Below are positions 1-64,000 of a DNA stretch of 64,000 nucleotides, piece after piece. Location of the stretch: positions 1 to 64,000 of the IMG/VR virus record IMGVR_UViG_3300006076_000002; one strand, given 5' to 3'. The stretch's first letter is position 1; each line of letters begins with the position of its first letter. The notes below the pieces were generated by a model. The model worked only from the letters and a program-made list of their open reading frames with translations, ran no database searches and was not told the origin of the DNA. Source of the DNA: a virus. The position numbers were made by a program, and so were the translations under genes.

Positions 1-959
1 CCTAATGCATCTAGTGCTGGATAGAAATACATAGCATTCTTCTCATCTGCACTACCTTTCAGGAACCCTACTGCTTCTACATCCTCTACATCATCCACAC
101 TAGCTCTAATGTACATGATACTCTTGTATGGACTATTTGTCTTAACCAGCTTTATTGCATTACTCAGCGCAACCAGTGTCTTACCACTACCACTAGGGGC
201 CTCTACTATAACTAATGGTATCGTATTATCCTGTATAGCTCTACTCAGGAACAACTGCCCACTATTTCTTGGTACTACCTCTTGCTTACGTAGTTCTATC
301 TCACTCTCTTTACCTAGTACATTAATTGTACCTCTCTTCACCGTAGCTAGCTTTACCTGCCCAGTAGCTATATTCTCAAACCTATAGTTGAAGTTGCCTA
401 CAGTATACTCTGAGTCATAATCTAGTATACTCTTACCATGCATAGTTCTGAATGCTTCATCATCATCTACTGTTACATTCTTATTAAACTCTACTTGCTT
501 ATCCTCTACCTCACGTAGCTGTGTAGTATCTAATCCTAACGACTGGGCTCTAATACCACATGCCACATCATTGGTCATGAACACTACTTTCTCGTTAGCT
601 TGTACTACTTTCTTGTAAGCTAATGCACATTCTATGATCTTTCTATCATTAATTACATTCTTCTCCATACCAGCATAACTAGGGTACTCTCTTAAAGCTA
701 CTACAACTATAGTTTTACCTTTTAATTTGTAGTTAATAAATGTTGCATTACCTTTAGTTACCTGCCCTGTATGTTTTGCAGCAGTCATCAGTCTACCAAA
801 CTCTCTTGCCTGGTATGCTAACTCACCTAATCCGCTTTTCTTTGCATCTAGCTCATCTAGCACTACCTCAGGAATAACTATTGTGTCTTCTATATCACCC
901 ACCGTATATACATTATGTGCATCCAGGAGTGGGATATTGCTATCGATAATATACGTCAT
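1..959 (-). CDS. phoH: PIN-PhoH (PhoH2-like) protein, C-terminus beyond window edge
   Basis: An open minus-strand frame starts with ATG at 959 and runs off the left edge without a stop, so the C-terminus is missing. The first ~130 residues look like a PIN ribonuclease domain: they open MTYIIDSNIPLL, then VVLDELDAKKSG, and later MTNDVACGIRAQSLG. After a linker comes a P-loop, APSGSGKT, followed by an IMYIRASV...GFLKG...DEK block typical of PhoH ATPases. PIN-PhoH proteins of known families act as ATP-dependent RNA helicases/ribonucleases; that role is inferred here. The start overlaps the previous stop as TAATG, which implies translational coupling with 959-1207. Confidence 0.88.
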   Translation of the reverse strand, partial: MTYIIDSNIPLLDAHNVYTVGDIEDTIVIPEVVLDELDAKKSGLGELAYQAREFGRLMTAAKHTGQVTKGNATFINYKLKGKTIVVVALREYPSYAGMEKNVINDRKIIECALAYKKVVQANEKVVFMTNDVACGIRAQSLGLDTTQLREVEDKQVEFNKNVTVDDDEAFRTMHGKSILDYDSEYTVGNFNYRFENIATGQVKLATVKRGTINVLGKESEIELRKQEVVPRNSGQLFLSRAIQDNTIPLVIVEAPSGSGKTLVALSNAIKLVKTNSPYKSIMYIRASVDDVEDVEAVGFLKGSADEKNAMYFYPALDAL

Positions 960-1207
960 TACACCACCTCCATAACTAGGTTTTGTGTAGGATCTTGTGG
1001 ATGTACTACTAAGAGTAAATCATCTATAACTATAGTAGCTTCTTTACCAACCATCTTATTGATAGTCTGTGCTTCCTTAGCTAGTTGTTGAGCTGTGTGT
1101 TGATTACATATTACATACTTAGGTTCAGTACTCTTTTCTGCTGTACTTAACCTTTTTAGTTCAGCTAGTCTTGTCATTAATGGGGCTACTGACTTTTGCT
1201 TATCCAT
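959..1207 (-). CDS. Hypothetical protein, 82 aa
   Basis: A small protein with a basic N-terminal helix and a C-terminal beta-rich stretch (IVIDDLLLVVH). No family recognised. It sits directly upstream of the PIN-PhoH gene and its stop overlaps that gene's start (TAATG). A GGA-containing ribosome site (aaggaactaa) precedes the ATG. Confidence 0.75.
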   Translation of the reverse strand: MDKQKSVAPLMTRLAELKRLSTAEKSTEPKYVICNQHTAQQLAKEAQTINKMVGKEATIVIDDLLLVVHPQDPTQNLVMEVV

Positions 1208-1261
1208 TTAGTTCCTTTTCTTTAGATAAGTAAGTTTAACTAATGTAGCCTTCAACTAACC

Positions 1262-1771
1262 TTAGAAGGGCAACTCATCTGTACCTTTAGCCGTATCTTT
1301 TTCATTATTAGCCTGCTCATCCATCTTTATAGCCTCACATATTTTACCATACCTATCTATATCCATCCTAGTTTCACCTACTAGTAGTTCCTTATACTGA
1401 AAACTATCCATATAACTAACCAGCTCATCTATATCTACATCGGAGAACATTTCATCATACCCATCGTACTTCTTATCTGATTTATATTTTAGTTCAGCTA
1501 GTAGTTTATGTAGGTGGTTTTCAACTATGTAAGGTATCAGGAACTTTTTAGCCTTAACTATACGGCTTTTAGGTACATATCTATATACCATGAAGAAACT
1601 ACGTAGTACTTCCATCAACCTATCAGTAACTCTTGACATACTATCACTATTAACCATACCTACTTTATGTATCACGGTACCCTCATCTAGTTCTATTTCA
1701 AATATATATACTCTACCGTATGGGTTGTTAGCTACCTCACCTTCTAGTGGCTTACGTTTAACTAGTGCCAT
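1262..1771 (-). CDS. GIY-YIG/T5orf172-like protein with SSB-like acidic tail
   Basis: The first ~110 residues resemble the T5orf172/MUG113 branch of the GIY-YIG fold: GRVYIFEIEL, then a KVGMVNSDS segment, an arginine helix (RVTDRLMEVL), and VENHLHKLL with a closing GYDEMF. The classical catalytic set cannot be confirmed by eye, so nuclease activity is uncertain. The last residues are TDELPF after an acidic linker, very like the C-terminal tip with which SSB proteins recruit partners. Its 5' end overlaps the 3' end of the DUF3307 gene by 10 bases. Confidence 0.7.
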   Translation of the reverse strand: MALVKRKPLEGEVANNPYGRVYIFEIELDEGTVIHKVGMVNSDSMSRVTDRLMEVLRSFFMVYRYVPKSRIVKAKKFLIPYIVENHLHKLLAELKYKSDKKYDGYDEMFSDVDIDELVSYMDSFQYKELLVGETRMDIDRYGKICEAIKMDEQANNEKDTAKGTDELPF

Positions 1772-2100
1772 AGCATTCTGTATATAGCTATCAACGTAAT
1801 TGTGTGTATTAGCTGATCTAACCCTACAACTATGAAGAAATTGTGTACCTCACCTTTAGCCCACAGCTTTGAACTAGCTCTTGATGTAAAGTAGTCAACT
1901 ATAGTATGTACTATTCCATTAATTAGTGCATACATAGGATTTAGTGTAAGTATTCCCATAACTAATGTGTATGTGCCTGTATGAGCTAATAGCCATTTAT
2001 TACTGCTAGATTTGCCTTTAGCCATTTCATCTGTCTGCATTACAAAGTCAGCTACCCAATGTACAAATAATATATACATTAATACATAACTATCTACCAT
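1762..2100 (-). CDS. DUF3307-like membrane protein
   Basis: 112 residues with about four hydrophobic segments. It carries the DUF3307 landmarks: an N-terminal HWVADFVMQTD, a K-rich loop, LLAHTGTYT, then IVHTIVDYFTS and a C-terminal GLDQLIHTI. Proteins of this family occur in phages and bacteria and have no settled function. It is packed between the GGDEF gene (2 bases away) and the GIY-YIG-like gene (overlap), so it is probably part of the same minus-strand operon. Confidence 0.82.
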   Translation of the reverse strand: MVDSYVLMYILFVHWVADFVMQTDEMAKGKSSSNKWLLAHTGTYTLVMGILTLNPMYALINGIVHTIVDYFTSRASSKLWAKGEVHNFFIVVGLDQLIHTITLIAIYRMLWH

Positions 2101-2102
2101 CG

Positions 2103-2546
2103 TCAGTCTCCTCTACGTCTATTCAGTTTAGCTTTCTTTTCGGTAACTAGTTTGTCTACAGTCTCTACCATATTGTTGAAGCTAGTGTAGTCTGCACTGT
2201 ATACCATAGCTGACGTGGCATTAGCTACCTCCACACTACCAGTATTGTCAAAAAATAGCGCCATAAATTCATCACCACCTATCCTATACACTTCCCACAA
2301 ACTGTCTATTGCCTGTATGTCCATAGCTATCTGTCTAATAAGTGTATCACCAGCCCCATACCCTTGCTCTCTATTAACCTTATGCAGTCCAGCAGCATCG
2401 TACATAACTAAGTAGAATGTTTGATTCTGCATCTTAGCCCTAGTCTCAACTTCGAAGTCTCTACGCATTTTCATGCCGGTAAGATGGTCATATTTATATA
2501 ACCTAACCATATTCTTATATATCTTTAGCTCTTCTTCACAAGTCAT
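2103..2546 (-). CDS. GGDEF domain protein (possible diguanylate cyclase)
   Basis: 147 residues that are almost only a GGDEF domain. Visible are the N-terminal DHLTG helix cap with RR (residues 20-29), a metal-site strand LVMYDAAGLHKVN (46-58), GYGAGDTLI (62-70) and an intact YRIGGDEF (87-94). An RxxD inhibitory site is not visible just before GGDEF. The signature suggests c-di-GMP synthesis, but the canonical DxDxFKxxND box is altered to DAAGLHKVN, so activity is open. No sensor domain is attached. It lies in a tight operon between a zinc-ribbon peptide and a DUF3307 gene. Confidence 0.85.
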   Translation of the reverse strand: MTCEEELKIYKNMVRLYKYDHLTGMKMRRDFEVETRAKMQNQTFYLVMYDAAGLHKVNREQGYGAGDTLIRQIAMDIQAIDSLWEVYRIGGDEFMALFFDNTGSVEVANATSAMVYSADYTSFNNMVETVDKLVTEKKAKLNRRRGD

Positions 2547-2548
2547 AG

Positions 2549-2668
2549 TTACCCTTTCTTATAAACTACTGTATCACACTTAGGACATCTAATAACTCCT
2601 GCTATTAGTCTCATCTTCATACCTTTCTTACACTTCCAGCAGTAGTGTTCTAAATATACTATATCCAT
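2549..2668 (-). CDS. Small zinc-ribbon protein, 39 aa
   Basis: A 39-residue frame starting at ATG 2668 and ending TAA at 2549. It has two CxxC pairs, CWKC and CPKC, about 17 residues apart, which is a minimal zinc ribbon. It fills the gap between its neighbours with only 2-base spacing on each side, which supports it as a real gene of the operon. Function unknown; such peptides often bind nucleic acid or act as adaptors. Confidence 0.7.
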   Translation of the reverse strand: MDIVYLEHYCWKCKKGMKMRLIAGVIRCPKCDTVVYKKG

Positions 2669-2670
2669 AA

Positions 2671-2910
2671 CTACTCCCTACCGAAAGCTAAGTGCCCTAA
2701 CTGATTGAATACCCATTTTGATTCTTCATCATTAGTATGTACAGGTAAACTAATCCATTCTCCACCAACTATAGATCTATCATCTGGTATATTCTCCGGG
2801 AAACTATACTGTACTACTTCACCATCCTCAAATGCTATCTTAACTATTAGTGGTTTTCTTGTCTCTTTATCTTTAATCGCGTACCTATCGTCTATTTCAT
2901 CGTTAATCAT
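2671..2910 (-). CDS. Hypothetical protein, 79 aa
   Basis: First gene of the leftmost minus-strand operon, acidic, with beta-strand-like segments (LIVKIAFEDGEVVQYSF). No family recognised. An extended -10 promoter (TATGGTATAAT, 2936-2946) lies about 26 bases upstream, so it is probably the 5' end of a late-type transcript. Confidence 0.72.
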   Translation of the reverse strand: MINDEIDDRYAIKDKETRKPLIVKIAFEDGEVVQYSFPENIPDDRSIVGGEWISLPVHTNDEESKWVFNQLGHLAFGRE

Positions 2911-2929
2911 ATCTAATCCTGTGTTTTGT

Positions 2930-2949
2930 TATGACATTATACCATAGCT
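2930..2949 (-). promoter_or_regulatory. Extended -10 promoter, late motif copy 1
   Basis: Read on the minus strand, 2936-2946 is TATGGTATAAT, an extended -10 (TGnTATAAT), followed by gtcataacaaaa. The same block precedes the vRNAP gene (60714-60724) and, with one change, the 62997 gene (63041-63051). No good -35 is seen, as expected for an extended -10. It would drive 2910 leftwards. Confidence 0.7.
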
Positions 2950-3355
2950 ACTATTATAGGTATATAAGGTTAATTTAAGGTAGGGCTTATTGGGTAAATT
3001 TTTTAACTTTTGTGAGGGGTACCATATAAGCTTAAAGTTTTCTTAAGGGCTTATGTTGAGATGTGATTATTTTTTAGGAGGGGGTTAGTATCCACACTTT
3101 CACACTCCAACACCGAACACCCCGCCCCTATATAGACTTACCAGTCATTTCTTTCACACAGCTATCGCTACACACAAGCTCCTCAGCCAACAGTAACACT
3201 TCATCCTATGTCATTGTATACCTATCAGCTTATCGTTCCATATAGAGCAGATATGACTGTCACCTTTCACTAGCATAGCATATTAGTTTATGCTTACATA
3301 TAGCTATACCTGTAAAGCTCAGGCATTCCGCAACTACTGCGACGAAGGAATCACT
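2950..3355. other. Divergent noncoding region, candidate genome-end junction
   Basis: About 400 bases without a convincing gene, between the minus-strand block and the start of the plus-strand early genes. It holds an AT-rich part with two GGGCTTAT repeats (around 2987 and 3051), an imperfect inverted repeat at 3030-3055 (AAGCTTAA...TTAAGGGCTT), G-runs near 3080, then a strikingly C-rich plus strand from 3090 to 3200. In N4-like phages the early genes begin just inside the left terminal repeat and the post-terminase genes end at the right one, so a joined pair of ends would fall here. I did not find a convincing vRNAP hairpin promoter. Confidence 0.45.
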
Positions 3356-3610
3356 ATGAAAGTAATTAAAACTTATGAAGAGTTTACAGCTACTGTAGAC
3401 GCATTAGCTAAACTATACCCTACACTTACTAAAACTGTATGCATCTCACACGGTAAAAGCATATTCACTGATATAGCTATGACTAAAGATGTAGCAGGTC
3501 AAACCCTTACTGATATCTATGGTAAACAAGTAGCTACTGACATCATCGGTGCTCTTATCCGTCATAAAGCCTATGGCTACTACCTAGCTAGACCTGTTCT
3601 TGAGGTTTAG
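3356..3610 (+). CDS. Hypothetical early protein, 84 aa
   Basis: First plus-strand gene. The frame is open from 3290, but the ATG at 3356 has a ribosome site (gaaggaatcact) and begins a sensible globular sequence (MKVIKTYEEFTATVD), so I prefer it. No family recognised. Its position next to the presumed genome end makes an early, host-takeover role plausible, but nothing in the sequence proves it. Confidence 0.7.
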   Translation: MKVIKTYEEFTATVDALAKLYPTLTKTVCISHGKSIFTDIAMTKDVAGQTLTDIYGKQVATDIIGALIRHKAYGYYLARPVLEV

Positions 3611-3676
3611 TTAAATGGCTACTTGTTAGCCTATCACCTTACACTAGCTTAGCAAATTTAATTTAAAGGAGTTCTG

Positions 3677-3748
3677 ATGTTTATTGCACCAGACGGAACT
3701 ACCCATTCTTCACTGAATGAAGTTCGTATTTATATGAGCCAAAAATAG
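3677..3748 (+). CDS. Small peptide, 23 aa
   Basis: A 23-codon frame with a good ribosome site (aaaggagttctg) before the ATG. The leader caaatttaatttaaagga is shared with the leader of the primase-like gene at 22147. It could be a real early peptide or a leader upstream of 3858. Confidence 0.4.
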   Translation: MFIAPDGTTHSSLNEVRIYMSQK

Positions 3749-3753
3749 CTCGT

Positions 3754-3769
3754 ACTTCAATGATAAAGT
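3754..3769 (+). repeat. 16-base intergenic repeat, copy 1
   Basis: ACTTCAATGATAAAGT, an imperfect palindrome with ACTT/AAGT arms, directly after a stop codon. It occurs again at 9472-9487 (identical) and 9437-9452 (one base different). All copies lie between genes, just before a TAACTA or GTTTAAG stretch. This could be an operator, processing site or promoter element. Confidence 0.6.
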
Positions 3770-3857
3770 ATTTAACTAACTCAATAGTTAATTAACCCAG
3801 TATAGTTGTAAAGCTCAACCATTTAATACCACACCAAGTGTGAAGAAAGGCAATATT

Positions 3858-4208
3858 ATGGCAAGATTATTAAAAGATTTATCAACAGCAGTATCACATT
3901 TAGCAGGTGCAACAGTATCAGTAGCAAGTAACTCAGCAAAAGTAATTGACAGCTTAGCTAACAGCACTACAACACTTATTGACGGTACATCAGAATCTAC
4001 TGCTAACCTAATGAAGATTTCCACTAACGCTACAGCAGAGTGGGCACAAGATAGTGAGTATTCATTCAAGAAAAACACTATGGTAAACGAAGCTAAACAA
4101 AAAGCATTAGCTAGTGTTATGCAAGATGAAGACACCTTAACTAAACTACAAGAAGCAGAAAAAGCTTCACTACTAAATGACATCTTCGAAAACTACGACC
4201 TAGTATAG
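3858..4208 (+). CDS. Hypothetical early protein, Ser/Thr/Ala-rich, 116 aa
   Basis: The open frame reaches back to 3840, but the ATG at 3858 is preceded by a ribosome site (gaaaggcaatatt) and opens MARLLKDLST. The N-terminal half is rich in Ser, Thr, Ala and Asn; the C-terminal half is a charged amphipathic helix (NEAKQKALASVMQDEDT). No family recognised. It is followed at once by a hairpin at 4207-4227. Confidence 0.75.
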   Translation: MARLLKDLSTAVSHLAGATVSVASNSAKVIDSLANSTTTLIDGTSESTANLMKISTNATAEWAQDSEYSFKKNTMVNEAKQKALASVMQDEDTLTKLQEAEKASLLNDIFENYDLV

Positions 4209-4227
4209 TGAGCTTCTTCGGCTCACT
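4207..4227 (+). terminator. Stem-loop after early gene
   Basis: Perfect 7-bp stem AGTGAGC/GCTCACT with loop TTCTTCG, overlapping the stop of the 3858 gene. The downstream T-tract is weak, so it may be a terminator for the phage polymerase or a 3' stabiliser rather than a classical intrinsic terminator. Confidence 0.55.
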
Positions 4228-4275
4228 TGTCTATACACTTTTAATTACAAAGAAGAGAGTTCTTAGAGAGTGGGA

Positions 4276-4497
4276 ATGCTTACATTATTGTTAGCTTTTA
4301 TTTACAAAGAACTACTCTTCGTCTTTTTATGTGGGGTGGTGTTCAATACTCTATATATTATATATATAATAATAGCAGTATTTGATGAGCTATGGGGCAA
4401 AAACCCTTTGAAACCTCGTGCAGTAGGGGCTTACAGAGGATTTTACCCAATCCTAGAAATGTCTCAGATTACGGTTTTCAGACAGAAACCTGTATGA
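4276..4497 (+). CDS. Small membrane protein, 73 aa
   Basis: Begins MLTLLLAFIYKELLFVFL and continues with a long hydrophobic stretch (residues ~3-40), then a polar tail. A GTG two codons upstream (4270) is an alternative start. The ribosome site is weak (agagagtggga). Its last codons contain the first copy of the GGTTTTCAGACAG repeat. Function unknown; an inner-membrane early protein is likely. Confidence 0.6.
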   Translation: MLTLLLAFIYKELLFVFLCGVVFNTLYIIYIIIAVFDELWGKNPLKPRAVGAYRGFYPILEMSQITVFRQKPV

Positions 4498-4516
4498 ATT
4501 TAAGGTTTTCAGACAG
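4473..4516 (+). repeat. Direct repeats GGTTTTCAGACAG, candidate operator
   Basis: Two identical 13-base copies at 4473-4485 and 4504-4516, 31 bases apart, about three helical turns. The second copy sits at the -35 position of the promoter ending at 4530. The first can also form a small hairpin with AAACC at 4486-4490. The layout fits an operator for the winged-helix protein encoded next. Confidence 0.6.
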
Positions 4517-4521
4517 TTTTA

Positions 4522-4530
4522 TGTTATAAT
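4522..4530 (+). promoter_or_regulatory. Extended -10 promoter for winged-helix gene
   Basis: TGTTATAAT, a perfect TGn-TATAAT extended -10, 49 bases before the start of 4579. There is no consensus -35; that position is occupied by the second GGTTTTCAGACAG repeat. This suggests transcription by host sigma-70 RNA polymerase under repressor or activator control. Confidence 0.65.
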
Positions 4531-4578
4531 GTTATGAAAAGAAGAGGTAGAAGAAGTACCTCTTATAAGGAATGATAA

Positions 4579-4962
4579 ATGTATTATAACACAAATGAAG
4601 TAAAAAAGCTATATAAGATAGTAAATATGGATAAAAAACGCCATAGAGAAGGACGAAAAGTGTCAGCAGATATTCGTAGAGAAATAATCAAAGAGTTGAA
4701 CCCTACTGCGTATGTACTATACGAGTACTATGTAGAAAAAGTAGAAGCACCAGAGTTTGACTTGTTTAATGATAAAATAATAGGTCAAGTATTAGGATTG
4801 TCAGAAAGAACAGTCAGAGAGTACAGAAATAAGCTAGAAAAAGCAGGTTTTATCAGGCTGTATCGTAAAAAACTAGGGGACATTGAAGCTCATGATTATT
4901 TCATAGGTAAAGATAAAGTCTTAGAACACTCTTTAATGTTAGAATCTGCAGAAACCCCTTAA
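4579..4962 (+). CDS. Winged-helix DNA-binding regulator A
   Basis: 127 residues. The helix-turn-helix core is IGQVLGLSERTVREYRNKLEKAGFI (residues ~74-98, quoted here as a region), preceded by a long helix pair with NPTAYVLYEYYVEK. It is a paralogue of the protein at 28974 (GADAYILYEYFYDT and GWSKSKVTRLKSQLKKANYL at the same places). Both genes follow a TATAAT promoter after a noncoding region. A role as transcription regulator or replication-initiator-like protein is inferred. The paired upstream repeats suggest autoregulation. Confidence 0.72.
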   Translation: MYYNTNEVKKLYKIVNMDKKRHREGRKVSADIRREIIKELNPTAYVLYEYYVEKVEAPEFDLFNDKIIGQVLGLSERTVREYRNKLEKAGFIRLYRKKLGDIEAHDYFIGKDKVLEHSLMLESAETP

Positions 4963-5213
4963 ATAGGGCATTTCTAAGGATAAAACCTAGTGGAATATGT
5001 ACCTAACCTGAACCCTACCTTAATTTCCCTACCATTAAAACCCTCAACTTCAGTTCAATGATGTATCATCCTAATATTTTATACCACACTTTATACCATA
5101 ATATAGGTATATTTTGGTAAAGTTTAAGTAAACAGTGGATAGAAATGTCCGTTTTACGACTACTGTTTAAGTGTATATAATGTTTTATACCAATTTCATA
5201 AAAAGGAGACATA
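4963..5213 (+). promoter_or_regulatory. Noncoding region with TTTATACCA repeats and inverted repeat
   Basis: AT-rich, gene-free stretch. TTTATACCA occurs at 5078-5086, 5090-5098 and 5184-5192. The reverse complement, TGGTATAAA, resembles the late extended -10. An inverted repeat TAAACAGT (5129-5136) / ACTGTTTA (5162-5169) lies between them. It could be an operator region or a replication-origin-like iteron cluster; the sequence alone does not decide. Confidence 0.5.
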
Positions 5214-5327
5214 ATGACCGCACTATTCATCTTAATAGCAATAGTAACAACAATCACATTCTTAGTTGCTGTACTAGATACAGTCAAACCTAAGTTGCTA
5301 GAAGACCTAGCAGATAAATTCTTTTAA
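5214..5327 (+). CDS. Single-span membrane peptide, 37 aa
   Basis: MTALFILIAIVTTITFLVAVLD, a hydrophobic segment, followed by a charged tail. Strong ribosome site (aaaaggagacata). Spaced 14 bases from the next membrane-protein gene. Function unknown. Confidence 0.65.
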   Translation: MTALFILIAIVTTITFLVAVLDTVKPKLLEDLADKFF

Positions 5328-5341
5328 AGGAATACAGTACT

Positions 5342-5593
5342 ATGGAAATATTAGGTATAATTGCGCTTTTAATAGCAGGTATAACAGTACTATTAGCACT
5401 TGTTGTAGATAAAAGCATGTTAGCTATGATTACATTTGTAGTAGTAGTAATAGCGTTTATAGCATTCGAAGTACATAGAAGTGATTTACAGCAGACAGAA
5501 GAGTATAAACAATATAGAGACCATAGTTATCATAACTACTCTAAAGATAAAGAGTATAGAAAATGGTTAATTGACAACCCAAAGGAGAAATAA
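5342..5593 (+). CDS. Small membrane protein, 83 aa
   Basis: Two predicted membrane spans in residues ~2-45 (LGIIALLIAGITVLLAL and MLAMITFVVVVIAFIAF), then a Tyr/Lys-rich cytoplasmic-type tail (QYRDHSYHNYSKDKEY). Its last base overlaps the start of 5593. Function unknown; early inner-membrane protein. Confidence 0.72.
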   Translation: MEILGIIALLIAGITVLLALVVDKSMLAMITFVVVVIAFIAFEVHRSDLQQTEEYKQYRDHSYHNYSKDKEYRKWLIDNPKEK

Positions 5594-5844
5594 TGAAAAC
5601 ACTACCATGGAACCGTATCCTCAAGGATATCATTTACAATCACACAGAAGATACAATCGAATTTACTATCAAAGACATAGAAAACCTTGATAGTTATATT
5701 AACCAAAAGCTATCTATAGCTAATCAACTAGAAAGTCAGAACGAAGGCTTAAGAAAACGAGTAGCTAAATTAGAACAACAACTACTAATTGCTACCTTGA
5801 CTAAGTCTACACAGAAAGTGTCAGACTTCAGTACTTACGCATAG
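5593..5844 (+). CDS. Coiled-coil protein, 83 aa
   Basis: N-terminal polar region, then a clear heptad-type helix from about residue 35 to 68 (SIANQLESQNEGLRKRVAKL). ATG overlaps the previous stop, and the upstream gene ends in ...aaaggagaaataATG, so the two are co-translated. Function unknown. Confidence 0.7.
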   Translation: MKTLPWNRILKDIIYNHTEDTIEFTIKDIENLDSYINQKLSIANQLESQNEGLRKRVAKLEQQLLIATLTKSTQKVSDFSTYA

Positions 5845-5962
5845 ATATTCCCAGTTAATTACCTATCTCTACTTCCACCTTACACTACCCTAGATATCTT
5901 TATGTGTTACCTGAAATGGTTCCTTACTTTATACTAATTATACATCCGTAGGAGGATACATC

Positions 5963-6781
5963 GTGAAATATACAATCAATACTAAAGCAACAAACCCAGT
6001 TATTAATGAAGAACTTAAAGTACTTAGAGCAACTAACAAAGACTTAGCACTTAACATCCGCAAAGCATATAATTCAATGCTAAACAAAGAGTTTACGGAA
6101 CTTCCACAGACTCCAGAAGACTTAGTTCCTTATATGACTAACAAGAATGTAGCACAATTCGTTAAACCTGCTATTGCTAATGTTATCTTTAATCTTATTC
6201 AGTTCAACGAAGAAGACGCTTGTTGTGCTCAAGAAGAAGCTCCAGTAGAAGTAACTACAGCTCCATTAGATTTAAGTACAGCTACTCCAGCACAACTTAC
6301 TCAAATATTGTTCGATGATTTAGGAACAGAAATCCAATCACAGATTCAAGCTATGACTACAAGTCTCAAACTTAAACTAGATCTCTTAGATGAGCTTAAA
6401 GCCTCTCTCAAAGAACTATACCCAGATATGCAGTCAGAAGTACTTACAGAAAAGTTAGCTAATGCTCTTGCAGTAACTAAGCTTAAAGTTGGCAGTTCAC
6501 TTGCTCTTAGAGAAGGCTCATTAGCTGTATACGACTATATGAATACAGATCTAGTAGTAGACTCTAAGAACTTTGAGTTTATGGCTTCATTAGACGCAGA
6601 TAAGACTAAATCTCTTGATATTCTTATATTGCAGTCAGCGTTCCGTAGCTATAAAGAACAGGTAGCTCAAGGTAATTTACCAGCAACTAGTCCAGAATTA
6701 AATTTAGCTATAGCAAAAGCTATCAGTGGCATTCAAACTACATCGGAGGATACTAAAGCAAAATTAGCAAACCTCTTCTAA
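5963..6781 (+). CDS. Hypothetical early protein upstream of RNA polymerase, 272 aa
   Basis: GTG start with a near-perfect ribosome site (gtaggaggatacatc). The sequence is largely helical, with an Ala/Thr/Pro-rich middle (residues ~90-110) and no motif I recognise. In N4 the small subunit of the early polymerase precedes the large one, and the size is similar. However, the downstream 572-aa protein already contains the arginine motif and motifs A-C, so I do not assign it as that subunit. It is followed by a TTCG-loop hairpin. Confidence 0.7.
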   Translation: MKYTINTKATNPVINEELKVLRATNKDLALNIRKAYNSMLNKEFTELPQTPEDLVPYMTNKNVAQFVKPAIANVIFNLIQFNEEDACCAQEEAPVEVTTAPLDLSTATPAQLTQILFDDLGTEIQSQIQAMTTSLKLKLDLLDELKASLKELYPDMQSEVLTEKLANALAVTKLKVGSSLALREGSLAVYDYMNTDLVVDSKNFEFMASLDADKTKSLDILILQSAFRSYKEQVAQGNLPATSPELNLAIAKAISGIQTTSEDTKAKLANLF

Positions 6782-6785
6782 TAAG

Positions 6786-6803
6786 CTAAGCCTTCGGGTT
6801 TAG
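6786..6803 (+). terminator. TTCG-loop hairpin between 272-aa gene and RNA polymerase
   Basis: CTAAGCC-TTCG-GGTTTAG, a 7-bp stem including one G-U pair, without a T-tract. It is a weaker relative of the terminator at 8559 and probably a partial terminator or mRNA processing signal. Confidence 0.55.
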
Positions 6804-6839
6804 TTAACTTATCAGCACCATAATAACAAAGGCGTACTA

Positions 6840-8558
6840 ATGAAATATCCTAAAATACTAGCAAAACACATACAAACATTAAGCGGTCTTAAAGACTCAG
6901 TAATAGAAGCAAAAGTAAAAGAAATAGTTACTAATGATATGACTATAGAAATGTTAGTAGGTAATGTAACTAACGCACTACTTAAGTCTAATAATTGTAT
7001 AGCAACAGTTAATGTACATGATTATAACTTCAAAAAAGCTCTTATATTAAGAGTAAATAATGTAGTTAAAAATATAAACTTTAACTTAACTAAGCAGACT
7101 CATACAAGCATAGATAAGAACGGTACTATGTACACATATACTGTAAACTATATAACAGGGGAACGCAGTAAAAAGGATCAACCTAAAGTATGGTTCTATG
7201 AAGCAGACAGTTTTATAGACTATGCAGAAATGAAAGGTTCATTTGTAAAGTTTGACAATAACTCTACAGAATTACTCAGTAGACGCTTAGAAGTACCTCT
7301 TAGAGTTAAAGAGATAGCACCTAAGTTCGTTAAACTTTACTCAGCTATACTCTATATGGATACTAAAAATGCGGATAGAACAGAAGCATTATCTAGTTAT
7401 CGTAAACGCTTAGAAGCAGTAGCTGATGAAACTATTAGTTGTATGGGTTATGAATACGAAAACTATCGTAAACTAGACTCTAATACTCGTAATTATCCAC
7501 TATCTAGATTTGGATTTGCAGTAGAATACGGAGACGCATTCGAAAAATTCCTTATAGAACCAGCACAAGAATACTTAGTGGATAAAACAGAAGTTAAGTA
7601 CGCTAAACAGTACCTAAAAGCAGAGTTTAATGTAACTTCTATCAAAACATTAGTTAAAGAAGCAGAAACTAAGTTAAAAGTTAATCTTAAACTTCTAAAG
7701 CTATTTAACCAAGGTAAAAAGGTAGACTTTACTATTACTCATAAAGAAGTAGGCAAATTACTCCATATAGTAGATGTATATTATAACATCATCAAGAACG
7801 AGGGTAATATGACTCGTAGTTGTGTTAGCTATGATTACACTAATTCAGGCGGTATAAACGCATCTAACCAATTTGGTGATGAGCAATTCTGTAAGGCTAT
7901 GAACTTATTAGGTGGTAAAGAAAAGTTTGATACTCATCAAGCTATAGCAGACTATTTAGGTATATCTAGAGATGACGCTAAAAAAGTAATGCAAGGGCCT
8001 AATCACGGAGGTAGAGTACCAGCCAACCTTACTGATATGGTAACTACAGTATTTGGAGATAACTATAAGTATATAGGTAAAATAGCTATGTATGGTAAAA
8101 AACTAGCATTAGCAGGAGTAAACTCAGTAGTCTTAGAACGTCTTGACGGTATCAAAGCTGTTTGGTATCCATATGTATTAGGTGCAGAGGTATCTACTGA
8201 AGACGGAGCTACAGTAACTGCTGAAATGCCATTCTTATACAATGTACAAGCTAAAGACCATAAAGCATTAGGTCTAGCAGTATCTTGCTTACATAGCCAA
8301 GACGCATTCACAGAGAACTATGTATTTACTAAATTGCTAGATAAACATAATATACATATGAAGACTACTTTAGATAACTTCTACGGTAGACCTAGCATCA
8401 AACCGTTACTTATTAAGTATACATTTGAAGCATTAGAACTAGCTAAAGGTCACATAGAACGTCAATTACAAGACATAGAAAAACAAACAGGTATCAGTAG
8501 AGAGTGGACACTTCCAACTAGAACTGCTACTTTAGTACCTTCTGAAAACATCATATAG
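6840..8558 (+). CDS. Single-subunit (T7/N4-type) DNA-dependent RNA polymerase
   Basis: 572 residues with all hallmarks of the T7-like family in order. DSNTRNYP (R217) corresponds to the T/DxxGR-type motif, motif A is SYDYTNSGG (D332), motif B is RDDAKKVMQGPNHGG (R377, K381), and motif C is TTLDNFYG (D512), preceded by a LHSQDAF helix. In N4 the early polymerase is split into two polypeptides; here one chain carries every motif. At the place of T7 Tyr639 the residue is His389 in my alignment. The presumed role is middle-gene transcription. It sits between two TTCG hairpins, the second a strong terminator. Confidence 0.85.
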   Translation: MKYPKILAKHIQTLSGLKDSVIEAKVKEIVTNDMTIEMLVGNVTNALLKSNNCIATVNVHDYNFKKALILRVNNVVKNINFNLTKQTHTSIDKNGTMYTYTVNYITGERSKKDQPKVWFYEADSFIDYAEMKGSFVKFDNNSTELLSRRLEVPLRVKEIAPKFVKLYSAILYMDTKNADRTEALSSYRKRLEAVADETISCMGYEYENYRKLDSNTRNYPLSRFGFAVEYGDAFEKFLIEPAQEYLVDKTEVKYAKQYLKAEFNVTSIKTLVKEAETKLKVNLKLLKLFNQGKKVDFTITHKEVGKLLHIVDVYYNIIKNEGNMTRSCVSYDYTNSGGINASNQFGDEQFCKAMNLLGGKEKFDTHQAIADYLGISRDDAKKVMQGPNHGGRVPANLTDMVTTVFGDNYKYIGKIAMYGKKLALAGVNSVVLERLDGIKAVWYPYVLGAEVSTEDGATVTAEMPFLYNVQAKDHKALGLAVSCLHSQDAFTENYVFTKLLDKHNIHMKTTLDNFYGRPSIKPLLIKYTFEALELAKGHIERQLQDIEKQTGISREWTLPTRTATLVPSENII

Positions 8559-8591
8559 CAGAGCCTTCGGGTTCTGTTGTTTTTTTTTTTT
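8559..8591 (+). terminator. Strong intrinsic terminator after RNA polymerase
   Basis: CAGAGCC-TTCG-GGTTCTG stem followed within three bases by 12 T residues (8580-8591). It overlaps the stop of the polymerase gene and marks the end of the early transcription unit. Confidence 0.9.
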
Positions 8592-8673
8592 CGCTACCGC
8601 TTGTTTCCTGCGGAATGCTTTTTATTTTTTACTTATAAATTTGTAAAACAATAAAACTTATAAGGAGTTACAT

Positions 8674-9093
8674 ATGAGTGATGTTATAATCGGATTAATA
8701 GTTATAGGTGCCATTATTTGGTACACTGTTTATGAAATGCTTGAAGAAGCCAAGAAAGATAAGTACAAAGAACAGCATAATTTTGATGTTATGAAAACTA
8801 TAAACGCTACTTCTAAAGGTCATAACTTTGCAGTTCCACGTATTAACTACAAAGAAAAACAAGAGTATTTACAGAGTGAAGCATGGCAAAAACTATCTAA
8901 CACCATAAGAGTACAAAGTGATTTTACTTGTGCTAAATGTGGTAATTGGGGGGTTGAAACTCATCACCTACACTACGTAAACTTTGAGCATGAGCCTTTA
9001 TCTGACTTAGTTTGCTTATGTAGAGACTGTCATCAATCAATACATGATAAGTATGGATACTACAATAAAGAAGATAACTATCCTATTACTTAA
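8674..9093 (+). CDS. Membrane-anchored HNH-type protein
   Basis: 139 residues. An N-terminal membrane span (IIGLIVIGAIIWYTVY, ~5-20) and a charged linker precede a treble-clef HNH-like domain: CAKC (86-89), ETHHLHYVNF (95-104), and CRDCHQSIH (116-124). The four cysteines would hold a structural zinc and the HH pair the catalytic site. HNH enzymes are usually soluble, so the anchor is odd; it might act at the site of DNA entry or against competing DNA. Good ribosome site (ataaggagttacat). Confidence 0.75.
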   Translation: MSDVIIGLIVIGAIIWYTVYEMLEEAKKDKYKEQHNFDVMKTINATSKGHNFAVPRINYKEKQEYLQSEAWQKLSNTIRVQSDFTCAKCGNWGVETHHLHYVNFEHEPLSDLVCLCRDCHQSIHDKYGYYNKEDNYPIT

Positions 9094-9125
9094 ATATTAT
9101 AAAGAAACACAACAAAGGAGATGCC

Positions 9126-9416
9126 ATGGATTTCGCATTTTTAGGAGTTATTGCATTTTTTAACTTTGCAGTTATTATTGCTAAACTCAACCGATCACGC
9201 TATGCAGATGCTACTATAGATGTAGCTAGTTTATTTTTTCTAAATGCTATGTTTGCCGGATCGTTTGGAGGAGCTGTAGTTGCTACTGTAGCAAGTGCAG
9301 TTATGTCAATATACTTATTCTTTACTCCATTGACTTTTTTAAACTTTGAAAGTAATGAAGAAGATGAAATTGCAGAAGAACCAGAAGACATTTTAGCCAA
9401 ATATGGCATAAAGTAA
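9126..9416 (+). CDS. Membrane protein, 96 aa
   Basis: Three hydrophobic segments: residues ~3-19, a Gly/Ala-rich central span (ASLFFLNAMFAGSFGGAVVA) and MSIYLFFTPLTFL. An acidic cytoplasmic tail follows (EEDEIAEEPEDILAKYG). Ribosome site aaaggagatgcc. No function assigned. Confidence 0.72.
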   Translation: MDFAFLGVIAFFNFAVIIAKLNRSRYADATIDVASLFFLNAMFAGSFGGAVVATVASAVMSIYLFFTPLTFLNFESNEEDEIAEEPEDILAKYGIK

Positions 9417-9436
9417 AAGTACACTTTTAGCTCTAT

Positions 9437-9487
9437 ACTTCAATGACAAAGTTTTTGAAAACTACATATTCACTTCAATGATAAAGT
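9437..9487 (+). repeat. 16-base intergenic repeat, copies 2 and 3
   Basis: ACTTCAATGACAAAGT (9437-9452) and ACTTCAATGATAAAGT (9472-9487), 35 bases apart; the second is identical to 3754-3769. Both are in the gap between 9416 and 9544. Confidence 0.6.
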
Positions 9488-9543
9488 ATGCAGTTTAAGT
9501 TAATATTAAGCTATAAAAGCAATTTAATAAAAGGAAAATAGTT

Positions 9544-9690
9544 ATGGCATATTACATAGAAAATACTAAAACTGGTTTAGGTAAATATCTTAATTGGTTT
9601 GAAGGTAAATTTAATGCAGTAGAATGGGTAGAGATTTATAATTTCTACACTAAACATAGTAGTTTTACTATTACAGTAATTAACGAATAA
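9544..9690 (+). CDS. Hypothetical protein, 48 aa
   Basis: A short frame, MAYYIENTKT..., with a ribosome site (aaaaggaaaatagtt). Rich in Tyr, Asn and Lys, with a C-terminal beta strand (SFTITVINE). It is followed by the next gene at 10 bases with its own ribosome site (ataaggagaaaatt). Function unknown. Confidence 0.6.
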   Translation: MAYYIENTKTGLGKYLNWFEGKFNAVEWVEIYNFYTKHSSFTITVINE

Positions 9691-9700
9691 GGAGAAAATT

Positions 9701-9904
9701 ATGACAGGTGGAATGAACTTTGGTTATAATGTAATAGCTAACGGTATAGGGGGTGTATATGCAGGAGGAGTTGAAGGTGGAAGTACTTTTAAAGATTCCA
9801 GTAGTAGTGTCATTAATAAAGTCAGGATACTTGATTGGCTAGTTAAAAACCACAAACAAAATGCTATTAATGATGGCTATATTAAACTTCCAGAGAGTAA
9901 ATAA
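9701..9904 (+). CDS. Hypothetical protein, 67 aa, upstream part of an interrupted frame
   Basis: Gly-rich N-terminus (MTGGMNFGYNVIANGIGG) followed by a helical part. It ends with TAA at 9902-9904. The same frame stays open through 9905-9982 with coding-like sequence (AIINEAKKYNEAIF) and joins, without a start of its own, the 90-aa frame at 9983. Either a longer gene of about 184 codons has been cut by a nonsense mutation, or the stop is read through. Confidence 0.6.
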   Translation: MTGGMNFGYNVIANGIGGVYAGGVEGGSTFKDSSSSVINKVRILDWLVKNHKQNAINDGYIKLPESK

Positions 9905-9982
9905 GCCATTATTAATGAAGCTAAAAAGTACAATGAGGCTATTTTCATTAAAAAACAAAAGGCTAAGACAATACTAAAAATA

Positions 9983-10255
9983 ATGATAGAGGAGTTACTA
10001 GAGACAGTAACCATAGGTTTAAAAGGAAACACTATAGCACAACGACTCGATTATTTCATAAAAGATGGGCATTATAGCAGTTTTTTAAGTGAAAAAGAAA
10101 TAAATAATCGTTTATCTATTATAAAAGAACAAAAGAAAGTTATTAGTAAAATGCGTAATAAGCCTATTAATACTAAAGGTATGTATGTATTAACAGATAA
10201 GGGTTATGATACTTTTAAAGTAATGGTAGAAATTGGAACGTTAACCTATAAATAA
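9983..10255 (+). CDS. Hypothetical protein, 90 aa, downstream part of an interrupted frame
   Basis: Starts at ATG 9983, but the frame is open back to the TAA at 9902 and is in phase with the 67-aa gene. The ribosome site here is absent or poor (actaaaaataATG). It contains helix-rich, DNA-binding-like features: NTIAQRLDYFIKDG, EKEINNRLSIIKEQ, then a C-terminal strand block (TKGMYVLTDKGYDTF). Possibly a helix-turn-helix protein; unproven. Confidence 0.55.
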   Translation: MIEELLETVTIGLKGNTIAQRLDYFIKDGHYSSFLSEKEINNRLSIIKEQKKVISKMRNKPINTKGMYVLTDKGYDTFKVMVEIGTLTYK

Positions 10256-10310
10256 TATTTAACCGTAAAGTTATAAAACTATAAAATTTAATAATCTGTA
10301 GGAGGATGAA

Positions 10311-10580
10311 ATGAAAAATTTAGAAAAAACAATGGTAGTTATTGGGTGTCACTGGCGTTGGGACGTAGCTACTAAAGCTAGATTAGTTGAGTATATCATC
10401 AAAAATGGTATTCATATGCAAGAAGGCACAATTAAAGATCGTTATGAAGCTATAGCTGAGGAATACAGCGTTAATATTCAGTCTATACATAATTGGGTTA
10501 AACAATATCAATTTGTTTATAAAGCAGTTAAAAAAGCTCCTAAAGGTACAATAATTTTTTCACCTTTAACTGTTAAATAA
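10311..10580 (+). CDS. Helix-turn-helix protein, 89 aa, interrupted frame
   Basis: Excellent ribosome site (gtaggaggatgaa). Residues ~20-60 look like a homeodomain/transposase-type helix-turn-helix: ATKARLVEYI, then YEAIAEEYSVNIQSIHNWVK. The stop TAA at 10578-10580 is followed in the same frame by 56 open codons (10581-10748) with strong coiled-coil character. The original product was probably about 146 residues: helix-turn-helix plus coiled coil. Confidence 0.65.
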   Translation: MKNLEKTMVVIGCHWRWDVATKARLVEYIIKNGIHMQEGTIKDRYEAIAEEYSVNIQSIHNWVKQYQFVYKAVKKAPKGTIIFSPLTVK

Positions 10581-10751
10581 GGCAAAGAAAAAGTTACAAG
10601 AAAAAAGCTTAAAGAACTTCATAAAGAGCTAGCTAAACTACGTAAAGTAGTAGAAGAAGCCTCATTAGCTACAGAAGATGCAGAAACAGTACGTAATACT
10701 ATGAAATCTGTACAAGAAGAGTTATCAGAAGCATCTATTAAATCAGAGTAA
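10581..10751 (+). pseudogene. Open coiled-coil extension beyond in-frame TAA
   Basis: In phase with 10311-10580 and ending TAA at 10749-10751. It encodes KLKELHKELAKLRKVVEEA and more heptad-like sequence. There is no ATG, GTG or TTG near its 5' end; the first ATG is some 40 codons in. It can therefore be made only by reading through the stop, or it is the dead tail of a broken gene. Confidence 0.55.
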
Positions 10752-10760
10752 GGAAATGTT

Positions 10761-11273
10761 ATGTGTAAATTGTGTAATACAGACAGACCTGCTGTAAAAA
10801 CCGTATACAAAAATAGTTCTAAGCTTAGAAAAGAAATAAATACAATTGTATATGATTATTTAGGAGAATACGCTTGCAATTATTGTTTTAATAGCATATA
10901 TATAAGCTGTAGACATAATAATACGAACCCAGATATGGCAATATTACGAAAACTATACAATGCGTATAAGCCATTTTCATATAAAGAGTTAGATATAGCT
11001 AAGCGTATAACTAAAACGACAGAAAAAGGGGTATTAGGTTGCACTATAAGAATATACACTAAAATTGACGGCAAAGCTACTATTACATACACAGCAACAT
11101 TACGTACACATGAAAGAAAGTATCTTCATGGCAAACCTAGAAATACACTAGAAGAAGCAATTGAAGATAAAATTGAACTTATTAAAAAATACAAAAATAA
11201 AAAAACTTTAGATTTATTTTTAAAGTCCATAGAGAAATACAACCAAAAACTAAGGGAGTCTCAAAATGAGTAA
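10761..11273 (+). CDS. Hypothetical zinc-finger-like protein, 170 aa
   Basis: Starts MCKLCNTDRP with a CxxC and has a second CNYC pair around residue 39-42 plus C50, suggesting a metal-bound N-terminal module. The middle is mixed alpha/beta, the end a Lys-rich helix. Ribosome site gtaaggaaatgtt. Overlaps the next gene by 8 bases. No family recognised. Confidence 0.68.
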   Translation: MCKLCNTDRPAVKTVYKNSSKLRKEINTIVYDYLGEYACNYCFNSIYISCRHNNTNPDMAILRKLYNAYKPFSYKELDIAKRITKTTEKGVLGCTIRIYTKIDGKATITYTATLRTHERKYLHGKPRNTLEEAIEDKIELIKKYKNKKTLDLFLKSIEKYNQKLRESQNE

Positions 11274-11508
11274 TAAAAAACAAGAAGTAAATACAAGTTT
11301 ACAAACAATTCGTAAGGAAGCGGCTGAAACTATTATAGGTCTTAAAGATGGATCAATTACCCCATTAGTTGCAGACACCATCTACAAACAAGCAATTACA
11401 ATTATAGATACTTATCGTGTAGAGCTTAGAGCAATTGAACTAGCTACACGAACACAACCAGGAGTAGACTACAAAAAAGCAACAGCTTTAGTAACTAAAC
11501 AAGATTAA
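11266..11508 (+). CDS. Hypothetical helical protein, 80 aa
   Basis: All-helical appearance, with a Lys/Gln-rich N-terminus and IRKEAAETIIGLKDGSI. The ATG overlaps the previous gene and is preceded by a ribosome site inside it (aagggagtctcaaa). It resembles small phage DNA- or protein-binding accessory factors; function unknown. Confidence 0.68.
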   Translation: MSNKKQEVNTSLQTIRKEAAETIIGLKDGSITPLVADTIYKQAITIIDTYRVELRAIELATRTQPGVDYKKATALVTKQD

Positions 11509-11522
11509 TAAAGGAGATACCT

Positions 11523-11864
11523 ATGAAAGTAGTTAAAACAGAACGTTTACAACAATTTGAAGATAATTGCCTTCTAGGTACTCATTTTGTATGTTCAGCA
11601 ACATATATTAAAAATGGAAACATTAATAATAGTGTAGATATGGTATCTTTATTGACAGATATTAATATATGTAATACTGAACATACTGTAGACCATTTAT
11701 GGGTAAAAAATCAAAAGAAAATTAAAATTGCTCCTTTATGGAGATCAAAACAACATACAACTGTATATTTTATAGCTAAATTTATAAAAGTAAAAAAAGC
11801 CAGTTCTTCTTTATATGAAGTAAAAGAAGACTTAAACTTAAAAATAATAAAAGTATTAGTATAA
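11523..11864 (+). CDS. Hypothetical protein, 113 aa
   Basis: Ribosome site aaaggagataccta. Mixed alpha/beta sequence with a beta-rich C-terminal half (TVYFIAKFIKVKKASSSLYE), reminiscent of small OB-fold-like phage proteins but not assignable. It is the last gene before the folded noncoding region 11871-12045. Confidence 0.65.
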   Translation: MKVVKTERLQQFEDNCLLGTHFVCSATYIKNGNINNSVDMVSLLTDINICNTEHTVDHLWVKNQKKIKIAPLWRSKQHTTVYFIAKFIKVKKASSSLYEVKEDLNLKIIKVLV

Positions 11865-11870
11865 ATAGTT

Positions 11871-12045
11871 AAAAGTGCCTACCCTCGCGAAAATAAAAAG
11901 TAAGCCTTGCTTGCCGACATTGGTAGTAATTCTAGATACTTACTAACCTGAGGTAAGAAGTATACTAGAAAGTAAGCTAGCTACTTACAATCTCTAGTAT
12001 ACTCGTACTACTTGATTGTAGTGAGCAGTAAAGGTAGGTACCTTT
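11871..12045 (+). ncRNA. Candidate structured RNA, about 175 nt
   Basis: No gene fits between 11864 and 12084. The ends pair: AAAAGTGCCTACC (11871-11883) with GGTAGGTACCTTT (12033-12045). Inside are an AAGC-CTT-GCTT hairpin (11902-11912), GGTAGTAA/TTACTAACC (11922-11929/11940-11948), a perfect 11-bp stem AGTATACTAGA/TCTAGTATACT (11959-11969/11993-12003), and ACTAC/GTAGT (around 12007-12022). The result is a multi-branched fold closed by a long stem. It matches no RNA family I know. It could be an independent RNA or a 5' leader controlling 12084. Confidence 0.6.
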
Positions 12046-12083
12046 AATTATTTATATGTATTAAATTAATAAAAGGATACACA

Positions 12084-12251
12084 ATGGAATTAACAAATGA
12101 ATTGTTAGACATTCTACTAGAAGTAGAAAAAGATGAATACACAAACCAACCTATAGAAGTATCTACAAACTTTTACTATGAGGTGCTAGAGCAATTTAAA
12201 AAGTACTCATTTGAAGAAGAGCTAACTATAGCCTATGGAATAATGCTGTAA
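12084..12251 (+). CDS. Hypothetical acidic protein, 55 aa
   Basis: Ribosome site aaaaggatacaca before ATG 12084. Acidic, leucine-rich helices (MELTNELLDILLEVEKDEY). First gene after the 175-nt folded RNA. Function unknown. Confidence 0.62.
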   Translation: MELTNELLDILLEVEKDEYTNQPIEVSTNFYYEVLEQFKKYSFEEELTIAYGIML

Positions 12252-12261
12252 AGGGATAACT

Positions 12262-12495
12262 ATGCGATTTAAAGACTTAGAAACTAAAGATGAACATATT
12301 ACTTATTGTTTAAATAATGATAAGGATATAAAAAAGATAGATTCTACAATACCGATTGAAATATATAGATGCTGTAAAAACTGTGGAATACTTACTAGCA
12401 ACTTAGTTACAGTTCATTATACTAACGGTACTGTTACCTATGAAGATATATTAGCGTTAGCTCTTGTAGTGCATAAAAAAGCAGGCAGTGCTTGA
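12262..12495 (+). CDS. Hypothetical protein, 77 aa
   Basis: Ribosome site aaagggataact. Contains a CCKNCG cysteine cluster (residues ~34-39) that may bind metal, followed by a beta hairpin. It ends just before the folded noncoding region 12502-12652. No family recognised. Confidence 0.62.
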   Translation: MRFKDLETKDEHITYCLNNDKDIKKIDSTIPIEIYRCCKNCGILTSNLVTVHYTNGTVTYEDILALALVVHKKAGSA

Positions 12496-12501
12496 CACAT
12501 A

Positions 12502-12652
12502 AGTCCTATCGTTTGCCATAAGGCGCATAATTTCGTTTACTGAGAACAGTATGTCCAGCTCATGACAGAATAACCGAGCATTTAATTTAACGCAGGACTA
12601 GATCCGTAAGCCGGTTTAAAATAAAATCACTCGAGGGCATTTAGGTGCCTTC
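12502..12652 (+). ncRNA. Candidate structured RNA region
   Basis: Gene-free interval 12496-12678. AGTCCT (12502-12507) pairs with AGGACT (12594-12599). Inside are GCC-ATAA-GGC (around 12515-12524), TACTG-AGAA-CAGTA (12538-12551) and GCTC/GAGC. Downstream a separate hairpin GAGGGCA-TTTAGG-TGCCTTC (12633-12652) precedes the 12679 gene. Its relation to the other folded RNAs is unclear; TTACTG...CAGTA also occurs at 24815-24840. Confidence 0.45.
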
Positions 12653-12678
12653 CTGTAAATTTAATTATAAGGATAAAT

Positions 12679-13089
12679 ATGAAGATAGAACGAGATAGAC
12701 AATATATTACAAGAGATGGCAGAAAAGCCAGAGTTGTATGTAATGATATTAAAAATGCAGAATTTCCTGTTATAGCCTTAGTAGATTGCGAAGAAACAGA
12801 AGTATTAATACTTTGTACAAAAAATGGATATTATCAAGTAGATGAAAAACCAAGAGATCTTGATTTAGTTGCGGAATATAGCCTTTGGCTCGATGTAGCA
12901 GTAGATACGCCTATTCTAGTTAAAAATGAAAAAGATGATGATTGGGAAAAAAGACACTTTGCTAAATATGAAAATGGGAAAGTATGGGCTTGGCTTAGTG
13001 GATACACTTCGTGGTCGGCAGAAAATGAACATTCTGTTATGGATTGGAAACATACTAAATTAGCCGAGAAAGAAGATAATAACGCTTAG
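12679..13089 (+). CDS. Conserved phage-type hypothetical protein, 136 aa
   Basis: The C-terminal half has the pattern LDVAVDTPILVKN...W..RHFAKYENGKVWAW...TSW, which I associate with a widespread small phage domain of unknown function often found with variable N-termini. Here the N-terminus is a beta-rich RDGRKARVVCND module. Ribosome site ataaggataaat. The protein at 13538 shares the W-rich C-terminal style. Confidence 0.68.
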   Translation: MKIERDRQYITRDGRKARVVCNDIKNAEFPVIALVDCEETEVLILCTKNGYYQVDEKPRDLDLVAEYSLWLDVAVDTPILVKNEKDDDWEKRHFAKYENGKVWAWLSGYTSWSAENEHSVMDWKHTKLAEKEDNNA

Positions 13090-13116
13090 TCAAGAGTTAA
13101 AGCAAAAGGGGCTATT

Positions 13117-13380
13117 ATGGGAAATAAAAAGAAGATGAAATTAAAAAGTAAATATGATGTTAGGCAAAAAGTGCATTTTATTGATTTTCCTTTTGCACAA
13201 GAAAGAAATTGTTTAACTGTTAAAGTAGAAACAGGTAAGGTTCGTAAAATAATATTTGATGGTAAATCAATTAAATATGACATAAGTACAGATTCTGTTT
13301 ACCATTCCGAAGTAAAAGAAAAACATACTTTCAAAAGAAAAGATAAAGCTAAAATGTATATTTTTAACAAATATACATAA
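13117..13380 (+). CDS. Hypothetical basic protein, 87 aa
   Basis: Very Lys-rich start (MGNKKKMKLKSKYDVRQKVHF), then beta-strand-like segments. Start ATG 13117 follows aaaaggggctatt. Possibly nucleic-acid binding by charge only; no family recognised. Confidence 0.62.
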   Translation: MGNKKKMKLKSKYDVRQKVHFIDFPFAQERNCLTVKVETGKVRKIIFDGKSIKYDISTDSVYHSEVKEKHTFKRKDKAKMYIFNKYT

Positions 13381-13421
13381 ACCACAAAGGTAGAAAAAGT
13401 ATATCTACCAAAGGAAGAAGA

Positions 13422-13526
13422 ATGAAGAAATGGTTAGAGCGTTATCTACAATGGGTAGTAATTAACCCATATACAACATTAGTAGGTGAAGCTATTCTAA
13501 TAAGCACATTATTATGTTTATTTTAG
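13422..13526 (+). CDS. Small hydrophobic peptide, 34 aa
   Basis: MKKWLERYLQWVVINPYTTLVGEAILISTLLCLF: an amphipathic N-terminus and a membrane-spanning C-terminus. Ribosome site aaaggaagaaga. The stop overlaps the ribosome site of the next gene. Function unknown. Confidence 0.55.
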   Translation: MKKWLERYLQWVVINPYTTLVGEAILISTLLCLF

Positions 13527-13537
13527 GAGAAGTAAAA

Positions 13538-13996
13538 ATGACAAAAAAAGAAATACTACAACAAATTAAAGAGTTAAAGAAACAAGTAGAGCAATTAGAT
13601 AGCGAATATCCTAAATATATGCTAGCTATAAATCAAGATAAACATAAACAGTTTATAGTTAAATTTATAAGTGAAAAAGAGGGCATAGTCGTAGCAACAG
13701 CAGAAAAAGCACTATATGAAATAGACTATCGTATTAACTTTTGGTCTGAATGCTCTGATACAGAAGTATGGAAAGAGGTATCTAACCCTGATGAGTTATG
13801 TGATAAAGACATAGTTGAATGTTGGGATGATAAATATACACATTGTAGACTTTATAGATTTTATGATGCTAAAAACAATTGTGTATTTTCAGAAGAAGGG
13901 CATAGAAACGGACCAATATATCAACATTACAGAAAACTTATGCCTTGGGAAGAGTTAGATTGGATGGGAGAAGCTAGAGAAGTGTTGGAGAACTAA
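13538..13996 (+). CDS. Hypothetical coiled-coil protein with W-rich C-terminus, 152 aa
   Basis: The frame opens at 13514, but ATG 13538 has the ribosome site (ttttaggagaagtaaaa) and begins MTKKEILQQIKELKKQVEQL, a coiled coil. The C-terminal two thirds are Trp/Tyr/Cys-rich (VECWDDKYTHCRLYRF, PWEELDWMGEAREVLEN), in the style of the domain seen at 12679. Function unknown. Confidence 0.7.
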   Translation: MTKKEILQQIKELKKQVEQLDSEYPKYMLAINQDKHKQFIVKFISEKEGIVVATAEKALYEIDYRINFWSECSDTEVWKEVSNPDELCDKDIVECWDDKYTHCRLYRFYDAKNNCVFSEEGHRNGPIYQHYRKLMPWEELDWMGEAREVLEN

Positions 13997-13997
13997 A

Positions 13998-14147
13998 ATG
14001 AATAAGTATATAAAAAAGAGCAACTTATTTAGACATCTATTTATAATGGATGATGGCACTCTTGTATCTGTTAGACTCAAAAGTAAACGTGTACGAAAAA
14101 AATTTATTAGTCGTTATGTAGAGTCTAAATTAAAAGAAGATATTTAG
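13998..14147 (+). CDS. Hypothetical basic protein, 49 aa
   Basis: ATG 13998 is one base after the preceding stop, with ggagaactaaa as ribosome site. Strongly basic (SVRLKSKRVRKKFISRYVE). It might bind nucleic acid; no family recognised. Confidence 0.58.
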   Translation: MNKYIKKSNLFRHLFIMDDGTLVSVRLKSKRVRKKFISRYVESKLKEDI

Positions 14148-14169
14148 CATAAAAGAGGAGCATATAAAA

Positions 14170-14241
14170 ATGATTAGTAAAGAAGATTATAAAAATACGG
14201 AAGTAGCAAGAATTATATATATAAAAATTAAAGGAGTATAA
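14170..14241 (+). CDS. Small peptide upstream of thyX, 23 aa
   Basis: Ribosome site agaggagcatataaaa, ATG 14170, stop TAA abutting the ATG of thyX (TAAATG). Its last codons contain the thyX ribosome site (aaaggagtata). It may be a coupling leader rather than a functional protein. Confidence 0.42.
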   Translation: MISKEDYKNTEVARIIYIKIKGV

Positions 14242-14799
14242 ATGCGTGTAAAACTATTACATACAAATGGTCTAGAATTTGCAGATAACGCGATTGGAAT
14301 GTGTTATAATAAAGGTTGTTACAGTGACCCAGAGAAACGGGATAAACGTATAACAAAAGTAGCTTTAAAACACAAACACAGTTCTACTATTGAATTTATA
14401 AATTTTATATTTGAGATAGAAGCATCCACCAAAGTATTATTAGAAATGACAAGACACCGTATAGCAAACTATGCTTGTAAATCTAGTAGATACACACTTA
14501 ATAAAGGCGAAATAGTATTTGAACCTACAGGTGATGAAGACATTGATAAAGCTTTAGACAGTTGGAAACAAACTATTGAGCACTTTGTCAATAGTGGAAA
14601 ATCTAATGAATTGACTTCTCTTATGTTACCTCAAACATATCAATATAAATGGCAAGTACAATTTAATGCTAGAAGTTTATTAAACTTTTTAACATTACGT
14701 AGAAATAAAAGTGCACATTTTATGATTAGAGAAGTTGCCGAAGCTATGTATAAAAGCATACCCGAAGAAATGAAATACCTATTTAATGAAACAGATTAA
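14242..14799 (+). CDS. thyX: Flavin-dependent thymidylate synthase ThyX
   Basis: 185 residues with the ThyX signature RHRIANYACKSSR (71-83), matching RHRx7SxR, plus the downstream NFLTLRRNKSAHFMIREVAEAM block. ThyX makes dTMP from dUMP using FAD, NADPH and methylene-tetrahydrofolate, supplying phage DNA synthesis together with the RNR at 42167-45339 and the MazG-like enzyme at 47790. The protein is at the short end of the family (usually about 200-250 residues). Clear ribosome site. Confidence 0.93.
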   Translation: MRVKLLHTNGLEFADNAIGMCYNKGCYSDPEKRDKRITKVALKHKHSSTIEFINFIFEIEASTKVLLEMTRHRIANYACKSSRYTLNKGEIVFEPTGDEDIDKALDSWKQTIEHFVNSGKSNELTSLMLPQTYQYKWQVQFNARSLLNFLTLRRNKSAHFMIREVAEAMYKSIPEEMKYLFNETD

Positions 14800-14817
14800 C
14801 TGTATAAAGGATAGATA

Positions 14818-15048
14818 GTGACTATACAAGAACTAAAAGATGAAATGGCTCAAGATATGCTTGAAGAAGCTAAACGTGATGCAGATTATGAACATCGTAT
14901 GCGTACAGACTGGGAATTCGCTTTAGACCAAGTAGAGAAACCAGACTGTCCTATAGAACGTGCAGTAACTACTCTTAAAGAAGTAGTTAGGCTATTAAAT
15001 GAATATGATTGGAATATCAGTATTGATGAGATATTAGATAGCTATTAA
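14818..15048 (+). CDS. Hypothetical acidic helical protein, 76 aa
   Basis: GTG start at 14818 after ataaaggatagata. Acidic helices (LKDEMAQDMLEEAKRDADYEH), then a second helical pair. Co-transcribed with thyX (18-base gap). No family recognised. Confidence 0.66.
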   Translation: MTIQELKDEMAQDMLEEAKRDADYEHRMRTDWEFALDQVEKPDCPIERAVTTLKEVVRLLNEYDWNISIDEILDSY

Positions 15049-15056
15049 GGAAAACT

Positions 15057-15284
15057 ATGCAATTAACAATTAATCGTGATTCTTTAATCACATTTACAGT
15101 GGGTTTATTAGTTGGTATCAATTTTGTAGTAATGTTTACACTTACACATAAAGACCAAACTACTAATTCTTTACATCAACAAATGCAACAACAGCAACAT
15201 ACTATAACAGTATTAACAGAACAAAAAGAATCTGATCTTCGTTTATTACAAGAATTACGAAGACAACTAAAGAAGAAAAGATGA
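15057..15284 (+). CDS. Membrane-anchored coiled-coil protein, 75 aa
   Basis: One membrane span (LITFTVGLLVGINFVVMFTL, ~10-29) and then a Gln-rich coiled coil (LHQQMQQQQHTITVLTEQ) with a basic end. Shape and place resemble a spanin/i-spanin or a generic anchor, but there is no lysis cassette nearby, so I leave it unassigned. Its stop overlaps the next start (ATGA). Confidence 0.66.
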   Translation: MQLTINRDSLITFTVGLLVGINFVVMFTLTHKDQTTNSLHQQMQQQQHTITVLTEQKESDLRLLQELRRQLKKKR

Positions 15285-16129
15285 AACTTATAAATGAATT
15301 TACTTATCTACCCTACATAGAAAAGGTTAAATCTTTAAAAACATTAAAAGCTAAAGAAGATTTAGCAAGGGAATTGTGTTCAACACTAAAGATATATAGT
15401 TATAATACCTTTTTTAATAAAGATTTTATTTTAACTTACTCAGTATATTGCCTATTACTAGACTATCATTATCCTAATTATAAGGAAAAGTTACCTAAAT
15501 TTATCACTGAAACAAAAGACTACTTTAGTAATGAATTATTAGAAACTTTTTTAGATAATGTAGAAAAAAATACAACCAGTTTTAATTTTACTATAAATGA
15601 CATACTTGAAACATTTAAATATTCTAAAAAAGTATTTCTAACTATAGATAATACTTCTTATAGTAGATTTCTTAATTTAAATAAGCTACTTAAAGAAAAT
15701 CGCTTAGCAGCAACTATCTGTATTAACCTAAATACTTCTTATTATGTTGACGTAAATAATAACCTAAGAGATAAAATTGTAGATAAATTAGAAGTAGTTA
15801 ATGAAACAAATCTAATATCTTATACTAATGCAACTAATTCTGAACATTTTTTAACTTTTGTTGAAAGTAATAGTTGGAGAACAGATAGTTATAGTGCATA
15901 TGATATGGTAGTTAAAGATAATAACATAGAATATAGTTCAACTTATACACTAGATTTTTATTACTATATTTTATCTAATAGACATTTACTACCTAGTTCT
16001 TACCATTATTATTGGGATACTTTAGCTAAAGAGTTGATACATACTTTCGGTATTGAGCATTTAAAAAAGATGAATGATAATTGGAAAACAAACATAAAAA
16101 TAATGAATAAATATATAAAGGATAATTAA
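15281..16129 (+). CDS. Hypothetical protein, 282 aa
   Basis: Starts within ATGA overlap of the preceding gene. Rich in Asn, Tyr, Leu and Lys, more AT-rich than the replication genes, mostly helical, with aromatic clusters (DFYYYILSNRHLLP, SSYHYYWDTLAKEL). No motif recognised. Its composition and isolation suggest an accessory gene acquired more recently. Confidence 0.7.
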   Translation: MKLINEFTYLPYIEKVKSLKTLKAKEDLARELCSTLKIYSYNTFFNKDFILTYSVYCLLLDYHYPNYKEKLPKFITETKDYFSNELLETFLDNVEKNTTSFNFTINDILETFKYSKKVFLTIDNTSYSRFLNLNKLLKENRLAATICINLNTSYYVDVNNNLRDKIVDKLEVVNETNLISYTNATNSEHFLTFVESNSWRTDSYSAYDMVVKDNNIEYSSTYTLDFYYYILSNRHLLPSSYHYYWDTLAKELIHTFGIEHLKKMNDNWKTNIKIMNKYIKDN

Positions 16130-16401
16130 TGAAACATTTAACATTAACATTATTACTAGTTGCAAGTTTATTTGCAGATTTAACATTAACACCAGATGGT
16201 AATTGGGTAAGTGGACAACCTACTTTAACACCAGATGGTAACTATGTAGGTTCTTCTAACGGAGAAGTACAATTAACCCCTGATGGAGATTTCGTAGGGG
16301 TATATGATACGCCTTCTTCTAATGATGGTTATAACAATAGCAATAACTATAATGATGTAATTACACAACCTACACAACCTACACTACCAACATTTCACTA
16401 A
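16129..16401 (+). CDS. Secreted repeat protein, 90 aa
   Basis: Signal peptide MKHLTLTLLLVASLFA with a likely cut before D, then three copies of a 9-11-residue repeat LTPDG(N/D)(W/Y/F)V(S)G, and a low-complexity Ser/Asn/Thr/Pro tail. LTPDGxYVG repeats are known in short periplasmic proteins of Proteobacteria and Campylobacterota. The gene overlaps the previous stop by one base (TAATG). It probably acts in the periplasm or envelope, for example in exclusion or lysis timing; the role is unknown. Confidence 0.75.
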   Translation: MKHLTLTLLLVASLFADLTLTPDGNWVSGQPTLTPDGNYVGSSNGEVQLTPDGDFVGVYDTPSSNDGYNNSNNYNDVITQPTQPTLPTFH

Positions 16402-16477
16402 AATTAATATAAGGGTAAATCCCTTGTATTAGTGTTATACAAAAACTTAAAAATATAAATTAATTAAAGGAAAAATA

Positions 16478-17623
16478 ATGAAGTTATCAATTGTTAAAGA
16501 ATTGACAAAATTAAATATAAAAGGACAACTATCAGGTAAAAATGTTCAAAGTATTATATGGAGTGGAAAACCTGGTGTAGGCAAGTCTAGAACAATTGAA
16601 GCAATAACAAAAGAACTTAACTGTAACTACCTTGACTACTCTCTGCCTTCAATAGTAAGTGAAAATCTTTCAGGCCTCCCCAACTTCATTGACGCTCCTG
16701 ATATGACTGAATATAGCATATCGGGCAGTAAACTTGCACAAGCAACTGATTGGTCAGTACCCATGTTAATTATGGAAGCAAATAGAATGGCTAATGAACC
16801 TGGTAAAGATGGTTGTGTTTTAGTTATTGAAGATATTCATGAAACTTCAATGGGAGTAATGCCTTATTTCTATGCCTTATTAGAAGATAGGCGCCTAGGT
16901 ACCTACAAACTTGATCCTAAAGTAGCAATTGTGGGCACTATGAATGATTCAGATGAAGCAGGGTTTTCTGGGATACCTAGTCCTATTAAAGATAGATGTT
17001 CTATTGTTAATATTGACTTTATGTTTGAGAAATGGTTCGACTCTCACGGTAGATTCTTAAACTATTATATTTCATCATTCATTAAACTATACCCACAATA
17101 TATTCAAGAAGAAGAATCGACAGGTATAGAACAATTTCTTACACCACGTTCATGTACCTATTTTGGTTCAGAGCTTGACCTGTATGCTCCTGAATTCATC
17201 TTAGCTAATGCTAAAGAACTGGCAGAAATGAAAATGTCTCGTAATGCTGCAATAGAATTTGCTAAACACGTAGAATACATTCATAAAATTGATTTCAGTG
17301 GTATTGTCAAACGTAGAGAACTTGTAGATGTATCAGAGCTTAAACCTATTGATGCAATCTTGTATGCTTATATTGTAAACTATATTGAATCAGAAGAGGA
17401 CGCTAAGTATGCAGTTGAACTTATTGAAAAAAATATCAATGAAGCTACATTCTTAGGATTCTTAACAGGTGAACTATATAATAAATACTTAGTTAAACAA
17501 TCTGGTAAACCAATTCCTAAAGGTGCTGATTTACTTATTGATGCAATCATTAAACCTGATTCAGCTAAAATCACAATACCCTCAAGAGAAAAGCTTTTCG
17601 AATACATCGTAGAATTTTTCTAA
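16478..17623 (+). CDS. MoxR-like AAA ATPase
   Basis: 381 residues. Walker A is SGKPGVGKS (~residues 29-37), Walker B CVLVIEDIHE (~112-121), sensor 1 IVGTMNDSDEAG and an arginine-rich ISPI-type SPIKDRC. It is directly followed by a metallopeptidase/VWA protein. Such MoxR-VWA pairs act as chaperone-like remodelling machines in bacteria, and an equivalent pair is part of the conserved N4-like gene set. The target is unknown. Ribosome site aaaggaaaaata, 76 bases of AT-rich leader. Confidence 0.88.
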   Translation: MKLSIVKELTKLNIKGQLSGKNVQSIIWSGKPGVGKSRTIEAITKELNCNYLDYSLPSIVSENLSGLPNFIDAPDMTEYSISGSKLAQATDWSVPMLIMEANRMANEPGKDGCVLVIEDIHETSMGVMPYFYALLEDRRLGTYKLDPKVAIVGTMNDSDEAGFSGIPSPIKDRCSIVNIDFMFEKWFDSHGRFLNYYISSFIKLYPQYIQEEESTGIEQFLTPRSCTYFGSELDLYAPEFILANAKELAEMKMSRNAAIEFAKHVEYIHKIDFSGIVKRRELVDVSELKPIDAILYAYIVNYIESEEDAKYAVELIEKNINEATFLGFLTGELYNKYLVKQSGKPIPKGADLLIDAIIKPDSAKITIPSREKLFEYIVEFF

Positions 17624-17635
17624 AAAGGAAGAACA

Positions 17636-19066
17636 ATGGTTAAAGAATACTTACACAAAATTGATAAATATGTTTTTAAAAGTGTTGTAAAAGAATTTAA
17701 CAATATGTATGGGCAAAATAAAACTGCACCACTAGCTAGTGGGGTATTTCTTAAGTTACCTATTATAGTAAACTTAGTTAAGATGCCTTCAGTAGATTAT
17801 TCTGAATTAATGACTTCATTTACTGCTTATACAAAAATAGGCAATGAAGCAGAAGTATATTTTGATTTCTTTTATAGTAATGATAAAGATTTACCTAAGT
17901 TATTTAAACTTATTGAAAAACACCAGACTCTCTGGGCTTATATCTACCAACACGAAATTTTACACATACTTTTAAAACACGTAACTACTGCATTTGATAA
18001 ACGTATGGTAAGAATAGCTAAAGAAATTCAACCCAGTTTAGATGACAATACGATTCATCAATATATTAATTATGCTTTTGATTATTTTATTAACTATTCC
18101 ATTAAAGATTTAACTGAAAGTAAATCAGCCGGTTTAAATCTTCTACTTGAAAAAGGTCTATATGATAATACATATCATTCTAAGAAAATGTCTGATATTG
18201 AAATTCTTAAAGACCTTTTATCAAATAGTAAAGTTACAACTACTCAGATAGGTGATACAGGGTATGAATTGCAAGAAATTACTGACAGTAAAGGTAATAC
18301 AACTGCTCAAATAAGAAAAACAGGTACAGGTAGTGATAATACGGAAGAAAATACCAATGAAGGTAATTCTACTTTAACTGATGAACAGTTATCTAACTTA
18401 GCTCAATCAATCAATTCTGTTATTCAGTCCCAAGCTAAAGGTTCGCAATCAGCACAAATGGTTGAAGAACTATTTGAAAGTATTAAAATTAATACAAACT
18501 GGTTTAAAAAGCTAAAAACAACATTTGAGCGTGATGTATACTATATGACGCACAATTACTATACTAAATGGTCTAACTTAAATAATAAATACCGTTCAAT
18601 TTTTAAATCACCTAAAAAGTACTATTTAGATTCAAAACTTGAAATAGTACTTTCAATTGATCATAGCGGTTCAATGAACACTGTAGATTTACAAAAATTG
18701 TTATACTTAATGGAGTCTAAAAGTAAAGACATTAACAAATTAACTGTAATAATACATGACACTGAAATAGTAAAAGAGTTTACTTTAGAAAGTGACGGAT
18801 ATGATATTAGTCAAAATTCTCAATTTAAAGAAGCACTAGCTACTAGATATGCTGTAGGAGGTACTGCACACACAGAATGTTTTAAATATTTACAAGATAA
18901 TATAAAAAACCCTCAAGAAACTATATATATTAGTTTTTCAGATAACTACTCTACAATTGAAGAAGATTGGAATAAATTTCCAATTCTAAAACATATTAAA
19001 ACTTATTTAGTATGTCCGGTTAATAATCCAATGCAAGTACCTGCTGTGAATATTATGATGGAATAG
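17636..19066 (+). CDS. Putative metallopeptidase / VWA domain protein (DUF2201-like)
   Basis: 476 residues. An HExxH site, QHEILHILLKH (H106, E107, H110), lies in the N-terminal part. A polar linker follows (~200-250). The C-terminal VWA-like domain has the MIDAS motif SIDHSGSMN (D342) and a conserved GGTAHT loop. The arrangement matches the DUF2201 metallopeptidase-VWA family, which works with a MoxR ATPase such as the one immediately upstream (12-base gap). Together they resemble the N4-like gp24/gp25-type pair; substrate unknown. Confidence 0.85.
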   Translation: MVKEYLHKIDKYVFKSVVKEFNNMYGQNKTAPLASGVFLKLPIIVNLVKMPSVDYSELMTSFTAYTKIGNEAEVYFDFFYSNDKDLPKLFKLIEKHQTLWAYIYQHEILHILLKHVTTAFDKRMVRIAKEIQPSLDDNTIHQYINYAFDYFINYSIKDLTESKSAGLNLLLEKGLYDNTYHSKKMSDIEILKDLLSNSKVTTTQIGDTGYELQEITDSKGNTTAQIRKTGTGSDNTEENTNEGNSTLTDEQLSNLAQSINSVIQSQAKGSQSAQMVEELFESIKINTNWFKKLKTTFERDVYYMTHNYYTKWSNLNNKYRSIFKSPKKYYLDSKLEIVLSIDHSGSMNTVDLQKLLYLMESKSKDINKLTVIIHDTEIVKEFTLESDGYDISQNSQFKEALATRYAVGGTAHTECFKYLQDNIKNPQETIYISFSDNYSTIEEDWNKFPILKHIKTYLVCPVNNPMQVPAVNIMME

Positions 19067-19067
19067 C

Positions 19068-19268
19068 TTGAAATACGCAGTATACACTAAGTCTAAAGAG
19101 CATGGACTTTATGGCTACGTATATAGCAGTGAGGGTTGGGTTGTTAATGCATTTAATATAAAACCTAAATTTATGAACATATTTGAAGCTAAAAAATTAA
19201 TACAACATCGTACAAGTGCTTATGAGTATTGGTTAATAGACAAAAATAATAAAAGGGTAAATATATGA
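19068..19268 (+). CDS. IFEAK-family small protein, member 1
   Basis: Starts at TTG 19068, one base after the preceding stop. 66 residues: an N-terminal strand pair (KYAVYTKSKEHGLYGYVY) and the motif FMNIFEAKKLI, ending EYWLIDK. It shares this plan with 21608, 21846, 30470, 31029 and 31214. Function unknown. Ends in ATGA overlap with the next small frame. Confidence 0.62.
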   Translation: MKYAVYTKSKEHGLYGYVYSSEGWVVNAFNIKPKFMNIFEAKKLIQHRTSAYEYWLIDKNNKRVNI

Positions 19269-19339
19269 CAGTAGATATTAATGATATCATAGTAGAATAT
19301 AATAAATTACAAACAATACCAAACAACATAAACTTTTAA
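19265..19339 (+). CDS. Small peptide, 24 aa
   Basis: ATG overlaps the preceding TGA (ATGA). MTVDINDIIVEYNKLQTIPN, then stop; its ribosome site would be inside the previous gene (aaaagggtaaat). Tightly packed, so possibly real. Function unknown. Confidence 0.42.
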   Translation: MTVDINDIIVEYNKLQTIPNNINF

Positions 19340-19349
19340 AGGAGAATTA

Positions 19350-19682
19350 ATGAGTTTTGCCATTGGACAAGAAGTGAACGAAGACATCATTACAAACAAA
19401 GAGGTATACGGAGACGTATCAGCTAAATACATAAACACATCAACTGAGGACGTCATTACAGAATTAAGCCAATACATGGACATTAAACCTGTAGGTTTTT
19501 CAGCTAGCCGTGTACGTAAGCTTGAAAAAGAGAACAAACAAAAGCATATGATTATGCTTGAACCTGAAGATGCACAAATGCCTGAGGGTACATTACGATT
19601 AGTTCTATTCAATTCTCTTGATCGTTCTACTAGTATTCGTATCTACTTAGGGTATTATCGTGACGCTTGTAGTAATGATTGA
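19350..19682 (+). CDS. DUF932-like protein, N-terminal part (stop TGA in frame)
   Basis: 110 residues ending YYRDACSND just before TGA (19680-19682). The frame continues without interruption into 19683-20135. In DUF932-type phage/plasmid proteins a block like RLVCSNGLVVG is followed by an R-I-R-H-T strand; here the stop falls exactly inside that block, replacing its L/M position. This is therefore one gene split by TGA rather than two genes. Good ribosome site (aaaggagaattA) at the 19350 ATG. Confidence 0.7.
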   Translation: MSFAIGQEVNEDIITNKEVYGDVSAKYINTSTEDVITELSQYMDIKPVGFSASRVRKLEKENKQKHMIMLEPEDAQMPEGTLRLVLFNSLDRSTSIRIYLGYYRDACSND

Positions 19683-20135
19683 GTGTTTGGTGAAGACCTT
19701 ATGTCCCCAATCCGTATTAAACACACCTTTCAAGGTTGGAAAGAAACAATAGCTAAGGTAGCTACTGAGTATCAATCAGCTAAATACCGTGCTAACCAAA
19801 CCATTGAACAAATGATGAATACAGAGTTATCGTATGGTGACCAGGGGCGTTTAACAGAAACTATTGCAGATATCATCAATAAAGACATTACAGGTCGTAT
19901 TATCGATCCTATGCAATTAAATATAGCTCATCGTATAGAAGACGTAGGACGTGATAGCTGGCATACTTACCAACGTATCCAGTATAACGTAATGCAAGGC
20001 GGTATTGAACGAGCTATTAAAGTAGATGACGAACAAACAGTATCTAAAACACATAAAGTTACAGACCAACAAAAACAACTAAAATATAATTTAGAAATCT
20101 ACAATGCTTGTAAGTTAGCTATTAAATACAGATAA
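19683..20135 (+). CDS. DUF932-like protein, C-terminal part
   Basis: Begins at the codon straight after the in-frame TGA (GTG could be a restart, but no ribosome site precedes it). VFGEDLMSPIRIKHT continues the DUF932-like block; then long helices (YQSAKYRANQTIEQMM, IEDVGRDSWHTYQRIQ). Full gene 19350-20135 would encode 261 residues, a usual size for the family. DUF932 proteins are common in phages and plasmids near replication genes; role unknown. Confidence 0.7.
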   Translation: MFGEDLMSPIRIKHTFQGWKETIAKVATEYQSAKYRANQTIEQMMNTELSYGDQGRLTETIADIINKDITGRIIDPMQLNIAHRIEDVGRDSWHTYQRIQYNVMQGGIERAIKVDDEQTVSKTHKVTDQQKQLKYNLEIYNACKLAIKYR

Positions 20136-20159
20136 TCTATAAAATAGCAAAGGAAAAAT

Positions 20160-21596
20160 ATGCAATCATTAACTAAGGAGCAATTAGCTCCTATTAATTA
20201 CTTAAAAGAGCATACTGGTGATGACGTTATAGTATTAGTTAACGCTGTAGCTGGCAGTGGTAAATCACATACAGCAACTAAAGCAGTAGAAGCTCTTAAA
20301 CCTAAGAAAGGTCTCTATACTGCATTCAATCGTAGTATTGTAGACGAAGCTAAAGAACTTTATGAAGGTACTAATATTGAATGCCGTACTTTACATTCTC
20401 TCGCATTATCTAAAATCAAACCTAAACTTAAAATTGATAAACTTACTTATGAATGCATACAAGAGGACATTACTTATTACTACAAATCTATTGTAATTAA
20501 AGCTATAGATGAATTTTATCGTTCTGCTTCATTGGAAATGGATGATTATATTGAAGATTATATTAAAAAAGAGCTATCAAATACTAATATCTCAAAAAAA
20601 GAAAAAGCAACCGTAGCTGCCAAATTAACTAAAATATGTACTAAATATATCGATCTTATGATACAAGATAAAGTAAATCCTACTTTTAACTATCTTCTTA
20701 AGTGGTTTCACTTTATGTTAGCTAATGAGGAAATATCTGTAGATTATGATTTAATCATATTTGATGAAATACAAGATTCTACTGCAGTAGCTTTGGAAAT
20801 CTTTAAGCTTATGAATGCTAACGGCAAGTTAGGCCTAGGCGATCAGAACCAATCAATCTATCATTTCATGAACTTAGTTAATGGCTTCGAGATACTAGAC
20901 AACACAGTTACTTTTTCCCTTACTCAAACATTCCGCTGTTCCACTACCATAGCTGAAGCAGTTGAAGAGTTCGGCAAGAAACACTTATCTGCTGATTTCC
21001 ATTTCAAGGGTGTAGAACATCCGGTATTAGACGGTAAGACAGCCTTCTTATCCGCTACTAATGCAGCTATTGTAGAGACTATTAATGATCTTCATCGTGA
21101 AGGTAAAGGATATGTACTAACTCGACCTGTCAAAGACATATTCGCAGCCCCTCTAGCAGTATTAACTGCAAGTACTGGTAAAGCAGTATTTCATAGAGAA
21201 TATAAGTTTCTTGAACGTGAATACAAGCATTTTGTTAAGTCTAGTTATAACTCATTTATGACCTACCTCACAGAAGAAGTTGATGATGAAGAAATACGTA
21301 ATACTGTCAAACTTTTACAAACATTTCGTCAAAAACGTATTAGTATCTGGGATGTACTAACAGAAGCTAAAAAAGCTAAACGTGATCCACGAGTATTAGT
21401 TTCTACAGCTCACTCTTGTAAAGGTTTAGGTTTCGAGACAGTACACATTAATGAGGACCTTAATAATGCAGTATCCAGAGTCATAAATAAAGGTGGACCT
21501 GAAAACGAAGAAGATAAAGTAATACTTAAGCTTTTTTATGTAGCTTGCACTCGCAGTAGGGCTAATTTATACAATGCTAGACACTTAAATCTATAG
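20160..21596 (+). CDS. SF1 (UvrD/Rep-like) DNA helicase
   Basis: 478 residues. Motif I is AVAGSGKSHTA (~29-39), motif Ia YTAFNRSIVDEA, motif II LIIFDEIQDS, motif III GLGDQNQSIYHF, motif IV-like TQTFRCS, and motif V/VI STAHSCKGLGFE and FYVACTRSRANLY. It is a compact UvrD-type 3'-5' helicase without accessory nuclease domain and probably the replicative or recombination helicase, like the N4 gp37 class. It lies between the DUF932-like gene and the IFEAK pair, upstream of the primase-like gene. Confidence 0.92.
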   Translation: MQSLTKEQLAPINYLKEHTGDDVIVLVNAVAGSGKSHTATKAVEALKPKKGLYTAFNRSIVDEAKELYEGTNIECRTLHSLALSKIKPKLKIDKLTYECIQEDITYYYKSIVIKAIDEFYRSASLEMDDYIEDYIKKELSNTNISKKEKATVAAKLTKICTKYIDLMIQDKVNPTFNYLLKWFHFMLANEEISVDYDLIIFDEIQDSTAVALEIFKLMNANGKLGLGDQNQSIYHFMNLVNGFEILDNTVTFSLTQTFRCSTTIAEAVEEFGKKHLSADFHFKGVEHPVLDGKTAFLSATNAAIVETINDLHREGKGYVLTRPVKDIFAAPLAVLTASTGKAVFHREYKFLEREYKHFVKSSYNSFMTYLTEEVDDEEIRNTVKLLQTFRQKRISIWDVLTEAKKAKRDPRVLVSTAHSCKGLGFETVHINEDLNNAVSRVINKGGPENEEDKVILKLFYVACTRSRANLYNARHLNL

Positions 21597-21607
21597 GAGT
21601 TTAATTT

Positions 21608-21877
21608 ATGCTATATTATATTTATTGTATAAATAAAGATGGTTTTAAAACTTTTTACCTAGGAAATGACAATCCTTCTATTAAAGAATGGCGTAGTACT
21701 CCTGTACTTAAACAACCTACATTTATAAATGTATTTAAAGCTAAACATTTAATAGATGGGTTAAAGAAGATGGACATTGAAAATTCAGAAAATAACATAT
21801 ATACATACTCAATATTACCTGTTTTAACGTTTACAAGAAATAATAATGCAAAAATTTGTACTAAAACTAATAAATAA
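21608..21877 (+). CDS. IFEAK-family small protein, member 2
   Basis: 89 residues: N-terminal strand pair (LYYIYCINKDGFKTFYL), then TFINVFKAKHLIDGLKKM. Longer C-terminus than its relatives. Ribosome site aggagtttaattt. Overlaps member 3 by 32 bases. Function unknown. Confidence 0.62.
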   Translation: MLYYIYCINKDGFKTFYLGNDNPSIKEWRSTPVLKQPTFINVFKAKHLIDGLKKMDIENSENNIYTYSILPVLTFTRNNNAKICTKTNK

Positions 21878-22097
21878 ACAGGGTAAGGAAGTAGACCATT
21901 ATCTAGTATACGCAACTATCATCAATAATCGTATAGTTACAGGTAATAGTATATCTTGGGATAACGATATTGCACAAGCTACTAGATTTACTGACCTATT
22001 CAAGTTAAAAAGAATAAAAGATAAACTTGTAGCAGAAGATAAAGACTATGATATAGATAGTCAATGGGATTATGAAGTAATAACTGTAAAAGATTAA
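21846..22097 (+). CDS. IFEAK-family small protein, member 3
   Basis: 83 residues: QKFVLKLINKQGKEVDHYLVY, then ATRFTDLFKLKRIKDKLV and a closing YEVITV strand, the most divergent of the family. Start ATG lies inside the end of member 2 with no obvious ribosome site, so coupling is likely. Confidence 0.58.
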   Translation: MQKFVLKLINKQGKEVDHYLVYATIINNRIVTGNSISWDNDIAQATRFTDLFKLKRIKDKLVAEDKDYDIDSQWDYEVITVKD

Positions 22098-22146
22098 GCT
22101 TTTATTAGTTATACTTCTACCCCACAAATTTAATTTAAGGATACAT

Positions 22147-24354
22147 ATGACAACATTAGAAATTACTAAAAACTATTTAGAACAACGAGGAGCATTTACT
22201 CCTACTATTCACGAAGTAGTTAACGTAACGTCACAAACAATTGGAGGAGACATACCTGAACACCTCAAGCTATCTATTACTCTATCCGAATTAATTACTC
22301 TTACTTCTCATTTACGTAAGAACATCCAACTTTCTGATGGCACTATAGTTCCTTGTAATGCTATTTCTATTGCATTGGCAGCTAGTGGTGTAAGCAAAGA
22401 TTCATCTATGAATAAAGTACGTAGAGCTCTTCAACCCGCCTATGAAGTCATAGCCCAACGACGCAAACAACTAGCTCGTCAAGCCGCAGAACAAGCAGCT
22501 CTCGACGATGGTCAATCTTCTGAGGAGTGGCTTAACTACTACGAAGCACCACCAGCTTTACAAGTAGGACTAGGAACCCCAGAGGGTTTGGTAAAAAATT
22601 TTGCAATGCTAGAAGAAAGCCCACTTGGAGCAGCATCTATTAACTCTTCTGAAGTAGGTTCTGAGATGCAAACTAATCAGTCTTTCCTAGACATAGTAAA
22701 GACTATTTCAATTGGTTACGACTTAGGAAAAGTACCAATCAAGGTAGTTAAAGCAGCAGAAAATCGTGTAGGTGCTATTGAACACTTACCAATAAACGCT
22801 CTAATGTTTGGCTCTGAGGATGCAATCCTATACGATAACTTTATCAAAGCTAAGTTTCGTTTAATGTTTAATACCCAGTTAGCACGTCGTTCATTGTTTA
22901 GCTTCTCAAAACAACGTCCAGTACCTCGTGTATACAAATCAGAGAAAGAACTTCTTAGATACCACGAATTACAACGTACAAATAGCAAAACAGCTAGATC
23001 CAATATTGAGAACTATTTAGTGGATATGGTAGAATTTACTACTACTACTCCATTGACTTTATCCAAAGAAGCTCAAGCAGCATTTGATATGTACCTTGAA
23101 TACAATGATAACTTATCCCATGATATTAGTCCTCAATTACCTATCACTAAACTATCTCGTAAACATAAGCAGTGGTTAGCTCTTAAGCTATCAGGTAATT
23201 ATGCAATTCTTGATGGTGAGCAGGAAATCAGCGAAGAGAATTATATCTTAGCCATCAACACGGTAGAAGAACTTGCTCCAGATTTAGAAACATTTGAAAA
23301 AGAACTTAATAAGGAATTATATGAACAATTTGTGGATTACTGTAGATTACATATTGGTAGCGACGATAAGCTTAGCCTTTCTATACATGAACTTAAGAAA
23401 CTAGGTTATCTGCCTGCAACTAATAATTACCAAGCTAAATTAGATGAACTATTAACACTTACTTCCTCTTATGATGCTGAAGGTATCTATACGCGTTGTG
23501 ATGATGGTGTATGTTATGAACCAATTATCAAAGACTCTGAATGTGGTTTATCACTACTATCATTTACTAAACATGAAGCAGAATCACCAGCCGAACTCAA
23601 ACAGCGTATGGCTAAATCTTGTAGTTCGGGTTACGAATTCTATGAAACCCCATTTGAGGCCTTAGCAGATGTACTATCACAATATGCAGCTTACTCTCCC
23701 TTCTTATTCAAGAATGGTAAACGCTCTAAGGATAATCTAGCTGGTAAAACTAAATGGATAGTACTTGATATTGATAATTCTAATATTACTTATGAAGAAT
23801 GTCATCTATTATTATCAGATTATAACCATCATATAGCAACTACTAGTGATGCATCTAATGAATTTAAATTCCGTGTATTACTTGAACTAGATAGCTTAGT
23901 AGATATACCAGCAGAGAATTGGAAGTATTTCATTGAATCTATAGCTAACGCTCTAGGATTGAACGCAGATTTACTCCCAAAAAGTCAAATATACTTTTCA
24001 TATGCTTCAGATAATATACTATCAGTTACAGATGCAGAACCTATTGAAGCTAAACAACATGTAATTAATGCATCTAATCATACTAAACCTGAGCAACCTG
24101 CCACTTTATCTGCTAAAGCTAAAACAGCAGCATTAAAAGACCCTAGAGAAACATTTGCATATGCTTATGAATGTACCGATAATGGTTCAGTTAATCTGTA
24201 TAAAGCAGCTAAGCATGCACACGATCTGGGAGCTAGTAAAGAAGAGATTATAAATCTAGTGTGGGATATTAACTCATATTGGACGGTAAGTATGGATCCT
24301 GAGAGAATACAACAAACAATCATCTCTCAAGTTTCACGTTGGCAATACAAGTAA
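22147..24354 (+). CDS. Putative AEP-like DNA primase
   Basis: 735 residues. The C-terminal half has primase-polymerase features: WIVLDIDNSN (D541, D543), then HHIATTSDASNEFKFRVLLEL, the pattern of an archaeo-eukaryotic primase palm (hhDhD, then sxx...KhR). The N-terminal ~250 residues are helical, with an Ala/Arg-rich segment. Size and position after the helicase match the large primase of N4-like phages. Leader caaatttaatttaaggatacat is shared with 3677. A shadow frame inside it is not a gene. Confidence 0.75.
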   Translation: MTTLEITKNYLEQRGAFTPTIHEVVNVTSQTIGGDIPEHLKLSITLSELITLTSHLRKNIQLSDGTIVPCNAISIALAASGVSKDSSMNKVRRALQPAYEVIAQRRKQLARQAAEQAALDDGQSSEEWLNYYEAPPALQVGLGTPEGLVKNFAMLEESPLGAASINSSEVGSEMQTNQSFLDIVKTISIGYDLGKVPIKVVKAAENRVGAIEHLPINALMFGSEDAILYDNFIKAKFRLMFNTQLARRSLFSFSKQRPVPRVYKSEKELLRYHELQRTNSKTARSNIENYLVDMVEFTTTTPLTLSKEAQAAFDMYLEYNDNLSHDISPQLPITKLSRKHKQWLALKLSGNYAILDGEQEISEENYILAINTVEELAPDLETFEKELNKELYEQFVDYCRLHIGSDDKLSLSIHELKKLGYLPATNNYQAKLDELLTLTSSYDAEGIYTRCDDGVCYEPIIKDSECGLSLLSFTKHEAESPAELKQRMAKSCSSGYEFYETPFEALADVLSQYAAYSPFLFKNGKRSKDNLAGKTKWIVLDIDNSNITYEECHLLLSDYNHHIATTSDASNEFKFRVLLELDSLVDIPAENWKYFIESIANALGLNADLLPKSQIYFSYASDNILSVTDAEPIEAKQHVINASNHTKPEQPATLSAKAKTAALKDPRETFAYAYECTDNGSVNLYKAAKHAHDLGASKEEIINLVWDINSYWTVSMDPERIQQTIISQVSRWQYK

Positions 24355-24364
24355 GGGAGACTAA

Positions 24365-24526
24365 ATGAAAATAGCTCTTATAATAATAATGACAATGGTA
24401 GCTTATATTTTTGCAGGATTAGCAGGACATTATATCGCACTAGGCGATTATAGTGCAGCTGCAATTGATACTGTAACAGTAATTATAGAGTTGATTTTAA
24501 TATCTAATACCTTAAAGGAGTACTAA
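24365..24526 (+). CDS. Small membrane protein, 53 aa
   Basis: Two hydrophobic stretches (IALIIIMTMVAYIFAGLAGHYIA as a region, and DTVTVIIELILI). Ribosome site aagggagactaa. Stop overlaps the next start (TAATG). Function unknown. Confidence 0.6.
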   Translation: MKIALIIIMTMVAYIFAGLAGHYIALGDYSAAAIDTVTVIIELILISNTLKEY

Positions 24527-24744
24527 TGACTAATGAAGAAGAACACACCTTAGCTATGAGTCTTGTGTATGCTTTAGGTGCTAAACGTAAAGTAATAGAA
24601 TTTAAAGATATGTTAACTGATGAAGACATAGTTGAAATAGTAAATGCATTAGTTACCTTCGAAAACTCACATAAAATAGCTAAAGGTTTCAAAGATTCTC
24701 AAGTAGCTTATGCTTTAATGCAAGAACTACAAGCTCAACAATAA
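24526..24744 (+). CDS. Hypothetical helical protein, 72 aa
   Basis: All-helical, acidic N-terminus (MTNEEEHTLAMSLVYALGAK). TAATG coupling to the membrane peptide; ribosome site aaaggagtacta. Last gene of the operon before a folded RNA and terminator. No family recognised. Confidence 0.65.
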   Translation: MTNEEEHTLAMSLVYALGAKRKVIEFKDMLTDEDIVEIVNALVTFENSHKIAKGFKDSQVAYALMQELQAQQ

Positions 24745-24748
24745 CGCT

Positions 24749-24852
24749 TTAGGTGACGAAATGTAATATGTGTAGACTGCACATGAGTTATAAACAACCG
24801 TATCAGACTTACTGTTTTTCAAAACCATCAGTAATGTAACTGGGGCACCTAA
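24749..24852 (+). ncRNA. Candidate structured RNA, about 104 nt
   Basis: Closed by TTAGGTG (24749-24755) and CACCTAA (24846-24852). Inside are ATGTG-TAGACTG-CACAT with a 7-nt loop, then AGTTA/TAACT enclosing TTACTG/CAGTAA. The size and layout are tRNA-like, but no TTC-containing T-arm or valid anticodon arm is present. An intrinsic terminator follows at 24884, which supports a discrete transcript end. No known family recognised. Confidence 0.58.
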
Positions 24853-24883
24853 TTTTATAGTTATCATAGAATCTCCGAGCATT

Positions 24884-24912
24884 GACACTACGCTTCTAAT
24901 TAGTGTCTTTTA
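24884..24912 (+). terminator. Intrinsic terminator
   Basis: Stem GACACTA/TAGTGTC (24884-24890/24901-24907), 10-nt loop, followed by TTTTAT and an AT-repeat. It ends the helicase/primase unit and the 104-nt RNA. Confidence 0.82.
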
Positions 24913-24961
24913 TATATATATATATGTATAAAACTAATTAAAAAAGTAAAAGGAACCTAAA

Positions 24962-25117
24962 ATGAGAATAAAAAATTATGATATATTTTTTGGTGCAATA
25001 GATGGGATTATATCTAAAGGTACAAATAAAGCTATTACTACTTATGTAGGTAAAGTAGAAGCTACAGAATATGTTGTTTATATCTTGTTTTTTATACGTA
25101 TTTTAAAACGTAAATAA
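24962..25117 (+). CDS. Hypothetical protein, 51 aa
   Basis: Ribosome site aaaaggaacctaaa. Soluble-looking N-terminal 35 residues and a hydrophobic end (YVVYILFFIRILKRK), so perhaps tail-anchored. First gene after the terminator at 24884. Function unknown. Confidence 0.55.
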   Translation: MRIKNYDIFFGAIDGIISKGTNKAITTYVGKVEATEYVVYILFFIRILKRK

Positions 25118-25130
25118 GGAAGAATATTTA

Positions 25131-25574
25131 ATGAACTGGATATATAATGATAAAGAAATCACATCTATAGATCAACTACCAGCTAATGCATATGGTTTCA
25201 TATACATGCTAGTTTACGATACAAATAAGGCTTATATAGGCAAGAAAAACCTTTACTCATATCAAACCTTACCTGCACTGAAGAACGGCAAGCAGAGGCC
25301 TAATTCTGAACGTATAGGTAAGAACAGAAATGGTAAACGAGTGTATTTTGATAAAGTACGTAAAGAAAGTGGATGGAAATCTTATAAAGGTTCATCCAAG
25401 GAAATCCCCGATGAAGTTAAAATAGTAGAAAAGCACATTCTAGCTATAGCCTATGACCGTAGAGAACTTACATACTTAGAGACTAAACATTTATTCTGCT
25501 ACGAAACTATAGAATCATCCGATTTCTATAATAGGAATATACTGAATAAATTTTTTAAAGAAAAAGGATTATGA
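25131..25574 (+). CDS. GIY-YIG-like putative endonuclease
   Basis: 147 residues. The N-terminus YGFIYMLVYDTNKAYIGKKNLYS fits the GIY-YIG core (GFIY...AYIGKK; region named, residues ~22-44), followed by a KVRKESGWKSYKGSS stretch, a TYLETKHLF helix carrying the usual glutamate, and FYNRNILNKFF with the conserved Asn. Enzymes of this type are frequent free-standing homing endonucleases in phages. The stop overlaps the next ATG. Confidence 0.7.
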   Translation: MNWIYNDKEITSIDQLPANAYGFIYMLVYDTNKAYIGKKNLYSYQTLPALKNGKQRPNSERIGKNRNGKRVYFDKVRKESGWKSYKGSSKEIPDEVKIVEKHILAIAYDRRELTYLETKHLFCYETIESSDFYNRNILNKFFKEKGL

Positions 25575-25657
25575 AAAAATCAATACGAAATATGGGTTTA
25601 ATTTTACAGTTGAGTCTATTCAAAGCAATACAATTTATGAGAAGGATCGCTAAATGA
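25571..25657 (+). CDS. Small basic peptide, 28 aa
   Basis: ATGA overlap at both ends (25571 and 25654). MKKSIRNMGLILQLSLFKAI, amphipathic and basic; its last codons hold the ribosome site (gaaggatcgcta) of the next gene. May serve coupling only. Confidence 0.4.
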   Translation: MKKSIRNMGLILQLSLFKAIQFMRRIAK

Positions 25658-26331
25658 AAAACATGATGATGAACGCTGAAGCAGCAAAAGCTATTATTGA
25701 TGATCGCAAAATTCAAACGAGAAGAGCTGTCAAAGCATCAGATGCTGGAACAATAAAAGATGTAAAAAATGGATATGTGTATGTTGATGTAAATTATAAA
25801 GTGTTTGTGGACAACTACAAAATACCTATCAATAGTTTTGTTGAAAAAATTTCAAAATATCAAGTAGGAGATATTGTTTGGGTAAGAGAGCCTGTTGAAA
25901 TAGTAGAATTTATTGATACCGATGCTTACTTAGAGTTGTCTTTTAAATATATTGCAGACAGTACAATCGATTCAATCAACAGTGATACTACAGAAGAGCG
26001 CAATCTTATTGATTTTTACGAAGAAAAACTACATGGAAAAAATTGGGTAAAGGTAGGTAATAGAGTTACAAGCGGTTGTTTGAAGGAGATGGCTCGTATC
26101 TTTTTGAAGATTACTGATGTTAGGGTTGAGAGGTTGCAGGATATATCAACTAGCGAGATTGAAAAAGACGCAGGTGTTGTTAAAGATAAATACAAGGTTT
26201 GCCCTAGCTGGGCAGATAGTATGGTTATTGATTTTAGTATATTATGGGACAAAACCTCACCAAAAGGCTATAAATGGGAAGATAATCCTTATGTGTTTGT
26301 ATATGAGTTTGAAAGAACTGAAAATGGATAA
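25654..26331 (+). CDS. ASCH-like phage protein, 225 aa
   Basis: The pattern is AAKAIIDDRKIQTRRAVK at the start, VGDIVWVREPVE (~71-82), a central Y-AD segment, then RIFLKITDVRVERLQDIS and a final W-x-NPYVFVYEFER. This is the layout of the common phage morphogenesis-like/ASCH family, whose members bind RNA or nucleotides. The precise function is unknown. Base composition is slightly less AT-biased in codon third positions than neighbours, hinting at separate origin. Confidence 0.75.
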   Translation: MKNMMMNAEAAKAIIDDRKIQTRRAVKASDAGTIKDVKNGYVYVDVNYKVFVDNYKIPINSFVEKISKYQVGDIVWVREPVEIVEFIDTDAYLELSFKYIADSTIDSINSDTTEERNLIDFYEEKLHGKNWVKVGNRVTSGCLKEMARIFLKITDVRVERLQDISTSEIEKDAGVVKDKYKVCPSWADSMVIDFSILWDKTSPKGYKWEDNPYVFVYEFERTENG

Positions 26332-26584
26332 TGAAGCAACTGGAGAATACTTAGAAAGGCTAGACAATAGCTCTCTTTGTCCCGTTTGTAAAGAAGAGTT
26401 AAATGATGATGACGGAGTATTTTTTGACAAAATGGCAGATATTAAAAAATGTCCATATTGCCACACGACAATTGAGTATGTTAAACAGTTAAAAGAAGAT
26501 ACGGGAAATCCCTATTGTAATTATGTATGGGATAAAACTTATATAAAATGGGAAAAGAAAGAAACGATTATAACAAATGCATAA
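26324..26584 (+). CDS. Zinc-ribbon protein, 86 aa
   Basis: The frame is open further upstream, but that part is a shadow of the ASCH-like gene. ATG 26324 overlaps its end by 8 bases and gives CPVC (residues ~20-23) and CPYC (~45-48), a zinc ribbon, followed by a Trp/Lys-rich tail. Function unknown; such proteins are usually adaptors or nucleic-acid binders. Confidence 0.65.
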   Translation: MDNEATGEYLERLDNSSLCPVCKEELNDDDGVFFDKMADIKKCPYCHTTIEYVKQLKEDTGNPYCNYVWDKTYIKWEKKETIITNA

Positions 26585-26594
26585 GGAGTATAAT

Positions 26595-26801
26595 ATGAAA
26601 GATTGGGCAGTAGTAGTAATAGCGTCTGCAATACTACTTACTCTTATAATGGGGGCAGTTATTGAGAACGCTAATAAAACACAAATGGCAAAAAATGGAT
26701 TAGAGGAATGTTTAGCTAACCCTAATTCATGGAGTAGCCGAACTATATGGGTAAAATCATGTAAAGAGTATATGAACACAATGAGAAACAATAATGAATA
26801 G
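26595..26801 (+). CDS. Membrane-anchored or exported small protein, 68 aa
   Basis: ATG 26595 has the ribosome site (ataaggagtataat), better than the ATG at 26577. N-terminal hydrophobic segment WAVVVIASAILLTLIMGAV, then a polar domain with two cysteines (C39-like and C55-like) that may form a disulphide if exported. Overlaps the next gene by 8 bases. Confidence 0.62.
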   Translation: MKDWAVVVIASAILLTLIMGAVIENANKTQMAKNGLEECLANPNSWSSRTIWVKSCKEYMNTMRNNNE

Positions 26802-26988
26802 CTTAATTACTAAAAATATAGTTAAAAAGAAATCTGATAATACAACTATTACAGCCAAAGTTACTGAAGAATTCAAACACAAATGGGATAAGTGGGTATT
26901 TGATAATAATATAAATAAAGCTAAAACACTACAAGCAGTACTGACAAACTTAATGGAGAACTATGATGAAATCAATCAAAATAGGTGA
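26794..26988 (+). CDS. Ribbon-helix-helix-like DNA-binding protein, 64 aa
   Basis: TTITAKVTEEFKHKWDKWV begins with a basic strand and continues with two helices (KAKTLQAVLTNLMENY), the plan of Arc/CopG ribbon-helix-helix regulators. Likely a small transcription regulator; target unknown. Overlaps neighbours on both sides. Confidence 0.55.
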   Translation: MNSLITKNIVKKKSDNTTITAKVTEEFKHKWDKWVFDNNINKAKTLQAVLTNLMENYDEINQNR

Positions 26989-27241
26989 TACAGTATACTA
27001 TAGAAATGACTTTAATGACATAACTAAAGGTAAGGTACTACAACTGTTAACAAATCATGACCATACAGGAAAACCTTACACAGTAGCCTTAGTTAAAACT
27101 ACTAGCGATAAAATTATTTGGCATCACGTTATTGAAATAAATTATTTAACAACTGATAATACAAAATACAATAAAGAACAAGAACGTATTAAAATTAAAG
27201 AACAAATAGAACAATTACAAGAAAGGTTAAGAACATTATGA
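26963..27241 (+). CDS. Hypothetical protein, 92 aa
   Basis: Beta-rich first 60 residues (IGDTVYYRNDFNDITKGKVL, a KOW/SH3-like small barrel in appearance), then a charged coiled coil (KIKEQIEQLQERLRTL). Stop overlaps the next ATG (ATGA). No family recognised. Confidence 0.62.
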   Translation: MMKSIKIGDTVYYRNDFNDITKGKVLQLLTNHDHTGKPYTVALVKTTSDKIIWHHVIEINYLTTDNTKYNKEQERIKIKEQIEQLQERLRTL

Positions 27242-27669
27242 ATACCGATTTAACTATCACACTAACAGGTAAAGCAGCACGAGATTATGTAAACCAAGAA
27301 GGTAGATATAATATCCTGGTCAATAAGTATGAGGAAGCATTACAGACAATTGAAAAGTTATCTAAGCATAAACCGACTGCTGAAGAACTTAATAATAAAT
27401 ATAACCAAACTATAGTATATGAAGAAACAGAAGAACCTGCACCTATAATCGAACCTAATCCTGTAGAGTTTCCTGCTACTAAACCTAAAACTAAGTCGGG
27501 TTCACACTGGACAGAGGATGAATTAAAGCCTATTAAACACGCTTTAAAATTAAACCATACTCTTGCATCTCTTAAAGTTAAGCTATCTAATCGCAGTGAA
27601 GCAGCTATTAGAACTAAGTTGATTGAGTACGGTGTAGGTGTAAAAAATAATAAATTATATAAACGATAA
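27238..27669 (+). CDS. Protein with C-terminal Myb/SANT-like helix-turn-helix, 143 aa
   Basis: N-terminal half helical and acidic with a Pro-rich linker (~58-85). The C-terminal ~55 residues look like a GcrA/Myb-type DNA-binding domain: SHWTEDELKPIKHAL, then LASLKVKLSNRSEAAIRTKL. Probably binds DNA; role unknown. ATGA coupling to the upstream gene. Confidence 0.62.
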   Translation: MNTDLTITLTGKAARDYVNQEGRYNILVNKYEEALQTIEKLSKHKPTAEELNNKYNQTIVYEETEEPAPIIEPNPVEFPATKPKTKSGSHWTEDELKPIKHALKLNHTLASLKVKLSNRSEAAIRTKLIEYGVGVKNNKLYKR

Positions 27670-27677
27670 GGATAACT

Positions 27678-27890
27678 ATGACTATTTTCAGAGTAGCTTA
27701 TAAACCTGTTATCAATGATAGGGTAATACAACATTTAATAGAAACATATGACCCTGCTATGATTGAATATGATGATAACGGAGTACAGTTTAGTATTGAC
27801 GATGTAATTGAATCTTATCAAGATTTAGGTATTGAAGACAGTATATTAAATGAATTACGTAAAGAAAAAATTGACTATGTGGAGTTTTAA
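27678..27890 (+). CDS. Hypothetical protein, 70 aa
   Basis: Ribosome site ataaggataact. Acidic, mixed alpha/beta (VNDRVIQHLIETYDP-type helix, YDDNGVQFSIDDVIES). No family recognised. Two bases from the next gene. Confidence 0.6.
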   Translation: MTIFRVAYKPVINDRVIQHLIETYDPAMIEYDDNGVQFSIDDVIESYQDLGIEDSILNELRKEKIDYVEF

Positions 27891-27892
27891 TT

Positions 27893-28501
27893 ATGCAACC
27901 TTGTAAATCTGATTATGATTATGAACAATTAGTTACTAACTATATTGAATATAACATCAATAGTAATATCGAATACAATAATGGTGAACCTTTACCAGAT
28001 AAGTTTACATCTACTGCTCAAAGAAGACTTAGTTTTGATGGGCCTTATCTAATTAGTTATAACACTAGAGTAGCTAAATTTGTACATACCAAAAGAGCTA
28101 CGTACTTATTAATAGATATAAATAGTTATTCTAATACAACTACTAAACAACTACGTACACTACAACAAATAGTACTTAATGGTATATATACAGTAACAAA
28201 AGGTGTAATAATTATAGAAACAACGGATATAGACAATTCTTTTAATGCTGTAAAAGATTACTATTTTGAACGTATTACAGATACCTATAAGTACTGTAAA
28301 AAAGCACGTGTAAGTAGACCTCTACAAGCTGCTCTAGAAGCGTATAAGTCCTTTATCCAATCAATTCTACCAGAATTGCATTATAAGACCAGAGAGGCTA
28401 CTCTACGTAAGCTACAAGAGCTACCTAATATACCAGATAAGTTAGATAAGTTTACTAGACCTATTTTGTTATCAGTACTTGAAAGTAAAGGGTTAATTTA
28501 A
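27893..28501 (+). CDS. Hypothetical protein, 202 aa
   Basis: Alpha/beta with a central strand-helix unit (TYLLIDINSYSNTTTKQLRT, KGVIIIETTDIDNS) and a basic, helical C-terminus. The D-rich strands could be a metal site, but I recognise no family. Last gene before the 470-base noncoding region. Confidence 0.66.
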   Translation: MQPCKSDYDYEQLVTNYIEYNINSNIEYNNGEPLPDKFTSTAQRRLSFDGPYLISYNTRVAKFVHTKRATYLLIDINSYSNTTTKQLRTLQQIVLNGIYTVTKGVIIIETTDIDNSFNAVKDYYFERITDTYKYCKKARVSRPLQAALEAYKSFIQSILPELHYKTREATLRKLQELPNIPDKLDKFTRPILLSVLESKGLI

Positions 28502-28549
28502 CCCGGTGTGAAAACTAAGCTGGTCAACATACTACACTACAGAAAGCCT

Positions 28550-28592
28550 CACCACCTGGCCGAGATACTTCGTATCAATTCGGCTGGCGGTG
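28550..28592 (+). terminator. Long imperfect hairpin, probable terminator
   Basis: CACC...GGTG arms with GGCCGA/TCGGCTGG and an apical perfect GATAC-TTC-GTATC. A T-rich stretch (cgttttcttt) follows. It is 49 bases after the stop of 27893-28501, a natural end for that operon. Confidence 0.6.
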
Positions 28593-28703
28593 CTTCGTTT
28601 TCTTTGTGTATTTCTTGCTTTACTCTCCTCTTATTTTTTCTTGAGTGCAGATAAGATACGGTGCGATTTATCGCAAGGAGTAGCTTATTTGAACGAAAGT
28701 AGA

Positions 28704-28718
28704 CAAACCGAAGGTTTG
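28704..28718 (+). promoter_or_regulatory. Six-bp stem, GAA-triloop hairpin (possible vRNAP-type promoter)
   Basis: CAAACC-GAA-GGTTTG, a perfect short stem with a 3-nt purine loop. N4 vRNAP promoters are DNA hairpins of 5-7 bp with a 3-nt loop, so the geometry fits, but the sequence is not that of N4 and there is only this one copy with a GAA loop on the plus strand. A minus-strand GAA triloop also exists within 28555-28567. Confidence 0.35.
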
Positions 28719-28889
28719 GATATAGTTATAGCCTAGCGCAGCCTTTAGTTATTTCTTTTCTTACTTATGTCGTTTCTATTAATTATATATGTATATATGA
28801 TAACCTATAAAATTAGTGGAAACTACCTAAACTTAGTGTTTTCTAGTAATTAAACCTAGTTAAATATACTGAAATATACAGAAGAAATA

Positions 28890-28918
28890 GTTAAATTTAA
28901 GGAAGAATACGGTATAAT
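28890..28918 (+). promoter_or_regulatory. Sigma-70-like promoter for winged-helix regulator B
   Basis: GTTAAA (28890-28895), 17-bp spacer, TATAAT (28913-28918). The predicted leader carries a hairpin TTAATAG-CTCCAA-CTATTAA before the gene at 28974. Layout parallels the promoter at 4522. Confidence 0.55.
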
Positions 28919-28973
28919 TACTTATATTTAATAGCTCCAACTATTAAGTATAATAACCGTATAAAGGAAAGTC

Positions 28974-29429
28974 ATGAGTAATTATACACAAAATTACCTT
29001 AAAGTAGTAACTAAAGGTTACAAACCAAATAACAGTTACCCAATAGATGGTATTAAACCAATAAAGTATGTTAGAGGAGAATACATGTTATCACAAGAAT
29101 TTAAACGAAATATAATAAAAACTTTAGGAGCAGATGCTTATATTTTATACGAGTATTTTTATGATACTACTAGAGCCAATGGTAGAATGATACCCACTGA
29201 TGATGAAGGCATAGGTAATACATTTGGATGGTCAAAATCTAAAGTGACTAGGTTAAAGAGTCAGCTAAAAAAAGCTAACTATTTGCTTATTATAAAAGAG
29301 TCAACTACCAAAGGCACAATATTGTATAAAGTCTTATTAAATCCTAGTATTATAACACAATATAAAAATACTGGAGAACTACCTGATGAAATAGAAGTAA
29401 TAGGCAAGGAAGAACGTGGAACCAACTAA
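28974..29429 (+). CDS. Winged-helix DNA-binding regulator B
   Basis: 151 residues, paralogue of the protein at 4579. Shared features are GADAYILYEYFYDT, a helix-turn-helix GNTFGWSKSKVTRLKSQLKK and a following wing (NYLLIIKESTTKGTILYKV, region). The N-terminal extension (~40 residues) is unique to this copy. Alone behind its own promoter after a long noncoding region, it probably controls the accessory operon that follows. DNA targets unknown. Confidence 0.72.
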   Translation: MSNYTQNYLKVVTKGYKPNNSYPIDGIKPIKYVRGEYMLSQEFKRNIIKTLGADAYILYEYFYDTTRANGRMIPTDDEGIGNTFGWSKSKVTRLKSQLKKANYLLIIKESTTKGTILYKVLLNPSIITQYKNTGELPDEIEVIGKEERGTN

Positions 29430-29445
29430 CAACGAAGGATAACTG

Positions 29446-29892
29446 ATGAATACGTCAAGCAGAATAAACAAAGTAATATACGAGCTAGTGTCATACTATA
29501 TAGATAATCAACTACCTTTCAATATTATCGCACTAGATAAGGAAGATAGTTTTGATTTACCAAAAGAAGTGTACTACGATAATAGCAACGCAGTATCTAT
29601 AGATATACTAGAATGGAATCTAGAGACTGCTGAGTATGACGATAAACATTTATATGTAACATATGTATATAACAATGAGGAAATACCTCTAACTATACCG
29701 CTAGTAAACATAAACACTATTATGGATATGACACATAGAAGTATAGTATTTGTAAACATATTTGAAACAAATATAGATGATGTAATAGTTACTGATACAA
29801 ATCTAAAAGTAGAAAAATATGTAAAAACACATGAAAAAGAGATAGCTCATTCAATGAGTTGTTTATCTCTATGCAACAGTAAGGACGTATAA
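29446..29892 (+). CDS. Hypothetical protein, 148 aa
   Basis: Acidic alpha/beta protein with strands around DKHLYVTYVYNNEEIPLTIPL and a following helix-loop. Ribosome site gaaggataactg. It overlaps the next start by one base (TAATG). No family recognised. Confidence 0.65.
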   Translation: MNTSSRINKVIYELVSYYIDNQLPFNIIALDKEDSFDLPKEVYYDNSNAVSIDILEWNLETAEYDDKHLYVTYVYNNEEIPLTIPLVNINTIMDMTHRSIVFVNIFETNIDDVIVTDTNLKVEKYVKTHEKEIAHSMSCLSLCNSKDV

Positions 29893-30224
29893 TGGCTAAT
29901 ATATTAGGACAAGACGAGATAGATGCATTGTTAGATGTATGCGATGAAACTACAGACTTAGAGAATTTACAATATCTAAGAGCCTTCTTTAGAGAAGCTC
30001 CTGTTGAAGGTACTGTTAATGACACCTATATACGAGTATCTAACAATTTAGCAAAAGATATCATAAAGCAACTTGGTAGTGCTATCATAACATTGGAACG
30101 TTTAACAGAAGATGGTAGTAAGGCTAAAAATAGTTATAAAGAATGCGGTACTTGTACAGTGTGCGGAACATACAACGACCCAGACAGGCAGGTATGTAAC
30201 TGCGCCAATAAGCAATTAATTTAG
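29892..30224 (+). CDS. Protein with FliM-like N-terminus and Cys cluster, 110 aa
   Basis: Begins MANILGQDEIDALLDVCDE. This closely resembles the conserved N-terminal peptide of the flagellar switch protein FliM (ILSQDEIDALL type), which binds phosphorylated CheY. The remainder has no FliM domain: a helix, EGTVNDTYIRVSNN, a second helix, and a C-terminal CGTCTVCG...CNC cluster that may bind zinc. Residues 1-70 are homologous to the next gene. A chemotaxis decoy is conceivable; the resemblance is short and could be chance. Confidence 0.65.
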   Translation: MANILGQDEIDALLDVCDETTDLENLQYLRAFFREAPVEGTVNDTYIRVSNNLAKDIIKQLGSAIITLERLTEDGSKAKNSYKECGTCTVCGTYNDPDRQVCNCANKQLI

Positions 30225-30245
30225 ATATATTGATAAGGGCATATA

Positions 30246-30470
30246 ATGAAAGATATACTAAATGAAAAAGAAGTAAATGAGATACTAAATATTTTAAGTA
30301 GCTATAGCGAGTTAGAGAACTTACAGCACATAAAAAGCTATTTAAAAGAAGTACCTATATCTGGTACAGTATTTAATTCTTATGTAGAAATACCTAGTAA
30401 TACTGTAATAGATATTATTAAACAACTAGACAGAGTTATTACTATTTTAAAACAAACAGAAAATAACTAA
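30246..30470 (+). CDS. Paralogue of 29892 lacking the Cys cluster, 74 aa
   Basis: Aligns with its neighbour along the whole length: ILNEKEVNEIL for ILGQDEIDALL, SELENLQHIKSYLKEVPISG for DLENLQYLRAFFREAPVEG, IDIIKQL for KDIIKQL. The FliM-like peptide has drifted and the metal cluster is missing. A tandem duplication with divergence. Stop and next ATG overlap. Confidence 0.65.
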   Translation: MKDILNEKEVNEILNILSSYSELENLQHIKSYLKEVPISGTVFNSYVEIPSNTVIDIIKQLDRVITILKQTENN

Positions 30471-30661
30471 TGTTTATATTAGAAGCAACAGTAAGTTATA
30501 ACACGTGTAGTACGTTATACTATAGTTATTTTGGAGAATATACAGAAATAACATTAGATAAAAAAGAGGCTTTAAAAATGGATAACATATTTGATGTTAA
30601 ACAACTAATAAATAAACACAATCTTAAAAACTATAAAATAGTTGAAATAAAGAATAGCTGA
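30470..30661 (+). CDS. IFEAK-family small protein, member 4
   Basis: 63 residues, FILEATVSYNTCSTLYYSYF..., then MDNIFDVKQLINKHNLKNYK and a last strand IVEIKNS. Starts in TAATG overlap with the previous gene, ends TGA overlapping the next ATG region. Confidence 0.62.
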   Translation: MFILEATVSYNTCSTLYYSYFGEYTEITLDKKEALKMDNIFDVKQLINKHNLKNYKIVEIKNS

Positions 30662-31029
30662 TGATTGGTAAAGAATTGTTAAGTGAAATACTGGGCTATA
30701 CTCCTAAAACAATTAAATTTGATAAAAATAGGAATGAAGTTATATGGTTAAAAGAAATCACTTATAAAAGCTACGGTATTGAACAATCAGGTAATATTAA
30801 AATGTATATAAATATCTATGAGTTAGCACATAAGTGTAAAAAGTGGCTAATTAATAGTGATTATTTTATTACTATAAAATATGATCCTCGTATAGGGAGA
30901 ACTAAAATTGAATTAATTGTATCTAAAGATAGTACTACTATATCCAGTGAAGAACACTTTTATACAAACACAGAACAAGATGCTATATTTCAAGCATGTG
31001 AATGGATACTTAAACAAAAGGATAACTAA
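30661..31029 (+). CDS. Conserved phage-type hypothetical protein, 122 aa
   Basis: Features NIKMYINIYELAHKCKKWL and a C-terminal EQDAIFQACEWILKQ. This pair of helices with an INIYELxxxCKxW core is familiar from small phage proteins of unknown function. Inserted between IFEAK members 4 and 5. Overlaps both neighbours by one to four bases. Confidence 0.66.
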   Translation: MIGKELLSEILGYTPKTIKFDKNRNEVIWLKEITYKSYGIEQSGNIKMYINIYELAHKCKKWLINSDYFITIKYDPRIGRTKIELIVSKDSTTISSEEHFYTNTEQDAIFQACEWILKQKDN

Positions 31030-31214
31030 TGAAGTATAGACTAAGAATTAGTTATAACCATAAATCTACTGCTATAGGCCCTGGTATCCCTCCAAACACT
31101 GAAGTACTGCCAAAAGTATACGATAACATATTTGAAGCTAAGAGAGCTAAAGAACTTTTTATAAAACATAATGATGGGTGTAGTTTTACCATAATTGAAA
31201 TAAAGAGTAGATAA
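31029..31214 (+). CDS. IFEAK-family small protein, member 5
   Basis: 61 residues: MKYRLRISYNHKSTAIGPG, then YDNIFEAKRAKELF and FTIIEIKSR. Starts and ends in one-base TAATG overlaps. Confidence 0.64.
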   Translation: MKYRLRISYNHKSTAIGPGIPPNTEVLPKVYDNIFEAKRAKELFIKHNDGCSFTIIEIKSR

Positions 31215-31420
31215 TGTCTCAGTTGTATATACTACATACTAATTACCATACAGGTATAGATTTTCAAGTATATTACTATGCATACAGTAAAGATACAGCA
31301 AGTTATGGTGTGTGGGCTACTGATATGGAGTATGCAACTAAACTAAATATATTTGAAGCTAAACAGGTAGTACATGAGTATAAACTTAAAGACTACAATC
31401 TAATTGAAATAAAGGAGTAA
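31214..31420 (+). CDS. IFEAK-family small protein, member 6
   Basis: 68 residues: LYILHTNYHTGIDFQVYYYAYS, then KLNIFEAKQVVHEY and a final NLIEIKE. In direct tandem with member 5. Ribosome site within the upstream gene. Confidence 0.64.
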   Translation: MSQLYILHTNYHTGIDFQVYYYAYSKDTASYGVWATDMEYATKLNIFEAKQVVHEYKLKDYNLIEIKE

Positions 31421-31422
31421 CT

Positions 31423-31935
31423 ATGAGTATTTTACTAAAAGAAAAAATAGCAAAACATAGAAATGGTAGGTATATAGGACTATATAAATGTGATTGTGGT
31501 AACGAATATACAGCAGTACAGACAAAATTCAATTCAGGGCATAATAAAGACTGTGGGTGTAGAATTAATGCAAAAAATAAAAAAGCCTCCCCTGAAGTAT
31601 TAAGGTTAAAACAAATACGCAAAGGTATGCTGCAGAGATGTTACAATGAAAAAGCTGAACACTACGACTGTTATGGTGGACGTGGAATAACTGTATGTAA
31701 AGAATGGGTAAACGATAAGGATACTTTTATAAAATGGGCGCTATCTAATGGGTATAAAATAGACTTAAATGAAAAAGGTATCAATAAACTATCAATAGAC
31801 CGTATAGACAATAATAAAGGATATTACTCTAGTAACTGTAGATGGGTAGATAAAAGTACCCAAATGAAGAACAGAAGACCATATAGAGTAGGTAAACCTA
31901 AATTAACTATAGAATCATTTGACTGGGTAATATAA
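31423..31935 (+). CDS. HNH homing endonuclease, 170 aa
   Basis: An N-terminal treble-clef (CDCGNEY...CGC), then RCYNEKAEHYDCYGGRGI, and the nuclease core KLSIDRIDNNKGYYSSNCRW. Same nuclease type as 39802, with matching FIKWALSNGYK and SIDRIDNNKGYY blocks, but without the C-terminal AP2 domain. Free-standing between the IFEAK cluster and the DNA polymerase, a typical place for a homing gene. Ribosome site aaaggagtaact in the upstream gene. Confidence 0.82.
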   Translation: MSILLKEKIAKHRNGRYIGLYKCDCGNEYTAVQTKFNSGHNKDCGCRINAKNKKASPEVLRLKQIRKGMLQRCYNEKAEHYDCYGGRGITVCKEWVNDKDTFIKWALSNGYKIDLNEKGINKLSIDRIDNNKGYYSSNCRWVDKSTQMKNRRPYRVGKPKLTIESFDWVI

Positions 31936-31947
31936 AGGAAATGTGAT

Positions 31948-34422
31948 ATGTCAATAATAAAAGTTAGCTACGAAATAGCTTCTACTAGTTATACTATAGG
32001 TAAGATACTACGTAAGCTAGAATCTGTACCATTATTAGCAGTGGATACTGAAGTAAGAAGTATCTACAGCAATAAAGAAATTAAAGAAGCCAAAGAATTA
32101 CTTAAAGATACTACTAATATGTCTGTAGAAATAGTTAATGAACTAAAACTTATAGCAGGGAGTAGTGGACTTAGTTATCCTAAAATCACTAAAGTAACTC
32201 ACTTTATTTTATCTTACGATAAAGAACATAGTTATATCCTATTACCTAGTACTCCCCAAGAAGAACTACGTATATGGAATTGGTTAGCTAAGTTTCAAGG
32301 TAAGGTATTAGTATGGAATAGTTTATTTGATATGAAAATCATGTATGAACGTATACAACAATTACCTATAGATTTAGAAGACCCTATGCTTATGCTTAGA
32401 ACCTTAATTAATGATGTAGATAGTTGGAAGTGTAGAACAGGTTTAAAAGAGTTTGTAGGCTCTTATTATGACCCTAAATGGGGTATGATGGAAGACTACA
32501 CTAATGAAAACTATAAAGATGTTAGTTTCTTACAGTATTGTGCTAATGATACTAGTGCATTATTATTGGCCTATGAATTAATCTGTGAAGAATCAAACTA
32601 TGATGGTACTAAATCTGATAAACGTCCTTGGGAGATATTAGGTACTCTGCCTGAGCCTAAAGATTTTGACCCTTCAGAAGAAGAACCCTTATATTTTTAT
32701 AAGCATTTTATACGACCTCTTATACCTGATATGATAAAACTAATGTGTAATGGTTTAACTATGAATCAAGAAGCTATACAAGACTTAGATAAAGTAATAG
32801 TTAACGTACTAGACTCAGTAAAAACTACCTTAGCTAATAACACTGTTATACAAGAATTTCAAAAACTCCAGTATAAGAAAAACTATAAAGCACTTGAAGC
32901 AGAACAACGTTCTAAGTTTCGTACACTTGACTACTATCTTAAACCTTATAAGCAAGGTGATATGACTCATCGTACCTACTTAGTTAATTACTTACTTGAC
33001 CAAGCTAGTCTATCTAAAGATAAACGCAGTAAATGGACTGTAAACGACTTAAAGAAGTACAACCAGATAAATCCATTACCTATGTTTAAAGACATCATAG
33101 AGAAGACCGTAGACCCTACCAACGAGGTAGTATTAGATGTTATGAAATGTTTAGCACAAGAAAAACTTGACATATATAACAAATCTAAGCTAATTAAACT
33201 AGAAACTATCACTAAAGAAGAACTAGTTCCTCCTTTTAATGCCGGTAGTTCTAAACAGAAGACAGAGTTATTTAATTGGCTAGGTATTAAACCTTTAAAA
33301 TTCAGTAAAGATACAGGTGAGCCAAGCTGGGGAAGAGAGCAGGTTGAGGAGCTATTAAAAACCGCTGAAGATGAAACACTAAGAGAAGTGTTACAAGCTT
33401 TTATAGATTATAGCTATAGCGCTATTATTAAAAACAACTTCTTAGAATCATTTTCACGTTATACTATTGACGGTACTCTTCACGGAGGGGTGCGTTTATT
33501 CGGAACTAAAACATTCCGTCCCACAGGACAAAACCCTAACTTCCTTCAACTCCCTAGTTCTGGTTCTATATATGCTAAACCTTTAAAGAAATGTATTGTA
33601 GCTAAACCTGGATATCTTGTATGGACTATAGACTATGATCAACTAGAGGATAGAGTATTAGCTAACTTAACAAAGGATGAAGGTAAATGTAATATATTTT
33701 TAAAAAACCTAGATAGCCATTGTTACAATGCCTTAGGTTATTTTCCTGATAAAATCGCAGAACATATGCCATTAACAGGAGATCTAATTGCAGATACTTT
33801 AGAATTTAAAAGTAGGATAGAAAATGGAAATAAAGCTTTAAAGGATATCAGACAGCAAGGTAAAAGAGTTACGTTTGGAATTTCTTATGGAGCATTTCCC
33901 CCTAAAATAGCAGATTCTATAAAATGTTCAATAGAAGAAGCTACAGAAATATTCAACAACTACCACGGTAAACTGTACCCAGGAATTACTAAACTACGTG
34001 AAGATATTATTATACCTCAAACAAGTAAGAATGGGTATGTACATATGGGATTAGGTGCTAGGTTATATACTAGTGATATCAATAAAGATACAAGAACTAT
34101 ATGGAATTCTGTATCTCAATTTTGGTCAATACTAACTCTTATAGCTATGAATGAATTTCATTATAGATTACAAGAAGTAAATCATGACATCACTATTAAT
34201 GCAACCGTATATGATGCCTTATACGGTCAAATTGAGAATACCCCAGAAGCTATTGAATGGTTAAATAATACTTTACCTGAAATAATGAGAAAAGATTTTT
34301 TATCCGATACCTTAGTACACAATAATGCAGCTGTAGAAATCGGCACTAGTTGGGCTAATTTACATGAATTACCTACCAACGCTTCTCTGGAGCAAATAGA
34401 ACAAACACTAAAGGATTTATAA
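31948..34422 (+). CDS. Family A DNA polymerase with 3'-5' exonuclease
   Basis: 824 residues. Exonuclease motifs: Exo I VDTE (D33, E35), Exo II NSLFD (N124-D128), Exo III YCAND (Y197-D201). Polymerase motifs: A TIDYDQLEDR (D562), B R635...K639-x7-Y647G (RVTFGISYG), C TVYDALYG (D756). Motif C reads YDA where bacterial Pol I and T7 have HDE, so the second acidic residue is missing; variants of this kind may be normal in N4-like polymerases. This is the replicative polymerase. It ends in TAATG coupling. Confidence 0.95.
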   Translation: MSIIKVSYEIASTSYTIGKILRKLESVPLLAVDTEVRSIYSNKEIKEAKELLKDTTNMSVEIVNELKLIAGSSGLSYPKITKVTHFILSYDKEHSYILLPSTPQEELRIWNWLAKFQGKVLVWNSLFDMKIMYERIQQLPIDLEDPMLMLRTLINDVDSWKCRTGLKEFVGSYYDPKWGMMEDYTNENYKDVSFLQYCANDTSALLLAYELICEESNYDGTKSDKRPWEILGTLPEPKDFDPSEEEPLYFYKHFIRPLIPDMIKLMCNGLTMNQEAIQDLDKVIVNVLDSVKTTLANNTVIQEFQKLQYKKNYKALEAEQRSKFRTLDYYLKPYKQGDMTHRTYLVNYLLDQASLSKDKRSKWTVNDLKKYNQINPLPMFKDIIEKTVDPTNEVVLDVMKCLAQEKLDIYNKSKLIKLETITKEELVPPFNAGSSKQKTELFNWLGIKPLKFSKDTGEPSWGREQVEELLKTAEDETLREVLQAFIDYSYSAIIKNNFLESFSRYTIDGTLHGGVRLFGTKTFRPTGQNPNFLQLPSSGSIYAKPLKKCIVAKPGYLVWTIDYDQLEDRVLANLTKDEGKCNIFLKNLDSHCYNALGYFPDKIAEHMPLTGDLIADTLEFKSRIENGNKALKDIRQQGKRVTFGISYGAFPPKIADSIKCSIEEATEIFNNYHGKLYPGITKLREDIIIPQTSKNGYVHMGLGARLYTSDINKDTRTIWNSVSQFWSILTLIAMNEFHYRLQEVNHDITINATVYDALYGQIENTPEAIEWLNNTLPEIMRKDFLSDTLVHNNAAVEIGTSWANLHELPTNASLEQIEQTLKDL

Positions 34423-34601
34423 TGAAGCTAGAAGATATGACAACTGAAGAAAGAGTATGTACTGTACTAAACAAACTAAATGAAATAGTGAATAAACCTG
34501 CAAGCACTGAAATTCCGCCATGGTTAGTAGAGTATAGAAAAGCAGAACATGCAGCAATAGAAAAATGGTGTAATTCAGTAATGGCTAAAAAGGATTTATA
34601 A
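34422..34601 (+). CDS. Hypothetical protein, 59 aa
   Basis: TAATG overlap with the polymerase stop. Helical (MTTEERVCTVLNKLNEIVN), Pro-bounded, ending in KKDL. The codons for KKDL double as the ribosome site (aaaaaggatttata) of the next gene; the same sequence recurs at 34410 and 34795. Confidence 0.62.
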   Translation: MKLEDMTTEERVCTVLNKLNEIVNKPASTEIPPWLVEYRKAEHAAIEKWCNSVMAKKDL

Positions 34602-34810
34602 TGAAAACTGACACTCCATTAACTGATACTTGGGATCACGTAAAAGATATATCTTCTATAGAAGCACAACTTAGTAGAACCTTAAACAATATGAAACAAT
34701 GCTATGTATGTGGAAAGAAAGCTACACATAGTGTATATCACAAAGAACCTAACCAATTTATGGGAAGTTTTATAGGTCTATGTAACAACCATACTAAAAA
34801 GGATTTATAA
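34601..34810 (+). CDS. Small putative zinc-binding protein, 69 aa
   Basis: CYVCGKKATHSVYH (residues ~34-47) and CNNH (~62-65) suggest a C2CH metal site. Ends TKKDL with the same built-in ribosome site. Function unknown. Confidence 0.65.
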   Translation: MKTDTPLTDTWDHVKDISSIEAQLSRTLNNMKQCYVCGKKATHSVYHKEPNQFMGSFIGLCNNHTKKDL

Positions 34811-35103
34811 TGAGTTTAAAACAAGAACTAGTAGGTTGGGTATTCTTTGATTCAGAAGAGCTAGAAGATAGAACAAACTTAATTAAAACAATAAGTATAC
34901 ATCTTGCAGGATTTAAACGAGACATAGCTAGTTATTCTGATGAATGCAGTGTAATCAAAGGGAAGTTAATTGTACCTGAACACGTAGTAGAGGATTTAAA
35001 ATATATGTTAGATGCTTATGTATATAATTTATTAATGATATTCAAAGAAGTGGATAAAGGTATGTATGATAAACTCATAGAACAAACACTAAAAGAAAAG
35101 TAA
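34810..35103 (+). CDS. Hypothetical protein, 97 aa
   Basis: All-helical appearance (LKQELVGWVFFDSEELEDRT, VVEDLKYMLDAYVYNLLMIF). Starts in TAATG overlap. No family recognised. Followed by a gene that lacks a normal start codon. Confidence 0.65.
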   Translation: MSLKQELVGWVFFDSEELEDRTNLIKTISIHLAGFKRDIASYSDECSVIKGKLIVPEHVVEDLKYMLDAYVYNLLMIFKEVDKGMYDKLIEQTLKEK

Positions 35104-35113
35104 AGGATTTATC

Positions 35114-35446
35114 ATCGGATTCAGATCAGACGTATACATAAAATGTAAAAAAGAAAAAGTATTTGAATTTAAACATTTCCTACAAACATATAGAGAAAAG
35201 TTTAATGAAGATTTACAACAACAAGAAGAATTCTACACAGACGATGATTACTTATATTTAATTCTACGTGACTGGAAATTTTATTCTAGTTATCCAGAAG
35301 TAGATTTTATTACAGACTTTGTAGAACTAGAAGACTTAGACGAGTATATCGGTATGATAGCTATTAATGAAGATTCTACTAAAGATGAATGGGGAAGTCC
35401 TTGGGATGTAGATTTAAATACCTATATGGAAATAGAAGGAATGTAA
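35114..35446 (+). CDS. Hypothetical protein with apparent ATC start, 110 aa
   Basis: A 333-base frame with clear coding character (IGFRSDVYIKCKKEKVFEF, then many acidic residues, ending MEIEGM). It has no ATG, GTG or TTG at its 5' end; the first internal ATG is about 80 codons in. The ribosome site and spacing used by the three preceding genes (aaaggatttata-ATG) appear here as aaaggatttatc-ATC, putting ATC at 35114 exactly where ATG is expected. Either a rare ATC start or a start-codon mutation. Confidence 0.62.
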   Translation: MGFRSDVYIKCKKEKVFEFKHFLQTYREKFNEDLQQQEEFYTDDDYLYLILRDWKFYSSYPEVDFITDFVELEDLDEYIGMIAINEDSTKDEWGSPWDVDLNTYMEIEGM

Positions 35447-35665
35447 ATGGAAACTTTTAATGATTCAAATGAAGAAAAACGAGCACAAGAATGTGTAAAC
35501 AGAGGTAACTTTTGGGTATGTAAGGAATGTGCAGACAAATATAGTAAAAACCTATCTTATGAAGGCATATTAACTATGCATAACGATGAGTGTTATATCT
35601 GTCAACAGCATAGAATGGTAGCTCCTAGCTATAAGCTATTTGGCTTTTATAAAGGAGTAATATAA
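35447..35665 (+). CDS. Small zinc-finger-like protein, 72 aa
   Basis: CKEC (residues ~24-27) and CYIC (~49-52) with a downstream His form a likely treble-clef or ribbon. Starts immediately after the preceding stop (TAAATG). Function unknown. Confidence 0.66.
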   Translation: METFNDSNEEKRAQECVNRGNFWVCKECADKYSKNLSYEGILTMHNDECYICQQHRMVAPSYKLFGFYKGVI

Positions 35666-35856
35666 TGACAATACAAATTAAGAACATACAGTATTTCGAA
35701 TGGAAAATACCAGATAACTTAGTTAAAGGCATAGCACCTGATGATTATGATAAATTACAGCAACTAATCGATGAATATTTCATTCCAGATGACTGTACAG
35801 AAGTAGAGCAAATCAGTGATGATTACTACGAACTCGAACAAGTAGAAGCACAATGA
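35665..35856 (+). CDS. Hypothetical acidic protein, 63 aa
   Basis: Acidic, with an N-terminal strand (IQIKNIQYFEWKI) and helix. TAATG with the upstream gene, ATGA with the downstream one. No family recognised. Confidence 0.6.
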   Translation: MTIQIKNIQYFEWKIPDNLVKGIAPDDYDKLQQLIDEYFIPDDCTEVEQISDDYYELEQVEAQ

Positions 35857-36035
35857 CACAAGCACAGCTATATCAACTGTATTTAGATGCTACTGAACTA
35901 ATGGTACAAAATGACATGACAGAAGCTTATGATTTAATTGATTATTTAGCTCAAAAATACAATTTAATATTTGATGTATATTTAGCTAATAAATCATATC
36001 TAACAGAAGATAAATATTATCCACCAAAGGAATAA
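35853..36035 (+). CDS. Hypothetical helical protein, 60 aa
   Basis: Two or three helices rich in Tyr and Leu (AQLYQLYLDATELMVQND). ATGA overlap. Its end carries the ribosome site ccaaaggaataaca for the next peptide. Function unknown. Confidence 0.6.
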   Translation: MTQAQLYQLYLDATELMVQNDMTEAYDLIDYLAQKYNLIFDVYLANKSYLTEDKYYPPKE

Positions 36036-36037
36036 CA

Positions 36038-36205
36038 ATGATAATAGAAATAACAGTAAAACAGGGAAAAGATGTAGAAACTTATACACGTACAAATGTG
36101 AAGTTCTATAGTTTCGATAAACAATATCTAGCAATTACCTATAACGATAATTCTCATGGATACTATAGATTATCTACAGTACTAGTGATAGAGGAGGTAG
36201 CATGA
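36038..36205 (+). CDS. Hypothetical protein, 55 aa
   Basis: Beta-rich (MIIEITVKQGKDVETYTRTN, YYRLSTVLVIEEVA). Stop overlaps the exonuclease start (ATGA) and its last codons contain the exonuclease ribosome site (gaggaggtagc). Possibly a small barrel protein. Confidence 0.58.
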   Translation: MIIEITVKQGKDVETYTRTNVKFYSFDKQYLAITYNDNSHGYYRLSTVLVIEEVA

Positions 36206-37119
36206 AAGTAGGAACCCCAACCTCTCTTGATTATTATAATGGGCAAAATGAAGTACCTGAAGGTGCATTCCGTATTGGAGCATCTTCATTTAGTACCTTT
36301 GTGTCACGACCATGGCAGTGGTTCAAGGAACAAGTACTAGGTATTGGAGGATTTGAAGGCTCCACGAGCAGTATCTTAGGTTCTGTGGTGCATTACGTCT
36401 GTGAACAAAAAGCACAAGGCAAAGAACCGGATATTAATGAAATCGATCAGTACATCCTCAATAATCGGGGTAACCCTGATGTTGATGCATACATAGTTGA
36501 AAAAGAATGGAAATCTATGGCTATATGTGTTGTCAATGAATTTGTATTACCTAACATTAAACGCTATAGTTCAGTAGAGGAGTTCGTAGTACACGACCTT
36601 GGAGATGGTATCTACATTGGTGGTTCGATAGATGCTGTACTAGATGAATACAAAACCTATAAAGTAAATGGTGCCTATATAAACGGCAAAAAAGAGTATG
36701 ATAAGCTATCTTTAGATAAACAAAACGATTGTACTATAACTTCTACCTCAGGCACAATAGTGGATTACAAAACAACGTCTGGACGTGTACCTACTAATAT
36801 CCCAGCTAACTACAAGCAACAATTACTAGTTTATGCCTGGGTACTTAAACAACTAGGCAGAACTATGGATCGTATACAACTGGTATACATCACCAGAGAG
36901 AAGGATACTCGTGCTATCAGTGAGAAAACTGGCAAATCTATAGGGCGTTTACAGCTACCAGAAACTACTGTGTTAACTGAGCAAATACAAGAATCAGATT
37001 TACAGTGGATAGAAGAGGAAATTATGTTATGTAAAGATAAACTATTACTTACAGAACAACAACCAGATATAGCTAATCTTATTTGGCACTACCCTGAATC
37101 TTATTTAACTAATAATTAA
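36202..37119 (+). CDS. RecB-like PD-(D/E)XK exonuclease
   Basis: 305 residues. Cas4/RecB-type signature: GSVVHYVCEQ (motif with the conserved His), then GGSIDAVLDEY (Asp), then IVDYKTTSGR (D-x-K) and a later QLLVYAWVLKQ helix (the Q-Y motif). Phage enzymes of this type act in recombination and DNA repair next to annealing proteins; here a RecA-like ATPase and an SSB follow downstream. A second, decayed copy of its last ~58 codons lies at 37958-38131, beyond an inserted homing endonuclease. Confidence 0.9.
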   Translation: MKVGTPTSLDYYNGQNEVPEGAFRIGASSFSTFVSRPWQWFKEQVLGIGGFEGSTSSILGSVVHYVCEQKAQGKEPDINEIDQYILNNRGNPDVDAYIVEKEWKSMAICVVNEFVLPNIKRYSSVEEFVVHDLGDGIYIGGSIDAVLDEYKTYKVNGAYINGKKEYDKLSLDKQNDCTITSTSGTIVDYKTTSGRVPTNIPANYKQQLLVYAWVLKQLGRTMDRIQLVYITREKDTRAISEKTGKSIGRLQLPETTVLTEQIQESDLQWIEEEIMLCKDKLLLTEQQPDIANLIWHYPESYLTNN

Positions 37120-37226
37120 GCTAACCTATTGTACAATTTTTCATAAGTCCTTTAAATAGGCAGTCTTATACGGATAACTATCTACGGTTATCTAAAGCCT
37201 TATTATTTACAATAAGGAATAATCAT
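37120..37226 (+). other. Short noncoding region upstream of homing endonuclease
   Basis: Contains GATAAC-TATCTACG-GTTATC and CCTTATT-ATTTAC-AATAAGG hairpins and TTGTACAATT (shared with the leader of the other HNH-AP2 gene, near 39660). Probably part of the mobile segment carrying the 37227 gene. Confidence 0.45.
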
Positions 37227-37955
37227 ATGGAAAAGAAATATAATAGGTCTCATATAGGAGAAACTCACATAACTAAAAGTTCTTTAGGTGGTTACACACT
37301 AAAAGTTATAGATGCAAGTAGTAAACCTGGATACTGTAAAATACAGATAAAAAACTGGATAAAAGAAGTAGTGTATACTCATGTAAAAAATGGTGTAGTA
37401 AAATACCCGTACCACCCAACAGTTTTTAATATAGGCTATTTAGGAGAGGGTATTTACACAAAAACAGCTAAATGTTATAGAGTATGGCAGGGTATGCTAG
37501 AAAGGTGCTACAGTAATAGCTGTCAAGAAAATCATCCTAGTTATAAAGGGGTAACTGTATGCGAGAAGTGGTATAATTATCAAAACTTTGCTGAATGGTT
37601 CTATAAAAAATCAAATTACCAAGAAGGGTGGCATTTAGATAAAGATCTACTGTCAGGGGATAATAAACTGTATAGTCCAGAAACTTGCATCTTTATACCA
37701 CAAGCGTTAAATAGTTTTATGACTAACAAACAAGTTACAAATACAAGCGGATATACAGGTGTAAGTAAAATACGGAATTCTACAAAATTCAAAGCACAAA
37801 TAAAAAAGAATAACAAAGTCTATCATTTAGGAAATTTTACAAGTAAGATAATAGCACGTATAGTATATTTAAAAGCTAGAAGTGATTATGCTTTAGAGTG
37901 GCAACAAAATATGAAAAATAAGCTACCTTTAAAGGTGATACAAAATATAAAATAA
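37227..37955 (+). CDS. HNH-like/AP2 homing endonuclease, 242 aa
   Basis: N-terminal beta module (~1-75), a central nuclease-like region (MLERCYSNSC, VTVCEKWYNYQNFAEWF, then WHLDKDLLSGDNKLYSPETC) and a C-terminal AP2-type DNA-binding domain (SGYTGVSKIRNSTKFKAQI...HLGNFTSKIIA). It stands precisely between the intact exonuclease gene and the duplicated exonuclease tail, so it has inserted at the 3' end of that gene. Free-standing homing enzymes cut near their insertion point and are copied by recombination. Confidence 0.82.
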   Translation: MEKKYNRSHIGETHITKSSLGGYTLKVIDASSKPGYCKIQIKNWIKEVVYTHVKNGVVKYPYHPTVFNIGYLGEGIYTKTAKCYRVWQGMLERCYSNSCQENHPSYKGVTVCEKWYNYQNFAEWFYKKSNYQEGWHLDKDLLSGDNKLYSPETCIFIPQALNSFMTNKQVTNTSGYTGVSKIRNSTKFKAQIKKNNKVYHLGNFTSKIIARIVYLKARSDYALEWQQNMKNKLPLKVIQNIK

Positions 37956-37957
37956 TA

Positions 37958-38131
37958 GGCAAATTGGTGCCTCCTACTTGTACGGTTTTAGTTGAGCAAA
38001 TCACTTCAGATGACCTTAAGTGGATTGAAGATATGATTATGCTTGCAAAAGACAAGCTATTAGCTACTGAGCAGTATCCTGAACTACAATCTCTGATTTG
38101 ACATGCGCCTCAGAGCTACTTCGAAGAGTAA
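37958..38131 (+). pseudogene. Decayed duplicate of exonuclease C-terminus
   Basis: Translation gives GKLVPPTCTVLVEQITSDDL, then KWIEDMIMLAKDKLLATEQ, and LI*HAPQSYFEE*. It aligns residue by residue with the end of the exonuclease at 36202-37119 (GRLQLPETTVLTEQIQESDL ... LIWHYPESYLTNN). The Trp codon TGG is TGA here. It has no start and begins 3 bases after the homing-endonuclease stop. About half of the residues are identical, so it is a divergent copy, not a recent repeat. Confidence 0.85.
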
Positions 38132-38151
38132 TTTTATTACCACGACTAGTC

Positions 38152-38201
38152 GATGCCCTAGTCTATATGAAGGTGGTGGTAACCACAAGTCCGAAGGCAT
38201 C
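38152..38201 (+). ncRNA. 50-nt folded element before tRNA-Lys
   Basis: GATGCC (38152-38157) pairs with GGCATC (38196-38201), enclosing a GTGG/CCAC hairpin. Exactly as long as the element on the other side of the tRNA (38286-38335). May be a degenerate tRNA or a processing structure. Confidence 0.4.
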
Positions 38202-38208
38202 ACTATAT

Positions 38209-38282
38209 GTACCATTAAGCTCAAAGGTAGAGCTCATTTCCTTTTAAGATTTGGGTTACTGGTTCGACTCCAGTATGGTACT
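38209..38282 (+). tRNA. tRNA-Lys (anticodon TTT), with weak anticodon stem
   Basis: 74 nt: acceptor GTACCAT/ATGGTAC (7 bp), D-arm AGCTC-AAAGGTA-GAGCT, anticodon loop CTTTTAA (U33, anticodon UUU), T-arm ACTGG-TTCGACT-CCAGT. No CCA encoded; discriminator is T rather than the usual A. The anticodon stem ATTTC/GATTT has two U-U mismatches. Function is likely but not assured. Lys codons AAA are abundant in this genome, a usual reason for phages to carry this tRNA. Confidence 0.72.
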
Positions 38283-38285
38283 ACT

Positions 38286-38335
38286 GATTCTAAGTTGATT
38301 ACTTGGCACCTACTACGAGGTGAATTCGTAGAATC
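38286..38335 (+). ncRNA. 50-nt folded element after tRNA-Lys
   Basis: GATTCTA (38286-38292) pairs perfectly with TAGAATC (38329-38335), and CACCT-ACTACG-AGGTG forms an inner hairpin. Starts 4 bases after the tRNA. Confidence 0.45.
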
Positions 38336-38372
38336 TCTGGTTAAGCTACCCATGACAAAAATGAAAAGGCTA

Positions 38373-38510
38373 GAGTAGACTAATCATCTACTCGTACACT
38401 TTATATGTGTAGGCAGCTAAGTTTTTACCTCCTACAATAAATTTTATTACTTGCGGATTTGAACCTCGTATATAACAAATCAATTAATAGATTTTTACTT
38501 AGCTGTCTAC
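38373..38510 (+). ncRNA. Structured RNA region with 13-bp closing stem
   Basis: Two hairpins with 7-nt loops, GAGTAGA/TCTACTC (38373-38393) and TACAC/GTGTA (38395-38411), then a 102-nt element closed by GTAGGCAGCTAAG (38409-38421) and CTTAGCTGTCTAC (38498-38510), 13 pairs including one G-U. Inside, the minus strand reads GGTTCAAATCC, like a T-arm, but no complete minus-strand tRNA fits. No gene overlaps it. Confidence 0.5.
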
Positions 38511-38534
38511 TAGTATAAAGTAAAGGCGGTGCCA

Positions 38535-38771
38535 ATGAGATGGCTAATACAAATATGGCATAACATATGGAACTATCTTATAACTAAGGATAGAGATCGT
38601 GTATTAGCTCAAATGATAAAAGAAACTAGAGAACAGACAATATCTGAACCCTCTAAACATAAGTGTCCTAAAACAGGATTAACTATAGTTGATAAGCTAC
38701 CAGCTAGACAACTTAAAATAAAAAAGAAAAGGAAAGCTAATGGGAGAACTAGAACAGAAAATGTACAGTGA
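38535..38771 (+). CDS. Hypothetical basic protein, 78 aa
   Basis: ATG 38535 has aaaggcggtgcca as ribosome site; a GTG two codons earlier is an alternative. Trp-rich amphipathic start (MRWLIQIWHNIWNYL), then a very basic C-terminus. Overlaps the next gene by 32 bases. Function unknown. Confidence 0.6.
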   Translation: MRWLIQIWHNIWNYLITKDRDRVLAQMIKETREQTISEPSKHKCPKTGLTIVDKLPARQLKIKKKRKANGRTRTENVQ

Positions 38772-38973
38772 AACTCCAGTAGGTGCAGGTTATTATGCTT
38801 TACGTGAAAATACCTCTAAATGTGGTAAGAAGTACACAAAATTAGTTAAAGCAAATCGTTCACCAGAACCAGCTTATGGGGTACTTAATACACCTCCAAA
38901 ACTGACACCTTCAGTAGGGCATAACCAACGTAGACAAAAAATCCTAGATAAAAGGAAAACTAATGGTAACTAA
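38740..38973 (+). CDS. Hypothetical basic protein, 77 aa
   Basis: Ribosome site aaaaaggaaagcta inside the previous gene. MGELEQKMYSETPVGAGYYAL..., Pro- and Lys-rich, probably unstructured. Overlaps the ATPase gene by 11 bases, so it is part of the recombination operon. Confidence 0.6.
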   Translation: MGELEQKMYSETPVGAGYYALRENTSKCGKKYTKLVKANRSPEPAYGVLNTPPKLTPSVGHNQRRQKILDKRKTNGN

Positions 38974-39637
38974 AGAAGGTATTAAACTACTAATAGTAGC
39001 TCCAGAGAATTCAGGTAAAACACGTCTTATTAGCAATATTGAAAGTGGTTTAGTTATGTCAACGGACAACAAAGCATTCCGTGGTAAAGTACCACACTTC
39101 CGTTATAATATTTACAATGGTTTAGATGACTTAATCGAAACAATTAGTTCTAAACTTGAGGCCTACGAATCTAAATTTGGCAAACTGCCAGAAACATTTG
39201 TAATTGATTCCGTAACTCACTTACAGAATATAATCATCAAATACAATAATGATAAGTACACAGGTTTTAATATCTGGACAAATATTAACCGTGACGTATT
39301 AGCTATTAATTCATTCATTGAAGAGGAACTAATTCCAGCCGGAATAAATGTAGTTATGACTGCTCACGTAGTTTACGACACTGAAGCAGCACGTTGGAAG
39401 ATTGACAGTCCGGGTAACTTCGGTAAAACTGGGAGCTGGCTTAGTATAGTTGACGAGAGTGTGTTTATAGAAGTCAAAGGTAACAAACGTATTCTTCACT
39501 TCAGCACTATGAAGTTCCCATGCAGAACCCTTCAAGCAGATTTACCTGAATCAATCAACGTAGACGATTTTGATATTAATAAACATATTAAACTGCTTGA
39601 ATCATCCGTACAGGAAAGTGAGGAATGGGCGATATAA
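38963..39637 (+). CDS. RecA-like ATPase (Sak4-type annealing/recombination protein)
   Basis: 224 residues. Walker A VAPENSGKT (~10-18), Walker B TFVIDSVTHL (~79-88), later VVMTAHVVYD and GSWLSIVDESVFIEV. A single-domain RecA core of this size encoded beside an SSB and an exonuclease is typical of Sak4-type phage recombinases, which promote strand annealing. A homing endonuclease separates it from the SSB gene. Confidence 0.82.
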   Translation: MVTKEGIKLLIVAPENSGKTRLISNIESGLVMSTDNKAFRGKVPHFRYNIYNGLDDLIETISSKLEAYESKFGKLPETFVIDSVTHLQNIIIKYNNDKYTGFNIWTNINRDVLAINSFIEEELIPAGINVVMTAHVVYDTEAARWKIDSPGNFGKTGSWLSIVDESVFIEVKGNKRILHFSTMKFPCRTLQADLPESINVDDFDINKHIKLLESSVQESEEWAI

Positions 39638-39801
39638 GGACCATTTAAGCACATTAGTTGTACAATTCGTACCCAACATTGGATATTACCTATAAAGGAT
39701 TACTTAAGTTATGTTCTGTTATACTTTTAATCTACGCAGGGTTAATATACTGCACCATCTAAACTTTACGGAATTGCCAAATTCTATAAAAAGGAGTTTA
39801 G

Positions 39802-40545
39802 ATGAACTCAAATGAAATTAAAGTACTACATAACAAACCTTTTAAAGGTAAATTTAAGCCACTCAAGCAAGAGAATTATGTTTTAAAGGTATTAGCGGAT
39901 TTAGGTATGCAGTATCCTACTAAATCCTCTAAACAGAAAAAGCGTATGGTACATATTGAATGTAAATGTGGAGATATTCTTACTGTACAAGAAAAGCAGT
40001 TCAGAGATAATCACGCTAGAGTATGTAAAAAATGTTCAAATAAAGATAAAATTATATTTGGAGATAGTTATAAAGACTCTATCGGATTTTATCTTAGAAA
40101 AATACATTCTGGTGTTAAAGGTAGATGTACTAACCCTAAAAATAAAGATTACGAAAAATATAGTAAGTTAGGTATATACCAACCTTGGATGGATTATAGT
40201 GTATTTAGACATTGGGCATTAACTAATGGATACAAACCGGGATTAACTATTGATAGGGTAGATAACAATAAAGGGTACTATCCAAATAACTGTAGATGGA
40301 CTACTAAAAGTATACAAGCACAAAACACTAGAGTTTTACGTTCTACTAATAAATCTGGTTACAGAGGGGTTAGTTGGAATAAAAAAGAGAATATATGGAA
40401 AGTTAATATAATGACGAACGGTAAAAATAAATATTTAGGTAGATTTACTACAGCCTTAGAAGGCGCTAAAGCTTATGATACCTACGTAGTTGAACATAAT
40501 ACTCAACATAATATTAACGGAGTTTTATACTCTGAATTACGATAA
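39802..40545 (+). CDS. HNH-AP2 homing endonuclease, 247 aa
   Basis: Zinc module CKCGDI...CKKC (~53-80), HNH-type core LTIDRVDNNKGYYPNNCRW, then AP2 domain SGYRGVSWNKKENIWKVNI...YLGRFTTALEGAKAYD. Inserted between the RecA-like ATPase and SSB. Related to 31423 in the nuclease part and to 37227 in having AP2. Strong ribosome site (aaaaaggagtttag). The 164-base leader is noncoding and shares TTGTACAATT with the leader of 37227. Confidence 0.85.
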   Translation: MNSNEIKVLHNKPFKGKFKPLKQENYVLKVLADLGMQYPTKSSKQKKRMVHIECKCGDILTVQEKQFRDNHARVCKKCSNKDKIIFGDSYKDSIGFYLRKIHSGVKGRCTNPKNKDYEKYSKLGIYQPWMDYSVFRHWALTNGYKPGLTIDRVDNNKGYYPNNCRWTTKSIQAQNTRVLRSTNKSGYRGVSWNKKENIWKVNIMTNGKNKYLGRFTTALEGAKAYDTYVVEHNTQHNINGVLYSELR

Positions 40546-40582
40546 GTTAATTTAAAGAATTAAATATAAAAGGAAATAATAA

Positions 40583-41269
40583 ATGAGTTTTTTTAAAACA
40601 AAAAGAGATAGTGAGTCAGTAAAAGAAAGAGTTGGAGGAAGTTCTAAATTTTTAAATAAAGCCGGAATATACGATGTAAATGTAATTGCAGCATTTGTAA
40701 ATGAAGGTAAAGGTGGATCTTTAACAGTTGACTTTTTCATTGAGAAAGATGAGCAACCACAACCATTATACGGATCTCTTAGAATTACCAACAATAACGG
40801 TGACGAGAACAAGATTGGTGCAGCAACATTCAATAAACTACTAGTTATTCTTGATGAAGATGAAGCAGCAGATCCAGAGGAAGCAACTCTACCAATGGGT
40901 AAAGATGGTGCAGACAAAGATGTAGCTGTAATTCCTAACCTAACGGATTTTGAAGTCAAAGTATGGGTAGCTATCGAGTATTCAGTATACAATGGCTCTA
41001 TCAAAGAGAAGAAAGTAATTCGTAACTTTTACCGTGCAAACGATGGTGCATCAGCAGAGGAAATCGTTAATGAAGCAGAACCAGGTCAACAGTACGCTAA
41101 AGATCTTGAGTACCTTGAAACTTCAGAAAACAAAGGTGTAATCTACAAAGATAATCTTACTGCAGACCAAGTACAAGAGTGGATCAAAGGCGGACGTAAA
41201 GAAGGCACTGTAGGTGGAAGCACATCAGCAGCTAAGCCTAATTTCTCAAAACGTAGATTTGGAAAATAA
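40583..41269 (+). CDS. Single-stranded DNA-binding protein (probable)
   Basis: 228 residues. A beta-rich N-terminal half (KAGIYDVNVIAAFVNEG, LTVDFFIEKDEQPQPLYG, LRITNNNGD), a very acidic middle, and a Gly/Lys/Arg tail (FSKRRFGK). The plan and place behind the RecA-like ATPase fit the phage SSB class. Unlike bacterial SSB it lacks a DDIPF-type end. In N4 the SSB also activates late promoters, which may apply here to the extended -10 late motif; that is inference. Confidence 0.7.
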   Translation: MSFFKTKRDSESVKERVGGSSKFLNKAGIYDVNVIAAFVNEGKGGSLTVDFFIEKDEQPQPLYGSLRITNNNGDENKIGAATFNKLLVILDEDEAADPEEATLPMGKDGADKDVAVIPNLTDFEVKVWVAIEYSVYNGSIKEKKVIRNFYRANDGASAEEIVNEAEPGQQYAKDLEYLETSENKGVIYKDNLTADQVQEWIKGGRKEGTVGGSTSAAKPNFSKRRFGK

Positions 41270-41274
41270 ATAGT

Positions 41275-41450
41275 TTAAGGAAAGTTATCAGCCTTAAAGA
41301 GAGACTAAGTCTATCGTATACAGAGACTATAAACCTTGCACCCTAACTTTGTCAGTTAACTAGGTTAAATAAAACTGATCGTCTAGAATTCACAAAGACG
41401 CAAACTTTTGAATCCCACGTCCAGCAGTACGGAGGTCAGTAACTACTGCT
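41275..41450 (+). ncRNA. Candidate structured noncoding region
   Basis: No gene between 41269 and 41468. It contains AGAGACTA twice (near 41301 and 41324), nested stems CTTTGT/ACAAAG with CAGTT/AACTG (41348-41398), GACG/CGTC, and a perfect 7-bp stem AGCAGTA/TACTGCT (41423-41429/41444-41450) whose loop contains GGAGG. The last hairpin lies just before the ribosome site of 41468 and could affect its translation. Confidence 0.45.
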
Positions 41451-41467
41451 ATTTATAAAGGAAAATA

Positions 41468-41758
41468 ATGGAAAATAAAGAATTGCAAGATTTACGCAAA
41501 CAGTGCAGTAAATTAGAAAAACAAGTAAAGAAACACTTAAAGAATACGCTTAGTATTTATGCAGAGCTATTGGCAGGTTTTGAAAAACAAGACTCGCTAG
41601 ACCCTGACGAAGTAGGTGTTATCATAGCTTCTTTAGGTTTACAGACTTCACGTGTATTTGATACACTAAACGATAAAGACTTATCCGTACAAGAGTTGGC
41701 TTCTAAGCTTAAACGTATTAATAAAACACCAACTGTTACAACTACAAAGGAAAAATAA
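41468..41758 (+). CDS. Hypothetical coiled-coil protein, 96 aa
   Basis: Starts MENKELQDLRKQCSKLEKQV, a coiled coil, followed by helices and a Thr/Lys tail. TAATG overlap with the HU gene. No family recognised; probably a small DNA-metabolism partner. Confidence 0.66.
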   Translation: MENKELQDLRKQCSKLEKQVKKHLKNTLSIYAELLAGFEKQDSLDPDEVGVIIASLGLQTSRVFDTLNDKDLSVQELASKLKRINKTPTVTTTKEK

Positions 41759-42039
41759 TGAACAAACAACAATTTATTGAAGAACTATCTCTACTAGAAG
41801 ATTTTGAGTCTAAGGCAGCTGCAGCTCGTGCAGTCGAATTAGCTATCGATATTATTACTAAACAAGTAGCTTCCGGTAACGAAGTAGTTATCAGTGGATT
41901 AGGTAAATTCTATCCACATAAACAAACAGGTAAAAGTGGGAAAGTTCCAGGTACTGACAGAACATATACTACTCAAGATAAGATGGTACCTAAGTTCAAA
42001 GCAGCAAAAGCTTTCAAAGACACTGTAGCTGGAGTGTAG
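41758..42039 (+). CDS. HU/IHF-family DNA-bending protein
   Basis: 93 residues. The HU fold is visible: N-terminal helices, then NEVVISGLGKFYPHKQ, the arm region and PGTDRTYTTQDKMVPKFKAAKAFKDTV. The conserved Pro of the arm is present (VPGTD). Such proteins bend DNA for replication, packaging or transcription. Lies in the SSB/RNR region. Confidence 0.9.
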   Translation: MNKQQFIEELSLLEDFESKAAAARAVELAIDIITKQVASGNEVVISGLGKFYPHKQTGKSGKVPGTDRTYTTQDKMVPKFKAAKAFKDTVAGV

Positions 42040-42042
42040 ACT

Positions 42043-42165
42043 ATGTCTACTCTTCAATACATTAAAAATCGGCTAAACGAACAAGTACAATGTACAGTAG
42101 GTTTCAAAGTATTTACTTACTTATCCTTCGCATTAGTATGGCTCACTCTAGCGTTAGGAAAATAG
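42043..42165 (+). CDS. Small membrane peptide upstream of nrdA, 40 aa
   Basis: Polar N-terminus and one span (FTYLSFALVWLTLALG). Fills the gap between HU and nrdA; its end carries the ribosome site (ttaggaaaatagc) of nrdA. Function unknown. Confidence 0.5.
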   Translation: MSTLQYIKNRLNEQVQCTVGFKVFTYLSFALVWLTLALGK

Positions 42166-42166
42166 C

Positions 42167-44311
42167 ATGGCTATTGAACTAGCAACTAATAAAACACACA
42201 TAGTTGTCAAACGTGATGGAAGAGAAGAACCTTATTCTGAAGCTAAAATGAAACAAGTACTTATGTGGGCTTGTCAAGGTAGTGAACCATTAGCTGATAG
42301 CATACTAGAAGCGATTGAAATACGCATTTACAACAAGATAGCCATAGAAACACTATTCGATGAAGTAATAGATACTGTATATAATATGATATCTAGACTT
42401 ACACCACAATACGAAGAAGTACTAAAGCGCTTATTCATACAGAAAACCTATAAAGAGTTATGGGGTATTAAGCGTGCAGAGTATCCAACATTAGCACAAT
42501 ATTTTGCTGAGTTTAGTGGACAGGATAAAGAACTAATCGATCCAAAATTATCTCCAACTGAGTTAGAGCAACTTGATTTAGCTATTAAGCCGGAAAGAGA
42601 CTTATTAAGCCCATATCTAGGTTTAACGGTATTCTTTGAGAAGTATTCTATACGTGGAAAAGAACTATTACAGCATGGTTTTATGCGTGTAGCTATTCAA
42701 CCTTATGTAAATGATACTTCACCAAATAGAATTCAGAAAATTATCAACCGTTACAATAACTTATCTTTAGGTTACTATACAGAAGCAACTCCTAAATTTA
42801 AGAACTCTCTTAAGCATAAGTTTTACGGGGCATCTTGCTGTGTACACAAATCAGCAGATAACTCTGAATCAATCAATGCCGTAACTTCTGATATTGGTCA
42901 GTATTCTCGTGCAGATGGTGGTAATGCTTGTGATGTATCTGATTGGAGAGCATCTAACTCAACTATCGGATTAGTAGGTAAGTCTGATGGTCCTATACCA
43001 TTTATTAAAAAACTTGAAGCATCTGTTAACGCATTTAATCAAAATTCTACTCGTCCTGGTGTATGTGCAGTATACTATCAATGGTGGCATGCAGACGTTA
43101 TGGCACTACTTCCGTTAATGGATGAAGGTGGTAAAGAAAACCAACGTGCCAGAGGTCTTAAATTTGGTATCAAACTTAACCGTCTATTCTTACGTGCTAT
43201 TACAGCTAACGAAGATGTACATTTATTTGATCCGAAAGTAGTACCTCATTTGAACAACCTGTTTGGCACAGAATTCGATGAAGCCTATGATCAAGCTGTC
43301 AAAGCTAAGTTGTACACTTCAGTGATACCAGCACGTACTATTGCATTGGCCATAGCTAAAGAGCGTCTTGAAACAGGCAATTTATACATTTTCTTCATTG
43401 AAAATGCAAATGAGCACACTCCTTTCAATGATATTATTCATAGTTCTAATCTCTGTATGGAAATATTTTTACCTACTATTGCTACTGAATTTAATAAAAG
43501 TAGGGTAGTAACAGATTTATCTACAGGTGAAGCCTATACTGAAAGCTACAATAAAACAGGACTAACTGCACTGTGCAATCTTAGTTCTATCAATGTAGAT
43601 AAATGGATAAACATGTCATCAGAAGAACGAGATACTTTAGCTGCTGAGCTATTGGAGTCTTCTGATAATCTAATTGACTTACAAAGCTACCCTACTCCTG
43701 AAGGTGAATTATTCAACCGTAATTACAGAGCAATTGGTATTGGTATGAATAACTTAGCATATGCATTTGCAAGCAGAAATATTAAGTTTACTGATGACGA
43801 TGCAAAAGTATTAATGGAAGAAATATCATCTTCAATCCATGAAGTATTTAACCGTGCGTCATACAACCTAGCTATACAACGTGGTAATTTCCTATGGCAT
43901 AATAAAACTAAGCTATCTGAACCTAGGCGTTTTGCAACATTGTTTGCTTTACCCCCAGGAGCTACAAACAGTTTAATTATTGGTGCTACCGAAGGTACTG
44001 AACCGGTATCTAAACTATTGAGTGAGAAAACAGGTACATACTCATCTAAACAATTAGTACCTGAACTACTTAAGTACGGAATGAACTACCAGTTAGCTGC
44101 GGAGATACCTACAAAAGTATTATATGATTTAGCAGCGATTCGTCAACGCTATCTTGATCAAGGACAATCTCTTAACACATATGCTAAAGATCCTTCAAGT
44201 GCATACGAAGTAGTTAATGCCATTATCTATGCTGAATCAGTAGGGCTTAAGTCGCTTTACTATTTACAATCAAATACGGCAGTCGATGAGTGCCTTAGCT
44301 GTGGAGCTTAA
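42167..44311 (+). CDS. nrdA: Class I ribonucleotide reductase, large subunit
   Basis: 714 residues. N-terminal ATP-cone (HIVVKRDGREEPYSEAKM), catalytic barrel with the radical-site loop NLCMEIFLP, LCNLSSINVDKW, and a C-terminal redox pair DECLSCGA. It reduces ribonucleoside diphosphates to deoxy forms for phage DNA. The small subunit follows 2 bases later. Slightly shorter than E. coli NrdA (761). Confidence 0.95.
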   Translation: MAIELATNKTHIVVKRDGREEPYSEAKMKQVLMWACQGSEPLADSILEAIEIRIYNKIAIETLFDEVIDTVYNMISRLTPQYEEVLKRLFIQKTYKELWGIKRAEYPTLAQYFAEFSGQDKELIDPKLSPTELEQLDLAIKPERDLLSPYLGLTVFFEKYSIRGKELLQHGFMRVAIQPYVNDTSPNRIQKIINRYNNLSLGYYTEATPKFKNSLKHKFYGASCCVHKSADNSESINAVTSDIGQYSRADGGNACDVSDWRASNSTIGLVGKSDGPIPFIKKLEASVNAFNQNSTRPGVCAVYYQWWHADVMALLPLMDEGGKENQRARGLKFGIKLNRLFLRAITANEDVHLFDPKVVPHLNNLFGTEFDEAYDQAVKAKLYTSVIPARTIALAIAKERLETGNLYIFFIENANEHTPFNDIIHSSNLCMEIFLPTIATEFNKSRVVTDLSTGEAYTESYNKTGLTALCNLSSINVDKWINMSSEERDTLAAELLESSDNLIDLQSYPTPEGELFNRNYRAIGIGMNNLAYAFASRNIKFTDDDAKVLMEEISSSIHEVFNRASYNLAIQRGNFLWHNKTKLSEPRRFATLFALPPGATNSLIIGATEGTEPVSKLLSEKTGTYSSKQLVPELLKYGMNYQLAAEIPTKVLYDLAAIRQRYLDQGQSLNTYAKDPSSAYEVVNAIIYAESVGLKSLYYLQSNTAVDECLSCGA

Positions 44312-44313
44312 CA

Positions 44314-45339
44314 ATGAAACATATAATCACACTTAACCCTCAAACAGACACATCTCTATTTGGGCAATCAGACGGAGGTGTATTCCTTCGTACTGACAAA
44401 GTACAACATAGAATACTAAAAGACCTATGGGACAAATCTAACGCTTTATTCTGGACTGTAAACATGGTTGATTTCTCTAAGGACTCAATTGAACACATAC
44501 CAGAAATTGGTCAACGAATGTTTAAACTAAACAACGGCTATCAATCTTTAATGGATTCAGGCGTAGTTGGTATTTATAATCACTTAGCTTTATTAACTAC
44601 TTCCAACGAAGTAGCTTTATCTTATCAGCAGATAGCATTTATGGAAACAATTCATGCAACTAGCTATTCTGATGGCTTATTGCAAATGTTTAATGAAAAA
44701 GCTACAGAGATAATTGATATAGTATATACAGATAAAGTAGTACAAAATAGATTATCTTCGGAGATAGACTATTCCGATAAAGTAATTATTGATCCAAGCA
44801 AGCATAACATAGCTTTATCAATAGCTGCGACATATTTGCTAGAATCTATTAAGTTCCCATTCAGCTTCTTTGTAACCTTTTCTATTAATAAAGCTTACAG
44901 TAATTGCATCAATGGCTTCTCTCAGCTAATTTCACGAATAGCTACTGACGAATTGGAAATCCATGTACCAACTAATAAGTACATTCTCAAACAACTGATA
45001 AAAGAAGGTGCGATACAGAAGCAGGAAATCTTAACTATGGCTAATACTATCCTAGAACAAGAGCTTAACTGGAATCAGTACCTACAGCAAGATGGCCCAA
45101 TACCTGGGTACAATAAAGAGATAGGTACACAGTTTATTAAGTACATGCACAATAAGTCTGTACGTGATCTAGGTGTAGATATAGATGTAATAAAACCAAA
45201 CGATACTGTTCAATGGTTCAATCATGTAAGAAACCCAGACAACAAGCAAGTATCTCAACAAGAACAAAAGTCAACGCAATACCAGAAAGGTGTTATGAAG
45301 GATAACTTATTCTTATTAGACAAGGCTGATAATGACTGA
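44314..45339 (+). CDS. nrdB: Class I ribonucleotide reductase, small subunit
   Basis: 341 residues. Ligand motifs: NMVDFSKD, METIHATSYSDG (E, H and the radical Tyr), LLESIKFPFSF, and ATDELEIHVP. The last has one more residue between Glu and His than the canonical DExxH-type helix (E-x-x-x-H or E-x-H instead of E-x-x-H), which may change metal binding. The Tyr is present, so a Tyr-radical enzyme is expected. Adjacent to nrdA. Confidence 0.9.
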   Translation: MKHIITLNPQTDTSLFGQSDGGVFLRTDKVQHRILKDLWDKSNALFWTVNMVDFSKDSIEHIPEIGQRMFKLNNGYQSLMDSGVVGIYNHLALLTTSNEVALSYQQIAFMETIHATSYSDGLLQMFNEKATEIIDIVYTDKVVQNRLSSEIDYSDKVIIDPSKHNIALSIAATYLLESIKFPFSFFVTFSINKAYSNCINGFSQLISRIATDELEIHVPTNKYILKQLIKEGAIQKQEILTMANTILEQELNWNQYLQQDGPIPGYNKEIGTQFIKYMHNKSVRDLGVDIDVIKPNDTVQWFNHVRNPDNKQVSQQEQKSTQYQKGVMKDNLFLLDKADND

Positions 45340-45508
45340 ATCTGATATACGTAAAAAGATTGAGCAGTATAGAGTTTCTGATGCACCAATTCACATCAAG
45401 GAAGCAGCTATTAAAGAGCTGGAACAAAAACTAATCTGTAATGACCAGGAAGCTCGTACTCAGTACATTGAGGGCTTACCTGATACATCAGACATACAAC
45501 AAGATTAA
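45332..45508 (+). CDS. Hypothetical acidic protein, 58 aa
   Basis: Starts inside the end of nrdB (overlap 8 bases). Helical, MTESDIRKKIEQYRVSDAPI..., acidic end. No family recognised. Confidence 0.58.
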   Translation: MTESDIRKKIEQYRVSDAPIHIKEAAIKELEQKLICNDQEARTQYIEGLPDTSDIQQD

Positions 45509-45517
45509 AGGAACACA

Positions 45518-46153
45518 ATGAGCGCTAAAAATAGAGGTAGTACAACAATCTTACAAGAATTTTACCCTACACCTACTACTACTGTAGATAGTATACTGGA
45601 TGAAATAAATTGGAGTAAAATTACTACCTTTTGTGAACCTTGTAAAGGTGACGGAGCTGTGTATAATAAAGTACCCCTACTAGATGAGCATAAATACTAT
45701 TTCGAACTAACAGAGGGTACTAACTATTTAGACCCTAAAAACTCAAAACAAGTAGATTTAATTTTAACTAATCCTCCTTTTTCGTTAGCAGAAGAGTTTA
45801 TAACTAAAGCTAAAAAAGAAGCTAAGTGTGTGGTTATGCTCCAACGAGTAAATTTTCTAGGGTCACAAGCACGTAAAGAGTTTTGGAGTAAAAACCCACC
45901 TACCCATCTATTTGTATTAGCAAACAGACCTAAGTTTGTAGCTCGTTGTAATAACAATAAACGCACAGAAGACGGGAAAAAAGTTTGTAACAATAAGGAA
46001 TCTTACCAAATTACCGAACCGGCACAACCGTGTAATACGTGCGGTAAACTAACCGTACCATCCAGTGATGCAACTGAATACGCATGGTTTGTATGGTGTG
46101 AAGAAAGTCATTTAGATATGATTAAAAAAGATAAAGGTGTATATGTTATTTAA
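45518..46153 (+). CDS. Adenine-type DNA methyltransferase-like protein
   Basis: 211 residues. FYPTP, then FCEPCKGDGAVY (SAM-binding motif I region), and ILTNPPFSLAEEF with the NPPF catalytic tetrad. A C-terminal CNNNKR...CNTCG cluster may bind zinc. Such small phage N6-adenine methyltransferases protect DNA against restriction or modify replication signals. Ribosome site aaaggaacaca. Confidence 0.85.
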   Translation: MSAKNRGSTTILQEFYPTPTTTVDSILDEINWSKITTFCEPCKGDGAVYNKVPLLDEHKYYFELTEGTNYLDPKNSKQVDLILTNPPFSLAEEFITKAKKEAKCVVMLQRVNFLGSQARKEFWSKNPPTHLFVLANRPKFVARCNNNKRTEDGKKVCNNKESYQITEPAQPCNTCGKLTVPSSDATEYAWFVWCEESHLDMIKKDKGVYVI

Positions 46154-46177
46154 CACATCTATAAATAAAGGAATACA

Positions 46178-46738
46178 ATGAAATTTAAGAAATTCATGAA
46201 AAGAATTAAGCAGCTACACAAGCATCTACCAGAACAAGTAGAACTGCCATCAGAAGAATGGTTCAAAGCTAATGTACCAAAAGAAGGCAGAATTGATTAC
46301 TTAGCTAGAGGTGTACATAAGTTATTAACTGTAAAGCTACAAGAAGTTGACAATATTGAAGAACCTGCTAAAAACACTAACGAAGATACTACTGAATCCT
46401 TAACTGGTATCGACGCAACTCTAGCTGAACGTGGTTCTAACTACGGTAAATTCGAAAACCACGCTAAATTATCACAAAGTTTGCAAGTACTTTTTGAGGG
46501 GCATGTACGCAGATATGGACAACCAGAGAAGTATACTGACTCTATGAACGAAGCTATCCAGCTAATCATGCACAAACTGGCTAGAATTGCTAACGGTTCG
46601 CCAATGTACATAGAGAACTTCAGAGACATATGCGGATATGCACAACTAATAATAAATGAGTTGGAAACTACTGAGGGTGCTACTGATGCTAAAGTATCTA
46701 AAATTGTAAGAGAAGATAATAAGTGGGTAGAGCAGTAA
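46178..46738 (+). CDS. DUF6378-like protein, 186 aa
   Basis: The C-terminal ~100 residues show the phage family pattern LAERGSNYGKFENHAKLSQ, EAIQLIMHKLARIANGSP, and FRDICGYAQLIINEL. The N-terminal ~75 residues are a basic/acidic helical extension. The family is of unknown function and resembles MazG-type helices. Lies in the nucleotide-metabolism cluster. Confidence 0.75.
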   Translation: MKFKKFMKRIKQLHKHLPEQVELPSEEWFKANVPKEGRIDYLARGVHKLLTVKLQEVDNIEEPAKNTNEDTTESLTGIDATLAERGSNYGKFENHAKLSQSLQVLFEGHVRRYGQPEKYTDSMNEAIQLIMHKLARIANGSPMYIENFRDICGYAQLIINELETTEGATDAKVSKIVREDNKWVEQ

Positions 46739-46935
46739 TGTCCTATCTATCTCTTGACTTTCTATTATATTTAAGTAGATGGGTAGTCTCAGCTTTCGCG
46801 GTTATGCCTGTACTATATATATTAGTTAAGTATAACTGTTGCAAAGGTAAATACGAAGAATACATTCACTTAATACTAGTACAAGTATTCGGTGCATTTA
46901 TATTCTTTTATATTGATCAATGGATATTTTCATGA
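46738..46935 (+). CDS. Small membrane protein, 65 aa
   Basis: TAATG overlap favours start 46738 over an ATG five codons upstream. Two membrane spans (FLLYLSRWVVSAFAVMPVLY; LILVQVFGAFIFFYIDQW). Ends in ATGA overlap with the MT-A70 gene. Function unknown. Confidence 0.6.
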   Translation: MSYLSLDFLLYLSRWVVSAFAVMPVLYILVKYNCCKGKYEEYIHLILVQVFGAFIFFYIDQWIFS

Positions 46936-47570
46936 AGAAGTATGATATAGTTTATATAGATCCTCCTTGGCAATTTAACAAACGATCAAACACAAAAACT
47001 AGTTTTGGTGGAGGGGCAATGGCCCATTACCCTACAATGCCTATGAAAGATATAGCAGCATTAGATTTCACAGTATTTATGAAAGAAAATGCTCTTATGT
47101 ACTGTTGGGTAACTCTAGCTAAACTGCCTGAATGTATTGAAGCTATACAAAAACCAAATCTACAATTTGTAACTACTGGTTTCGTATGGGTAAAAACTAA
47201 CCCTATAGGACACACAAAACCACAAGAGGGTATCAATATATTTAATCCTTCTGATAGTACTTATCGTAAACCTTTTTATGGTGTAGGAAACTATACAGCA
47301 TCTAACGCAGAGATTTGTTTAATATTCCGCAAAGGTAAAATGGTAAAACATAAAGAAAAAGTATCACAGGTTATACTATCTCCAAGAGAAAAGCACAGTA
47401 AAAAACCTAAAGAAGCTTATGACAGATTAGAAACTATGTATCCTTCTAACGAGTTTAACAAGATAGAAATATTTGCACGCAATAGCGCTAAAGGTTTTGA
47501 CGTAATAGGTAATCAGCATAATAACATACAAATTGAAGACTTTATCAAACAGTACGAGGATGCGGAATGA
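46932..47570 (+). CDS. MT-A70-type adenine methyltransferase
   Basis: Start 46932 (ATGA overlap) gives MKKYDIVYIDPPWQFN; an in-frame ATG at 46920 is the alternative. DPPW is the catalytic motif; the following block AHYPTMPMKDIAALDF and the C-terminal SPREKHSKKPKEAYDRLE with NEFNKIEIFARN are typical of phage MT-A70 enzymes (N6-adenine of DNA or RNA). Second methyltransferase of the cluster. Confidence 0.9.
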   Translation: MKKYDIVYIDPPWQFNKRSNTKTSFGGGAMAHYPTMPMKDIAALDFTVFMKENALMYCWVTLAKLPECIEAIQKPNLQFVTTGFVWVKTNPIGHTKPQEGINIFNPSDSTYRKPFYGVGNYTASNAEICLIFRKGKMVKHKEKVSQVILSPREKHSKKPKEAYDRLETMYPSNEFNKIEIFARNSAKGFDVIGNQHNNIQIEDFIKQYEDAE

Positions 47571-47785
47571 GCTGGGAACCAGGAACACATGTACAAGCAT
47601 TTGGCGCTAAGTCTTTACATGCTGGGCAATCAGGTGTAGTTGTGCGAGATGATGGAGAATACATTATGTTATTAGCAGATGATCCTTCGTATAAACAAGC
47701 ACATAAAAACAGTATAGATGAGCCAGATTCACCAAATAGATATTTCTGGGTCAGTAATCTGTGCTTAAAACAACTAAAGGATTAA
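47567..47785 (+). CDS. Hypothetical protein, 72 aa
   Basis: Beta-rich, KOW/SH3-like look (EPGTHVQAFGAKSLHAGQSG, VVRDDGEYIMLLADDP). ATGA overlap with the methyltransferase. No family assigned. Confidence 0.62.
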   Translation: MSWEPGTHVQAFGAKSLHAGQSGVVVRDDGEYIMLLADDPSYKQAHKNSIDEPDSPNRYFWVSNLCLKQLKD

Positions 47786-47789
47786 ATAA

Positions 47790-48167
47790 ATGAAATGGAA
47801 AGATAGCCTTAAACACTGGCGTAAAAACCGAGGTTTAACAACACCACAAATAAGTATCAACCAAGAAACAGGCAATCCTGCAATTATAGATATGCTACTT
47901 GAAGAAGTGGAGGAACTCCGCTTAGCTTTACTAGATAACAATGAGCATGAAATCATAGATGCTTGTAACGATCTAATTGTATTATCTGCTAATCATGTAG
48001 CTCAATCAGGATACGATATTGACCTTACAATGAAAGAGACTCTTAAAGAAATCTCATCTCGTGAAGGCTCAATCAACCCTACTACAGGTAAATGGCAGAA
48101 AGACAAAGCTCAAGACCCTTCTACTCTTTACAAGGCTGATTATTCAACCTGTAAATTGAAGTCTTAG
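47790..48167 (+). CDS. MazG-like nucleotide pyrophosphohydrolase
   Basis: 125 residues. LLEEVEELRLAL and EIIDACNDLIVL supply the EExxE and ExxD metal sites of the all-alpha NTP pyrophosphohydrolase fold; the C-terminal helix ends TTGKWQKDKAQDP, as often in phage members. It may clean up non-canonical nucleotides or reduce ppGpp. Last certain gene of the plus-strand block. Confidence 0.82.
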   Translation: MKWKDSLKHWRKNRGLTTPQISINQETGNPAIIDMLLEEVEELRLALLDNNEHEIIDACNDLIVLSANHVAQSGYDIDLTMKETLKEISSREGSINPTTGKWQKDKAQDPSTLYKADYSTCKLKS

Positions 48168-48169
48168 TT

Positions 48170-48346
48170 TTGACTTTAGAACAATTATTCTCGATTCTAC
48201 GTAATCTTGAGGAACTAAAACTACAAGGCGGTAAACGCTATAAAGCAATTACCTTATTATTGCAGAAGGAAGCTACAACACACAATTGTGCTGAAGCCAG
48301 AATTCTGCTAGATCAGCTACAGTCCTCTATGGATAGCCTCAACTAG
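48170..48346 (+). CDS. Hypothetical helical protein with TTG start, 58 aa
   Basis: TTG 48170 starts two bases after the preceding stop. LTLEQLFSILRNLEELKLQG..., leucine-rich helices. The end overlaps the 3' end of the convergent minus-strand gene by 30 bases. Moderate support only. A GTGGGA/TCCCAC hairpin (48346-48363) follows the stop. Confidence 0.45.
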   Translation: MTLEQLFSILRNLEELKLQGGKRYKAITLLLQKEATTHNCAEARILLDQLQSSMDSLN

Positions 48347-51300
48347 TGGGATTTCTGTCCCACCATTAAGTAGACTGCCCAAACCGTGGAATGGATTAAT
48401 TCTATTCCAGAATACAGAGAACAAGTTACTATCAAAGATATCCGATTCATCACCCAACACTGCTTGCTCTAATTTACTAGCTGCAACTCTTGCCGGTGAT
48501 TCCTTCAGCATTTTAATATTAACTCTCTGTATATTTGCAAAATACGTCCAAAATGCTTCAGGACCCATTCTCTCTAACCATCTGACAGTTTTACTGTTTA
48601 TAACTTTGCTATAGTTAATAAAGCTATCCGTAACAAACCTGAATACATCCTCCTCATTCTCACCTTTTTCCATCTTAGCCCAATACATAGCAGCTCTAAA
48701 GTGAAAGTCACTCTCTCTAGTAGCTCTCAACAAGAACTTACCTGCTGCACTTCTCTGAGTCAAGAACAACGTCTCAACTGCATCTCTAGCTAATCCTTCA
48801 TCACCTGTAACCTTTTCAGATAATCCTCTCAATTTTTTACTAATTTTATTTGTATCATCATATATTGCAACATCATCAATTACCGACTGGTACAAACCTT
48901 TAGCCATCAATGGTCTCAACGGATTATTATCCAACTTGTACTGCACATCTGATATGTTTCTCTCAAGATTAGCTTTTTTACTCCCACTAGCACCTTTAAC
49001 CAATCTCTGCAATCTATGTAACTCCTCCTCATCTTTTTTCCAGGTATCTAATGATCTAATACTTTTAATCATCAACGTAATTGCCTGTCTCACCGGCACT
49101 CCGCTATAAAACAGTATCCTCATATTCGACAGTATATTATTCCATATAGTACTAGGTAATCTGACAACCACATTACCTTTGAGCAATCCTATGAAATCCT
49201 TCCAGTAACTTTCAACAACCTGTACTTTATATTTAGTTCCAACATCCACCTTATTAAATATTTTCATATCTGTAATACTCGGCTCTTGATATCCGAATAA
49301 CTGAGCTATCAAATCTTTACGTATATAAATCTCTCTCCTTGGATTGTCATCTACACTTTTAAGCTGTTCTTCCATTGTCATACGATATCTTTTATCTGTA
49401 TCATGTATTCTCTTATACACCTCAGTACCAGGCTTTTTAGCATCTTCACGTATTTTAGCCTTATCTACTTCTATGTTATGCTTAATAATATTATCTCTGG
49501 CATCTGGCGGTAACAATCCCCATAGTTCCTCACCTTCAGTTTTAATCCCATATTTACCTTTATCCAGTAACTCTTTATTACCATTCTTATACATCTCACG
49601 TCTAGTCTCTTCACTTAAGTCAAAATCCTTAGCTCTTACGTGTATAAACAATCTCGAAGTATCTTTAGTTGGATCGTTAGACTTAATATAACTATCTGCA
49701 TAATCCTTATACAATATCCTAAGTACCTTTTGATTCTCCTTATCTGTCATCGGTTGTGTGCCTACGTGTCCCTCACTCTTAGCCAACACTTCTGCACCTC
49801 TAGTATCTAATTCTAAATATCTAATTTTGTCTTTCTTGCTAATTCCGTACCTAAAATCTGTTATATACCCTTGATCATTGAACACTGGATGCATATTTCC
49901 TATATTTTCACCATCCATATATTTTTGCACTAATGCACTCCTACTTCTTATATACAACTTCCATACAGCATCTTCAGTCAATCCTGGATTTGACATTCTT
50001 ATCTTATCTCTAAGTAGCAGCCCTTGCACTTTTTCTCTCTGCAGACCTACCGAACCATCTACACGTCCAGCTACCTGCAAGTTACTATTTACATACTTTC
50101 CGTACTGCACTGGATCAGCATCCTTCAAGTCTCTATCTAGCACTTCAACCAGTGTAAACCCTAACTCATTCATCTTTTTCTTCTCAGATACCGGAGCTAT
50201 CTGTAGTTCTCTATTCCTATTGTAAGTATCTCTCACCTGCCCTTTTACATAGCTTTGAGGTTCATACTTATCATACTCCTCTTTCACAGCTACCTGCAAT
50301 CCTTTAGCGTACTCTGTATATGCCATAACCCCATCAGGATCTTTCTCCAGTAATTCCAGCATAGTATCTTTAGCTTTGTCATCTATATGTGTCAATGCGT
50401 ACAACGATATCAGCTTATCCACATCTTTAACTAACTTCTCATCCACTTCTGTTTCCCAGTAAGGCTTCATCTCTATGTGTGTACCAAACCCTCTAACTAT
50501 GTTCTCTGCATTGGTTCTCAACCCTACCCCAGTAACCGCATACTGAGCAGCTTTGTGTGCATCCTTAGTTATCGCTTTATACCAGAAGTCACTACCTTGC
50601 TTAGCTATTTTAGCCTCTAATTCTTTAATATCTTTCCCAGGATTAGTTATATACCCTTTTAAACCATATGCACTCTCAGCATCCAATGCCTGTAGATCTG
50701 CTGACATAATTACTGCTTCCAGTGCATGGTCATACTTCTTATTCTCTTTCTTAAGTAAATCCACTTTCTTAAACATAGTCTTATACACATCTACCAGTGT
50801 ACCTTCATAGTTCTGGTGTCTTAATCTATCTATGTGTGATCTAAACTCCATAGTTAAGTCGGTAACCAGCTCTAATGTCTTTCTACCTGCCGTAAAATCT
50901 GCAAACAACTTTCTCAAGAAGCTATCCTCTGCAATCTTCATAGCTGACAAATAGTTACCCCATAGGATCGCTAGGTGTGGTCTCTGGTACTCATCTGCAC
51001 CTTGTATAGCAGCTTTAAACTTAGGCAGTATTCTAGCTAACTTGATAAACTTGACCAGTATATTGTCACTGTCTTTAGGCCAATTATGCTTTATTGGATT
51101 ATACAAATCATCAAACTCTTGTTGTGTCATACCTTGTTTAGTTACACCTAATGTATTCTGTAGTAAATCATCCACTCTACCCGATATTTTCTTATCTACT
51201 TCATCTAACACTTTATTCAATGTATCTGATACTTTTTCATCTGCATGCTTACCACGTCTCATTGCTGCTTCACTACCGTACTTATCCTTGATAGCCATCA

Positions 51301-52537
51301 ACTTGTATATCGTTTTAACCGTCTCTTCTTCTACATTCTTACCCTTAGCACCTTTAAACTTATGCACCACTTTAGCTAGAAAGTCAGCTATCATATGCAC
51401 TACCTTATCATATGCACTTTTATATTCTTTCTCTTTCTTCTCTGTAGTTATACTTTCTAGTGCATTCTTCATCTGTTTATTCGTCATAGCATATGCCATA
51501 AACTCCTGCAATCTTACAGATGCTGCTCTAGTATCTTCTTTACCTTTTCTACCGAAGATGTAATCATATCTATCTTTAGCAGCATCTTTCTCCGCTTCCG
51601 TATACAACCCATCCTTAACTAAATGTTCTGGTTTCAGAGTCTCTCTAGCCTTCTTATACAGCTCTTGTATCTGTAACTTCAGTGCATCTGCTTCTGTACC
51701 TGCATGTTTATTGTCAAACACCCAATCCAATGCTGCATGTACTACTTCATGTACCAGTGTCTCCTCATTTGTCATAGTTAACCTATTTCTAGCTTCTTGA
51801 CTTAATGTACCTGTCTTTATTTTTATCGGAGCTAGTGGGTCATTCTTATCAAACTGTCCGTAAGGCTCTACCACTTTAGCTATCTGTTCTGTATTCAGCT
51901 TAACTACTGTCTTACCCAGATCCTTACTCAGCTTCATCACATTGCTCAATACTTCATCTAAATGCTTCCCATGTTCACTGTCATACTCTTCACCCATCAG
52001 ACTTTTATCTAGTCTTCTAAGCTCGTCTCTTACATTCAGTATCGTATTTTCTGTACTCTCTTCACCAAGAAACAGTCTATCTATATCCTCATCTGTGAGT
52101 TCATCTTTGTTGTACAGCACATCATTCACGTACCCTCGTTTAATTACCTCTGTAACCCCTGGCATCTCCACCACTGTTCCATTAGCTTTCGTAGCTATAC
52201 TTTTCTCACTACCCCTCTCAAACGTGTACTGGTGATTGTTATCTAGCACAACTGTAGTCTTACCTGCTCTAGGCTTGTATATGACTTTCTTTATACCTAG
52301 TTTCTTACTCTCTCCACTCTTCAGTGGGTCCTTGTTGCTGTAGTGTACCCAGACATCCTTTGGCATGTTATCCTGTAGATATTTCTCTGTAGCCTTTTTA
52401 CGTGACTGCCAGTATACCTTCTCAGCTGTAATCTGCTTAGTGAGAGCTTCTACTTCTCTCTCTAGCTCATCACCTTTATACTTACCTTCTAACTCTTCTC
52501 TTACTTTAGCTTCTATGCTTCTTGTATCACATGCCAT
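48317..52537 (-). CDS. Large virion/ejection-type protein with zincin motif, 1406 aa
   Basis: Last gene of the late block, in TAATG overlap with the vRNAP gene. An HExxH site, LVHEVVHAALDW (H263-H267), suggests a metallopeptidase-like domain; the rest is mostly helical, with charged coiled-coil stretches and a C-terminal part (VRLPSTIWNNILSNM..., FWTYFANIQRVNIKML) that looks like a membrane- or capsid-associated segment. The size and place suggest an internal virion protein injected with the DNA. No N4 counterpart recognised. Stops next to the convergent plus-strand operon. Confidence 0.72.
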   Translation of the reverse strand: MACDTRSIEAKVREELEGKYKGDELEREVEALTKQITAEKVYWQSRKKATEKYLQDNMPKDVWVHYSNKDPLKSGESKKLGIKKVIYKPRAGKTTVVLDNNHQYTFERGSEKSIATKANGTVVEMPGVTEVIKRGYVNDVLYNKDELTDEDIDRLFLGEESTENTILNVRDELRRLDKSLMGEEYDSEHGKHLDEVLSNVMKLSKDLGKTVVKLNTEQIAKVVEPYGQFDKNDPLAPIKIKTGTLSQEARNRLTMTNEETLVHEVVHAALDWVFDNKHAGTEADALKLQIQELYKKARETLKPEHLVKDGLYTEAEKDAAKDRYDYIFGRKGKEDTRAASVRLQEFMAYAMTNKQMKNALESITTEKKEKEYKSAYDKVVHMIADFLAKVVHKFKGAKGKNVEEETVKTIYKLMAIKDKYGSEAAMRRGKHADEKVSDTLNKVLDEVDKKISGRVDDLLQNTLGVTKQGMTQQEFDDLYNPIKHNWPKDSDNILVKFIKLARILPKFKAAIQGADEYQRPHLAILWGNYLSAMKIAEDSFLRKLFADFTAGRKTLELVTDLTMEFRSHIDRLRHQNYEGTLVDVYKTMFKKVDLLKKENKKYDHALEAVIMSADLQALDAESAYGLKGYITNPGKDIKELEAKIAKQGSDFWYKAITKDAHKAAQYAVTGVGLRTNAENIVRGFGTHIEMKPYWETEVDEKLVKDVDKLISLYALTHIDDKAKDTMLELLEKDPDGVMAYTEYAKGLQVAVKEEYDKYEPQSYVKGQVRDTYNRNRELQIAPVSEKKKMNELGFTLVEVLDRDLKDADPVQYGKYVNSNLQVAGRVDGSVGLQREKVQGLLLRDKIRMSNPGLTEDAVWKLYIRSRSALVQKYMDGENIGNMHPVFNDQGYITDFRYGISKKDKIRYLELDTRGAEVLAKSEGHVGTQPMTDKENQKVLRILYKDYADSYIKSNDPTKDTSRLFIHVRAKDFDLSEETRREMYKNGNKELLDKGKYGIKTEGEELWGLLPPDARDNIIKHNIEVDKAKIREDAKKPGTEVYKRIHDTDKRYRMTMEEQLKSVDDNPRREIYIRKDLIAQLFGYQEPSITDMKIFNKVDVGTKYKVQVVESYWKDFIGLLKGNVVVRLPSTIWNNILSNMRILFYSGVPVRQAITLMIKSIRSLDTWKKDEEELHRLQRLVKGASGSKKANLERNISDVQYKLDNNPLRPLMAKGLYQSVIDDVAIYDDTNKISKKLRGLSEKVTGDEGLARDAVETLFLTQRSAAGKFLLRATRESDFHFRAAMYWAKMEKGENEEDVFRFVTDSFINYSKVINSKTVRWLERMGPEAFWTYFANIQRVNIKMLKESPARVAASKLEQAVLGDESDIFDSNLFSVFWNRINPFHGLGSLLNGGTEIPLVEAIHRGL

Positions 52538-55500
52538 TAGTCACACTCCAACTGATCTAGTATTTTATTTGCTATTATATCCATTTCTGGGTTAGTCTCT
52601 GCTTTAACCTCTTGCAAAGGTCTATTAGCTAACGGAGTATCAACCACCTCGTCGGGCTCAACACTATGATTTTCGTACACCAATTCTTTTGGTAATTTAC
52701 TCTTATCTAGTTTATTCTTAGGCACTTTAGGTACGTATTCCTCTTTACCTTCAGCTCTATACTCAGCACCATCTAATGCACTGTGTCCTACACTGAAGTC
52801 AGTCTCAAACAGCACTTTACGACCTTCTTCAGCTCTTTTCTGTAATTGTTCCATCTCTTTCACTGTACTTCTCATTGTAGGTAGATGTGTTATATCTCTC
52901 ATTCTACCAACACTCATCATAGCTATCCTAGCATTATCACTCATATCCATTTCACTGACTGTATTCAGGTACTCGTTGTAAGCATCGCTCAAATCACCAT
53001 CAAGCTTACTCAGGAATGTTTTAACCGCAGCTAACACTTCATTTTGATTCTTACCTATCTCAACTACTAATTCTTTCTGTTCTGCGTATGACAACCCGTC
53101 TAATGCTGTAGGTGCTTCACCTTGTATCATATCGTATATGTCACTTACCGGATTCGTAAGCATCTTTCTAACTACATTCAGTACAGACTCCATAGCCGTA
53201 TCATCTTCTACTTTCTGTATGACTTCTTTATCTACACCATTCAACGTAGCATACAAGCTATCTAGCATCTCTGTAGTTAAACTCCAATCCTTGCTCAAAT
53301 GATATGCAGACTTGTTGTAAGACTTAGTTACACCCATAGCTTTATCTACTGTAGCGAAGTTTGCATCATGCACTCCTAATGCTTCCCACTTAGCTAGCAC
53401 TTCAGCTTGTATCGAAGCATCCTGTGCGTGTATCGGCATTACCGCTCCACTAGTAAACGCAACTACCATCTTGTACAACTCACTGTTAGCTCTCAGCTTA
53501 TCACCGTTAGCTCTCTCTATCTTACCCTGGAGGTTTATAGCAGTGTTCATAGTACCTTCTGTCCAATCACCTTTAGCAGTCTTGAACAGCACCATTTGAT
53601 CCCCATTACCATTGTCTAATGCCATATTTATAATCGGTAAGATAACCTTATTAGCTTTGAGTATAGCATCCACTTCTTTAGTAGTTAACGGTACCCATTT
53701 ACTTTTATGTTTACCCTCATTCTTCTTTTTAGTTTCTATATCTATTTGTTTATTCACTTCTTCTAATGCAATCTTACCTATCAACGCAATCGTACTATTC
53801 GTAGTTCTAGTAGCCTTAATCAATTCTCCATACTGTTCTTCAAATGTATCTCTAATCGGTTTACCAACCACTCTAGCTACATGCTCTTGTACCATCTCGT
53901 AGAAGTTATCCGGTATCTTCATGTTAAGCACATTCATCGGTGTTTTATCTAACTCTGCCCTCAACTTACCTAACCATGCATCTACAGCTTCACTTTGCTT
54001 ATCGTAGTACATTTTCTTACCTGTAGACGGATCTACCATCAAATACGAAGATGCTTTTAATGCTCTCTTCATCAGGTCAAATGCACCCTCTACTTCACTT
54101 ACTTTCTTAGATGTTGCCATCGTAGTCATTAACGCATTCAAGTTACTTTTAGAGGGATATGGTGTACCACTAGTAGATAATGCTCTCTTAGCTATACTAT
54201 TGATAATACCTTTCATACCTGAACCGTAGTTAAGTACCATGAACGGATGTTTCATGAATGCTCTAGATATTTCTTCTATCAGATGTTCTTCACCATCACG
54301 TGTACCTTCTCCAAGTAACTCCATAGCTACTTCCATACCTTGGAGTATACCTTTAGCTCTTTTCTCTATCTCTGCTTGCGTACCTTTAACTAAAGCTGGG
54401 TGTGGAACCGGTTTTCCTATGAAACTTGGTACCGGATCTACAAACTTTAATTCCGCTAACCCTTTACTGTTATCGAGTACTACTCCTTTAATTTCACCCT
54501 TCACATTTATATTTACTTTTTTAGCGTTTTCCACTTTCTGCCTAAATAATTCAGCAGGTTCTTGGTATGCATCTCTCTTAGTCTTATCATCAGCTATTTC
54601 TGAATACTTTGGCACGTGTCCATCTTTTACTCTCATGAATCCACCACGCTCTAATTCTTCAAACGTTTTCTTCATGTCAAGTTTACCACCCTTCACGAAT
54701 ATTGGCATCTGTAGCATCTTGAGTATGTAACCGCTAGTTACTGCATCCGTCTCTAACATGATCGTAGACATATATGCTTCATCACTAGCACTTTCTTTAT
54801 GGTTCATGTACTTGAGTATTTCTATCATACCTTTTATACCATGCTCATCATGCACACCTAGCACATCCACTAACTCTTTCAGATCGTCATTTGTAATATC
54901 TTGTATTGTAGGTATCTTAGCATCACCAAACACTCCATTAACTTTAGCTTCTAACCCTGCATACTGTTTTATAGATTTACCCATAGGTAACTTATCTACA
55001 TCAACACCTAGTGCTTGCCCGATAGCTAACTTTAATATCTTCTCTTCTGTACTACCTAGTTTAACTTCAGCTTTACCCATGTCTGTAGCAAATCTATGCA
55101 ATAGTATTGATTGATGGTCAAATTTACCACCTATGATACCAAATCTAAAGTTTGTAAGTATTCTCCACTTCTGCCAGAATGGTTTCTTACCTTTATCTGT
55201 AGCTTCATACACTTCATCTAGTAGTTTCTTCTGTCTATCTATAGCGTCATTCTTACCTTTAGCACCTTCTCTTTCATTCACATATATCGTATCTGGGTCT
55301 ACTTTACCTAATATCTTATCTAGCAGTGAGTATGGTACATCTTCTCCGTTCTCATCATATCCTGTAGTGTCTGCAATTCCATCTAGCTTATCTAACCCTG
55401 TCATGAAATCTTCACCGATAGTCAATCTTGTATCACTCTGCTTCTTAACTGCTTTAACTCTAGGTTCCGACACTGAGAACAACTTAGACACACTTTGGTG

Positions 55501-58500
55501 TTCAGTAGGCGTATCCTCCATCTCATGCTTGTTATCTTCTGTGTATATACCCAATGAATCCTCAGTAGGTTCTAATACCTTTTCTAAGTCTGTAGTCATA
55601 CCTTTATGTGCTTTAATCAGATCTTTAGCTGTAGTTGTCAAATTGTATGTAACTATATCTGGTTTACCTGCATCTTTATCATTCTCATATATCATTGCAG
55701 CTGGAGTCTTATACCCTTTCTTAAACACCATTTCTTTCTTAAGTTTTATATCTCTATCTTTAGCATTTAGTATTATATACTCAGCTTTCTCTAACGCTAA
55801 CATACCTAGCATACCTAACTCTGCTTTTAGTTTCTGCTCTATATACTCAGTATCTAACCCTTCTGGTGCATCCTTTACAGCTTTAAGTCCTAGTGCTTTC
55901 CAAGCCTTATTACCTATAGTACTTGACACATAATCCATTATTCCATCAAAGTCTTTGATTGACATTCTATCAGTCTGGCTTACCGGAGCATTTTTATCCA
56001 TACCCTTCAACGCTCTTACTGCATTGTTGTCTCTACGTTCTGAGTCAAACTTAGCCATACTATCTGTCAACACTTCTACTGCGCTTGTTGCCAATGCCTC
56101 AGCTACCTTACCGTTTAACTCTAGTTTACCTTTATTAGCGAACTCACCTTCAGGCACTGTATATGCCATTAGCATTCTACTTACACTTTGGAATCCTTCT
56201 ACACTATCTGTACCAAACCACACCATGTTAGCTCTTGCAGATGATAAGTCATTCTCTACTACACTTTGTACACTTCCTGTCAATTTCTTTATAGTTACAC
56301 CTGCAGTAAGCAAGTTCTTCTGTGCTACACTTGACAGTGTTTCCTTTTTCTGTGCTAGTAACTCTCTTAGCACATCTAAAGCTGTAGCATTTAAATTCTT
56401 AGGCTCTGTAGCAGCTTTGAAGAACTCGTGTAAGTAACCTTTGCCGTATGCAACATCTACACCATTTTTAGCTTCAGTAACGTGATGGGATTTATTGTCA
56501 GCAGTCCATGCAAGTATACTACTAGCTACTTTGTTATCTCTTTCAGCTGTTTTATCTATCAGTTCAGATTTCTTTTCTTTGATTGCAGCTTTGGTGTCTT
56601 TTACCTTATTATTAACCTCTTGCATTTGTAATATACGCTTTATGGTTTTCTTTCTAGTTTCTGTTAATTTTCGTTCTTTGCCTTGTGTTTGGTCTTTTAT
56701 GAAATCTTTTTTATATTCAAGCTCATCTTTTTTAGCTACCTTTTTGTCAATAGCCTGTTGTATACTACTTTCTACTTTTTTGTTGGTAGTTTCAGCTAGT
56801 TTATTATACAACGCATCAACACTGCTATCTATGCTTGCTATATAGCTATTTATACGCTTTATACTAGCATTAGACTTTTCTAACTGTTTAGCTGTCCACA
56901 TCCTAGTTTGTATGGCATTTCTGAGTATATGTCTTTTAGTATTTTTAAAGTTATACCCATCTGTCAGTTTATCTAGTGTGTTCTGTTTCTCGTATACTTC
57001 TTTTTCTAGCTCTTTAATTTCAACCTCTAAATTGGCTATTTCTTTATCTATACCTGTTAGCTCTTCTTGCTTAGGTTTTGTGCTCTCTGTATTGCCTTGT
57101 CCAGTACTTTGTTCTGTTCCTGTAGTAGTGCTTTTTTCTTCTGTAACAACTTTAGTTTCTTCATTTTGTTTTGCATCTATTTTTCCTTTATTTAGTAATC
57201 CTAATTTTTTAAGCGCAAATACATTTGCATCTTTTTCATATAATGCAGGATCAGCAGTATATTTTTTTCTGAACTCTTCTTTTCCGTATTTGCCTATCTG
57301 TTGTGTATGTCGATACTCGTGTAATAACAGAAATTTACGTATATCTTGTGGGCTTAGCTTACTTATCGTATCTAAGAAGTCTATACTATAGTCTTTATTT
57401 ATGCTATCTGTAACCTGTTGTTTAGTAAGTATAACCTCTTTAGACTTTTCGTCTTTAAACTCTCTATGAGTACTTAAGTAATCTAATACCTTTTTTGCTG
57501 TAATGTTCTTACTGAGTCTAATTTTACTACCGTCAGAAGAGGTACCAGCCAACTGTCCATTAGAAGCATCTGCCGAGTAGTATCTAATAGGTATACCAGC
57601 TACAGTAGCTGTCTGTACATTCGCATTTTTCTCTTTTACTGCACCTTCTACGACAGGTGCAGCTTCCTCAACCTTTTGCTGCGTAGTTTCAGCTTGTTGT
57701 GGCTTACCTACCTCTAGTGTACCGTTGATAGTGTCTGTAGCTAAACTGTTTATGTCTTGTAGTAACTTGTACTCTTTCTCTAATTTTGCTGTAAACCCTT
57801 CAGACTTTTTACCGTCATACACGTACTTACTTCCAGGATAGTTCACATCTACTTTTAGTTTAGCTAGGTCATTTTTAGCTTTATCTAACCCTGCAGCATC
57901 TTTACCTATAGCCTCTAAGTTTTTGATAGTTTCACGTAAGTTATCAGCCTTCTCTTTATACACTCTTTGAGCAGCTTTAAATGCATCCCTCTTCTCTGCT
58001 TGAGTACTCATAAACTTATTCATAGCTATTATTGCACTATCTCTAGCTGTATCTGATTGAGCGTTTATGACTGCATCTAGGTGTTCTAGCATCCCTAGTT
58101 TTCGCTTACCTTTGTACTCTCCACCAAGCAGCTTTAACGCTAACGATTCATTCTTATTAGCTTTATCTACTACCGTAACCCCATTAAAGTCTTTACTATG
58201 TACCAGATCACTAACCAATTTCTCAGCTTTCAGTTTAGCTAACTCTTTTACCTTTTCACTTTTAACAGTTTCATCTGTTATATCAGCTAACTCTGTCTGA
58301 ACTTCTGCCATATCCTTAGCTATTTCTTTAGGGTCCCTATTCCCTAATATTTCTGATTCACCATTTAGTTTACGTCTAAGGTTCAGAGCATCTTGCAGAT
58401 GTTTAGTAACTAACTCTTTTTCAGTTATTATCTCTGGAGTACTGTCTAATGAATCTAATGTTGTTAAATGAGTCATTAAGTCATCTATATTTTTATTTAA

Positions 58501-60678
58501 CCCAGGTTTACCATCTGAACTACCATTCAGTATAACCTTTTTCATAGCATCTTTAACTTTAACGTTCTTAGGATCATCAACCTTGCTAGCTATACTTTGA
58601 AACGTAGGTACATTTGTCATTGCTCTATTAGCGGCATCTCTACTAGCCGCTAGTTCTTCATCTGTAGTTACCTTGGCTTCTACCGGTTTACTACCTTTAG
58701 GTAATTTACTTTTTAAACTATTCACTGCGTTTGATAATTCTGCTACACCTTGAGTTGCACCTGCAATGTGTCCACCTGCTAGCCCTTCTATACCAGCCAC
58801 TTTAGCATCTAATTGATTCTTCTCATTAGCTATTATGCTTTGTAGGTCATCACCTTTCTTACCAGTATCCCACTGTTTACCTAGTATGTCTGCCCACTGT
58901 TGTAAGTACTCTTCAGTACCTTCTACTGCCATACCCTTACCGCCTGCAGCTGCCATCCTACCTGCTGACTTTAGTACTGAATGCCATAATTTATCAGTTG
59001 CTTTCTTACCTAGTACGCTAACTGAGTCTTTCAATGCTACTTTAATCGGTTTAGTGATTACCATTGCACTCTCTAACCCTATGTAAGTCTGTAATGCTGC
59101 TGATATACTAGCTAATGCAATGTCTTCTCCTCCAGTGTGTTTCTGCCCTTCAGCTTCATTTCTAGCTGCTAAGGTATCATTAGCTATTCCAGTGAACATC
59201 GCAGTAGCACCGGCTCTCTCTATTCCTTTAGCTAGTACTTTCTGAGCCATGTTTAGCTTGTTATTAGCAGCAGCAGTCAACTTCTCTGCTTGCACTACCT
59301 TACCAGCTTTCATTAACTGTGCAGCTTTCTCATATGCCTTACCTATTTTACTGCCATTCTTAACTACCATCATGCCAGCTTTTGCTTCACCAGCCCCTAT
59401 CATGAATGTACCAACGCTACCAACTACGTTACCCACGATGTTACCACTACGCATTGCATGCCATGCAGCCATCCCGTAGTTACCTTTCTTTATGTCATCC
59501 TCTACTTGTGCTTGTTCTCTTTGTGCTTGATCAGTGTTAACTCCGTATGTTGCATCTGCCATCTGACCTATGTTCTCGTTCGTGTAGTACTCTTTCGTAT
59601 CGTTGTACCCATCACCACCTAACCAACTAGCTACTCCATTCATCTTGAAACTGTGGGCTATGGCATCTTTCTTCTCTGCTTCTAGTTTAGCTCTTTCTTC
59701 TTTACTTGTGGCATTAGCTATTTGATGGTCATAGTAAGCTTCTTCTGCTTTACCTATCAACCAGTCAGGTGCGTCATTAGCTACTGCATCTATTGCCTGA
59801 CCTATTGTACTAGTAACTGTACTTGCAGTTCCTTTAGCGACCCCTTCTAGGAATCCTTGATCACCAAATTTAGCTTTGTTTAATGCAGCTAGTAATGCTT
59901 CTCCATTATCTACCGGTTGTATTTCACCTTTATTACCGAATGAGTCTTCGTATGCGAATCTTCCACCTGTATTAACTTGGTTATCATTATGCATTACCGC
60001 ATTTATGTCTACCCCTTCTTTATTCGCTAAGTATCCTAGTTCACGTGACATATTCGATTTTTGTACACCTTTTACCTTTACTGGTATATTCATGCCATTG
60101 CCGCCACTGTAGGCATTTTTACTTAAGTCCGTCCTAGCTCCCGGTATGTATGGTGCTTCCCAGTCACTATTACCATTTACTATATCAGCTAGTTGCTGTA
60201 TCTTATTCATGTTAGCTACATCTAGCATGTCTTGCTCAGTAATGTTAGCTGCAGTCTTGTGTGCATTTGGATTGTTTTGGTTTATTACGTCAGCAACGCC
60301 TTGTCTTTGTGCATCCATTGATAGTGCACTTTTACTGTATTTGTATTTTTCTGGTTGGTTACGCTTTAAGCTGGGTTCTACTCCATACATATCGTATGGA
60401 CGATTACCGTGTAAGGTCTCTACTGCATCTATTCCAGCAGTTCTGTATGTGGATTCTTTACCTGTTGTAGGATCGATTGTAGTGAATCCATCACCGTCAT
60501 CCCCTGTGTATTTGAGTATGGCATCACTGTAAGTACTAAGTCTATCTCCTGATAGTTTGTTAATCTTATCTTGTGCTCTTTGCTGTAAGTTGTCTACTTT
60601 AGTATTAGTTGAATTCGACCCAAATGCTGCTATGTTTTCCGCTATGTTTTCTGCTGGGTCTTGTAGGTATTGAGGCAT
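52537..60678 (-). CDS. Giant virion protein containing N4-type virion RNA polymerase
   Basis: 2713 residues. Order: residues ~54-92 resemble a staphylococcal-nuclease fold (DGDGFTTID, YRTAGIDAVET); ~250-620 Gly/Ala-rich helices; HEYRH zincin-like site (H1120-H1124); coiled coil ~1200-1400; polymerase domain ~1800-2480. Polymerase residues: R1845 (FRFGIIGGKFDHQ), motif A LETDAVTSGY (D1978), motif B RAFMKHPFMVLNYG (R2139, K2143, Y2151), motif C GVHDANF (H2437, D2438). Spacings 133/165/8/287 approach those of N4 vRNAP (R424, D559, K670, Y678, D951). It would be packaged and injected to start early transcription. A TATGGTATAAT promoter lies 36 bases upstream. Confidence 0.88.
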   Translation of the reverse strand: MPQYLQDPAENIAENIAAFGSNSTNTKVDNLQQRAQDKINKLSGDRLSTYSDAILKYTGDDGDGFTTIDPTTGKESTYRTAGIDAVETLHGNRPYDMYGVEPSLKRNQPEKYKYSKSALSMDAQRQGVADVINQNNPNAHKTAANITEQDMLDVANMNKIQQLADIVNGNSDWEAPYIPGARTDLSKNAYSGGNGMNIPVKVKGVQKSNMSRELGYLANKEGVDINAVMHNDNQVNTGGRFAYEDSFGNKGEIQPVDNGEALLAALNKAKFGDQGFLEGVAKGTASTVTSTIGQAIDAVANDAPDWLIGKAEEAYYDHQIANATSKEERAKLEAEKKDAIAHSFKMNGVASWLGGDGYNDTKEYYTNENIGQMADATYGVNTDQAQREQAQVEDDIKKGNYGMAAWHAMRSGNIVGNVVGSVGTFMIGAGEAKAGMMVVKNGSKIGKAYEKAAQLMKAGKVVQAEKLTAAANNKLNMAQKVLAKGIERAGATAMFTGIANDTLAARNEAEGQKHTGGEDIALASISAALQTYIGLESAMVITKPIKVALKDSVSVLGKKATDKLWHSVLKSAGRMAAAGGKGMAVEGTEEYLQQWADILGKQWDTGKKGDDLQSIIANEKNQLDAKVAGIEGLAGGHIAGATQGVAELSNAVNSLKSKLPKGSKPVEAKVTTDEELAASRDAANRAMTNVPTFQSIASKVDDPKNVKVKDAMKKVILNGSSDGKPGLNKNIDDLMTHLTTLDSLDSTPEIITEKELVTKHLQDALNLRRKLNGESEILGNRDPKEIAKDMAEVQTELADITDETVKSEKVKELAKLKAEKLVSDLVHSKDFNGVTVVDKANKNESLALKLLGGEYKGKRKLGMLEHLDAVINAQSDTARDSAIIAMNKFMSTQAEKRDAFKAAQRVYKEKADNLRETIKNLEAIGKDAAGLDKAKNDLAKLKVDVNYPGSKYVYDGKKSEGFTAKLEKEYKLLQDINSLATDTINGTLEVGKPQQAETTQQKVEEAAPVVEGAVKEKNANVQTATVAGIPIRYYSADASNGQLAGTSSDGSKIRLSKNITAKKVLDYLSTHREFKDEKSKEVILTKQQVTDSINKDYSIDFLDTISKLSPQDIRKFLLLHEYRHTQQIGKYGKEEFRKKYTADPALYEKDANVFALKKLGLLNKGKIDAKQNEETKVVTEEKSTTTGTEQSTGQGNTESTKPKQEELTGIDKEIANLEVEIKELEKEVYEKQNTLDKLTDGYNFKNTKRHILRNAIQTRMWTAKQLEKSNASIKRINSYIASIDSSVDALYNKLAETTNKKVESSIQQAIDKKVAKKDELEYKKDFIKDQTQGKERKLTETRKKTIKRILQMQEVNNKVKDTKAAIKEKKSELIDKTAERDNKVASSILAWTADNKSHHVTEAKNGVDVAYGKGYLHEFFKAATEPKNLNATALDVLRELLAQKKETLSSVAQKNLLTAGVTIKKLTGSVQSVVENDLSSARANMVWFGTDSVEGFQSVSRMLMAYTVPEGEFANKGKLELNGKVAEALATSAVEVLTDSMAKFDSERRDNNAVRALKGMDKNAPVSQTDRMSIKDFDGIMDYVSSTIGNKAWKALGLKAVKDAPEGLDTEYIEQKLKAELGMLGMLALEKAEYIILNAKDRDIKLKKEMVFKKGYKTPAAMIYENDKDAGKPDIVTYNLTTTAKDLIKAHKGMTTDLEKVLEPTEDSLGIYTEDNKHEMEDTPTEHQSVSKLFSVSEPRVKAVKKQSDTRLTIGEDFMTGLDKLDGIADTTGYDENGEDVPYSLLDKILGKVDPDTIYVNEREGAKGKNDAIDRQKKLLDEVYEATDKGKKPFWQKWRILTNFRFGIIGGKFDHQSILLHRFATDMGKAEVKLGSTEEKILKLAIGQALGVDVDKLPMGKSIKQYAGLEAKVNGVFGDAKIPTIQDITNDDLKELVDVLGVHDEHGIKGMIEILKYMNHKESASDEAYMSTIMLETDAVTSGYILKMLQMPIFVKGGKLDMKKTFEELERGGFMRVKDGHVPKYSEIADDKTKRDAYQEPAELFRQKVENAKKVNINVKGEIKGVVLDNSKGLAELKFVDPVPSFIGKPVPHPALVKGTQAEIEKRAKGILQGMEVAMELLGEGTRDGEEHLIEEISRAFMKHPFMVLNYGSGMKGIINSIAKRALSTSGTPYPSKSNLNALMTTMATSKKVSEVEGAFDLMKRALKASSYLMVDPSTGKKMYYDKQSEAVDAWLGKLRAELDKTPMNVLNMKIPDNFYEMVQEHVARVVGKPIRDTFEEQYGELIKATRTTNSTIALIGKIALEEVNKQIDIETKKKNEGKHKSKWVPLTTKEVDAILKANKVILPIINMALDNGNGDQMVLFKTAKGDWTEGTMNTAINLQGKIERANGDKLRANSELYKMVVAFTSGAVMPIHAQDASIQAEVLAKWEALGVHDANFATVDKAMGVTKSYNKSAYHLSKDWSLTTEMLDSLYATLNGVDKEVIQKVEDDTAMESVLNVVRKMLTNPVSDIYDMIQGEAPTALDGLSYAEQKELVVEIGKNQNEVLAAVKTFLSKLDGDLSDAYNEYLNTVSEMDMSDNARIAMMSVGRMRDITHLPTMRSTVKEMEQLQKRAEEGRKVLFETDFSVGHSALDGAEYRAEGKEEYVPKVPKNKLDKSKLPKELVYENHSVEPDEVVDTPLANRPLQEVKAETNPEMDIIANKILDQLECD

Positions 60679-60709
60679 TTGTAGTCCTTAGTAGATATAA
60701 TATTTATTA

Positions 60710-60728
60710 TCGTATTATACCATAACTA
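60710..60728 (-). promoter_or_regulatory. Extended -10 promoter, late motif copy 2 (vRNAP gene)
   Basis: Minus strand 60724-60714 reads TATGGTATAAT, followed by acgataataaa. Copy 3 has the same continuation (acgttaatag). TSS would be near 60707, about 29 bases before the vRNAP ATG. Confidence 0.72.
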
Positions 60729-60731
60729 AGC

Positions 60732-62396
60732 TTACTTTAGGTTCTTTCTAGCAGTTGGATTTAGCAAGGTGTTAGCAAGGTTTATATTCCTACTTTGCTG
60801 CAATGCCTTTATATTACGCAGTTGTTCCGCAGATAATGAACTTTTTGAAGGTTCACGATTTATTAACCCATTTAAGAAGTTCTCTACATCTCCCCCATTA
60901 GGTATTATATGCTTAGGGTGGGCTTTATCGTACTTTTCCTTAGCTATGTAGAATGATAAGGTATCAGGATATTCAGTCACCAGCATACCTGGTTTGTAAG
61001 GGTTTAAGGCAGATCTGTTTACCTCTTTACTAACTTCCTTACGCTTTTTATTATTATGGGCAGTATTTACTTTTATTCCTTTAGCTGCTTCATTTAGCCA
61101 TATGCTATCATTTGCTATTGCTTTATTTACTCGACTTTGTTGTTTACTGCCTAATCCACCATACATGCTTGCAAACCCTTCAGGATTATTTACTGCTAGG
61201 CTAGCTAATGCGTGATCCCCTTTAGGGCTGTTCAATGCATCTAGTAGTGCATTACTTGTAGGTGCTTCCTTCTTATGTTGAGTACTACTACTCTGTTTAC
61301 CCGTACTTGTTGTAATTGACTTACCTAATCTGTCAAGTATCTTGTTGTAATTGTTTCTATCAGCTAGTAACTGCCCTAACGACTTTGACGTAACGTAGTT
61401 TGGGGTAATCTTAGCTATCTGTTTATCAGTTAATCCTGGTACTGCTGCTTTATTTCTACCTGCATAACCGTATTCATTACGTAAGCCATCAACGTACTTT
61501 GCAACGTCTTTAGCTATTTTACCATTATTCTGGTATTCGAACTTGTAGTTAGTACCCCATGTACCTGGATCTTTTGAGTGTGTGATGTACTCGTATGCTT
61601 CTGCAGGTGTGTACCCTTTTATGATTTTTTCTTTACCATTTACTGTTTCAGTTCGTGGAGATGTTAGTAAGTTGAACAAGGTCTTAGCTTGTTTATCATC
61701 GTACTTGATCGGCATGTAATCAGGTGAAGCTTTATTAGTTAACAAATCTAGGTATTTTTCATTGTCGCCCGGTTTGTGTGCAAATGTATAATGACCACCA
61801 GTGGACTTACTACCATCTTTACTATTAGCTATGTTAGCTTTCATTCCCATTTGTACTAGGAACTGCTCTCTTTTCACTCTTTTATCTTCCGCGTCGTTGT
61901 ACGCTTTAGTTTGAGCTGCTTCATTAGCTAGTATCTCTTTCTTAGTATCGAATTGTTGACTCAGTAACTTTGCAGCATTAGCTGCTTCCTGTGCAGTACC
62001 ACCAGCAGCAAGCACCTTATTCGATACGTATTGACTAGCTTCACTTTGTGTTGGATTATACCCCTGTGTATACGTATCATTAAATACCTGCATCTCTTTA
62101 GGCGTAAGTTCGCGTTTACCGTTATTAGTTATTTGGTTATACTTATCAACAACAGCAGTATTAGTTCGCATTAGTAGGTCTTCTGGTCTTACTGATTGAG
62201 CATCGAATCCTTTAGCTAAGTCGGAAACTGCACTTTGCACACCCAACTTTCTCTGACGGTCTTCTTGCTCATCCTGGAACCGTTTAGCTAGTATCTGGTT
62301 CTGGAATGCTTGCTGATTTAATGCAACCTGATCTCGCATTCTTTGACGTGATGCATCTTGTAAATTGTGGCTTACCTGTAAAAATTCTGATTGCAT
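60732..62396 (-). CDS. Virion-associated hypothetical protein, 554 aa
   Basis: Gln/Asn/Ala/Lys-rich, mostly helical, starting with a glutamine-rich helix (MQSEFLQVSHNLQDASRQRM). No catalytic motif. Position beside the vRNAP gene suggests a structural or ejection protein equivalent to the N4 gp51-54 group; not individually assignable. Ribosome site ataaaggataga upstream. Confidence 0.7.
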   Translation of the reverse strand: MQSEFLQVSHNLQDASRQRMRDQVALNQQAFQNQILAKRFQDEQEDRQRKLGVQSAVSDLAKGFDAQSVRPEDLLMRTNTAVVDKYNQITNNGKRELTPKEMQVFNDTYTQGYNPTQSEASQYVSNKVLAAGGTAQEAANAAKLLSQQFDTKKEILANEAAQTKAYNDAEDKRVKREQFLVQMGMKANIANSKDGSKSTGGHYTFAHKPGDNEKYLDLLTNKASPDYMPIKYDDKQAKTLFNLLTSPRTETVNGKEKIIKGYTPAEAYEYITHSKDPGTWGTNYKFEYQNNGKIAKDVAKYVDGLRNEYGYAGRNKAAVPGLTDKQIAKITPNYVTSKSLGQLLADRNNYNKILDRLGKSITTSTGKQSSSTQHKKEAPTSNALLDALNSPKGDHALASLAVNNPEGFASMYGGLGSKQQSRVNKAIANDSIWLNEAAKGIKVNTAHNNKKRKEVSKEVNRSALNPYKPGMLVTEYPDTLSFYIAKEKYDKAHPKHIIPNGGDVENFLNGLINREPSKSSLSAEQLRNIKALQQSRNINLANTLLNPTARKNLK

Positions 62397-62406
62397 TATC
62401 TATCCT

Positions 62407-62997
62407 TTATTGTTTCGCATACATCTTAGCAGCTTCAGCATTCGCTTTAGCATAGTTCTCACCTCTAATTTTTCTATCATTTCTAGAGTCATCATACTTT
62501 CTTTTAGCTAGTCCGTAAGTTTTTAACCCTAAGTCATACTGTTTATTAATCTGATCTTGACGTTGAGCTAGTGTTTTATTATTAGAAGTTATTCCGTATA
62601 TATCCATACCTACACCGTATAAGCTCTGTAGTCCTTTGAATCCAGCAGAAGTTGTGAAGTCACCACTAACTTTAATAGGCTCCATTTTACCAGTTTCTGG
62701 GTTAAATTTATAACTTGTTTGCTCTTGTGGTTTCCACGCTTTATCCCATTTTTCAGAGAATCCATCAAATATACCAGAGTTATTTGTAGTAGGTGCAGTT
62801 GTAGTAGGTTTAGCAAAGTATCCTACATTTTTATCATTAAATACTAATCCGTTAGCACCCATCTTAGCAGCTAGTTCTGGGTACTTTTCTGCAAAAGAGT
62901 TAAATTTATTCATATCAATTAATGTAGAACCGTCATAACCTTTACCACTAACTAGTGAAGAAGCTAATCCACCATTATTTAAAAAATCGTAACCCAT
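62407..62997 (-). CDS. Virion-associated hypothetical protein, 196 aa
   Basis: Gly/Asn/Ser-rich N-terminus (MGYDFLNNGGLASSLVSGKG), Thr-rich linker (~77-85), and a basic, Tyr/Ala-rich helical end (GLAKRKYDDSRNDRKIRGEN). No family recognised. Preceded by late promoter copy 3; the 554-aa gene follows at 10 bases. Confidence 0.7.
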   Translation of the reverse strand: MGYDFLNNGGLASSLVSGKGYDGSTLIDMNKFNSFAEKYPELAAKMGANGLVFNDKNVGYFAKPTTTAPTTNNSGIFDGFSEKWDKAWKPQEQTSYKFNPETGKMEPIKVSGDFTTSAGFKGLQSLYGVGMDIYGITSNNKTLAQRQDQINKQYDLGLKTYGLAKRKYDDSRNDRKIRGENYAKANAEAAKMYAKQ

Positions 62998-63036
62998 ACT
63001 ATATCCTTATGTACTTTTATTAAAGTATTTCTATTA

Positions 63037-63055
63037 ACGTATTATATCATAATAC
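63037..63055 (-). promoter_or_regulatory. Extended -10 promoter, late motif copy 3
   Basis: Minus strand 63051-63041 reads TATGATATAAT, followed by acgttaatagaa. One base differs from copies 1 and 2. It overlaps the 3' end of the upstream gene and lies 44 bases before the ATG at 62997. Confidence 0.68.
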
Positions 63056-64000
63056 TGGCAATTTTGCATCTGCTGATACTATCGGTACCATTACTTCTCG
63101 CATAGTGGAAGATAATAACACAGCAGAAGGTGCTGCTGTATCAGCTTGAGCAGTAACGCTTGAAGTATATACTAAGTAGTCTGGAGAGAAATTAGCACCT
63201 ACTAACCATTCAGGGACATTTACAGGGTCGTAGTTTTCATCTTCTAAGGTACTAACTAATATATCTCTAAATACTTCTACATATGACTCGTGTACACTAT
63301 CTTTTTCAACTAATTTATTTAGTTCTTTATTTTTATGTTCTAATACAGCCATTTTAGTTTTATAGTCAGCATCCATATGTTTCATTTTCTGCTCAGTTTC
63401 GTAATCAGATATAGTAGAAGCTATACCTGCTATAGTACCGATGTTTTGTAGTAACGTTTGTTCAGCAAAGTGATCCACTATTGCTACAGCTATGTCTGAT
63501 ATAGATGCATTCTCAAGCGCAGTCAACAACTCGCTACTAACACCATTACCTATCGCTCCTGCACCCATGGTAAGTGCTGCGACAATTACCATTCTTAGCA
63601 TCGGATTCATATCAGGAGCAAGTATGCTCATACCTATACTTATAGCCATACCACCTACTAATCCTCCGAGAAATGACCCCAATGTTAATGAAGCCCCACC
63701 TGTTTCAGGGGCAGTAAGTATTATGATAGCTATTCCAGCTACTATTAATACAAACCCAAAGAAACCACTTTGGTACCATTTAATATGTACCACCTTTCTA
63801 GAGTAGGTGTACAGAAACAGGTTACTGCTATATAGTACAGTGTATTCCCTAAAAGCTAATTCTTTATTTATAATATCAGGGTATACAATCACTAGTTGAT
63901 CTAACTTGTCTCCACCTTTTATAGTAGTGGTACCCCAACCATTATCAGAACCTACTTGACTAGTAGATATAGAGTATACACCGTCATAGGATTGAAATAT
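63047..64000 (-). CDS. Membrane-spanning late protein, 5' end beyond window
   Basis: A GTG at 63892 could be read as start, but the frame is open without a stop to the window edge at 64000 (36 further codons, ...GWGTTTIKGGDKLDQL), so the gene continues to the right and at least 317 residues are visible. Two or three hydrophobic Gly-rich spans (FGFVLIVAGIAIIILTA; LGGLVGGMAISIGMSI; VIVAALTMGAGAIGNG) are followed by a coiled coil and a soluble C-terminus. Possibly a structural or ejection-channel protein of the N4 gp53/54 region; unproven. Confidence 0.8.
   Translation of the reverse strand: MFQSYDGVYSISTSQVGSDNGWGTTTIKGGDKLDQLVIVYPDIINKELAFREYTVLYSSNLFLYTYSRKVVHIKWYQSGFFGFVLIVAGIAIIILTAPETGGASLTLGSFLGGLVGGMAISIGMSILAPDMNPMLRMVIVAALTMGAGAIGNGVSSELLTALENASISDIAVAIVDHFAEQTLLQNIGTIAGIASTISDYETEQKMKHMDADYKTKMAVLEHKNKELNKLVEKDSVHESYVEVFRDILVSTLEDENYDPVNVPEWLVGANFSPDYLVYTSSVTAQADTAAPSAVLLSSTMREVMVPIVSADAKLPVL

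Follow-up and report, generated by a model that had tools for sequence, protein, structure and literature searches.

The window, i.e. the whole stretch of 64,000 nucleotides that was analyzed, comprises bases 1-64000 of a virus record of 92,858 bases (G000). A single open reading frame lies at exactly 2103..2546 on the minus strand. It starts with an ATG and, with the stop codon counted in, encodes a protein of 147 amino acids. The protein matches the Pfam GGDEF domain (PF00990) with residues 18-112 (E=1.2e-9; 38.6 bits versus a gathering cut-off of 23.8), and the GGDEF motif itself is formed by residues 90-94, which the sequence alignment places at 2265..2279 on the minus strand. Outside the GGDEF domain, the protein has only one short helix at the N-terminus (residues 3-18 of the AlphaFold model), and there is no further domain. 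Pfam, the alignment, and the model thus bore out the preliminary description of the locus, which had proposed a stand-alone GGDEF protein with an intact loop and without a sensor domain. The cut-off of the NCBIfam model for the diguanylate cyclase GGDEF domain (TIGR00254, 37.4 bits) was missed by the window protein (31.2 bits) and by its relatives L001 and L002 (33.3 and 27.5 bits); the Yuavirus protein AN14 gp48 scores 58.8 bits on the same model.

These two relatives were found in IMG/VR. L001 carries a 95%-identical copy with the same neighbors. The L002 copy, from a contig that also encodes a T7-type terminase, is full-length and 39% identical, and it overlaps with the beginning of a ThyX gene. 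PF00990 was passed by all three family records, and scans with the profile, the L002 protein, and a family DNA signature yielded no members beyond them. The stretch GLHKVNREQGYxAGD is common to the three members bar one position, and the GGDEF loop is intact in each of them. Comparison of the window gene with that of L001 revealed 35.8 synonymous and 8.2 non-synonymous differences, corresponding to a dN/dS of 0.039. The values for three neighboring genes were all higher (0.169, 0.109, and 0.266). The GGDEF gene is therefore under strong purifying selection, and the Pfam match, the full-length homologs in two other virus contigs, and the low dN/dS confirm that the open reading frame is a real gene and not a chance occurrence. 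Genes for PilZ or EAL proteins were not present in the three family records, at least two of which (L001 and L002) are fragments.

The GGDEF gene is arranged head to tail with its neighbors on the same strand. The leftward gene order is a 79-aa ORF, a zinc ribbon, GGDEF, DUF3307, T5orf172, an 82-aa ORF, PhoH, ClpP, and, across the record junction, the terminase. The zinc-ribbon-like ORF of 39 amino acids (2549..2668, minus strand), read from the sequence, has two CxxC pairs and ends two bases before the GGDEF start codon. The gene for the DUF3307 membrane protein (112 amino acids; 1762..2100, minus strand; PF11750, E=3.7e-11; PHROG 2470, E=7e-19) begins two bases past the GGDEF stop codon, and the same neighbor is found in L001. 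It is overlapped by the gene for a T5orf172 protein of the GIY-YIG type (169 amino acids; 1262..1771, minus strand), which matches PF10544 barely above the cut-off (E=3.6e-4) and has a homolog in L001. In Alteromonas phage AD45-P1, a GIY-YIG gene likewise stands ahead of the N4 gp69-like and gp68-like genes, and because of this similar placement, the GGDEF gene appears to belong to an accessory stretch at the start of the leftward packaging and structural unit. Scans around the GGDEF gene found five promoter-like sites versus a shuffle mean of 6.0, i.e. no excess, and no terminator, which is no more than in the shuffles. Relatives of the DUF3307 protein were found in 68 phage records, 51 of which are from Vibrio phages.

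The record G000 ends in a direct repeat of 99 bases (window 1-99 and the last 99 bases), and a PhoH gene is divided across its two ends. The 5′ part of this PIN-PhoH gene lies at 1..959 on the minus strand and the rest at the opposite end, as shown by tblastn with the L001 PhoH protein (959-3 of the window and 9857-9348 of L005); the L001 copy has PhoH and PIN domains. The terminal repeat and the split gene suggest that the record is complete and circularly joined. PHROG matches in G000 include the portal, the major head protein, the tape measure protein, the large terminase, DNA polymerase, primase, helicase, and ribonucleotide reductase. These structural and replication genes, together with the head-to-tail neighbors on the same strand, agree with the phage setting that had been assumed beforehand. 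The portal shares 57% identity with its AD45-P1 counterpart, which is labeled N4 gp59-like in its record, and 41% with that of a Litunavirus (Schitoviridae). On the basis of this resemblance, the virion module is classified by sequence as N4-type, its nearest counterpart being the AD45-P1 module. No integrase was found among the 28 G000 proteins scanned against the PHROGs, megablast of window positions 1-25000 against the phage collection gave no match, and scans of genome contigs with A1 and with the phage ribonucleotide reductase yielded no relative and hence no host assignment.

The structure of the protein was predicted with AlphaFold from a 47-row alignment, and the resulting model (pLDDT 86.6, pTM 0.75) has a GGDEF fold. 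VIA-align returned Z 15.3 to LapD (6pwk; rmsd 2.6 over 142 residues) and Z 14.7 to PleD (2v0n; rmsd 2.4 over 140 residues), and the values ranged from 13.6 to 15.3 across the 50 structure entries listed. The top Foldseek matches in the PDB were also GGDEF proteins, and a fold comparison with viral models retrieved the GGDEF proteins of the Bacillus phages G and SP-15 and of Bordetella phage CN1. LapD is a degenerate c-di-GMP receptor, and as it is the best match, the fold alone is no proof of catalysis. The 142 residues of the model cover about 172-175 residues of PleD (272-446 in the comparison with chain 9g85_A), corresponding to a domain that is shorter by about 33 residues. The loss is situated past the GGDEF loop and ahead of the last strand, where 43 residues separate F94 and K138 versus 69 between F372 and K442 of PleD. 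The alpha3/beta4 region is reduced, but the two models differ in this part: a short helix (101-111) is present in the 47-row model, and none in the model built from three sequences, which is weak (pLDDT 52.5). The exact extent of the trimming is uncertain, because the alignment underlying the confident model handles this stretch poorly.

Next, the active site was compared with that of PleD residue by residue. According to PMC7288161, the PleD metal ligands are E370, D327, and, via its main chain, I328; guanine is bound by D344 and N335, and the phosphates are contacted by the side chains of E370, K442, and R446 and by the main chains of F330, F331, and K332. K332 is additionally named as a transition-state stabilizer in PMC12943098. 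In the alignment, PleD D327, N335, D344, E370, E371, and K442 correspond to D50, N58, D67, D92, E93, and K138 of the phage protein. The segment from D50 to D67 is encoded at 2346..2399 and K138 at 2133..2135, both on the minus strand; K138 was assigned from the alignments and from superposition of model residues 1-142 on PleD 275-446. Thus, the places of both metal-binding side chains are filled (D50 and D92, with the GGDEF loop intact), and both guanine ligands (N58 and D67) are kept. Conservation in the 47-row alignment A4 is complete for D50, N58, and E93 and amounts to 46 rows for D92, 45 for K138, and 40 for D67.

The upstream box departs at two positions. A52 stands for the second Asp of the DxDxFK box, a residue that is not among the PleD ligands given in PMC7288161. 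H55 replaces K332; all three family members have His here, and 43 of the 44 other A4 rows have Lys. However, the replacement is not confined to the phage family, as cellular GGDEF proteins, namely a Monoglobus protein annotated as a diguanylate cyclase (L088) and L094, also have His at this position. The place of R446 is taken by N142 or R143, varying with gap placement, while K138 fits K442. An RxxD I-site is absent from the phage protein; D81 and W84 occupy the places of its R and D, and the sole RxxD is located near the C-terminus. In comparison with PleD, the phage protein therefore has the same fold and main catalytic residues, but it lacks the receiver domains and the I-site and has K332 replaced. 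The metal box upstream of the loop had been called non-canonical beforehand, and A52 and H55 indeed depart from the consensus, but the D327 equivalent D50 is present. The conclusion drawn from the odd box, that the protein could sequester the nucleotide, was not supported, with D50 and D92 at the metal places and N58 and D67 at the guanine places. The doubt about the metal site is mostly unfounded, since metal and guanine ligands and one phosphate-binding lysine are retained. The main departures are instead the exchange of K332 for His and the shortened alpha3, neither of which had been pointed out before.

Stand-alone GGDEF proteins of 150-odd amino acids are also encoded in Yuavirus and Vojvodinavirus genomes, where many are annotated as diguanylate cyclases. 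The record of YuA gp44 carries the note 'contains diguanylate-cyclase domain; putative role in host cell conversion'. YuA gp44, AN14 gp48, and the proteins of MP1412 and Bordetella phage CN1 resemble the window protein in length (about 150-156 amino acids), the absence of a sensor, a C-terminally shortened GGDEF domain, and the retention of the K442 equivalent. However, they are only 21-24% identical to it, their motifs are D-x-D-S-L-K-W-x-N and S/A-GDEF, and their neighbors encode a DNA-binding protein and antirestriction, unlike those in the window. A profile of these proteins matched 64 viral loci, 52 of them in frames of at least 1,000 amino acids and 5 in frames of less than 200. Loci L016, L017, and L024-L082 make up a large class of GGDEF domains in phages that carry a DSLKWxND motif; most of these domains lie within giant polyvalent proteins. 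The domains of this class are phage-borne and have the same core residues as the window protein, but they fall into a separate clade; the window protein has no DSLKW[IV]N motif and reads AAGLHKVN instead.

For phylogenetic analysis, 44 of the 64 loci were included in alignment A4 and in the trees (43 phage rows, with L070 counted as cellular), and the other 20 were left out as short, near-copies, or gapped. Cellular rows numbered 7 in a 53-row tree and then 13 in a 59-row tree; the domain is short, the branches are long, and the 59-row tree, from a rapid search, is weak in its deep forks. The 43 phage rows formed one clade (support 96/91 in the 53-row and 97 in the 59-row tree), which includes the Yuavirus and Vojvodinavirus proteins, and the three rows of the window family formed a clade of their own (100/99 and 99). 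In each tree, one cellular row fell among the phage sequences' side (C_L011 in the 53-row and C_L091 in the 59-row tree). The partner of the window family shifted with sampling, from C_L014 in the 53-row tree to C_L088 in the 59-row tree (SH-aLRT 88). The latter is the diguanylate cyclase of Monoglobus pectinilyticus, which has the motif NGLHEIN. Profile comparison related the window family and the other phage group with a probability of 98%, but only within the GGDEF core common to both. A common origin with the Yuavirus and polyvalent-protein domains was rejected by the two trees, with their few cellular rows and long branches. As the window family is not part of the main clade of phage GGDEF domains and clusters with a cellular type from clostridia, it was apparently acquired separately, and the sequences point to a cellular GGDEF protein of the NGLHE type as the source. 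The cellular NGLHE proteins (L088 and L094) share the His at the K332 position with the window protein, but they are long, with upstream regions and a longer alpha3; the L088 frame has 792 residues, and L094, on a 290-kb contig, is a membrane GGDEF frame of 360 residues with hydrophobic segments.

Several matches were not accepted as phage relatives. L009-L014, five unannotated faecal contigs named 'Bacteriophage sp.' and one unannotated 'Staphylococcus phage' record, encode GGDEF proteins of 356-816 amino acids that seem to be bacterial, and they served as cellular rows; L010-L014 are MT83xxxx records of the phage collection with long, sensor-type genes. ERS-1 (H72) was left out as a broken copy with an internal stop.

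Phage-borne GGDEF proteins are known from Yuavirus YuA (gp44), Bordetella Vojvodinavirus, and Mu-like viruses, and the idea of c-di-GMP synthesis by phages is already in print. A diguanylate cyclase encoded by a marine Mu-like virus is described in PMC7785012, which also refers to viromes containing genes of this kind, and PMC5512222 reports GGDEF domains in polyvalent proteins and proposes nucleotide-signal roles for them. A search of the open-access literature found no published work on the 147-aa family, which appears to be a new variant among the known phage GGDEF proteins, with an acquisition of its own.

In many bacteria, c-di-GMP sets the choice between swimming and settling, and it gates several phage receptors. 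The balance of the evidence from sequence and model leans, by a modest degree, towards a minimal and probably unregulated diguanylate cyclase that would raise the c-di-GMP level of the host, and the synthesis of c-di-GMP in the infected cell, as suggested initially, was retained as the best reading. Two copies of the protein would meet, each with bound GTP and metal, and the dimer would join the two GTP molecules to c-di-GMP in the infected bacterium. Because a sensor domain and an RxxD product-inhibition site are absent, activity would be limited by expression and dimer formation only. Judging from its position, the gene would be transcribed near the start of the leftward unit, which continues into the packaging and structural genes. 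The increase in c-di-GMP might then turn the host from motile to sessile and alter surface polymers under c-di-GMP control. The one phenotype that comes close, and a precedent for this reading, is that of Bordetella phage LK3, which has a GGDEF gene and the lysogens of which form more biofilm. They are also more motile, however, which does not follow from a simple rise in c-di-GMP; in PMC8471281, the cause is not established and the authors leave the mechanism open.

The replacement of K332, the ambiguous R446, the cut alpha3, the missed TIGR00254 cut-off, and the lack of a dimerization domain apart from the short helix argue against a cyclase. With the exception of the TIGR00254 score, the same features, together with the receptor LapD as the top fold match, would fit a catalytically dead protein that binds GTP or c-di-GMP, or that pairs with and poisons host GGDEF proteins as a sponge or dominant-negative partner. 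We regard this as unlikely. All metal and guanine residues are kept under strong purifying selection with the loop intact in every family member, no RxxD for binding of c-di-GMP is present, and cellular GGDEF proteins with His in place of K332 exist as well.

The retained guanine ligands N58 and D67 favor GTP as the substrate, and they also speak against a different cyclic or linear nucleotide as the product, which might, for example, crowd or mislead a cyclic-nucleotide defense of the host. Palm-domain relatives such as OptS of Panoptes make other cyclic dinucleotides, with which phage proteins interfere (PMC12657218), and a similar role has been proposed for the GGDEF domains of phage polyvalent proteins (PMC5512222). 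Nevertheless, no model of the defense-system library PADLOC matched the window protein or the L002 copy, and another product seems improbable. That the family is carried by only three virus records, including that of the window, would fit a passenger gene without benefit for the phage, or a structural or regulatory protein that merely reuses the fold. This we consider very improbable, as the dN/dS of 0.039 lies below those of three neighboring genes and the catalytic residues are also kept in the L002 copy, which is 39% identical and comes from a different type of phage.

If the protein is an active diguanylate cyclase, it would, to our knowledge, be among the smallest natural enzymes of this type, with 147 residues and neither sensor nor product-inhibition site. 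It would offer a clean test of which parts of a GGDEF domain are dispensable, and it would be evidence for more than one acquisition of c-di-GMP synthesis by phages. If it is inactive, a phage-made GGDEF sponge or poison would be useful as well. A further idea, suggested by analogy, is that a phage with an N4-type virion uses a trimmed, inhibitor-free c-di-GMP synthase to control the receptor polymers of the infected cell. For infection of E. coli, N4 requires c-di-GMP as well as a c-di-GMP-driven glycan, and phage S6, a member of the Schitoviridae, depends on cellulose (PMC8669472 and PMC9544554). We give this idea little chance of being correct; if true, infected cells might be coated or clumped, neighboring cells might be helped to pick up progeny, or the entry of rivals might be altered.

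Two minor features of the phage genome were also observed. The large-terminase frame (PHROG 38) at 4780-7686 of L005 (87780-90686 of G000), on the minus strand, has 968 amino acids versus 520 in AD45-P1 and is likely to contain an intein, with an intein splicing domain (PF14890, E=3.1e-9) at residues 545-911. One tRNA-Lys (TTT) gene is present at 38209-38282 of the window.
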